A DNA stretch of 35,522 nt from Oscillochloris sp. ZM17-4 (lineage in GTDB: Bacteria > Chloroflexota > Chloroflexia > Chloroflexales > Chloroflexaceae): NCBI RefSeq assembly GCF_019599295.1, contig NZ_JAIEWN010000054.1, positions 1 to 35,522 on the forward strand. Reading direction: 5' to 3'. This document shows positions 1 through 35,522 of this stretch, piece after piece (within the stretch, counting starts at the first letter, position 1; each line of letters starts with the position of its first letter). The notes under the pieces are model-generated. The model ran no database searches and was not told the origin of the DNA. It saw only the letters and a list, made by a program, of their open reading frames with translations. Position numbers and translations under genes: made by a program.

Positions 1-122
1 GCCATGCCGGAGAGGGAGCGCTCGGCAGAATCAAGGTCAGCGGTGAGTTGGCGCACCAGCAGATCCTGTGTGGTCAGAGCAGCACGCAGATCGACGATGT
101 CGTGATCGTCGTGTGCGTTCAC
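1..122 (-). CDS. Hypothetical protein, 5' part only
   Basis: A GTG start at 120-122 overlaps the TGA stop of the upstream gene (119-121) as GTGA, the usual sign of translational coupling. The reading frame then runs open to the window edge (about 40 codons) and begins (M)NAHDDHDIVDLRAAL. The visible part is acidic and probably helical. The family cannot be recognised and the gene continues outside the window. Confidence 0.5.
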   Translation of the reverse strand, partial: MNAHDDHDIVDLRAALTTQDLLVRQLTADLDSAERSLSGM

Positions 123-1354
123 TGGAGCGCCTCGGCGATGTCCTTGCGTCGGGCAATGATCTGCTGGAGCGCGCGTAGCCGCTCATGAAGCTGGAAGATC
201 GCCTCGCGGTTCGTCTCAGCGTCAGCGGCGGCACCCTGGAGCTGCGGCAGCCGCTCAATCACCATGGTGATCGCCTCCTGCAAATTCTGGATCACCAGCT
301 GAGCTTTGCGCATGGCCTCGGCTCGCAGGCGCTCTTTTTCACGCTCCTGACCGGCATCGAGCAGGTAGCGGACGCCCATAAAGATGCCGGCCCCTAGCAG
401 CACCGCCACCCCGATGCCAGGCACCATCCCCAGCCCCAGGCCCAAGGCGGCAAGCCCTGACGTAATGCCCGCTGCGCTCAGCCCGAACACTGAGCCGGAA
501 ATGTAGACGGCGGTGATCGGCACCCCGACGGCGGTGAGCCCAGCCACGGCGCTCTTTGCGGCCTCGGCAGCGACGTTGTCGTTCAGGCCGCGCAGGCGTA
601 CCTGACGCATCTGCGTCTGGAATCGCGCGAGGGCGGCATACTGTGCATCATCGACGGCAAGGGTCGTGCGCGCGACGATGAGCAGGTGCTCCTGATCGGC
701 GCCGATCAGATCGTTGGCATACGCGACTTCCCGCAGGTTTAAGAGCAGGGCGCAGCGCAGAGACAAGGGTGTGAGGACGAACGGCGCGAGCGTGTCAGCA
801 AAGGCCGGCGGTGCAATGATGTAGCCCAACACCGCATGCTTCCCCCCAGACGAGAGGCCATCGAGGTCGAACAACTCGAAGATAAGCTGGAGCTCGTCTT
901 TGTCGATGGCCCCGTCGGCGTTGGCCATGGCGAAGAGCGCCCCGGCGAAGGCGACTCGCTGATGCTCCGGCAGCGCCGTGAGGTTGATAGGTTCGGTATC
1001 GCTGGGGCCAGTGACCGACTGATGCACCTGCGCAGCCGCCTGGGCGATCGGCGAATCCTGCCCGGCGACACTGGCCACCGTCTCGGCAACACCCTGTGTT
1101 ACCTGGGCCGCTGCCCCCTGCACCACCTTGCCGGCCACATTGAGTTGCCCCTGCGCCTCGTGGGTCACCCGCTCCGCTTCCTGCTGCACGACTGTACCTG
1201 CTCCCTGGAGGTGTGCTTGCGCCTCGCGGGCCAACCACTCTGCCGCCTCCTGCGCCTCACGGGCACGCCGCTCCGCCTCCTTGCGAACGTCCTCTAGGGC
1301 TTGTTGGCTCTGGCCGACTGTCTTGCCAACCCAGTTCCAGAGATCGTTACTCAT
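119..1354 (-). CDS. TerB-like protein with coiled coil and Gly-rich membrane hairpin
   Basis: A 411-residue protein in four parts. Residues about 15-110 are an Ala/Glu/Gln-rich coiled coil. Residues about 130-235 resemble a tellurite-resistance TerB-type helical domain (acidic stretch ANADGAIDKDEL). Residues about 265-330 form a hydrophobic Gly/Ala-rich block (VFGLSAAGITSGLAALGLGL) long enough for two membrane spans. A charged coiled-coil tail follows. TerB domains bind metal or act as cytoplasmic modules of stress and phage-defence complexes, so a membrane-attached stress role is plausible but inferred. The start is preceded by GGAGGGAG. It is coupled by GTGA to the partial downstream gene. 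The Gly/Ala-rich block vaguely recalls eukaryotic IFI6/27-type hydrophobic domains, which I cannot confirm. Confidence 0.6.
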   Translation of the reverse strand: MSNDLWNWVGKTVGQSQQALEDVRKEAERRAREAQEAAEWLAREAQAHLQGAGTVVQQEAERVTHEAQGQLNVAGKVVQGAAAQVTQGVAETVASVAGQDSPIAQAAAQVHQSVTGPSDTEPINLTALPEHQRVAFAGALFAMANADGAIDKDELQLIFELFDLDGLSSGGKHAVLGYIIAPPAFADTLAPFVLTPLSLRCALLLNLREVAYANDLIGADQEHLLIVARTTLAVDDAQYAALARFQTQMRQVRLRGLNDNVAAEAAKSAVAGLTAVGVPITAVYISGSVFGLSAAGITSGLAALGLGLGMVPGIGVAVLLGAGIFMGVRYLLDAGQEREKERLRAEAMRKAQLVIQNLQEAITMVIERLPQLQGAAADAETNREAIFQLHERLRALQQIIARRKDIAEALQ

Positions 1355-1570
1355 TGGCTCCCTCCCTCACTGAATTGCCGTGCTGCCCCCTATCCTACGC
1401 TCGCCCATCATCCACAGGATTACCATTCCTGCCAGGGCATTGATCGTCCCGCATACCGGATCCACCAGCGCATCGCGCTGCGTCATGCGCTATGGAGGGC
1501 TCAGGTTCCGGTTTCAGGCCCGACGTATGATGCATAGAGCTCTCGGCATCGTGCGTGAAAGGCACCTGTG

Positions 1571-2398
1571 ATGACGACGTCTGCACCCGATCTCGAAGTT
1601 GTCCTCTCGCGACAACTGCTCCAGTACGCCCTGACCAGCTACGCCGCTGAGTACTTTCTCGATCAGGAGATGCGCGCCCCGCAGCTGGGATTATCCGCAC
1701 GTGGTCAAGATATGCAGCTGGAGCTGCATGCGGGCGCGGCGCGCCTTCACGTGCGGGTGGCAGCCGTCTGGCGGATGAAGGCGTGGAACCTGCGGATTGC
1801 GGAGCAGCGTGATGAGGTGGCCCTGGAGCTTCAGGCACAGTTTGAGGTACACGACAACGAGCTCTTCATCCGGGTGAGCGATGGACGGGTGCTGAGTCGT
1901 GAGCTGGCCTGGCTTGAGAAAGTGGGATCGCAGCTGGTCCATATGGTAGTTGAGCAATTCCTGAGCCGCCCGCTGATTCGGCTGCCGGTACGGCTCGATA
2001 TCACCGGGGCGGCGTCTGAGGGCGATGAGAGTCGCCTGAACTTGGATCATGTCTGGATTGAGCCGGAGTCTGTGCGCCTGAGCCTGCGCCTGATCCACGA
2101 TCTGGTGCCACCACCGCCGGCGTTCGCCGATGTCGTGATTGCCGGGGCACGACCACGGGCGATCCGTCTCACGCGGAAGACGGCGGCGGCCGCCCAAGCA
2201 GGGCGCCGCGATGAAGCGCGGAGCCTCGTACGCGAGGCATTGGAAGCCGACAACTCCTACGCGATGGGCTGGCTGTGGCTGGCGGCACTGGCGGAGCAAC
2301 CCGCTGACCGACGCGTCTGCCTCGAACGTGTGGTGGCAATCGACCCCGCAAATACCGCCGCCAGCGCAGCACTGGCGCGCATCACAGATGCAGTATAG
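1571..2398 (+). CDS. Hypothetical protein with C-terminal TPR-like unit
   Basis: About 275 residues. Residues 1-190 form a beta-rich domain I do not recognise. Residues about 205-272 look like one to two tetratricopeptide-type helical hairpins (AGRRDEARSLVREALEADN, then ERVVAIDPANTAASAALARI), pointing to protein-protein contacts. Both GTG (1568) and ATG (1571) are possible starts. AAAGG at 1557-1561 sits nine bases before the ATG, so ATG was chosen. There is no signal peptide. It is divergent from the TerB-like gene across about 216 bases that hold only a weak TATGAT -10-like hexamer at 1526-1531. Function unknown. Confidence 0.65.
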   Translation: MTTSAPDLEVVLSRQLLQYALTSYAAEYFLDQEMRAPQLGLSARGQDMQLELHAGAARLHVRVAAVWRMKAWNLRIAEQRDEVALELQAQFEVHDNELFIRVSDGRVLSRELAWLEKVGSQLVHMVVEQFLSRPLIRLPVRLDITGAASEGDESRLNLDHVWIEPESVRLSLRLIHDLVPPPPAFADVVIAGARPRAIRLTRKTAAAAQAGRRDEARSLVREALEADNSYAMGWLWLAALAEQPADRRVCLERVVAIDPANTAASAALARITDAV

Positions 2399-2488
2399 GA
2401 TTGTGTGCTCCAAGCGCGGCCAGATCACCGACATGCGGAGCGCATCAGGCGAGTGGGCCATGTGTCCTTGCGGTATGAGGAAAACTCA

Positions 2489-2641
2489 ATGAACTGCTGC
2501 CACCACTGCCGCGACGCCGAGAACCTGTTCGACCGGACCGGCGACCTCGTCAGCCTGGCCGGTCTGCTCGGGCATAGCTCGACGGATACCTTTTCGTTTG
2601 CGTGCGTGCGTATGGAAAAGGAGCGAGGATGTCTGTATTGA
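2489..2641 (+). pseudogene. Decayed C-terminal tail of a tyrosine recombinase
   Basis: The short frame from ATG 2489 contains DRTGDLVSLAGLLGHSSTDT, which matches the conserved C-terminal box of tyrosine recombinases/XerCD-type integrases (GDL...LLGHSS..TT..Y). A preceding H-x-x-R (HHCRD) sits where the second catalytic Arg is expected. The catalytic Tyr is gone: the following stretch reads FSFACVR. No catalytic core exists upstream. I read it as a remnant of a lost integrase; the box is seen directly, the history is inferred. It overlaps the yjbQ start in another frame. Confidence 0.45.
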
Positions 2642-3087
2642 AGCGGCTTGCGATACGCACCCACACCCAGGAGTGCCTGGTCGACATCACCGACCAGGTC
2701 GCGCAGGCGGTGACGGATTCAGGCGCATCCGAAGGCACCACATTGCTGTATGTGCCCCACACGACCTGCGGGATCACCATCCAGGAGAACGCCGACCCTG
2801 GGGTACAGCACGATATGCTGATGGTGCTGCGGCGGATCTACCCACGCCAAGATCCGGGCTACCGTCACATCGAGGACAACTCGGCCTCGCACCTGCAGGC
2901 CAGCACGATGGGCTTCTCGCACTTCGTCTTCGTGAGCGGCGGCCAGCTGGTGCTTGGCCGCTGGCAGGCGATCTACCTGGCCGAGTTCGACGGCCCGCGC
3001 ACCTCACAAGGTGTCACTTTTTTCTGGGGGCCGTCCCAATGCGGCAAAACGGCCCATGGGTGCGTGCCAGCACTATTGCTGCATTAG
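2629..3087 (+). CDS. yjbQ: YjbQ/UPF0047 family protein with displaced C-terminus
   Basis: 152 residues of the YjbQ (UPF0047, secondary thiamine-phosphate synthase-like) family. Family signatures are present: HTTCGITIQENADPGVQHD (residues 44-62), a His/Asn/Ser region HIEDNSASHLQ (80-90), LVLGRWQAIY and EFDGPR (119-124). The ATG at 2629 has AAGGAG at 2618-2623. After EFDGPRT the last 27 residues (SQGVTFFW... to LLLH) do not belong to the family: they come from a small inserted element. Joining the bases after the element restores REVLVKVLAD and a stop at 3197-3199, a 135-residue protein of normal length. Activity may survive because the catalytic region is intact, but the tail is foreign. Confidence 0.85.
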   Translation: MSVLKRLAIRTHTQECLVDITDQVAQAVTDSGASEGTTLLYVPHTTCGITIQENADPGVQHDMLMVLRRIYPRQDPGYRHIEDNSASHLQASTMGFSHFVFVSGGQLVLGRWQAIYLAEFDGPRTSQGVTFFWGPSQCGKTAHGCVPALLLH

Positions 3088-3154
3088 GACGCGCTCGCGA
3101 CGACCGCGTCGGCGCGGAACTGGGCAAAAACCGTAAGAAAGTGACACCTGGTGA
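3004..3154. mobile_element. 151-bp MITE-like element with terminal inverted repeats
   Basis: The left end TCACAAGGTGTCACTTTTTT (3004-3023) and the reverse complement of the right end, TCACCAGGTGTCACTTTCTT (3135-3154), match at 18 of 20 positions. GGCCCGCGCACC occurs exactly at both sides (2992-3003 and 3155-3166), a 12-bp target-site duplication. No transposase is encoded, so it is a non-autonomous element. A duplication near 12 bp is typical of some IS4-type transposases, but the parent family is not determined here. Confidence 0.85.
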
Positions 3155-3199
3155 GGCCCGCGCACCCGCGAGGTGCTGGTCAAAGTGCTCGCGGATTAA
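3155..3199 (+). repeat. Right target duplication and stranded yjbQ tail
   Basis: GGCCCGCGCACC (3155-3166) is the second copy of the target duplication. It is followed in frame by codons for REVLVKVLAD and TAA (3197-3199), the original yjbQ C-terminus, now downstream of the new stop at 3085-3087. Confidence 0.8.
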
Positions 3200-3215
3200 T
3201 ACGTGTGAAGCAGCA

Positions 3216-4418
3216 TTACGCAACTCTTTGATCAAACAGCTTTCCTAACAGGCGCTGACCGGCCTGCTGGATGTCGTCGTCCAGATCAAACACGACACTG
3301 CGGACGCGGATTGCGCCGATCCGCGTGTCGATCGGGCGCTCAGGCATGGTTGGATAGATAAGTATCGCCTCGGTGCAGCCGGTGATTTCTGCGTACGCAA
3401 CCACCTGGGCGATATCATCTGTCTTGACATCACGTTTGTACTTTGTATCGAGCACGATGAGCGCCTGCTCGGTTGCGCGATCGCGCAGCACCAGGTCGAT
3501 GACAAATGACATGCCGCCATGCCGACCGATAGCGTGTTGCTCCTGCTTCACGAGGCGCAGCTCGGGCGGTAGCTGGGTGCGCATCCATCCCTCGACAAAT
3601 CCCTCGAACAGGTTGGCCATGTCGACCAGAAATGGCAGCATCGCGCGATCGCCGCTCGTGTGATGCGGCCCGGCGGTATCGAGAAAAAAGTGACACAGGG
3701 CGTGCAGCGGAGCGTAGTCAGCGTTGAGCCGGTGGTAGCGCCGGCCCACGCAGGCCGCTCCTGACACAGGGGTTAGAGAGACCGCGCCCTGGAGCTGGCG
3801 GAACGCCTGATGGATAACCGGCAGCGCCCGCTCAGGCCGACACATGCCGCTGCGGCTGATCACGAACAGCGTCCAGGCCAGGATCTGGTTGTCATCGATG
3901 TCGGCGGTGTGCTCGTGATACTGGCACTCCAGGCGGGTATCCCACGGCCGGTTCGCCACCCGCCGCACATTCAGGCTCCCGCGTACCACGCTCAGCTCGT
4001 CGGTCTGCTCGACGTAGGCTCGGGCCAGCCCATCTCTACAGCGCCGCAGCACGCGCCGCGCCAGGGCCTCGGCCAACCGCTCGTAGAGCTCATTAAGGCT
4101 CTGCGCCTCGTACCACCCGTCCAAAAAGCGGAAACTCTGCTGCCCGTAGGCATACTCAAGCATTGCAAAGATGCTGCGTATCGGCACTTTTGGCAGCAGC
4201 GCGACGCTCAGCCCCGGGGTGAGCGGGATGTGGCCGACCGAGCCCTGGGCTGTGAGCCACCACTGGCCGCCCGTCGCCGGCGAAGGGAACTCGACCTGGA
4301 CCTGGTTGCTGTACTGCCGCCAGAGCAGCTCGCCCGCCGCGTCTGGCAGCTCCTCACGAGCCAGGCGGCGTGTCCGGTACTCCTCAAGGGCGATCACCTG
4401 GCGCCCGCCGGTGGTCAC
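3216..4418 (-). CDS. mcrC: McrC-family nuclease subunit
   Basis: 400-residue McrC, the nuclease partner of the McrB GTPase in modification-dependent restriction. The N-terminal half carries the McrC structural region (residues about 30-240). A PD-(D/E)xK nuclease follows: D308 in FVIDLVLRD, the D-x-K of VLDTKYK (D324, K326), and Q338 in AQVVAYA. All catalytic positions are kept. The GTG start at 4416-4418 overlaps the mcrB TGA stop (4415-4417) as GTGA. It is the last gene of the defence operon and converges on yjbQ. No clear terminator hairpin was seen between them. Confidence 0.88.
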   Translation of the reverse strand: MTTGGRQVIALEEYRTRRLAREELPDAAGELLWRQYSNQVQVEFPSPATGGQWWLTAQGSVGHIPLTPGLSVALLPKVPIRSIFAMLEYAYGQQSFRFLDGWYEAQSLNELYERLAEALARRVLRRCRDGLARAYVEQTDELSVVRGSLNVRRVANRPWDTRLECQYHEHTADIDDNQILAWTLFVISRSGMCRPERALPVIHQAFRQLQGAVSLTPVSGAACVGRRYHRLNADYAPLHALCHFFLDTAGPHHTSGDRAMLPFLVDMANLFEGFVEGWMRTQLPPELRLVKQEQHAIGRHGGMSFVIDLVLRDRATEQALIVLDTKYKRDVKTDDIAQVVAYAEITGCTEAILIYPTMPERPIDTRIGAIRVRSVVFDLDDDIQQAGQRLLGKLFDQRVA

Positions 4419-6565
4419 GAGATTACCCGTGCAGCAATCTTCTCCCAGCGGAACCGCTCGAAGACCTCGCGCCGGTCGAAGAAATACTCCTCTAGGTAGG
4501 GCTCGATCTCCATGCGCCAGATATCTTCGAGCTCGTCGGCGAGCTGCGGGCGCATGAAGAAGCTGATGCCCACCGCGTAGCCCGGGTCGCCGATCTCGCG
4601 ATTGACCTGCTCGAGGATCGCGATCAGGCCTGCGGCATCCGTCTCGCGCTCGTGCTGATACCTGAGGAGCACTGCATAGTTGGGCTGGAGCGGCAGGAAG
4701 GCGAAGCGCCGGCGCAGCGCATGGTCAACCAGGGCGATCGAGCGGTCGGCGGTGTTCATGGTGCCGATGATCCGCACGTTGGCGGGGATCGAGAGCACCC
4801 CGCCCCCAGCGAGCGGCAGCGACTGGTCGCGGTACTCCAGCAGATACATCAGCTCGCCGAAGACGCGGGCCAGGTTGGCCCGGTTAATCTCGTCGATGAT
4901 CAGGACGCAGCTATCGGTAACTGCCTTTGCGCGAGCGCAGAAGTCGAGGAAGCGCCCCGGCACCATCGGGTAGCTCAGGCTGCCATCCGCACGGGATTGA
5001 GGGCGGATGCCCTGGATGAAATCCTCATAGGCGTAGGCCGGATGAAACTGGACGAGCTCGATGAAGCCGACGCCACCGCCGACCAGGTGGCGGGCGAGCC
5101 GCTGGGCCACGAAGGTCTTGCCGGTTCCGGGTGGGCCATAGAGCACCGCCTGGCCCTTGCGTTCGAGGGCGCGCAGCCAGCGAGCGAGCTCGGCCTCAGA
5201 GGTGCCGGTGTCGCGGGCGCAGTCGGTCAGTGGGTACATGGGGTTGACCCCATGCGATGGCGGCGGCAGGGGGCCGCGGTCCACGAGCTCTTGCAGTGCG
5301 GCCCACTCGTTTAGGTTGACCCGGAAATTCGTCCCGTTCGGCGCACGGAGCACATGCATCTGCTGGAGCGCCGGGTGCTCGATGAGCGTTGCCCGCCGGA
5401 TCGGCTCAGGGAGGATCTGCGTGTAGCGAAAGGGCACCTGCCACGCTGTGGCCCTCTGCCCCGGCTCAGCGCTGAGCCAGGCCGGGATATCCTCGGGCGC
5501 GTAGGTCTGCTCGGCTGGCTCCCCCGTGAGCTCGCCGAACGCATACATGCCAGCGTCTTGCCCCGCCTGCCAGAGCAGCACGCGGTCGCCCGCTTTCATC
5601 TCATCGCGGTAGCGGGTGACCGCCCAGTCGTCGTCGCTGCCAGGCGCGATGCTGCGCACGTGCTCCGCCAGATCGTAGAAGCGCGGGTTGGCCTGGAACA
5701 GCCAGACGCGCTGGGCGCTATCGGTAAGGGTCTCGATCGCAAACCCAAGGCGGTCCAGGATGCGGCGCGCCTGGCTGCTGTTGAACTGTGTCGCGCCGGT
5801 GGCGATACGCACGATCTCTTTGACCGGGTAGCGTTGCCCCTCCCAGGAGATCACGTAGCGGTAGGTCGGATCGTGCTCCCAGTTCTCCCAGGAGGGCATA
5901 TCGCGGCGCTCGGCGTCGAAGGTGGTGCAGGCGGCCTCCACATCCTCGCGCCGCACCCGGTCCAGGCCATCGCTGATGGTAGGCCCAGATACGTCGTAGA
6001 TCGGCTCAGGGATGACATGCCCAAGCTCCTCATGCAGGTACTCCAGCACGCCGGGGTTGTGGATCGCGCGCGAGAAGGGATGCGCCTGGCGCATGCTCGC
6101 CGCCGCCGCACGTGTAAAGGCGATGCTGGCGCTCCGGACGAGCGGCGCCAGCTCGGCAAATTCGTCGACCGGTATCGTGCAGGTGAGCGCAGCGGGATAG
6201 CTTTTGAATGTCCACCTATCCCAGTTCGCAAGCTGCTGTAGCCGCGGCAGATCTTCTGGGTTAAGCTCGGCGCGCTCCAGCACCAAACCAATCCCGTTGC
6301 GGCTGATCTCATAGACAAAGTATGCCCCCGCCACCAGGCGGATGCGCACGCGGTCGCGAACAGTAACGGCCCAGCGGTTGGCACCGACGGCGTGCGCCAC
6401 GCCGATCAGGTGGGCAAAATAGGTGAGCGCGAGCGCGCGGGTCTCGCTCTCAGGGATGAGGCTCTCTACCAGGCGGCGCATGTCCTCCGCTGCGAGGCGG
6501 TATGTACCCTGCGAGATTTCCTCCTCATCGAGCGCGTCTTCGTGGTCAAGGGGCTCATCGCTCAT
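4415..6565 (-). CDS. mcrB: McrB-family GTPase with EVE modified-base reader
   Basis: 716 residues. Residues 1-240 are an unrecognised N-terminal region. Residues about 240-280 (RYPVKEIVRIATG...FNSSQARRILDRLGF) resemble a winged-helix-like module found in modification-dependent restriction proteins. Residues about 285-420 are an EVE domain (RVWLFQANPRFYDLA, then AGDRVLLWQAGQDAGMYAFG), a PUA-like fold that binds modified cytosines. The AAA+ GTPase has Walker A GPPGTGKT (477-484), Walker B LIIDEINR (555-562) and the McrB signature MNTADRS (603-609). The start at 6565 was preferred over an in-frame ATG 18 bases upstream because AAGGAA lies just before it. It should form rings that translocate DNA and drive McrC cleavage. 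Confidence 0.88.
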   Translation of the reverse strand: MSDEPLDHEDALDEEEISQGTYRLAAEDMRRLVESLIPESETRALALTYFAHLIGVAHAVGANRWAVTVRDRVRIRLVAGAYFVYEISRNGIGLVLERAELNPEDLPRLQQLANWDRWTFKSYPAALTCTIPVDEFAELAPLVRSASIAFTRAAAASMRQAHPFSRAIHNPGVLEYLHEELGHVIPEPIYDVSGPTISDGLDRVRREDVEAACTTFDAERRDMPSWENWEHDPTYRYVISWEGQRYPVKEIVRIATGATQFNSSQARRILDRLGFAIETLTDSAQRVWLFQANPRFYDLAEHVRSIAPGSDDDWAVTRYRDEMKAGDRVLLWQAGQDAGMYAFGELTGEPAEQTYAPEDIPAWLSAEPGQRATAWQVPFRYTQILPEPIRRATLIEHPALQQMHVLRAPNGTNFRVNLNEWAALQELVDRGPLPPPSHGVNPMYPLTDCARDTGTSEAELARWLRALERKGQAVLYGPPGTGKTFVAQRLARHLVGGGVGFIELVQFHPAYAYEDFIQGIRPQSRADGSLSYPMVPGRFLDFCARAKAVTDSCVLIIDEINRANLARVFGELMYLLEYRDQSLPLAGGGVLSIPANVRIIGTMNTADRSIALVDHALRRRFAFLPLQPNYAVLLRYQHERETDAAGLIAILEQVNREIGDPGYAVGISFFMRPQLADELEDIWRMEIEPYLEEYFFDRREVFERFRWEKIAARVIS

Positions 6566-6614
6566 GATCTTCCTTTGCTTCATACAGCCGGAGGTATAGC
6601 CTCCATCGGCGGAT

Positions 6615-7418
6615 CTACTGGGTCTTCTGCAAGGTTCCCTCGGCGATCATTCGCTCGAACTGGGCGGCGACGGTGGCCGGCTCGGGGCCGCCGGAGATCA
6701 GCACGCCCAGCTCCATATTCAGGCTCAGGGCGTAGTCGGTGAGGTTGGCGCTGGAGAGGAAGAGGGTGCGCCGGTCGGCGACGGCGCACTTGGCGTGGAG
6801 CGTGCCGGTGTGGCCGCTCTCGTCGGTGGGGCGGCGGTCGCTCGGCCAGATGTAGATCTGTGCGGCGCTGGCGACCGCCGGCCCGAGGGCGCGGATGGTG
6901 TCGTAGGCCATCTTCTGGCCGCTCGGCTCCGGGGCCTCGATGCAGATGCGGATGACGACGCCACGGGCGGCTGCGCTCATGAGCGCCTCGATGACGGCTG
7001 GAATCTTGTAGACGGCGAAGCTCACGATGAGCAGCTCCCGGTGCGCACTGCGGATGACCTGGAGCAGGGCCTGGTCGGTGCGGCGCATCGAGACGCCCGC
7101 CGCCAGGGGGCCGGTCCAGATCAGCTCGACGCGCTGCTCAGCCCGGGCGCTGCGGGTGGCCGCCGCTGCGCTCAGCAGGGCCAGGGCCACACGCGCGCCG
7201 GAGATTGCGGGAGCCTGCTGCGCCCAGGCGTCGAGGAAGTCGCTGGCTCTGGCGCGCTGCGCGGGCTGGGGGATGGCCTGGAGCGCGGCCGCCCGTGCGG
7301 CATCGCGTGGCCCGGCGGCGTGCTCAATCGCCCGCGCGAGGGCGTGGATGCTCCCTGGTGGGAGCTCCGCTGCCAGGCGCACGGCGGCGTCGATGATGAT
7401 GAGTCGCTGCTCGTCCAT
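6615..7418 (-). CDS. drmC: DISARM PLD-domain protein DrmC
   Basis: 267 residues. The N-terminal helical region is followed by a phospholipase D-type domain with one HKD motif: H208-x-K210-x4-D215 in LHAKCAVADRR, then the SSANLT and NMELG boxes. One HKD per chain implies dimerisation, as in other single-motif PLD nucleases. In DISARM, drmC is the PLD member of the drmABC core; its exact role is less settled than that of drmA and drmB. It lies 6 nt after drmB and 49 nt before mcrB. GAGG precedes the ATG by four bases. Confidence 0.88.
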   Translation of the reverse strand: MDEQRLIIIDAAVRLAAELPPGSIHALARAIEHAAGPRDAARAAALQAIPQPAQRARASDFLDAWAQQAPAISGARVALALLSAAAATRSARAEQRVELIWTGPLAAGVSMRRTDQALLQVIRSAHRELLIVSFAVYKIPAVIEALMSAAARGVVIRICIEAPEPSGQKMAYDTIRALGPAVASAAQIYIWPSDRRPTDESGHTGTLHAKCAVADRRTLFLSSANLTDYALSLNMELGVLISGGPEPATVAAQFERMIAEGTLQKTQ

Positions 7419-7424
7419 GCGGCC

Positions 7425-9299
7425 TCAGCTGAAGAAGGCGAGATCCTCGCGCTCGACGGTCGGCACCAGCACGGAGCGGTCGAGGTAGCGGTTGCCGCGC
7501 TCGCACGAGGTCTCCGGGGCGAAGAGGCAGGCGTGGCATGCGGCCGCGTGGACGGTAGTGCCGCGCCGGCTGGGCTCGTGCTCGGCGCAGAGCGGGTCGG
7601 AGGCGCACTGGGCCGCGTCGCGCATGGCCGTCTGGAGGTGCCGGCGCAGCTCGTCCGGCTCGCCCAAACCCACCAGGCCGCCCAGCGTGCCCTCGCTGTC
7701 CGGGGCGGCCGTGTAGATCAGCACGCCGGCCATCGGCTCGGGACGGCCCTCGGTCTCGTTCGGGCCGCGCGCGTAGATGCGCTCGCGCAGGCTGGCCGCG
7801 TTGTAGCCGCACTCCAGCACCAGCTGGCGCATCAGGACGTGGGCGAAGGTGTGCAGCAGGACGTAGCGCATGCCGGGGAAGTCGGCCTCGGGCGGGGTGA
7901 TGCGCCGCGCCCGCCGCCAGCTGGTGTGTGAGGCGAGAAACTGCTCCTTGCGGCGCTCGGTGGTCGCGCCGGTGAGCCAGCCCTGGATGGCGGCCTCGTC
8001 GAACTGGATGAAGATGCCCTCCCCGCGCACCTCAGCGGCGGGCACCCAGGTTGGCGCGCGTCGGGCGAGTGGCATCCGTCGCTGGCCGCTGTCCTCCGGG
8101 TTCACGCCCAGCTCGCCCGGCGCGTCGATCCGCGTGAAGCCGATCAGCGCCCGCACCTCGCGCAGCCGCTCGACCAGCACCACCCGCGCGATGCGCGGGT
8201 CGAATCCCTGCGGCACCGCCACCTCGCGCAGGCGGAAGTCTTTGGAGGGCGTGTGACTGGCGGGGTGGGCGAACTGCTCCCACTCGCGCCCCTTGAGGTC
8301 GGCGGGGTCGTCTTGCTCGCCCTGCTGCTCCTGCCCGCGCCGCTGCTCAATCGCCTGAAAAATCTCGCTGTCGCGGTAGCCGATGAAATCGCCGAAGGGG
8401 TTGGGCGTCATCGCGCGCATCAGGGTGATGAACTGCTCGCTGGGCACCTGCTGGAGGCTGGTCCACTTGCTCTCGATGAGCTGGGCCAGCTTGACCGACT
8501 CGGTGGGGATGGCCAGGGCGATCACGGTGTCGCCGAACCAGAGGTTCGAGGCCCCGAGCAGGATGGCCCGCACCTGCTGGTCGCAGCCACGCGGGTCAAA
8601 GTCGCGCAGGTGCGGGCGTCGCCCGCGACACTGCGGCATGCGCGCCCGGCCCTCCTCGCCGAACGCCTCCGAGAGGCGGCGAGTTTTCTTGCAGGTGTCG
8701 CAGCTCAGGACGAGGTCGCGGGCCTCGCCGCTGGGGCCGAACTCAATCAGGCGCAGCTGGGTCGCGCAGTCGGTGGGGCCGCGATGCACAAACTCCACCC
8801 ACGGGAAGTCGTCGAGGTGCCCGTGCTCGCAGGCCACCAGGAAGCGCGCCGGGACGACCACCGGCTCCTTGGCCTTCTCGCAGCCGCTGTGGACGTAGCG
8901 GGTGCGGTCGGGGTGGTAGGGGTCTTCCTTGGGGGTGAACAGGCCGGTGCTGAGCGGCGAGAGCTGCTGGCAGCGCGGACAAAGCATCCAGCGCGGGAAG
9001 AGCGCGACCGGAATGCCGATGCGGGCCAGGGTGCTGAAGGGGTCAACCGGCCCGCTGCCCGGCGGCAGGGCGGGCGGGGCGAGGAGTTGCTGCACCTGGC
9101 TGCCGAGCTGGGCGCGCACCGCGCGCAGCAGGCGCTCCTCGTCGATCACGCGGGAGATGCCGCCGTCCACCGTCCAGTCGTCCAGGCCCATGACCAGCAC
9201 CGAGAGGTGCGGCAGATCGACGAGGGCGCCCACGCCGTAGCTGAAGATGACCTGGCTGGGGCGCACTTCGCCGACGCGGGGATGTTTCATCGGTGGCAT
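7425..9299 (-). CDS. drmB: DISARM DUF1998 protein DrmB
   Basis: 624 residues. The family start RPSQVIFSYGVGALVDLPHL (residues 13-32) is clear. Zinc-type Cys/His clusters follow: CPRC (107-110), C140, CEHGHLDDFPW (157-167), CDTC (200-203), C224 and C239. A C-terminal C-x2-C...C box (ACHACLFAPETSC) resembles the DUF1998 zinc region. DrmB forms the DrmAB complex that senses unmethylated, 5'-overhang DNA in studied DISARM systems. The ATG overlaps the drmA TAA stop by one base (TAATG at 9297-9301), which argues for fixed stoichiometry with DrmA. Confidence 0.9.
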   Translation of the reverse strand: MPPMKHPRVGEVRPSQVIFSYGVGALVDLPHLSVLVMGLDDWTVDGGISRVIDEERLLRAVRAQLGSQVQQLLAPPALPPGSGPVDPFSTLARIGIPVALFPRWMLCPRCQQLSPLSTGLFTPKEDPYHPDRTRYVHSGCEKAKEPVVVPARFLVACEHGHLDDFPWVEFVHRGPTDCATQLRLIEFGPSGEARDLVLSCDTCKKTRRLSEAFGEEGRARMPQCRGRRPHLRDFDPRGCDQQVRAILLGASNLWFGDTVIALAIPTESVKLAQLIESKWTSLQQVPSEQFITLMRAMTPNPFGDFIGYRDSEIFQAIEQRRGQEQQGEQDDPADLKGREWEQFAHPASHTPSKDFRLREVAVPQGFDPRIARVVLVERLREVRALIGFTRIDAPGELGVNPEDSGQRRMPLARRAPTWVPAAEVRGEGIFIQFDEAAIQGWLTGATTERRKEQFLASHTSWRRARRITPPEADFPGMRYVLLHTFAHVLMRQLVLECGYNAASLRERIYARGPNETEGRPEPMAGVLIYTAAPDSEGTLGGLVGLGEPDELRRHLQTAMRDAAQCASDPLCAEHEPSRRGTTVHAAACHACLFAPETSCERGNRYLDRSVLVPTVEREDLAFFS

Positions 9300-12200
9300 T
9301 AGTCCTCCTCGTCCTCGGTCGGCGCAGCGGCAGCGGGCGCGCCCTCCGTCGCGTACTGCCAGCGCTGGCCGCCCCCGTCGAGCCCGCCGTCCTCCAGGAT
9401 GAGGTTGACGGTCGGCTCCACGTCGCGCAGCGAGTTTAGGCAGGCGAACAGCGACCAGTCACCATCGCCGGGCGGGCTGAGCAGGCCGACGGTATCGCCG
9501 CCGGCGCGCTGGTAGCCGAGCTTGGCGCTCACGGTGGCGGCGATGCGGGCCTGCCAGTAATCGAGCCGCTCGGTGATCGCGCTCTGGATCAGCCCGGCCC
9601 GCTTCGGCCCGTCGATGGCCTCGGCCCGCCGCACGATGGTGGCCACGGCCTCCGCCATGCCCTCGTCGCTGCGGCTGAGCCGGCCCGCGCCGAGGTTCGG
9701 GTTGTAGGTCGGCGCGCCGATGCGGGCCAGGGCGACCAGCACCCCGCTCAGTCCGCGGTCGAGGGCGCGCGGCGAGAAGGGCGTCACCGAGAGGGCCTCG
9801 ACGTGCTGGTAGAAGGTGGCGTGGTAGTGGGTGAAGCGCTCGTAGTGGCTCAGGTCGCGCGGCCTGGCCCAGTTGTAGATCGTCGCGACGAGGCCGGGGT
9901 GCTGGCGGCCGACGCGGCTGGTGGCCTGGATGTACTCGGCGGTGGATTTGGGCTGGCCGGCGACGAGCATCAGGCCCAGCCGGCTGACATCGACGCCGAC
10001 CGAGATCATGTTGGTCGCCAGCAGGACATCGACGGGGAACTGCGCTGGGGCGCGCTTGCGGCCCTTCTCCGGGCGCAGCGCCGGGTCGAAGGGTGCCTCC
10101 AGGCGATCCAGCATCTCGGGGATGTCCGCCGCGCTCAGGCGCGAGGTCAGCTCGCGGACGCTCCAGACGTCGAGGAAGCGCGTGGGCAGGCCGCGCTGGT
10201 GCATCTTTTTCAGGCGGGTGCTGACCGTGTCATCGACGGCGCGGCGCATCGCGGCCAGCTCGCGCAGGGCGTTGAAGTAGCCCACCAGGGTCATGTAGGG
10301 ATCCGCGCCGCGCATGGCGGTCTCGTAGAGCTGCTGGGCGGCGGCGAGGAAGGCGACATACGACTGAATGAGCGCGGTCTTGTGGCGGATGCCGGGCGCG
10401 CAGATACCCAGGTAGCGTCGGCCAGGATAGGCGTCGCTGGGCGGGCGCGGGATGGCGAAGCAGGTGTCGCCGGCGTCGAGGCCCTGGGGTGGGAAGATCG
10501 CAACGTTGCGCAGGAACAGGCTATGCACCTGCTGGTCGGCCCGGCGGATCGTCGCGGTGGAGGCGATCAGCTTGGAGCGCACCCGCAGGCCGTCCAGCTC
10601 CCAGCTGGCCAGCTGATCGACCGCTGCCTCGTAGAGCCCGACGAGCGTGCCCAGCGGCCCGCTGATCAGGTGCAGCTCGTCCTGGATGATCAGATCGGGC
10701 GGGCGCAGCGGGGTCGCCGGGAGCACGCGGGCGGGGCCGTGCCTGCCGCCCTTGATCGCGGGGTGGCTCTGGGCCGGGTGGTCGGTGTCGGGGGTCAGGT
10801 AGCCGTGCCGCTCGCAGTAGCCATTTACCTGGCCGAAGAGCGCGGCCACCCGCCCGTTCCAGGGCATCTGGGCGAACTTGTCCACGGTGGCGATCAGCAG
10901 GGCGGGCAGGCGGTGGTAGATCTCCTCATCGACCACGAGCACTGGCAGGCCCTCGCCGTCGGATTGGCGGGCGTTGAAGGGGCAGTGGTTCATCAGGCTG
11001 CCGCAGTACATGAGCACGCGGCTGCGGCCCTGCTCGGGCAGTTCGGCGGTGAGGTCGCGCCCAGGGTCAATCGGCGTGCCGCACCAGGGGCAGTGCTTGA
11101 GCTGGGCGGGGCTGCCGCCGCCTGCGTTGCCGCCCTTCTTGAGCTGCTTGATCGCCTCGTCGGCGTCCTCGACCCAGTTGGGCGTGGAGCGCTGGCCGAC
11201 CCACAGGCCGAGGCGGAAGGGCTCGTCGCCCCAGCGGGCCGGGTCCTCGCGGCGGATGACCTCGCAGGCGCAGATCAGGGTGGCGGCGCGCTGGAACTGC
11301 TGGAGGGTGAGCAGGCGTAGGGTGTAGCGCATCAGCACGGCCACGCCGGTCATGCCGCTGCGCCCGCCGACCACGCCCTGGAGCCGCCGGATGCCCAGGG
11401 TGTAGGCGGTCAGGCCGAGGTAGGCTTCGGTCTTACCGCCGCCGGTGGGGAACCAGAGCAGGTCGGCGAGCGCGGTGGCCGGGTCGCCAGCGCGGTCCTG
11501 CGTCGGGGTGGCGCGGTCGGGGTGGCGCGGGTCGGTGAGGGCGGGCAGGTTGATCAGCATGAATCCGAGCTGGAAGGCCCGCCATGCGTGGTCTTCTGGC
11601 CGGTCAAAGTCTGCGGGGGCCTTCTTCTCGCCCCGGCGCACCGAGGCGGCGTAGAGCGAGCGGGTGCGCTGGAGGGCCATGGCGCGGTTGGCGAAGCGGA
11701 AGGCGCTGGCGGCCTGCGGGTTGGTGTCGAGCAGCGTGATGCCCTCGCGGATGCGCGCCAGGGCCAGCCGGCAGTGGCGCAGCGACTCTTCTCCGGCGCT
11801 GATAAACGGCACCAGGTCAGGCGTTGGCGTCTGGAGCCGGGCCTCCTGGCGGGCGATCCAGTCGGCGTAGACGGCGGCGAGCGGGGCGAGGTGTGCGGCG
11901 AACTGGCCATCGGGCACAGCGGCCAGCGCGGCCATATCGACGGTCAGATCCGCGAGGCGGGCGAAGCCGGGGTCGGCGGGCGTCGGCTGGGTGGTCTGGG
12001 GTACGTCATAGGTCGGCAGCACCACCGTGCGCACGGCGACCGCGCTGTCGTGGATGCGCTGGCCGTCCGCGTCACGGGCGGGGGTCGCATCGACCGCGAC
12101 GCCGTGGCCGACCGCGAACTCGACCTCGTTGCGGTAGAGCATCGCGGTGCGCTGGTCCTCCAGGTCGAGCTGGTCGCCGGGGAGCGGGCGGCGGCGGAAG

Positions 12201-13198
12201 ATCGCGGCGTGGTCGGGCGCGGTGATGGACAGCTCGGGCTGGAAGACCCAGGCGCCATCCTTGTTGCGGGGCGGCTCCTCCTGGCCGTTGACCAGGAAGA
12301 GGGTGACGATCCACGCGCCCAGGCGCTTGCGGATCACGCCCTGGAGCGTGACGCCGGGATGTGCCTCGCTGATCGCCTGCGGTGCGATCTTGCCGTGGCG
12401 CAGCGTGATCGCGGGCAGGGCGACGACCACCGGCGTGCGCTTCCAGGGGTGGTGGTAGCTGCCGTCGGGCCGCCGGAAGCGATCTTCTTTGATCTCGACC
12501 CGCGCATAGTGCCCCCAGCGCACCGTCACCGTGATCGCGGTGGCCTCCAGGGCGACGGCGAAGGTCAGGCCGATGGAGGAGGGCAGCATGGCGGTGGTCG
12601 CCTTGGGCGGCGGGGCGTCGCTCGCGCCGTCCTCGCCATCGCTGCCGCCGAGGTCGCCGTCGTCGTACTCCTCGGGGATGCCGCTGCTGGCGCGCGGGGC
12701 GAGCATGCCGACCAGATAGCGCCCGCGCACGGTCGCCTCGTCCAGCACCTCCTCGGGGCCGCCCCAGGGGCCGAGCAGCTGGCGGACGACCATGTCTTCG
12801 AGCTGATCGCGCAGGTTGAGGGTCTGGGGTTCAGGGCTCAGGGTTCGGATGACGCTCGGTGATGGTTCGGGTGATGATGGTGTCACACGAATCTCGCTTT
12901 GCGCATCCTCCTGACCCCTGACCCCTGACCCCTGACCCCTGCCATGTCGTCGGTCGAGCCAGGCGATGAGCTGCTCGCCGAGGGCGGGGCTGAGGGTGGT
13001 CGCGTCGATCACCTCGCCGAGCTCGGCGATGTCCCAGCTGGCGGGGATGGCGGCGAGCAGGAACTCCAGCTGCTCAGGGGCCAGCGACTCAACCCCGCTG
13101 CCGTCGAGGGCGATCTCGCCACGGGCTAGGCGCCCGCCGATCTCGGCGATTGCGCCCGGCCCACGTTTCAGAATGCTAGAAAGCTTGATGCGATTCAT
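9299..13198 (-). CDS. drmA: DISARM helicase DrmA
   Basis: 1299-residue SF2 helicase. Walker A is FPTGGGKTEAYLGL (583-596), the DExx box is IIQDELHLISG (837-847), motif III is STATI, and the C-terminal lobe has LLATNMISVGVDVSRLG followed by QATSRVGR. A Cys cluster (HCPWCGTP, YCGSLMNHCPF; residues 702-741) sits between the motifs and probably binds zinc. DrmA with DrmB loads on DNA and blocks or degrades unmethylated phage genomes. Its ATG overlaps the preceding UvrD-fusion stop by four bases (ATGA, 13195-13198). Residues about 86-128 form a Ser/Pro/Gln-rich linker translated from G-rich heptad repeats and are probably not needed for the fold. Confidence 0.92.
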   Translation of the reverse strand: MNRIKLSSILKRGPGAIAEIGGRLARGEIALDGSGVESLAPEQLEFLLAAIPASWDIAELGEVIDATTLSPALGEQLIAWLDRRHGRGQGSGVRGQEDAQSEIRVTPSSPEPSPSVIRTLSPEPQTLNLRDQLEDMVVRQLLGPWGGPEEVLDEATVRGRYLVGMLAPRASSGIPEEYDDGDLGGSDGEDGASDAPPPKATTAMLPSSIGLTFAVALEATAITVTVRWGHYARVEIKEDRFRRPDGSYHHPWKRTPVVVALPAITLRHGKIAPQAISEAHPGVTLQGVIRKRLGAWIVTLFLVNGQEEPPRNKDGAWVFQPELSITAPDHAAIFRRRPLPGDQLDLEDQRTAMLYRNEVEFAVGHGVAVDATPARDADGQRIHDSAVAVRTVVLPTYDVPQTTQPTPADPGFARLADLTVDMAALAAVPDGQFAAHLAPLAAVYADWIARQEARLQTPTPDLVPFISAGEESLRHCRLALARIREGITLLDTNPQAASAFRFANRAMALQRTRSLYAASVRRGEKKAPADFDRPEDHAWRAFQLGFMLINLPALTDPRHPDRATPTQDRAGDPATALADLLWFPTGGGKTEAYLGLTAYTLGIRRLQGVVGGRSGMTGVAVLMRYTLRLLTLQQFQRAATLICACEVIRREDPARWGDEPFRLGLWVGQRSTPNWVEDADEAIKQLKKGGNAGGGSPAQLKHCPWCGTPIDPGRDLTAELPEQGRSRVLMYCGSLMNHCPFNARQSDGEGLPVLVVDEEIYHRLPALLIATVDKFAQMPWNGRVAALFGQVNGYCERHGYLTPDTDHPAQSHPAIKGGRHGPARVLPATPLRPPDLIIQDELHLISGPLGTLVGLYEAAVDQLASWELDGLRVRSKLIASTATIRRADQQVHSLFLRNVAIFPPQGLDAGDTCFAIPRPPSDAYPGRRYLGICAPGIRHKTALIQSYVAFLAAAQQLYETAMRGADPYMTLVGYFNALRELAAMRRAVDDTVSTRLKKMHQRGLPTRFLDVWSVRELTSRLSAADIPEMLDRLEAPFDPALRPEKGRKRAPAQFPVDVLLATNMISVGVDVSRLGLMLVAGQPKSTAEYIQATSRVGRQHPGLVATIYNWARPRDLSHYERFTHYHATFYQHVEALSVTPFSPRALDRGLSGVLVALARIGAPTYNPNLGAGRLSRSDEGMAEAVATIVRRAEAIDGPKRAGLIQSAITERLDYWQARIAATVSAKLGYQRAGGDTVGLLSPPGDGDWSLFACLNSLRDVEPTVNLILEDGGLDGGGQRWQYATEGAPAAAAPTEDEED
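12815..12943. repeat. G-rich heptad and tandem repeat insert within drmA
   Basis: Four exact copies of GACCCCT run from 12911 to 12938. Degenerate copies of GGTTCAGGGCTCAGGG lie at about 12827-12845. On the coding strand the block is translated as a low-complexity linker (GQGSGVRGQE ... PSSPEPSPSV) that interrupts an otherwise conserved N-terminal region without breaking the frame. Confidence 0.7.
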
Positions 13199-15318
13199 TG
13201 TTCGTCCCTGGCCCAGGTCGGCGGCTGGAGCGGCTCCAAGAAGGGCGAGAGGGCATCGCGGGAGCCGCAGACAAGTAGTGCGCGCATGGCCCGCGAGCAG
13301 CCGACGAAGAACAGGCGGCGCTGCTCATCCTCCATCGCCGCCAGCTCATCGTCGGGATAGTCCGCGATCACGCGTGGGAAGCGCCCGGCGTCCAGGCCGA
13401 CCACGGCGACAAACGGGAACTCCAGCCCCTTGGCCGAGTGGATGGTGATCACCTTGACCTGCTGGGCGGTGATGTCGATCTGCTTGCCCGACTGGAAGAC
13501 CGCCGGTAGTCCCAGGTCGCTCAGGCGCCGGGCCAGGTTCTCGCCGGCATGTTTGCTCTGGCAGAGCACCGCGCCGCTGTGGGCGGGCAGCCGGTAGCGC
13601 TGGGCCGCCGCGCGGAAGAAGGCGCGGATCGCCTCCGCCTCCTCGGCGGTGTCGCCCACCAGCGTGATCGTCGGAGGGTCGCCCTGGTGCGCGGACGGCT
13701 CCTGGCTGAGGCTCTCGGCGTCGCCCGCCGCCGACCCGGTCAGAATGTCGGCGCAGGCGGTGATGATCTGCGCGGTGTTGCGGTAGTTTCGCCTGAGCAG
13801 GATCGTCCGCCCGGTCATGCGCAGGTCGGTGTGGACCTGACTCCAGCTGAAGCCGCGCTGGTAGAGCGACTGGGATGCGTCGGCGGTGAGGTAGACGTGC
13901 GCCAGCGAGGGCACCAGGTTGAGCAAGAAGCGCAGGGCCACCGGTGAGAGGTCTTGGGCCTCGTCGATCACCAGGGCCTGGTAGGGCTTCGGGTCGAGGG
14001 TGGCCGCGACCTCCAGCGCCCCGCGCCGGATCTGCTCGTTCAGCACGACGCCGTTGTCGCGCATCAGCGCGCGCCAGTGGACGTAGACTGCCCAGATCGC
14101 CGCGCGGACCGTCGCTTTGAGCGGGGTGCGCCGACCACGCCGCTCGACCGCCAGGTACGCCTCGGCGCTGCGGATGTCCCACGCCTCGATCACGCTCAGG
14201 AACTCCTGGAGCAGATAGTCGCGGCCGAGCTTCTCCAGCGCCGTCTGCCGCACCTGCCGGTCGAAGGCGTTGGTGGCGGGGATCTCCGCATCACGGAGCG
14301 CCGCGTCGAGCAGATCCAGGGCCTGACCCTCGGTGGCGAAGCTGGGCCAGCCCGACCCCTTGGCGAAGTAGTGAGCGGCCAGGCTATCGACCGTCGTCAC
14401 CTTCACGCCGCACTTCGCCGGCGGCTTGCCGAGCAGGTGGGTGAGCAACTGCTCGGAGTAGCCCACCAGGGCGTTGGTGTAGGTCGTGAAGAGGATCGGG
14501 GTCACGCCCTGGTCAATCAGGCGCTGCACGCGGTAGAGGGCCAGGGTGGACTTGCCGGTGCCAGGGCCGCCCTTGACCAGGGTCGGCCCGGCGCGATCCT
14601 GCGCGACGAGCTCGCGCTGCTCGGGGGTGAGGCGCAGCAGGAAGCTGCCCAGATCCTCCTCGGCGAAGCGCTCGACGGCCTCCGGCTCGGGCAGCACGAA
14701 CTCGGGCTGCGCGGCGATGGCGTCAAGGGCGCGCGGGAAGAGGTTGTCGAGAATACGGCTCAAGAAGCGCTCGGGGATCGTCAGCTCCAGCAGATCGTCC
14801 TCGGTGTGCGCGGCCAGGGCGGATGGCCGGTGGGCGACCGGGATCTGCCACTGGGCCAGCAGTTCATCGGTGAGGATGATAGGCAGGGGTGTCGGGATCG
14901 GGGGGTGGGGGTCGGGGATCGGAATCTCATCAAGGTTGGGGGCCGTGGTAAACGAACTGCCCGATCCCTGATCCCTAATCCCCGATCCCTGCGGCTGCGG
15001 CTCCAGCGCATCCGAGTCGGGAGCAACCGCAGGCAGCACCACATCCGGCAGGTCATCCGCAAAGGTGCGCTCGTCGCGCTTGCGCACGCTGAGCAGCTTG
15101 ACCCAGCCCTGGCCGATGCTGTAGAAGACCCGGTAGTCGCCGACGCGGGCGCGGTAGACGTTGGCAAAGCCCTTGAGCTTCTTGGCGTCGCCGTGGGCCG
15201 AGTGCGGCTCCTCAGCCAGCACCTTCAGCTTCTGTCCGACGAGCTTGCTGACGTGCTTCGGCAGGCCCAGGGACTCGTTGTAGAAGGTCGGGGTGAAGGA
15301 AAGCTCGTACGCTGGCAT
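13195..15318 (-). CDS. RelE/ParE-like domain fused to UvrD-type helicase
   Basis: 707 residues. Residues 1-90 match RelE/ParE-type small ribonuclease/toxin folds (KKLKGFANVYRARVGDYR, then KLLSVRKRDERTF). Residues about 108-148 are a repeat-derived linker. Residues about 225-700 form an SF1A UvrD/Rep-type helicase: GGPGTGKST (250-258), LVIDEAQDLSPV, RRNYRN and ITIHSAKGLEFP. The ATG at 15316-15318 with AGGAGA just upstream was chosen over an ATG 30 bases earlier. It is the first gene of the drmABC-mcrBC run and overlaps drmA as ATGA, so it is very likely co-produced with DISARM, although UvrD proteins are not part of the core definition. The toxin-like part may serve as RNA/DNA binding rather than as a toxin. 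Confidence 0.85.
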   Translation of the reverse strand: MPAYELSFTPTFYNESLGLPKHVSKLVGQKLKVLAEEPHSAHGDAKKLKGFANVYRARVGDYRVFYSIGQGWVKLLSVRKRDERTFADDLPDVVLPAVAPDSDALEPQPQGSGIRDQGSGSSFTTAPNLDEIPIPDPHPPIPTPLPIILTDELLAQWQIPVAHRPSALAAHTEDDLLELTIPERFLSRILDNLFPRALDAIAAQPEFVLPEPEAVERFAEEDLGSFLLRLTPEQRELVAQDRAGPTLVKGGPGTGKSTLALYRVQRLIDQGVTPILFTTYTNALVGYSEQLLTHLLGKPPAKCGVKVTTVDSLAAHYFAKGSGWPSFATEGQALDLLDAALRDAEIPATNAFDRQVRQTALEKLGRDYLLQEFLSVIEAWDIRSAEAYLAVERRGRRTPLKATVRAAIWAVYVHWRALMRDNGVVLNEQIRRGALEVAATLDPKPYQALVIDEAQDLSPVALRFLLNLVPSLAHVYLTADASQSLYQRGFSWSQVHTDLRMTGRTILLRRNYRNTAQIITACADILTGSAAGDAESLSQEPSAHQGDPPTITLVGDTAEEAEAIRAFFRAAAQRYRLPAHSGAVLCQSKHAGENLARRLSDLGLPAVFQSGKQIDITAQQVKVITIHSAKGLEFPFVAVVGLDAGRFPRVIADYPDDELAAMEDEQRRLFFVGCSRAMRALLVCGSRDALSPFLEPLQPPTWARDEQ
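14875..14997. repeat. Low-complexity repeat insert in the RelE-UvrD linker
   Basis: Units of the type GGGATCGGGGG (about 14895-14925) and GATCCCTGATCCCTAATCCC (about 14963-14990) are the same general class of short G-rich tandem repeat as in drmA. The translated product is a Gly/Ser/Pro/Ile-Pro-rich linker (QGSGIRDQGSG ... IPDPHPPIPTP) between the RelE-like and helicase parts. Confidence 0.6.
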
Positions 15319-15350
15319 GAGTCTCTCCTGGGCAGTCTGGATCTTCACTC

Positions 15351-15408
15351 AGTGTACCATGCGGATCGGCGCAGGTAGGCCTACGAGGCTAATCGTTTTG
15401 CTATTGTA
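15351..15408 (-). promoter_or_regulatory. Possible promoters before the RelE-UvrD/drmABC operon
   Basis: In the 138-base gap before the operon, the minus strand shows TGGTACACT (extended -10 type, TACACT at 15351-15356) 33 bases before the start codon, and TACAAT at 15403-15408. Neither has a convincing TTGACA-like -35 at 16-18 bases. The gap is AT-richer than the genes and is the only non-coding break of more than 100 bases between the CHAT module and drmABC. Confidence 0.3.
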
Positions 15409-15456
15409 ATGATCCGCTTTGGTGTCTTCTAACGATTTTCACCACTGAAGGCGTGC

Positions 15457-16092
15457 TTACGGGCGTACAACAAGGCATGGCTGACGTAGGAGTGCGAGGT
15501 CTGTGCTGAGTCCGGCCCTGAGCAGCGCGGCACCGGCCAGTGAGTATGGCTTTTTGAAGGAGATTGAGGATGGTGGCCCGCCGTCGATTACGGTCCCCTG
15601 CTGGAAGGCGCGGGCGGCCGCGAGCGCATCACCAGTGTGGGTGTGCCCTGCCTGCTTGTTTGAGACGAATGCCTCCCAGACGAGGAAATTTGCCTTGCCG
15701 CTCTCAAGTTCCGCCCAGCAAAATGTTAGTCGGACGGGCTCGGCAACGCCGGCAAGCTGCTCAAAGAGCCAGGCACACTGGGCCAGGCCAACGGCAAGCG
15801 CCCCTGAGCCTGCGCCAGCGCACCAGGCCCGGTTGCCCTCACCGGTTCGAGCAGAGGTCAGCTCCGCTGGGTCATCACGCAGATCGATAGCAAGGGGGCA
15901 CTCAAAGCCGATCGCGATTGGGTGCCTATCTCTAAGGTCGGCTTTAAGAAGGTTCGCGAGTGCTGCGAGGCTGGTGCCTGCGGTAACTTCCGTGTCCGCA
16001 TGGGAAGAAAGCCGACACCAGGCAAGGCGGCCCTTCTTCTCAGAGCCGATGTCGACGGCGTAGATCTGGAGTTGGGGGCTGTCATTGTGCAT
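15457..16092 (-). CDS. Predicted RNase H-fold protein (DUF429-like)
   Basis: 211 residues. The start IYAVDIGSEKKGRLAW and the second strand IGFECPLAIDL each place an acidic residue at a strand end as in RNase H-fold nucleases of the DUF429 group. Later come ARTGEGNRAWCAGAGSGAL, FLVWEAFVSNK, and HTHTGDALAAARAF with a third acidic residue. A metal-dependent nuclease or structural homologue is suggested, not proven. GGAG precedes the ATG. It lies 26 nt after the C39-like gene and is the last gene of the accessory module. Confidence 0.55.
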   Translation of the reverse strand: MHNDSPQLQIYAVDIGSEKKGRLAWCRLSSHADTEVTAGTSLAALANLLKADLRDRHPIAIGFECPLAIDLRDDPAELTSARTGEGNRAWCAGAGSGALAVGLAQCAWLFEQLAGVAEPVRLTFCWAELESGKANFLVWEAFVSNKQAGHTHTGDALAAARAFQQGTVIDGGPPSSISFKKPYSLAGAALLRAGLSTDLALLRQPCLVVRP

Positions 16093-16118
16093 TCTTAAGC
16101 TCCATATGGCAGGGTAGA

Positions 16119-16778
16119 TTAGTGCTCACGTGGCCACAGCGCGAGGGCCTGATTGAGTGACACCCGCCAGGGTGCATGGTCGTTTGGTCGCCAGCATGTA
16201 TAGGGGTAGCGGCTTCCTGTGCCTTGCAGCGTAATCAGGCAATTCCAGGCACAGCCGGCCGGCGGCGGGCCACTTGGATCAAGCAAGAGCAGACGACTGA
16301 TTGATTGATCCGCGTGGTATTCAAGGCCCACAACGACAACCCAGTGGTTGCCTTCGGCGAACTGCAATCCCAGAATCACTGGGTGGCCCGCGGCTACCTG
16401 AGTATAGACAAAGCCTCGCACCTCTGTGCCGGCTGCGCTGTTCTGCTCAAAGCTCAGGTGGTGAGTGAAGACACCCTCGATCACGCTGACTAGCTCATCG
16501 AGCGTTGTGCCATCGCGAAATAGGCCGGAGTGCTTATCGAGTTGGTCCATCAGCTTGCCGTAGTTCGTCCTGCGATCAAGCCGGGCGAAGTAGTCGATGT
16601 GGTCACGGTCGACCAGTCCACAGATCAGCAGGGCCATCAGCATGCTGTATGGGCCGCATGCGCCATCGGCGTCGCCCTGGCGCAGGAACACCTTCTGTCG
16701 CTCGCCACTCGGGCTAATCGCCGTAGGCCCGGCGTGCTCAGTGTCGATCAGATCGATCACGCTATAGGTTGCCATCAT
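16119..16778 (-). CDS. Papain-like C39-type cysteine peptidase-like protein
   Basis: 219 residues with a Cys/His/Asp layout like peptidase family C39-like domains: a nucleophile context RQGDADGACGPYSMLMAL (Cys near residue 41), a His in GNHWVVVVGLEY and an Asp in LLLDPSG. There is no signal peptide and no ABC transporter nearby, so a bacteriocin-processing role is unlikely. An intracellular protease or deamidase acting within the defence module is the more natural reading (inference). ATG 16776-16778 overlaps the upstream TGA as ATGA. AGGAGG precedes it and a second ATG three bases later has better spacing. Confidence 0.55.
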   Translation of the reverse strand: MMATYSVIDLIDTEHAGPTAISPSGERQKVFLRQGDADGACGPYSMLMALLICGLVDRDHIDYFARLDRRTNYGKLMDQLDKHSGLFRDGTTLDELVSVIEGVFTHHLSFEQNSAAGTEVRGFVYTQVAAGHPVILGLQFAEGNHWVVVVGLEYHADQSISRLLLLDPSGPPPAGCAWNCLITLQGTGSRYPYTCWRPNDHAPWRVSLNQALALWPREH

Positions 16779-17203
16779 TGGCCCTCCTGATCTTGAGCAC
16801 CCATTGCGTCACGGATCTGCCTCAGGCGTCGCAGCACTGCGGTGATCTGGCCGGATTGGAAGAGCGACGCGAGGGTGCCCGTTGTGAAGCGGTCGGCGCG
16901 CACGTAGCTGGTCATCAGCTTGCGCAGCGTGGTAAGGTCGGCGGTGGCCAGGGCAGTCGCGCCGCCCTCAGTGTAGCGTCGGGCCTCCTCGGGCCAGGCA
17001 CCCCAGTCGAACGGGGTGATGAAGCCCTCGCGGTGGAGCGCATGGATAAACGCGGAAGTCTCGGGGCTGGCCGACCAGTAGGGGAAGACGCCTGGCTGAG
17101 TCTGCCACTCGCCGAACGAGTAGCCCGGGCGCTCGAAGATCGGCAGGAAGGCGAGCAGCGCGTCGAGCTGAGATAAGCTGATCTCATTAGGCGACGATAT
17201 CAT
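16775..17203 (-). CDS. DUF6508-like hypothetical protein
   Basis: 142 residues from the ATG at 17201-17203, which is preceded by GGAGAGG; an upstream in-frame start lacks such a site. The pattern LDALLAFLPIFERPGYSFGEW, then FDWGAWPEEARR, and near the end VRADRFTTGTLASLFQSGQI fits the small all-helical DUF6508-type family as I remember it. No catalytic motif is evident. It is coupled by ATGA to the C39-like gene and lies 52 nt after the CHAT-NACHT gene. Role unknown. Confidence 0.5.
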   Translation of the reverse strand: MISSPNEISLSQLDALLAFLPIFERPGYSFGEWQTQPGVFPYWSASPETSAFIHALHREGFITPFDWGAWPEEARRYTEGGATALATADLTTLRKLMTSYVRADRFTTGTLASLFQSGQITAVLRRLRQIRDAMGAQDQEGQ

Positions 17204-17255
17204 GATCCTCTCCCCACTTGCCCTTATCTGCCGATACACTCCTTAAGCATCAAGA

Positions 17256-20200
17256 CTACAAATCTAAGCCCAAAAGCCTCTTCAATTGAGAAAAGTTGGT
17301 CAATCTCTTCATGTGTTCATCCGCTTTCTGCCGTAACTCAGTTGGCATTGTCGGATCATCTCGCAGTGAGCAAAAAGCAGATAGAGTCACGCTCTGATCA
17401 AATGAGTCTATTATACGTACAGCTGCGCCATATACTTGCTCAGATACATGCTTTTTGACAATAAATCGTGCTAATATAGGAGCGGCGTTGAGGCTATGGA
17501 AGTAAGGAATGACCTCAGAATCATAGTTCTTTGATTGGGCGACAACAGTGAGTAATACGAGAATTGCCTGGGTGCGCCAACCTATCTGGCTCAATTCCTC
17601 TGCAAGATAGATGCGCTCCTGAGATCCAACTTGAGGATCTAAAATAATTTTACTCAAAATCCTCATAGCATTTTTTTGAAGTCCAAGCTTAACAAGATAA
17701 TTCATAGCCATACACCTATAATCCATGCGTATTGTTTTGTCATTAGAAATGACCGTTAACGCCATGCTCTCTTTCAGGCGAAATAAAATCGCTAAGGCAG
17801 GAAATAGCATATCTGTGTGTTCCTTCGTAGATGGGTAGGGGGGCGAAAAAAAATTCCGTTCGAAATACGACGAACGTAAAAAAATAAATAGTCTCTCTTT
17901 AAAATGAGATCGAACTGACTTGATAATAACATCAGTATAACCAAGGCTTTCGATCATTTGCGGAACTAACAATTGAGTGTCTGATAAAAGGATGCGCGGT
18001 TGTGGATCATAGAGACTAGTCAAAATAGAGGCAGCTTCTTCTTTTTGTCCAAGTTGATCGAGTAAGCGTACAGCCAGAAGTTTAACAATGGTGAAGAGGA
18101 TTCTCGAATAGTCATCCTTCTGCCCAATCATTTGGGGCTTATGCTTGAATAATCTGGTCAATCTATGGGCATATCTATTTCTACTGCTAGTACGTTTTTT
18201 GTAATCATATTCCATATACTCGAGATCATCGAAAGCACTTTGCTTCTTGATCTCATACCGCTGAAGCGCAGCATGCGCCAATTGAAGTGGCTGTGCTATA
18301 TGACTTTCGAGACTACCCCTGTCCTTATTGTCAGGAAGGGAGAGCGAAAACTGTAAAAATGCTATTAGGGTTGATTTATCAGTAACATCTATCAAGGCAC
18401 TTGCTGCCGCCTCTCGTATTCGTTTTTGATATATCGGAACAGCCATAAAGTTCCAGACTGCGTCGAAATGACCAAGCGAGATAAGGATTAAGCAAGCCCG
18501 CTTAGGCCAATTATCAATTACTAAAAAATATTCCGCGCGATTTGCATAGCGAATATAGGACGCCAGACTTGTTCCCAAATCATGTCGAGCATGCAAATCT
18601 GATAAAACTGGCATAATTCGTTCTATATGGGACAATAGCATATCATTCTCGAATCTTTCCAAATCATGTGCTCGCCTCAAGAAATCACTTAGAATAATAG
18701 CAACGTCTAATTCGCTTGCTGTGTTTAGTAATTCATCCATATATTCAAGCATCGTAGACGGATTGAATTTATCAAGCATTATAGTTTTAGGTGAAAGCAA
18801 TAATCTACACAACCTGATCGCCTCGTCAATGGCTTGAAGTTCAACGAGGCGATTAATATCACTGAATTCGCTAAGAAAACTGTCTATCCATAGAAAACCG
18901 TTTCTCGATAGAAGGCTGGCTCTCCATGGCAAACTGTCTCCCCATATAATTGTCAGACTCCCGGGAAGAGAAATCGTCTGTGATCGGACTATTGCGATGA
19001 TGGCCGCGCGTGCCTCGTCATTAAATCCCAGCAATTGCAGTGATTGGGAAGCAAGCCTGCGCAGTGTAAGTTTTACCCACGGGGAATGCGCAATTTTGGA
19101 GAATATGCGCGCACCTGCATCGACCTCACCAAGACGCACTAGAGCTTCCGCAATATAAATTTGATGCCATCCTCTAATGAGATGCCGTTTAGCCAATCTT
19201 TTCAACGTATTGATGACACGCTCATTGCCCGGAAAGTAAATAAGCCCGTCGAGAACTTCCGTATGCCGAACACCTCTGAGCAATCGATTCAGCACTCGAA
19301 CGCGGAGATTTTCAGACACACTTACTTGTTCTGCGATAGCCCGGCTTATAAAATTGATCGCTCCCCAACGTACCTTTCCTCTATGACGCTTTAGCAAAGG
19401 TTCAAACACCTTATCAAGCGATCTCTTTTCGGTATATATACCATCGCTTAACAGACCAGAAATAAAAGAAGCCGGATCTGAAGACCAGTTATCTAGCAGA
19501 TATTTTGATGCTGCGGCATATGGATCAGGTTCCCAAGACCAACGCCGAACGAGTGCGACGGCGGCGAGGTAGTCGCGTACAGTTGCATGGACAAATTCGC
19601 CGCGCTCACCACGTCGCACGAAAAGGCCGCTGTACACTGCTACCTCAGAGAGAAATGCCTGCGCATCCAGCAGGGCCTCATCGCGTGACAGGCCAAGGGC
19701 CGTTTGAAGATATGCCGCCACACCTTTCACCTGGGCATAGCTCGTCTTTACCTCTTGCTCCACCCCCTGGAGTGCAAGATTCTCGAGGATCAGCCGAGTG
19801 AATTTTGGTAGGCGCGGATTAATCTTGTTAAGGGCTGTATGCAACCCTCGTTTTTCTGCCTCATTCAGCCATATCTGTACGAACGTCTCATAGAGGCCTG
19901 ACGTCCTTGCAGGAAGCTGCTCGTTGCGAGCAAAGACAATAGCGGCGATTGTTAGCAGGAGCGGAGAGTCCAGCGACCACCCTGCATTAATGCGTTCGAG
20001 TTCCTCCAAGAACGCATCCGCGTTTGTAGAAAACCAGCGTTGGGCAAAATCGTTGATCTGGGACTGATCAAATGCTCTGAGCTGATATTCGATTAGCTTC
20101 TTTTCTTTTCTATCACTACCTGGAACTGCTTCTGAGAGTAAATCTTCAATACCCAACACTCCAGGACGCGATGTGATGATGATTCGATCCGAGGCAGATC

Positions 20201-22007
20201 CATCGTTTAACAGCCTGCTCAGATCACGGAGTAGCACATTCCGCTGCTCGAATGGGACTTCGTCAAGTGCATCGAAGAGTAAAAGCCAATGAGCGCCTGT
20301 ATGGTGAGGCCAACTATCAAGAAAGCCTTTGGGTAACAGATGAGCGGGTAGACTCTCAGCGCCTAATGCAGCTATAAGACGCTCCTCAAGCGTGCCGGAT
20401 GTTTCTACAAAGTGGCGTAGAGACACGATCAGGGGCAGGTGCGGTGCTTGAAGCCCTATGAGTTGAGGGTCACGCCAGGCATGAATGGCCATGTATCGTA
20501 ATAACGTAGACTTGCCTGCGCCAGCCTCGCCTGTCAGAAGGAGATGCTTGTCGAATATACTGCCAGAAGACTGTGAACCCATGGCAGAGGGTGGCGAATT
20601 ATTAAAATTAGATTGACCACTATCCGATCGACTCTGATAGAAAGACATGATTCGATCAAATCTTAACTTCGAACGTCTCTCCGATAATTCGCGTGTTATA
20701 TGCATTGCTCTGCTGATCGTAAAGGTTCGGTATCTGCCGGATGCCCAGGGCATGTCTGGAGCTACTTGCTCCATCTGCGTAAGATCCTGGGTGACGAGAA
20801 GCGGTATAAAGATCTGCTCGATATCCGGTGGGGATCCAACCGGGGCGAGAGACAGGTATGGCGCATCATTACACCAGCGTGTCAGTGCTCCGGTGTAAGC
20901 GCTTATTTGGGCATCAATGTCGTGATCTGCATTGACCATGCTCCAGATTCGCCCATCCCGCACACGCATATACAGCGCCGGCACCCACCAGTCGTACCTA
21001 TTACGCACCGCACCGCGTGCCGCAGCGCAGGCCCGGTCAATCTGCCCGTCGCGCCGCAGCTCCCGGAAGAATACTGGCAGAAACTGCGCGGCGGTCTTCA
21101 TCGAGAGGTTGCCCTGCATAGCCAGCACTGCTGGGATACCGGCGCGCACCAGGCGTGGGCCGATTGCGTTGAGCGGATCCTCCTGGGGGGCGCCGGCGCT
21201 GGCGCAACTGACCAGCACGACCAGCAACGGACGATCAGCAAGCTGGCTGATCTGCTGGGTGAGATCACTCGCACTGACCCGCTCGATCTTGCCGTGGTCA
21301 TCTTCAAGCCAGACGACCGGCTCGCCATTGCGCAACGTTCCATGGGCCACCAGGTAGAGCACATCGAAGCCCTCGCGCAGCTGGCTCAGGATAGCTGGTA
21401 CACTTGCCGCCTCTTCGCCGATGGCCGACGCGAGCACGCTGATCTGCGTGCCGGCAAGCGCCTGGCGCGCTTGCTCAAGCTCTACCTGCGCGTTAATTGC
21501 CCCCAGGTTGTAGCGATCAAGGCCAGAAGGGCTCGCGATCACGACCAGGCTGCGCAATTTGTGGTATGGCTTGAGCTGCACCACACCCATATCCGGGCTG
21601 TCCAGGTAGCGTGAGAAGAGTACGCGCTCGGAGTGCGTAATCGGCCCTGCGTTGCCTGGGCTTTCCAAGCATTCCCAGGCGATACCTTGCAAGGTGGTAT
21701 CCTCGGGAGGCATACGCAGGATTAGTCGCAATGGAATGCCCTGCGTCTCAGCCTGCGTATTGGCGCTTACTAATGCGCTTTGAAGGCGAGTATCAGCGAA
21801 GAGCATTGCGCCCAGGAGTCGACCGTATGCCGTGATGTCGAGCTGTTTAGCCCGCAGCGCCTCGGGATCCAGCTTCACAATGACCGGATCACCCACAATG
21901 AGCTGCGCATCGGCTGCACTTGCCGACTGCCGAAAGCGCGTCTCAGCCCGGTACTCATCACCGGACCAGTGGCGCAGGCTTAGCTCAAGTGTGGCGTAGT
22001 GGCTCAT
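17256..22007 (-). CDS. CHAT protease-NACHT STAND protein with helical repeats
   Basis: 1583 residues. Residues about 60-350 are a CHAT caspase-like domain with the His in DVLYLVAHGTL (H222) and the Cys in VVLVSCASAG (C268), the expected dyad. A NACHT NTPase follows: Walker A TGEAGAGKST (492-501), Walker B LLLFDALDE (575-583) and ITSRPG (611-615). The remaining 900 or so residues are helical, HEAT/ARM-like sensor repeats without Cys or Trp clusters. STAND proteins of this layout sense an invader through the repeats, oligomerise through NACHT and release the protease. The C-terminal coding region is markedly AT-rich compared with the CHAT part. The Shine-Dalgarno site is weak. The preceding membrane/coiled-coil gene ends 44 nt upstream and is probably its partner. 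Confidence 0.88.
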   Translation of the reverse strand: MSHYATLELSLRHWSGDEYRAETRFRQSASAADAQLIVGDPVIVKLDPEALRAKQLDITAYGRLLGAMLFADTRLQSALVSANTQAETQGIPLRLILRMPPEDTTLQGIAWECLESPGNAGPITHSERVLFSRYLDSPDMGVVQLKPYHKLRSLVVIASPSGLDRYNLGAINAQVELEQARQALAGTQISVLASAIGEEAASVPAILSQLREGFDVLYLVAHGTLRNGEPVVWLEDDHGKIERVSASDLTQQISQLADRPLLVVLVSCASAGAPQEDPLNAIGPRLVRAGIPAVLAMQGNLSMKTAAQFLPVFFRELRRDGQIDRACAAARGAVRNRYDWWVPALYMRVRDGRIWSMVNADHDIDAQISAYTGALTRWCNDAPYLSLAPVGSPPDIEQIFIPLLVTQDLTQMEQVAPDMPWASGRYRTFTISRAMHITRELSERRSKLRFDRIMSFYQSRSDSGQSNFNNSPPSAMGSQSSGSIFDKHLLLTGEAGAGKSTLLRYMAIHAWRDPQLIGLQAPHLPLIVSLRHFVETSGTLEERLIAALGAESLPAHLLPKGFLDSWPHHTGAHWLLLFDALDEVPFEQRNVLLRDLSRLLNDGSASDRIIITSRPGVLGIEDLLSEAVPGSDRKEKKLIEYQLRAFDQSQINDFAQRWFSTNADAFLEELERINAGWSLDSPLLLTIAAIVFARNEQLPARTSGLYETFVQIWLNEAEKRGLHTALNKINPRLPKFTRLILENLALQGVEQEVKTSYAQVKGVAAYLQTALGLSRDEALLDAQAFLSEVAVYSGLFVRRGERGEFVHATVRDYLAAVALVRRWSWEPDPYAAASKYLLDNWSSDPASFISGLLSDGIYTEKRSLDKVFEPLLKRHRGKVRWGAINFISRAIAEQVSVSENLRVRVLNRLLRGVRHTEVLDGLIYFPGNERVINTLKRLAKRHLIRGWHQIYIAEALVRLGEVDAGARIFSKIAHSPWVKLTLRRLASQSLQLLGFNDEARAAIIAIVRSQTISLPGSLTIIWGDSLPWRASLLSRNGFLWIDSFLSEFSDINRLVELQAIDEAIRLCRLLLSPKTIMLDKFNPSTMLEYMDELLNTASELDVAIILSDFLRRAHDLERFENDMLLSHIERIMPVLSDLHARHDLGTSLASYIRYANRAEYFLVIDNWPKRACLILISLGHFDAVWNFMAVPIYQKRIREAAASALIDVTDKSTLIAFLQFSLSLPDNKDRGSLESHIAQPLQLAHAALQRYEIKKQSAFDDLEYMEYDYKKRTSSRNRYAHRLTRLFKHKPQMIGQKDDYSRILFTIVKLLAVRLLDQLGQKEEAASILTSLYDPQPRILLSDTQLLVPQMIESLGYTDVIIKSVRSHFKERLFIFLRSSYFERNFFSPPYPSTKEHTDMLFPALAILFRLKESMALTVISNDKTIRMDYRCMAMNYLVKLGLQKNAMRILSKIILDPQVGSQERIYLAEELSQIGWRTQAILVLLTVVAQSKNYDSEVIPYFHSLNAAPILARFIVKKHVSEQVYGAAVRIIDSFDQSVTLSAFCSLRDDPTMPTELRQKADEHMKRLTNFSQLKRLLGLDL

Positions 22008-22051
22008 AAGAGGGTTATTCCTACCAGTCAGTCATATCTCTCACCGCCTGG

Positions 22052-23311
22052 CTACGCCGCCAAGAGAACCAGCATGGACTCGTCCTCGTTCTGCTCCTCG
22101 CCGGGGGCGGCGGGGGTCAGTGCTGCGATCTGCGCGTCGAGCTCCCCTGGGGTGATCCGCAGCTGCTCCATCAGTTCATACTGTCCCTCGTAGCTGGCTA
22201 GCACCGCGTTGCGCGCCACCATCTTGTTCAGCGCCGGGATGACCCGATCTCGGTCGTAGACGATCTTGGCGTCACGTGAGGAGGTGTGGTCCGCACGACG
22301 TACATCTCGCAGATCGTCGCTGAGTGAGCGATGGTAGTACCAGGGCTCGATCTTTGTGCGCAGCTCCTCGATGGCGCTTAGCCCCTCCTGGGCGTCGGTG
22401 GCGAAGTCCAGCCATGCGCCGACCATGGTGAGCGGCGCGCTGGCAGCCAGATCGCCATAGAGGAATCGCTGCGGATGCTCCCCTAAGAGCTTGGCACGCG
22501 TAAATGGCCGCGCCCAGCTTTGCCACTCCTTCACCACATCGGTCAGGATGCTCCGCGCCATCGCCAGCTCGCGCAGCTCGGCGTAGCAGCGCACCTGGCC
22601 GAGGGCGGCGATCAGGTAGTACTCCTCGGCGCCTAACCCGCTGGGGATGTTGTTGGCTTGCGCCATCTGGCCGTAGTAGACCCGGCGCAGCTTGCCGAGC
22701 GTCGTCGCCGAGTGGGTCAGCAGCTCGATCCGCACGCGGTCGTCGCTGATCGTGGGTAGCTTCTCCAGATGCTCCAGGGCTACCAGCAGCTCGGCCCGCT
22801 GGGTGCTCTCCAGCAAGCTATGAATGGAGGTCAGGGTCTGCTGCACCTCGCGCAGCATCTGCTCCAGACGGATGAGTCGCTGGTCGAGCTCGGAGAAGCC
22901 CGCCCGCGTCACCGCGAGGTTCAGCTCGGCCACCTGCATGGTGGCATGCACGGCCTTCAGGATCTTCTTGCTCTGAAAGAAGTTGGCGATGCTGAAGCCC
23001 GCACCGACGACGGCACCGACCGCAGCAATGCCTGAGAAGACCGCGCCAATGGTCGCAGCGGTCGCGGCGGTGGTTGCGGCGGTCGCGGCGACGGTCGATG
23101 TCGCGCTGGTGATAATGCCAGCCCCAGCCAGCAGCGGTGATGCCATCCCGGCTGAGGGCAGCAGGTGTGCGACAATCTGCCCTGCCGCTGGAGTGCCGGC
23201 CGCCCAGCGTACGACGCCGCCGTGCAGGGCGTAGCGCCCCATCGCCAGCCCGGCGAGGGTTGCGGTGGGGATGGCGCGGGCGACGGTCATGCCAACGAGT
23301 GTAGGGATCAT
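22052..23311 (-). CDS. Membrane-hairpin/coiled-coil protein, candidate CHAT partner
   Basis: 419 residues from the ATG at 23309-23311 (AGGAG seven bases upstream). Residues about 55-105 form a long Ala/Thr/Gly-rich hydrophobic stretch (AATIGAVFSGIAAVGAVVGA) able to span a membrane. A coiled coil follows at about 115-165 (GFSELDQRLIRLEQMLREVQ), then a helical, charged C-terminal domain ending in an acidic Glu/Asp-rich tail. The design of a hydrophobic helix pair buried among amphipathic helices recalls alpha-helical pore formers, but no family is recognised. It sits directly before the CHAT-NACHT gene in the same direction, so it could be a protease-activated effector (inference). Confidence 0.55.
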   Translation of the reverse strand: MIPTLVGMTVARAIPTATLAGLAMGRYALHGGVVRWAAGTPAAGQIVAHLLPSAGMASPLLAGAGIITSATSTVAATAATTAATAATIGAVFSGIAAVGAVVGAGFSIANFFQSKKILKAVHATMQVAELNLAVTRAGFSELDQRLIRLEQMLREVQQTLTSIHSLLESTQRAELLVALEHLEKLPTISDDRVRIELLTHSATTLGKLRRVYYGQMAQANNIPSGLGAEEYYLIAALGQVRCYAELRELAMARSILTDVVKEWQSWARPFTRAKLLGEHPQRFLYGDLAASAPLTMVGAWLDFATDAQEGLSAIEELRTKIEPWYYHRSLSDDLRDVRRADHTSSRDAKIVYDRDRVIPALNKMVARNAVLASYEGQYELMEQLRITPGELDAQIAALTPAAPGEEQNEDESMLVLLAA

Positions 23312-23393
23312 CAGGCTGCTCCTGTGTGATGGTGGTTGTGCGACCGCATTGTCTTCATGAAGTATATCCATCGACCAGGGCGCAATTGCGCAC

Positions 23394-23837
23394 CTACAGC
23401 AGCCGCTCGGCCGCCGCCGCGTGGGTGTCCAGGGGGACGCGCCGGCGCAGGATGTCCGGCAGCGTCTCGGCGGCCAGGCCGATGGCCAGCAGGCCCTCGG
23501 GGCGATCCGGGTCGCAGAAGACGAAGTAGAACACATTCACCCCCTTGGCGACCCAGCTCAGGAGGTGGGCGGCCTCGGTCAGCTCCCAATCGGCGCGGGC
23601 CTCTTCGCCCTCGGGAAAGAGCACCATGTAGCGCGCGGCGGCCCGGCGGCAGCAGAAGATCGACGGCCCGCAGAGGCTGTGGTCGTTCGGGTCGGTCTCG
23701 TGGCCGTGGTGGATGCAGGCCCCGCCGCCGATGAAGGGCACCACCCAGTCGGTGCGCCGCCAGCCCGGCGGGTAGTCGTGGTTCGCGCGCGACTCGGGCG
23801 CCGGCGGCGGCACGGCGCGGCCTTTCTGACGCTTCAT
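23394..23837 (-). CDS. Hypothetical Cys/His-containing small protein
   Basis: 147 residues, starting MKRQKGR with GGAG eight bases upstream. The middle contains GGGACIHHGHETDPNDHSLCG and SIFCCRRAAARYMVLFPEGE, with several Cys and His that could bind metal, followed by a hydrophobic strand NVFYFVFCDPDRPEG. No family is recognised. It is the first minus-strand gene of the accessory module, 82 nt before the membrane/coiled-coil gene, and divergent from the small plus-strand pair at 23946. Codon use is like its GC-rich neighbours. Confidence 0.5.
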   Translation of the reverse strand: MKRQKGRAVPPPAPESRANHDYPPGWRRTDWVVPFIGGGACIHHGHETDPNDHSLCGPSIFCCRRAAARYMVLFPEGEEARADWELTEAAHLLSWVAKGVNVFYFVFCDPDRPEGLLAIGLAAETLPDILRRRVPLDTHAAAAERLL

Positions 23838-23891
23838 CGTTTTGCTCCATGCTCACATGTGCCGCTCAGGGCACCGCCGGGCGATCCACAG

Positions 23892-23900
23892 TGGTACAAT
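23892..23900 (+). promoter_or_regulatory. Extended -10-like element before the first small gene pair
   Basis: TGGTACAAT (TACAAT at 23895-23900) lies 45 bases before ATG 23946. The extended TGn form could compensate for the absence of a recognisable -35. Confidence 0.35.
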
Positions 23901-23945
23901 TGGGGCAGCATCTGAGGCGTTGCGAGGTGCCTGAAGGATGCCCGT

Positions 23946-24197
23946 ATGCCGAGTGTGACCTTGACGAATGACCAGGTGGTCGCGCTTGTCCGCCAGCTCC
24001 CGCCGATCCAGAAGCGTGAGGTGCTGCGCTCGCTCGCCAGCGACGCGCAGGCACGCCGCGCCGAGCGCATGACATATGCCGAGGATCGCCTGCGTGCGCT
24101 TGCGACTGCGCGCGGTCTGGCCTGGGATGATCTGGGTGAGGATGCCCGCGAGGTGCTCATCGACGACCTGCTCCACGAGGATCGCTATGGATCTTGA
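23946..24197 (+). CDS. Small protein paired with DUF433 gene
   Basis: 83 residues, helical and charged: LTNDQVVALVRQLPPIQKRE, then RALATARGLAWDDLGEDARE and DDLLHEDRYGS. Such short proteins commonly precede a DUF433 or PIN-type partner in cyanobacterial and Chloroflexota genomes (from memory). It overlaps the next start by 11 bases, the usual coupling for antitoxin-toxin type pairs. Which of the two is toxic, if either, is not visible from sequence. Confidence 0.6.
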   Translation: MPSVTLTNDQVVALVRQLPPIQKREVLRSLASDAQARRAERMTYAEDRLRALATARGLAWDDLGEDAREVLIDDLLHEDRYGS

Positions 24198-24510
24198 ACT
24201 TTACTTCGATCAGCTTGCCCCCGACGATATCCGCGTGAAAGGGACGCGCATCGGGATCGAGAGCATCTTGTACGAGTATGTTCACCGGGGCCAGAGCCCC
24301 GAGGCTATCGCGGAGCGCTTTGCGTCCCTGCGCCTCGACCAGGTCTACGCGACCATCCTGTGGTATCTGCGCGACCGCGAGCGTCTCGATGCCTATCTCG
24401 CCGATTGGCTGGCCTTCAGCCAGAGTGCGCGGGAGGCCCAGGACAAGCGCCCGCCGCCGGTCATCACCAAGCTGCGGCAGCTCAAGGCTGCGCAGCAGTC
24501 GGCTCAGTAG
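24187..24510 (+). CDS. DUF433 domain protein
   Basis: 107 residues. The DUF433 helix-turn-helix-like fold is shown by IRVKGTRIGIESILYEYVHRG, followed by SPEAIAERFASLRLDQVYAT and ILWYLRD. DUF433 proteins usually act as the DNA-binding antitoxin beside a PIN-like (DUF5615) toxin; here no DUF5615 gene follows, only a second, separate pair. GAGG lies before ATG 24187. The tail (residues 80-107, PPPVITKLRQLKAAQQ) extends beyond the usual domain length. Confidence 0.75.
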   Translation: MDLELYFDQLAPDDIRVKGTRIGIESILYEYVHRGQSPEAIAERFASLRLDQVYATILWYLRDRERLDAYLADWLAFSQSAREAQDKRPPPVITKLRQLKAAQQSAQ

Positions 24511-24535
24511 ATTACGCTGATGCGCTACTTGCTCG

Positions 24536-24544
24536 TAGTACAAT
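24536..24544 (+). promoter_or_regulatory. -10-like element before the PIN toxin-antitoxin pair
   Basis: GTAGTACAAT ends at 24544 (TACAAT 24539-24544), 44 bases before ATG 24589. It resembles the element before the DUF433 pair. No -35 is evident. Confidence 0.3.
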
Positions 24545-24588
24545 GATCTTCCTGATCGGCGGTGCTCCCCACACCTGGAGGCCCATCT

Positions 24589-24846
24589 ATGGTCGATATC
24601 GAGATTAAGCTGTCCCTGCCCGATACGCTGGCCCGCGAGGCGGCGGCACGCGGGCTGCTCACGCCCGCAGCTTTGCAGCAGCTGATCGACGCGGAGGTGG
24701 AGCGGCGGCGCAAGGTTGACCGGCTGTTCACGACGATGGACGATCTGGCTGCCGTGAACCTCCCGCCGCTGAGTGCTGAGGATCTGAACACCGAGATCAA
24801 GGCGGCACGCGCAGAGAGGCGGTTCCGTCGTGCGGGTGGTGCTTGA
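24589..24846 (+). CDS. Antitoxin of a PIN-type toxin-antitoxin pair
   Basis: 85 residues. The N-terminus VDIEIKLSLPDTLAREAAAR is the amphipathic strand-helix start common in AbrB/RHH-like antitoxins, and a Lys/Arg/Glu-rich helical tail (EIKAARAERRFRRAGG) could wrap the toxin. GGAGG at 24577-24581 is seven bases before the ATG. It overlaps the PIN gene by 17 bases, which is typical of this class of TA operon. Confidence 0.7.
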   Translation: MVDIEIKLSLPDTLAREAAARGLLTPAALQQLIDAEVERRRKVDRLFTTMDDLAAVNLPPLSAEDLNTEIKAARAERRFRRAGGA

Positions 24847-25252
24847 TACCAATATCACGGTCTCGGGTCTGCTCTGGCGCGGCGCGCCACGTGTGGTTAT
24901 CGAGGCGGCGCGGAGCGGGCAGATCGAGCTCTTCAGCTGCGCCGAGCTGCTGGAGGAGCTGGAAGATGTGCTCCGACGTCCAAAGCTGGCCGCACGGTTC
25001 GCGCAGATCGGCAAAGAGCCGACGGATCTTATCGATGAGTATCTGGCACTGATTGCCGTCATACGTGCTGACCCACTCCCTGCCCCGGTCTCAGTTGATC
25101 CTGACGACGATGTCGTTCTGGCGTGCGCGCTCGCTGCACAGGCTGCGGCGATTGTCTCCGGCGATGATGATCTGCTCAGGTTGAGCGTGTTCCAGGACAT
25201 GCCTATCCTCACTGCGCCTGAGTTGCTGGCCCGTCTTGCCCCATCGGCGTAG
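24830..25252 (+). CDS. PIN-domain toxin (putative ribonuclease)
   Basis: 140 residues. PIN acidic positions are in place: D6 and N8 in VVLDTNITVSGLL, E42-E45 in AELLEELEDVL, the DPDDDVVLACALA box and SGDDDLLRL near the C-terminus. The layout is that of the COG1569-type PIN toxins, which cleave RNA when free of antitoxin. The start is GTG at 24830, inside the antitoxin gene. It converges with drmMI, whose stop lies 25 bases away, with no terminator visible between them. Confidence 0.82.
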   Translation: MRVVLDTNITVSGLLWRGAPRVVIEAARSGQIELFSCAELLEELEDVLRRPKLAARFAQIGKEPTDLIDEYLALIAVIRADPLPAPVSVDPDDDVVLACALAAQAAAIVSGDDDLLRLSVFQDMPILTAPELLARLAPSA

Positions 25253-25276
25253 CTGCGGGTCTCGGATCTCGCCGCC

Positions 25277-28200
25277 TCAAAACAGCTCCCCCTGCTCGAC
25301 TGAGGGCTCAGGGCTCGGGGTTTTGGGCTCAGCCGCAGCCTTCCCCTTCCGCCCGCCCTTGCCTTTCCCCTTGCCCGCCCCCTTCTTCTCATGCAGCCCC
25401 GCCGCCACCTCCTCCGCGTACCGCTGGTGGTTCAGCGCCAGCAGCCGGTCCAGCACCGCCCGCCGCGCCGCCTCGCTGATCGTGTAGCGCAGCCCCTGCT
25501 TTGTCTCGTGGAAGCCGTGGCCCAGATCCAGATCATGCCAACCGTAGGCCGCCGCCACCGCCTCGTCCATCTCGACGTGCAGCCGCCGTAGCTCGGCGAT
25601 GTCGGCGGATGTTTCGCCGGGGGCGTGGAAGCGGTTGTAGGTCTTGGTCAGGCCCTCATTGCGCTCGCGCATGATCTGCTGGCGGTGGGCGTGGTACTGC
25701 TCGCCGATGGATTCTAATAGCTCGCGTATTTCTGATCCGGAGGGCTCACGCAAAGCCGCAAAGCCGCTAGGGTCGGACGCGCTTTGCGGCTTTGCGGCTT
25801 TGCGTGAGTCTTCTTGCAGGCAGGCTGGGAAGGGGAAGGTTATCAGAACATCAGATGGACTGTAGCTTAGATCCGATTTCATTGTAGAGCTGTATTTCCA
25901 TGCCCATTCCGCATGGAAATTAGATTGTAGAGCAGCAAAGGCAGTTGCTTCGGAAAAATCAAACACCACGATTTTGTGACTGTACACGGTGCCGTTAGGA
26001 ACAAAGGTGAATGCGAGGGTACGACTCACTTGGGCTAACACTAACACCCGCTCCATTCCCGCAATCGTCGCGTAGAGCGCAGGTCGTTTGTCTCCATAAT
26101 GCCACCAATACTTTCGATGAGCCTCTCGATTAACGTTAGCGCGAACAGGGTAAACTTTCTCGCGGACAATTGCCATTGGCTCAGGATATTTTTCAGCTTT
26201 CTCCAACGGCCAGTCGAAGAAGTTGATCACCCAGCGACTTGGCGACTGATCGGGGCGGCCATTCAAATCTTCACCATTGAGGTAGGGAAATAGCACTTCG
26301 CGATTGCGAGGATTGCGCTCGATCATTGCCTGTGCCTCCCCTGGCTCCAGTACAAAGCCCATTCCAACAACAACAGAACCCTGGAAACTCTTGCCCTGAT
26401 TGGCGATCAAGATTTTGGGAGCGCCAACAGATTCTCGGTTGTCGAGCAGGCTGGAAATGTAGTCAACAGGATGCCCATCAAGGAATTTTAGAATGTTGTC
26501 TTCGCCACTCACGATATGCACAACGCTCACAACCACTGCTGCTTGCCCTGGCCAGGGCTTGTTATTGTCGGCGTGATAAATCACGCCCCCCAATCCTACA
26601 ATTGCATCCAGACCAGTCAAGCGAGTGTCGCCTTGAGCGATTGTATTTGTGGCGATCAAACCGACAGTGCCGCCCCGGTGAAGCATTGAGAAGCTACGCA
26701 GAAAGAAGAATGCGCTCAAGTCCGCGTTACCACTTGAGCCGGGGTACACCTCGTAGAGCGCATCTCGGTAGTTGTTGCCCAACGTCTCCCGAATGCGCCG
26801 CCCTCCAACGAACGGCGGGTTGCCCACCACAGCGGCGAAGCCAGGCGAGGCACCCTCGGCACTCAGAACCCCGACCTCCGCATCAGCGAGCATCTGCGCG
26901 ACCGGGCGCTCGCCCAGGCTCGGCACAAACACCTCGGGGAACTCCAGCGGCCAGTGGAAGGGGCGGCGGCCCTGGAGCAACTTATCGGCCCTGCCGCGCA
27001 GCTCGGCGCGCAGCTCGGCCACATCGCGGCCCTCGTCGTCGGCACGCACGAGCATCGCGTAGCGTGTGAGGAAGCGGCCACGGCGCTCGGCGCGGGCCTT
27101 GGGGTCGGCGGCGAGGGCTGCGGCCACCAGCAGATCGGCGCCCAGGCGCACGTCGGCCATGACCGCCTCGGCCTGGGCGAGCTTGTCCTGCTTGATCGCG
27201 GCGTCGCGGGCCTCGCGCACCGGCATGGCCTGGATCTCGCGGCGCAGGGCGAAGGCCCGGCGCAGCGCCTTCTCAACCGGCCCATTCACCCAGTCCAGCC
27301 GGTGGTCGCGCTCCTTCTCGCTGAGCGCCCAGAAGCTCAGTTGCTCCACGTCGCCGATGCCGAGCAGCGAGTCGCCGGCGCGCAGGGCGTGGTCGAGGAA
27401 GGAGAAGGGCCGGCCCTTGGCCAGGGTGATCAGCCAGAGCGAGAGCTTGGCCATCTCCACGGCCAGCGGGTTCTTGTCCACCCCGTAGAGGCAGCGGTCA
27501 GCCACCAGCCGGCGCGCATAGATCAGACGCTCGGTAGGATCGGTTATCTCACGCAAAGGCGCTAAGACGCCAAGGTCGGGCAGCCGGGCAGGCTCACGCA
27601 AAGCCGCAAAGCCGCTAAGGCCGGGCAATCCGGATGGCGCTTCTTTCGCTGCCACGTTGTCAATGCCGTTCTCACTTTGCGGCTTTGCGGCTTTGCGTGC
27701 GCTATCCGGTTCGCTCTCTTCCGCATCAAACGCCTCCAGTAGCCGCTCGCTGAGGTACCGGCACGCCTGGACGAGGAACGCGCCGCTGCCCATCGCCATA
27801 TCGCAGACGGTGAGCTGGAGCAGCTCGGCGGCGGGGCGCAGCCGCCACTGCGCCTTGGGCAGTCCCTCGGCGGGGCCGACGTAGACCAGCGGCTCCAGGG
27901 TGTGCTGGACAATCGGCTCGGTGAGCGAGCGGGGGGTGTAGTGGGTGCCGGTGGCCCGGCGCTCGGTGCCGGTGGTGACGTAGACGCTACCGGCGGGGAT
28001 GACCACCGGGCGGGCGTAGTCGTCGTCGCGCACCAGGCCGGCGAAGGGCAGCACGCGGTCGTAGAGCGCCGCGTCGTTGCCGCATGCGCCGCGCAGCAGG
28101 GTGGCGCGGAATGCGTCGGGCTGGGCCTTCCACGCCTTGCGCAGGGCGCTCTCGGAGCGCCCGGTCTGCTCTTTGAGGTAGGCCAGGAAGGATGCCTCGC

Positions 28201-29374
28201 CGCGCTGCGACTCACGCTCCAGATCCGCCAGGGCAATCTCCGGCTCCTGGTCGCGCGTGCCAGCGATGCCCAGCACCGGCTCGCTCGCCCGCAGCGCGGT
28301 GTGGTCAAGCAGGCCCTCGTAGACGTGGCCGATCTGCTCAATGTCGAGGGCGCGAAACGAGATCCGGCGGGCCTCGGCGGGGCTGCCGTCGCGCAGCTTC
28401 ACCCGCAGCACCTGGAGCGCCTCCAGCAGGTGCAGCACAACGCGGTTGGAGATCAGCAGCGGTCGGGGCTCGGCCCCTGCCGTCTGCCGCTTATCTCCTG
28501 CCGCCTCGACTCGTCCCTCCAGGAACGGGTAGCGGTCGGGGTCGAAGAGGCTGCCGCCGTAGGCCGGCATATCGAGCTTGTCGTGGTCGAAGCCGTAGGA
28601 GACGGCGCGGAAGATCGCCAGCAGGCGGCCCCAGGCGTCGTGGCGGCGCTCCAGCACCTCCTCGCCGCTGCGGTCGGCGTCGAGGCGCAGCGACTCCAGC
28701 AGCGTCGAGACGGCGTAGTTCCGGTCGTAGAGGTCGTCGCCGAGCAGGAGCAGACCCTGCTCCTCGGCGAAGAGTAGGAAGACCAGGCGCATCATCACGG
28801 CCAGGGCCGCCTCGTAGAGCCGCTCCTCGCGCACCTCGGTGAGGACGGCCCGCCCGGCGTTCTGGTCGGCCAGATCGATCGCCTGCACCAGCAGCTCGAC
28901 GGCGCGGCGCACCTGATAGCCAAGCTGATCCGTGACCTCCTGGCGGTCATCGGCGCTGGCGGCGAGCAGCGCCTCCAGGGTGCTATCGTCGGGCATCCCA
29001 AAGATACGGTGCGCGCCGAGCAGCGAGCGGAAGGCCCGCAGGGTCAGGGGCTCATCGAGCCAGAGCCGGGCGTACCAGGAGGCGAAGCCGGTGGTGAGGT
29101 TCTCGTCGGCGGGGCGATCCACGAGCATCCACTGCTCGCCGTTGGTGAGCAGGCCCAGGCGCACGCCCGCGCCGCGCAGCAGGGTCATCATGCGGGTGGC
29201 GGGCGACGCCTGCCATACCGCCCTGGCGGGGGCCTTCTCCAGATCCTGGCCGGGCGGGACGATCTGGACGAGGATGCGGGGGGTCAGGAGTCGGGAGTCG
29301 AGAGTTGGGGCGGGCTCGGCGATAACTATATCTGGCGTGAGCGTCTCGCCGTGCTCGGGGATGGCGACGGCCAA
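25277..29374 (-). CDS. drmMI: Class 1 DISARM adenine-type DNA methyltransferase DrmMI
   Basis: 1365 residues in this frame. Motif I is VCDMAMGSGAFLVQA (523-537) and motif IV is GNPPF (851-855), the (N/D)PP(Y/F) box of N6-adenine methyltransferases. The C-terminal third should hold target recognition. DrmMI marks host DNA so that DrmAB ignores it. The N-terminus is unusual: the frame can only begin at a weak TTG (29372-29374) and lacks the residues found in the preceding ORF, which instead encodes the start plus a second copy of residues about 3-141. Two in-frame repeat insertions occur at residues about 554-608 and 1186-1213. Bases about 25840-26800 are AT-richer than the rest. The enzyme core is intact; the start is doubtful. 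Confidence 0.85.
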   Translation of the reverse strand: MAVAIPEHGETLTPDIVIAEPAPTLDSRLLTPRILVQIVPPGQDLEKAPARAVWQASPATRMMTLLRGAGVRLGLLTNGEQWMLVDRPADENLTTGFASWYARLWLDEPLTLRAFRSLLGAHRIFGMPDDSTLEALLAASADDRQEVTDQLGYQVRRAVELLVQAIDLADQNAGRAVLTEVREERLYEAALAVMMRLVFLLFAEEQGLLLLGDDLYDRNYAVSTLLESLRLDADRSGEEVLERRHDAWGRLLAIFRAVSYGFDHDKLDMPAYGGSLFDPDRYPFLEGRVEAAGDKRQTAGAEPRPLLISNRVVLHLLEALQVLRVKLRDGSPAEARRISFRALDIEQIGHVYEGLLDHTALRASEPVLGIAGTRDQEPEIALADLERESQRGEASFLAYLKEQTGRSESALRKAWKAQPDAFRATLLRGACGNDAALYDRVLPFAGLVRDDDYARPVVIPAGSVYVTTGTERRATGTHYTPRSLTEPIVQHTLEPLVYVGPAEGLPKAQWRLRPAAELLQLTVCDMAMGSGAFLVQACRYLSERLLEAFDAEESEPDSARKAAKPQSENGIDNVAAKEAPSGLPGLSGFAALREPARLPDLGVLAPLREITDPTERLIYARRLVADRCLYGVDKNPLAVEMAKLSLWLITLAKGRPFSFLDHALRAGDSLLGIGDVEQLSFWALSEKERDHRLDWVNGPVEKALRRAFALRREIQAMPVREARDAAIKQDKLAQAEAVMADVRLGADLLVAAALAADPKARAERRGRFLTRYAMLVRADDEGRDVAELRAELRGRADKLLQGRRPFHWPLEFPEVFVPSLGERPVAQMLADAEVGVLSAEGASPGFAAVVGNPPFVGGRRIRETLGNNYRDALYEVYPGSSGNADLSAFFFLRSFSMLHRGGTVGLIATNTIAQGDTRLTGLDAIVGLGGVIYHADNNKPWPGQAAVVVSVVHIVSGEDNILKFLDGHPVDYISSLLDNRESVGAPKILIANQGKSFQGSVVVGMGFVLEPGEAQAMIERNPRNREVLFPYLNGEDLNGRPDQSPSRWVINFFDWPLEKAEKYPEPMAIVREKVYPVRANVNREAHRKYWWHYGDKRPALYATIAGMERVLVLAQVSRTLAFTFVPNGTVYSHKIVVFDFSEATAFAALQSNFHAEWAWKYSSTMKSDLSYSPSDVLITFPFPACLQEDSRKAAKPQSASDPSGFAALREPSGSEIRELLESIGEQYHAHRQQIMRERNEGLTKTYNRFHAPGETSADIAELRRLHVEMDEAVAAAYGWHDLDLGHGFHETKQGLRYTISEAARRAVLDRLLALNHQRYAEEVAAGLHEKKGAGKGKGKGGRKGKAAAEPKTPSPEPSVEQGELF
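25745..25808. repeat. Perfect 23-bp palindromic repeat inside drmMI
   Basis: CTCACGCAAAGCCGC followed by AAAGCCGC (25745-25767) is the exact reverse complement of 25786-25808, with an 18-base loop. It is translated in frame as DSRKAAKPQS...GFAALRE. The unit GCAAAGCC is repeated in each arm. Confidence 0.8.
27548..27699. repeat. Second palindromic repeat inside drmMI
   Basis: Arms 27595-27615 and 27679-27699 are perfect 21-base inverted copies of the same GCAAAGCC-type repeat, with a 63-base loop. An extra half unit (CTCACGCAAAGGCGC) lies at 27548-27562. It is translated in frame as ARKAAKPQS...GFAALREPA and follows methyltransferase motif I. Confidence 0.75.
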
Positions 29375-29815
29375 ACGCTGCCACCACCCGTCAGTGTCAT
29401 CGCCCTGAACCCTATCCCCTACCCCCCGGCGCTCTCGGTGAGCAGCGCCTCCAGGGTGTCAGGGTCGGCCACGCCGTAGAGGCGGGCGACGCCGAGCAGC
29501 GAGCGGAAGGCGCGCAGGGTGACCGGCTCGTCGAGCCAGAGCGAGGCGTACCAGGAGCTGAAGCCGGCGGTCTCGCCGGGCTGGGCGTGGACGAGCATCC
29601 AGCGCTCGCCGTTGGTGAGCAGGCCGAGGCGGACGCCCGCGCCGCGCAGCAGCTCGGCCATGCGCGTGGCGGGCGACGCCTTCCAGCGGTGGTCTCGGAG
29701 CGGCTTATCGAGATCCTGGGCGGGCGGCACCACCTGCACGAGCAGGCGGGCCGACTGCCCTGAGCGCAGAATCACCAGGTCGGGCCGCAGGATCTCGCCG
29801 TGCTCCGCCACCGTC
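28975..29815. repeat. Diverged tandem duplication in the drmMI N-terminal region
   Basis: About 28975-29370 and about 29428-29815 encode the same segment, from EHGE-L-PD to TLEALL. Both contain LLRGAGVRLGLLTNGE, WLDEP and TLRAFRSLLG. The DNA copies are clearly diverged (roughly four in five bases match by eye). The downstream copy alone carries an extra G-rich repeat linker at about 29281-29306. The junction has GGGATAGGGTTCAGGG-type repeat sequence. Confidence 0.75.
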
Positions 29816-30105
29816 GCCCTGAGCGACTCGGGGATGGCGGGGCCGCTGGCGAGCAGCTCATCAGGGAAGCCCAGCACCTCACGCAGCACGAAGCGCACCC
29901 AGGCCGTGTGGATGGCTGGGTCGGGGCGCAGGCCCTGCTGATTGTCCTGCCACTCCTCCAGCGCACGGCGCACGCCCCGGCTGACCTCGGCGTCGTGCGC
30001 GTCGAGGCCCTGTGGGAAGACGCGCAGCAGCACCGGCATGCTCAGGAACGGCCCTGAGACCTCAACCAGCGAGAGCCATTCGGCGTGGTGGCGGGCGATG
30101 GACAT
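29419..30105 (-). CDS. DrmMI N-terminal fragment / truncated paralogue
   Basis: 228 residues, beginning MSIARHHAEWLSLVEVSGPF, as expected for the start of a DISARM or type IIG-like methyltransferase N-terminal region. Residues about 97-225 are homologous to residues 3-138 of the neighbouring drmMI ORF. It ends TESAGG and a TAG at a G-rich repeat, and the drmMI frame opens 44 bases later. It contains no methyltransferase motif, so it is not an enzyme alone. It could supply the N-terminal domain in trans, or be the relic of a second drmMI copy joined to the first by recombination. Confidence 0.7.
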   Translation of the reverse strand: MSIARHHAEWLSLVEVSGPFLSMPVLLRVFPQGLDAHDAEVSRGVRRALEEWQDNQQGLRPDPAIHTAWVRFVLREVLGFPDELLASGPAIPESLRATVAEHGEILRPDLVILRSGQSARLLVQVVPPAQDLDKPLRDHRWKASPATRMAELLRGAGVRLGLLTNGERWMLVHAQPGETAGFSSWYASLWLDEPVTLRAFRSLLGVARLYGVADPDTLEALLTESAGG

Positions 30106-30141
30106 AGGGGGCTACCTCAGACACAATCTGCGATACCAAGA

Positions 30142-30701
30142 TCAGGAAGGAATGGGCGACTTGCCACCCATGAGCCGCTTGCCGTATATAAACAGCGCCC
30201 GATCCAGTGTGCGATGCTCATCCTCCACCAAGAGGCGCGTAAGCTCAGTGGTGAACCATTCCTTGTACTGGTCATAGAGACCCCAGTGGCCAGGGACGGT
30301 GATGATCGCCTCATCGCGCGTCAATACCCGCTCATTGGCCAGGTGCTGCCACGCTACGTGGGTATAGCGGTCAAAGATTGGCGAGCCGTAGAGCACGTGG
30401 CACCAGAAGATACTCCAGACCGGGGCGCGCCAGCGGAAGTCGCGGCGCAGGGCAGCCTCACCATCAGGCTCCTTGTAGCTTGGTAGTCCACGGAGCAGGC
30501 GACAAAGTGCGACCTTCTTTGGGCGCGATAGATTCATGGGCTTCCCGTTCTTGCCGACATTCTCCAGCGGGTGAGCTGGTGGATTGCTTCTGGATCACCC
30601 GTGCGACCGTCAGCGATATAGGGATCGTAGTAGCACTCGTCATAGCTGATCGAGTAGCGTGCGCTGAGGCGCTGAATATCTTCGCTCGTCAACGTGATCA
30701 T
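30142..30701 (-). pseudogene. Frameshifted small gene, possibly HhH-glycosylase-like
   Basis: AGGAGG five bases before ATG 30701 starts a frame MITLTSEDIQRLSARYSISY that runs to ...HQLTRWRMSARTGSP and a stop at 30534-30536. A second frame opens at the ATG at 30535-30537 (MNLSRPKKVALCRLLRG...) and runs to 30142. Read one frame over, the bases just upstream of that ATG give ENVGKNGKP-MNLSRPKK, which continues naturally from HQLTRW, so a single missing base near 30575 splits one gene of about 187 codons. The second part contains APVWSIFWCHVLYGSPIFDR, which resembles small helix-hairpin-helix-like proteins in defence loci (weak memory). It lies 13 nt after drmD. Confidence 0.65.
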
Positions 30702-30714
30702 CAGATCCTCCTGC

Positions 30715-33700
30715 TTATAGCATCCGCTCGGGCACCAGAAACGTCACCGCCACCGGAAACAGGCGCGGCTGGGGGTCGGCGTAGCGCCGCAGGATGCCGG
30801 CCTGCTCCTGGGCCAGCTCGCCGGGGATCTGGCGCAGGCGCAGGCGCAGGGCGTCCACATCGCGGCGGTACTGGTCGCGCTCGGCCTCGTTGAACAGGTC
30901 GAGGTGCAGCTGCTCCGGCTTCTCGGCGACGGTCAGCTCGGCGCGGATCGCCGTGGTCAGCTCGGCGAGGATGCGGGCGATGTCATCGGACTCCTGCACG
31001 CGGCGCTCCTCCAGGAGCCGGCTGAGGCTGGCGGCACGATCCTTGGCGCGGGCCTCCAGGGCGCTCAGGGTCGGGCCAGATGCCTGCGCCCAGCGCGCGG
31101 CCAGGGTCTCCTTCAGCGCCGCCGAGGGCTCGCGGGCCGTGACGGCGGCGAGGGCGGCCTGCACCTGGCCGATGGTCAGCCGGCGCGTCCGGCCATCGGC
31201 CAGATCGACCCCGGCGGCGATCAGCTCCTCGTGGAGCCGCTGGCTGTCGCCGCCGATCACCACCAGCCGCCCGTAGGCGATGGCCAGCGGGGCGTGCAGC
31301 ACCCAGCGCTCCGCACCGACCGTCAGCACGCTCGGCACCACCCGCGCCGTCACCCGGTGCAGCTTGCGGTGGCCCTCGGCGCTCCAGACCTCGGCGCGCA
31401 GCAGGCGCAGGGCCATCTGCACCAGCCGGTGGTTGAGGTGCGCGAGCACCAGATCATCGCGCCCCTTGGCCAGATCATGGTCGAACACGATGGGCCGCAC
31501 CGCGCGCGTGTGCGGGTGCTCCAGGCCCTCGGCGCAGGTGGCCCAGCTCCCGGTCAGGGCCGGCAGGGCGAAGACCGGGCAGCGCCGCCGCTCGCCGCTG
31601 GGGTCGGGCCAGATGCCGGGCGCCTTGGCCTCAATCAGCGGCGGCTGGCCCGCAAGCTGGAGGGCGATGGTCACCACCGACTGCACATTCTCCGGCGAGA
31701 GCTGGAGGCTGGCGCGGCTCTCCTGAAGTTGGTCGGCCAGATCCTTGATCTGCTGGCCCAGGTTGCGGTCGAAGGTCAGCATGCGCTTGCTCGGCGCGGC
31801 GGCACGCTCCGCCCCCGCCGTTTCGAGGCGGCGGCGCGTCCCGAGCATCGCCTCCGTCACCTGGTCGGCGATCACCGGCCCGACCTTGCCCAGATCCTCG
31901 CGGATCTGCTCGACCTTCTGCACCGCCCGCATTAGGAACTCCAGGTCGCCCTCCAGCTCGCCCACCGGCGCATCCCGGTCGATGGCGGCGTGGCTGAAGC
32001 CGGCGGGGGCGAAGTGGAAGACCTGCGGGTTATGGAGCTGGCCGTGGCGGTCGATGCGCCCGTTGCGCTGCTCCATGCGGTTGGGGTTCCAGGGGATCTC
32101 ATAGTGGACGAGCCGGTGACAGTGGCGCTGGAGGTCGATGCCCTCGGAGGCCGCGTCGGTGGCCAGCAGGATACGGACGGCGCTGGTCTGGGGGCTGGCC
32201 TGGAAGGCCGCCTTGACCCGCTCACGGTCATCGTCGTGCATCCCGCCGTAGAGCAGCATCAGCCGCCCGCCCTCGGTCAGCCGCTCCGCCGCCAGCAGGC
32301 CCTGGAGCCAGGTCTGGGTGTCGCGGTACTCGCTAAAGATGATCACCCGCTCCGCGGACCAGACGCCGTTGGGGCGGACGACCTGCGTCACCCAGTCGAG
32401 CAGCGTGCGCGCCTTGCGGTCGGGGCGCAGGCGGGCATCGGTCGCCCAGGCCAGCATGCGGTCGAGCAGCACCCGCTCCTCGGGCGATGGCGCGCGGAAC
32501 AGCGCCGAGGTCGTCGCCACCGCCTCGCCGGTCGCCGCCTCGTAGGCGTCGTCATCGGCGTAGGCGTCGTCGAGGTCGGCCAGCATCGCCTTGAGAATCC
32601 CGCCGCTGGGGCGACGCGCCTTGGGGCCGACCGACCGGGTGGCCGCGTCGAGCGAGGCGCGGTGCTTCTGGAGGGTGGTGAAGAAGGCCGCCGGCGAGGA
32701 GAGCAGGCGCTTCTTGAGCAGCTTGAGCACAAACTCGGTGGCCGTGCGCTCCACGTTGTCCGCCGCGCCCGCGCGGCGCAGGAGCGTGTAGGCGTGCAGG
32801 TCGCGGTGGGCCTGGCGCTCCGCGTCGCTGTGATCGACCTCCAGGGCGCGCAGCTCGCGGGCCGGGAAGCGCGGGCGATTCGTCCACGCCTCCTTCAGCT
32901 CCGACTTGAGCCGGCGCACCATCACATGCTGGAGGACAGCGCGGTCGGGCGGCACGCTGCGGGCGAAGCGCTGGTTGTCGAGCAGCTCCAGCAGGGCCGA
33001 GAAGCTCTCGGCGTAGCCGTTGTGGGGCGTGGCGGTGAGGAACAGCTTATGCTCGAAGTGCGGGGCGAGGGTGCGGATCGCCGCCGTGCGCAGCGAGTCG
33101 ACCGCATAGGCGCCGAGGCCGGAGGGCGCGACATTGTGGGCCTCATCGACGATCAGCATGTCATAGCTACGCGGGTAGGCCATCTGCCCGGAGGCCGGCA
33201 GGGTCTCGCGGAACAGGCGCATCGGCTGGTCGCGCTTGAGGTAATCGACCGAGGTGATCAGGCGCGGGAAGTGGCCCCAGGGGTTGACGTGGATGCCACG
33301 AGCGCGGCGCAGCGCGCGCATCAGGTCGGCATCGACAATGCGGAACTCCAGGCCAAACTTCTCGCGCATCTGGTCGCGCCACTGGATCTGGAGCGCGGCG
33401 GGGCAGACGATTAGGATCTTGCGGGCGCGGTGGCGGATGATCAGCTCCTGGATGACCAGGCCGGCCTCAATCGTTTTGCCCAGGCCGACATCATCGGCGA
33501 TCAGCAGGTTGACGCGGGGCATCTGGAGCGCGCGCACCACCGGGTCGAGCTGATAGTCCTCGATAGAGATGCCGCTGCGGAAGGGGGCCTGGAGGGCGCG
33601 CACATCCGCCGAGGAGGCCGCGCCCCAGCGCACCGCATTCAGAAAGGCGTCGAGGCGCTGGGGAGTGTCAAAGCCGGCGGGCGTCGGCAGGGCGCGCTGG

Positions 33701-33930
33701 TCATAGACCCGCGCGCCGGGCTCCAGCTCCCAGATCACCTGGAGATCCTCGCCGAGCGCGTCATCCTCAACCGAGGTGAGGGAGACGAGGTGCTGCGTGG
33801 AGAGCAGCGCCGGGTCAAGGGAGCTATGCGGGCGGGTGCTCTTGGCGACCTCGGCCACCGCATAGCGGCGATTGCGCACCTCAACGATCTGACCTTGCTC
33901 GGGGAGCGACGTTCCGGTGGCAGCAGGCAT
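30715..33930 (-). CDS. drmD: DISARM SNF2-like helicase DrmD
   Basis: 1071-residue SF2/SNF2-like ATPase. Walker A is IADDVGLGKTIEAG (144-157), the DEAH-type box is MLIVDEAHNVAP (258-269), motif III is FLTATPHNG, and the C-terminal lobe has ATDAASEGIDLQ and EQRNGRIDRHGQ. A long helical C-terminal region (residues 650-1071) follows. drmD is the gene that distinguishes class 1 DISARM (with drmMI) from class 2. It is first in its transcript, behind a near-consensus promoter. AGGAG precedes the ATG. It ends 13 nt before the frameshifted small gene. Confidence 0.9.
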   Translation of the reverse strand: MPAATGTSLPEQGQIVEVRNRRYAVAEVAKSTRPHSSLDPALLSTQHLVSLTSVEDDALGEDLQVIWELEPGARVYDQRALPTPAGFDTPQRLDAFLNAVRWGAASSADVRALQAPFRSGISIEDYQLDPVVRALQMPRVNLLIADDVGLGKTIEAGLVIQELIIRHRARKILIVCPAALQIQWRDQMREKFGLEFRIVDADLMRALRRARGIHVNPWGHFPRLITSVDYLKRDQPMRLFRETLPASGQMAYPRSYDMLIVDEAHNVAPSGLGAYAVDSLRTAAIRTLAPHFEHKLFLTATPHNGYAESFSALLELLDNQRFARSVPPDRAVLQHVMVRRLKSELKEAWTNRPRFPARELRALEVDHSDAERQAHRDLHAYTLLRRAGAADNVERTATEFVLKLLKKRLLSSPAAFFTTLQKHRASLDAATRSVGPKARRPSGGILKAMLADLDDAYADDDAYEAATGEAVATTSALFRAPSPEERVLLDRMLAWATDARLRPDRKARTLLDWVTQVVRPNGVWSAERVIIFSEYRDTQTWLQGLLAAERLTEGGRLMLLYGGMHDDDRERVKAAFQASPQTSAVRILLATDAASEGIDLQRHCHRLVHYEIPWNPNRMEQRNGRIDRHGQLHNPQVFHFAPAGFSHAAIDRDAPVGELEGDLEFLMRAVQKVEQIREDLGKVGPVIADQVTEAMLGTRRRLETAGAERAAAPSKRMLTFDRNLGQQIKDLADQLQESRASLQLSPENVQSVVTIALQLAGQPPLIEAKAPGIWPDPSGERRRCPVFALPALTGSWATCAEGLEHPHTRAVRPIVFDHDLAKGRDDLVLAHLNHRLVQMALRLLRAEVWSAEGHRKLHRVTARVVPSVLTVGAERWVLHAPLAIAYGRLVVIGGDSQRLHEELIAAGVDLADGRTRRLTIGQVQAALAAVTAREPSAALKETLAARWAQASGPTLSALEARAKDRAASLSRLLEERRVQESDDIARILAELTTAIRAELTVAEKPEQLHLDLFNEAERDQYRRDVDALRLRLRQIPGELAQEQAGILRRYADPQPRLFPVAVTFLVPERML

Positions 33931-33961
33931 GACACTCCTGACTAGACGCGTGCGATGACGG

Positions 33962-33985
33962 GTTTACGATAGGCTGAGTGTAAAC
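33962..33985. promoter_or_regulatory. Inverted repeat over the drmD promoter, candidate operator
   Basis: GTTTAC (33962-33967) and GTAAAC (33980-33985) are exact inverted copies 12 bases apart, covering the -10 element and predicted start point of drmD transcription. That is a good place for a repressor. No regulator gene is adjacent. Confidence 0.4.
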
Positions 33986-34005
33986 GCCCGCTCGCCGGGT
34001 GTCAA
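33977..34005 (-). promoter_or_regulatory. Sigma-70-type promoter of drmD
   Basis: On the minus strand, TTGACA (34005-34000) is followed after exactly 17 bases by TACACT (33982-33977): a consensus -35 with a five-of-six... type -10 matching TAnnnT. The predicted start point near 33970 leaves a leader of about 40 bases before ATG 33930. The spacer contains CCCGGCGAGCGGG, a short GC hairpin. Confidence 0.7.
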
Positions 34006-34182
34006 TGGTTTTCTGTGGTCATCCTTGGTGTCGGCGGCAGCTCTATTTTCATTGCGTATACTTCTTGGCCGCGCTGCTCACTCTGGAGCAGGAGGCGCGG
34101 AGCGGGCCGCCCGCCATCAGGTGCTGCGTGAGGGACTCCTATACCAAGGCGAAGCGTCCCGGCGGTGATGCAGATGCATGCC

Positions 34183-34209
34183 GAGACCCTGAGCGCAATG
34201 AAGGGTGAC
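34183..34209. repeat. Short imperfect palindrome of a dispersed type
   Basis: ACCCTGAGCGCAATGAAGGGT (arms ACCCT 34186-34190 and AGGGT 34202-34206) resembles an intergenic repeat of the form CCCTGAGCGCAGCGAAGGG that I remember from many Chloroflexota and metagenomic sequences. Only one copy was noticed in this window. Confidence 0.4.
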
Positions 34210-34255
34210 AGGGATGTGGCATGCTCACCTGGAACTGGGAGAACGAAGCGTAGCG

Positions 34256-34903
34256 CTAACACGCTATATCATAGGGGTGCTGCGGCGGCTCGGCCTTCCA
34301 GATCCACCATGATCTGCCCAATGCCCAGTCCGCAGCGGCGATCGCGCTGGCGCAGGCCATGATCATATGGTCGGATGGGCTGGCGAACGCCGGGAGATCT
34401 GGAATGCGGTGGTGGCGCAGCCAGGCCAGCAGGGCGAGCCGGGCCTGCGGGTCGCGCTTCACCGCCCGCACCGCGTCAAGCGGTGCCCGCCGCAGCACCA
34501 GCGCGGCGCCGGGATGCACCTCGACAATCGCCGGCGGACGATCGCCGGCCTGGAGCTCCAGCGCCCGCGCCAGGCTGATGCCGCGCAGGGTCAGGTAGGC
34601 CATCCGCGTCATCGTTGGGGGCATCACCGAGCCCGGCCGCATCCCGTGGGCCACCGCCAGCCGCCGCAGCTCACGGTCCGCCACCCGATCACCGCCGCCA
34701 ACCTGGTAGGACAGCGGCGCGTCGATGCCAATGATGATGGTGTCTGACGCGCCATGCTCCCTGACCAGCCGCCCGATGGTGGGGTCGTCCAGGTCTTCCT
34801 GCGCGTTGACAAAGGTCAGCTGGCCGCCGGTCGCCTCCAGGCAGACCAGGGCGGTGTCTGCTGTATTGGTCGGGCCAGTGAGATCAATGCCGATTACACG
34901 CAT
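34256..34903 (-). CDS. DUF429 family predicted nuclease
   Basis: 215 residues with the DUF429 pattern: an RNase H-fold first strand MRVIGIDLTGP, second IIIGIDAPLSYQ, a mid-region PGSVMPPTMTRMAYLTLRG, EVHPGAAL, and a C-terminal SPSDHMIMACASAIAAADW giving the last acidic/His positions. These proteins are predicted metal-dependent nucleases of unknown substrate. The upstream helical protein ends 14 nt before the ATG. It reads toward drmD but is separated from it by a 325-base gap with its own promoter, so it is probably not part of the DISARM transcript. Confidence 0.8.
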   Translation of the reverse strand: MRVIGIDLTGPTNTADTALVCLEATGGQLTFVNAQEDLDDPTIGRLVREHGASDTIIIGIDAPLSYQVGGGDRVADRELRRLAVAHGMRPGSVMPPTMTRMAYLTLRGISLARALELQAGDRPPAIVEVHPGAALVLRRAPLDAVRAVKRDPQARLALLAWLRHHRIPDLPAFASPSDHMIMACASAIAAADWALGRSWWIWKAEPPQHPYDIAC

Positions 34904-34917
34904 CAGGATGGCTCATT

Positions 34918-35463
34918 CTACCAGCGCCACCAGGGGCGCTTCAGCGCCGCGGCGGAGCCGAGGGCGGACGCCAGCGCGCTGGCGCGCTCCACATAGGGGC
35001 GGGCCTGCTCCGGCTGATCACAGGCCTGGAGCAGGCTGCCCATCGCCAACGTCAGCGCCAGCGTGTAGCGGTCGTTGCGCGGCTGCCATGCCTCCTCCAG
35101 GGCGCGCAGATGCGGCGCGGCGAGCTGGAGCGTCGCGATGTCCTGGGCCTTGGCCAGGGCATCGACCGTGATGCAGAGCGACTGGACGACCATCACCTGG
35201 ATCGGCTCGTCGGAGTGGCGGCTGGCGAGGAAGGCGCGGCCCTGCGCGGTGAGCGCGGCGGTGCCGGGAGCCGGCGCGGTCAGCCAGCCATCCCGGATCA
35301 GTGTGGCAAGGGCGGCCTGACCATGAGTCCGCGCCCGGGGCTGGAGCGGGGCGAGCAGGAGGAGGTCAGGGATCGGCGCCGGGCAGACGAAGCAGTCGGC
35401 CGCCTGGAGCAGCGCCCGCATCATTGGCGTCAGATTCGCGCTATTAGTATCCTCATCGGTCAC
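34918..35463 (-). CDS. Winged-helix/helical-repeat hypothetical protein
   Basis: 181 residues from GTG 35461-35463. GAGG (35469-35472) is five bases upstream, and an earlier GTG at 35467-35469 would overlap it. Residues about 10-85 look like a winged-helix pair (ALATLIRDGWLTAP, then TAALTAQGRAFLASR). Residues about 90-175 are TPR-like helices (LRALEEAWQPRNDRYTLALT, then DQPEQARPYVERASALAS). This layout resembles the region after the NTPase in STAND proteins, so it may be a detached sensor or adaptor part. No catalytic motif is seen. It is followed after 14 nt by the DUF429 gene. Confidence 0.5.
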   Translation of the reverse strand: MTDEDTNSANLTPMMRALLQAADCFVCPAPIPDLLLLAPLQPRARTHGQAALATLIRDGWLTAPAPGTAALTAQGRAFLASRHSDEPIQVMVVQSLCITVDALAKAQDIATLQLAAPHLRALEEAWQPRNDRYTLALTLAMGSLLQACDQPEQARPYVERASALASALGSAAALKRPWWRW

Positions 35464-35522
35464 AGACACCTCGTGGCAGTCGCTGCGGCAATACCGGCGG
35501 GAGTGCCCGGTAGCGAACGATA

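Follow-up and report, generated by a model that had tools for sequence, protein, structure and literature searches.

The yjbQ locus and its neighbourhood

The window, here the whole 35,522 nt stretch of Oscillochloris sp. ZM17-4 DNA that was analysed, comes from contig C133 of a 6.69 Mb draft genome. Towards its left end lies a yjbQ gene that is interrupted near its 3' end by a short element with inverted termini, behind which follow a displaced remainder of the gene and, on the opposite strand, a defence island spanning positions 3216-15348 (Table 1). Upstream of yjbQ, a region at 2344-2600 that is shared with Chloroflexales bacterium ZM16-3 resembles, by eye, the remnants of other genes, including a start like those of MNCC..-type proteins and an LLGHSST..-like recombinase end, which suggests that this stretch is a patchwork.

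Table 1. Coordinates of the features at the interrupted yjbQ gene and in the adjoining defence island
Feature	Position in window	Strand	Remarks
yjbQ, interrupted	2629-3087	+	UPF0047/secondary thiamine-phosphate synthase YjbQ; TIGR00149, Pfam UPF0047
Left copy of target duplication, GCCCGCGCAC	2993-3002		Exact repeat; length agrees with L037 and L039
153 bp MITE	3003-3155	+	Copies elsewhere in genus mates; sole copy in own genome
Left terminal inverted repeat, CTCACAAGGTGTCACTTTTTT	3003-3023	+	18/20 against right end; ends also found on IS copies
Conserved core site, CGTTTTGCCGCATTGGGACG	3032-3051	-	Common to MITEs with other ends and to promoter-linked sites elsewhere
Internal palindromic core of MITE	3032-3091	+	ATGC..GCAT arms kept in ten aligned cores
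Right terminal inverted repeat, CTCACCAGGTGTCACTTTCTT (read on - strand)	3135-3155	-	18/20 against left end
Right copy of target duplication	3156-3165		Exact repeat
Displaced native yjbQ 3' end (rest of ...REVLVKVLAD, TAA)	3166-3199	+	Unbroken in G030, G033 and G037
McrBC-type pair	3216-6583	-	Defence island
DrmC of DISARM	6615-7418	-	Defence island
DrmB of DISARM	7425-9299	-	Defence island
UvrD/GajB-like helicase	13195-15348	-	Defence island

Structure and limits of the inserted element

The insertion falls at codons 122-125 of yjbQ, where the first-pass annotation had placed it; with the start codon at 2629, codon 122 begins at 2992. An exact 12 bp repeat, GGCCCGCGCACC, occupies 2992-3003 and again, 163 bp on, 3155-3166, and had been read as the duplication flanking a 151 bp element at 3004-3154. 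Both the element and the exactness of the repeat stand, but the limits required correction: the ends CTCAC...GTGAG agree with those of copies in two relatives (L037 and L039), and hence the element is 153 bp in length and the target duplication 10 bp, with the two outer bases of the longer repeat, one on each side, matching by chance. The terminal inverted repeats are imperfect, and re-comparison of both ends recovered the 18/20 matches originally reported. When all 10 bp direct repeat pairs in the window with a spacing of 60-3000 bp were surveyed (n = 876), the inner flanks of the pair bounding the element were found to be inverted copies of one another at 17 of 18 positions, with any other pair reaching at most 12.

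The whole element is predicted to fold as a single long hairpin (-76.4 kcal/mol, z -5.8), and the 153 bp contain no transposase-coding ORF. Short length with inverted ends, a target duplication, the lack of a transposase, dispersed copies and ends shared with an IS are all found, and with high confidence the sequence at 3003-3155 is a MITE inserted into yjbQ. Comparison with Rfam gave nothing at the gathering threshold and two chance matches at E values of 0.3-0.8. Covariation in the hairpin is weak, with changes on both sides in three of 14 pairs and an unfavourable covariation term, and for this reason no conserved RNA is claimed.

Uninterrupted yjbQ genes in relatives

The proposal that excision of the element with one copy of the duplication restores the ending REVLVKVLAD is borne out by relatives in which this tail is unbroken. 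From the duplication onward, the window's tail is identical to that of G033 (30/30 bases), and over 38 bases it matches those of G030 and G037 at 95% and 87%, respectively. Empty sites are present in these relatives, and yjbQ is likewise uninterrupted at the same point in ZM16-3, where it is 95.6% identical to the window's gene over codons 1-121, with 14 synonymous and two non-synonymous codon differences. As the tail of the ZM16-3 gene, RELFVKVLPD, and the DNA downstream both differ from those of the window, it does not represent the exact pre-insertion allele. Relatives thus harbour intact genes, and the element at other positions, rather than the same interrupted sequence with no intact yjbQ. 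Contig 41 of ZM16-3 (L042, 1501-1541) carries an orphan 41 bp yjbQ 3' end that starts at the first base of the duplication.

Copies of the element and a cognate IS

The first-pass annotation proposed that further copies of the ends might be found in the same genome; none was detected, nor any further copy of the MITE, in the 182 contigs of the draft, and this single copy argues against a recent burst there. The genus mates compared include uncultured Oscillochloris sp. bins as well as ZM16-3, and copies of the MITE were identified at unrelated sites in G004 (91% identity), ZM16-3 (G002; 90%), G001 (88%) and G008 (86%), these loci being L037, L038, L039 and L045. With the ends taken as CTCAC...GTGAG, exact 10 bp duplications flank the copies on contig 57 of G004 (L037; GCCCACGTCC) and contig 48 of ZM16-3 (L039; CCATGAAGAC), both written for the complementary strand relative to the element's orientation in the window. 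None of the copies examined elsewhere is fused to a recognisable gene, and a literature text search on MITEs and insertion sequences in Chloroflexales returned nothing on the topic.

The accompanying suggestion of an IS with the same ends held for relatives but not for the strain's own genome. Ends reading CTCACCAGGTGTCACTTTTT, exactly or with one mismatch, are located close to contig ends in the genus mates G004 and G005 and in Ca. Chloroploca Khr17 (G021); the IS ends in these three genomes are identical to the MITE ends over 18-20 bp and are joined to transposase sequence, the adjoining part being C-terminal (..DAWQQSLFTLAVAWQNRLRTFDRALPVFWFLYM in G004) or, on contig 262 of G004, N-terminal. 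A complete IS of approximately 1.2 kb, with perfect 17 bp ends, TCAAAAGGTGTCACTTT, that are near-identical to those of the MITE and an intact transposase, is present in G062 (L103). The 182-contig draft of the strain itself yielded no cognate IS; multicopy IS are often lost from drafts, and the absence may reflect the assembly. That the MITE arose from the IS by internal deletion is not supported: in the stretches read, the two have only the outermost 20 bp or so in common.

In its single-ORF DDE transposase the IS resembles the IS4 family (PMC2266710; NF033591, PF01609): the spacings D61D and D104-105E, conserved in all seven complete copies (104 in one), lie within the D(60-110)D(100-150)E range of the family. 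Target duplications, of around 10 bp in the family, are 10 bp at three copies of the MITE, and the complete IS copies L100, L102 and L103 have no exact duplication. The protein from G062 passes the Pfam DDE_Tnp_1 model (25.5 against a cut-off of 23) but falls short with the NCBIfam IS4 model NF033591 (132.8 bits against a cut-off of 152), and the Y(2)R(3)E(6)K motif that defines the family (PMC2266710) is incomplete, reading G-R-E-Q in 7/7 complete copies through replacement of Y by G and K by Q. With only the R and E retained, the element is termed IS4-like and is not assigned to IS4.

Consequences for YjbQ

The yjbQ reading frame enters the MITE, adds 27 residues beyond T125 and terminates at a TAG (3085-3087), giving a fused ORF of 152 aa in which residues 126-152 are encoded by the element. 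The product is still recognised by TIGR00149 (129.3 bits, cut-off 67.75), over model positions 2-124 of 132, and by Pfam UPF0047 (127 bits). It is nevertheless without the eight C-terminal positions of TIGR00149, intact relatives reaching positions 128-130, and the native residues lost, the last ten, are conserved in the family and in phmmer comparisons align at the C-terminus of homologues with solved structures, among them 1xbf and 1vmh. An AlphaFold model of the fused protein alone was discarded (pLDDT 33). The gene is present in ten of the 41 family genomes, and the window holds the only near-complete copy in its own genome; the sole other match there is a 5'-truncated fragment ending GPRTCEVLRAD (contig 104, 46662-46811; L040).

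It had been put forward that the MITE supplies yjbQ with a new C-terminus. This is accurate for the frame, which does end in 27 MITE-encoded residues, but may not extend to function: with the ten conserved residues lost and the gene dispensable in the family, a truncated or dead gene would explain the locus at least as well. Judged from sequence, the most likely consequence would be a loss or weakening of YjbQ function, which would be tolerated since yjbQ is dispensable in the family. Because the residues lost are conserved, the gene is the sole near-complete yjbQ in the genome and most relatives lack it, disruption or tolerated loss is considered likelier than acquisition of a useful new C-terminus. 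The codon differences from ZM16-3 give no sign of decay as yet, and with so few non-synonymous changes a functional gene and a recently killed one are not separable.

Origin of the interrupted gene

The whole is very probably explained by a non-autonomous MITE, which would have been mobilised in trans by an IS4-like transposase acting on the same ends, and which inserted into codons 122-125 of yjbQ with duplication of 10 bp of target. Translation would then continue for 27 codons into the element and halt at its internal TAG, so that the last ten native residues are swapped for an unrelated tail and YjbQ is likely lost or weakened. It is unlikely, if conceivable, that the fused 152 aa protein is instead expressed and active, with its 27-residue tail tolerated or even useful: the frame is open throughout these codons, the core of yjbQ is conserved with few non-synonymous changes, and C-terminal tails encoded by MITEs are known in Coxiella (PMC5896051), yet such a protein would have to function without the part of its C-terminus that is aligned in solved homologues, from a transcript that would form a strong hairpin where the reading frame ends. 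The lack of recognisable gene fusions at the other MITE copies examined, and the dispensability of yjbQ, also argue against it.

Explanations without transposition fare worse. Were yjbQ a recombined hybrid whose rearrangement junction coincides with the element, it would be understandable that synteny with ZM16-3 covers no more than about 650 bp on the left side and breaks off immediately to the right of the site, and that the orphan 3' end in ZM16-3 begins precisely at the duplication. This is very improbable and largely refuted by the exactness of the 10 bp duplication, by the match of the right-hand tail to uninterrupted relatives and by the occurrence of the MITE, with 10 bp duplications of its own, at unrelated sites. 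That a single MITE copy in a draft of 182 contigs could be an artefact of assembly, or a chance inverted repeat, has next to no probability and can be regarded as refuted, since the element is present, bounded by the same ends, in other, independent assemblies and its flanking repeat pair is unique among the 876 in the window.

A core site shared with other elements and recurring beside predicted promoters

The MITE core is found, collinear, in elements with quite different ends, TTCAAAGGGTTTCACC (G039, G040 and G019), as well as in elements of approximately 340 bp in G070. In the latter genome, which belongs to another family of the order, there has been an expansion of these MITE-like sequences, which have ends CTCAACAGGTGTCACTTT and are in some cases arranged in tandem (L090-L098 and L116). 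Allowing at most one mismatch, the 20 bp core CGTTTTRCCGCATTGGGACG occurs in 9/41 family genomes, many of the matches being MITEs themselves, and a reversed control pattern had no matches in the same 41. Outside the MITE, the strain's own genome contains core sites at L008, L159 and L160 (at 1501), the last with two mismatches, and these lie directly upstream of almost identical, sigma-70-like predicted promoters, TTGACAGGCGCTCTAARTTGTGCTACAATA, with TTGACA/TACAAT-like motifs, of accessory genes; the site at L160 adjoins a terminase-like ORF. Core sites on contig 338 of G008 and in G033 and G036 are without the TTGACAGGCGCTCTAARTTGTGCTACAATA promoter. These arrangements raise the idea, quite unlikely on present evidence, that the MITE may be a mobile operator spreading a putative protein-binding core site, with the insertion in yjbQ as one of its landings.

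Precedents and significance

Small palindromic repeats are found inside protein-coding genes in Rickettsia. The insertion described here is likewise a palindromic repeat within a coding gene; the Rickettsia palindromic elements stay in frame within their genes, whereas the yjbQ frame stops inside the MITE. A closer parallel is QMITE2 of Coxiella burnetii, a MITE of 150-190 bp with target duplications of 7-11 nt and about 50 copies per genome (PMC5896051). QMITE insertions in Coxiella affect the 3' ends of annotated genes, and in the Dugway strain QMITE2 encodes the C-terminal 33 residues of EnhC (PMC5896051). Likened by description, both are short MITEs with a target duplication that alter the 3' end of a gene and encode a C-terminus, and they differ in that around 50 copies per genome contrast with one here and in that the hosts belong to different phyla. 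In view of the QMITE2 precedent, the kind of event is already known and ordinary; the element and the host gene are new.

The locus constitutes a clean case of a MITE changing the end of a protein, for which relatives provide empty sites together with sister copies of the element and its cognate IS, in a group of poorly studied phototrophs of the filamentous Chloroflexales type. If the core is a real binding site, the spread of MITEs would be linked to promoter control in these bacteria.
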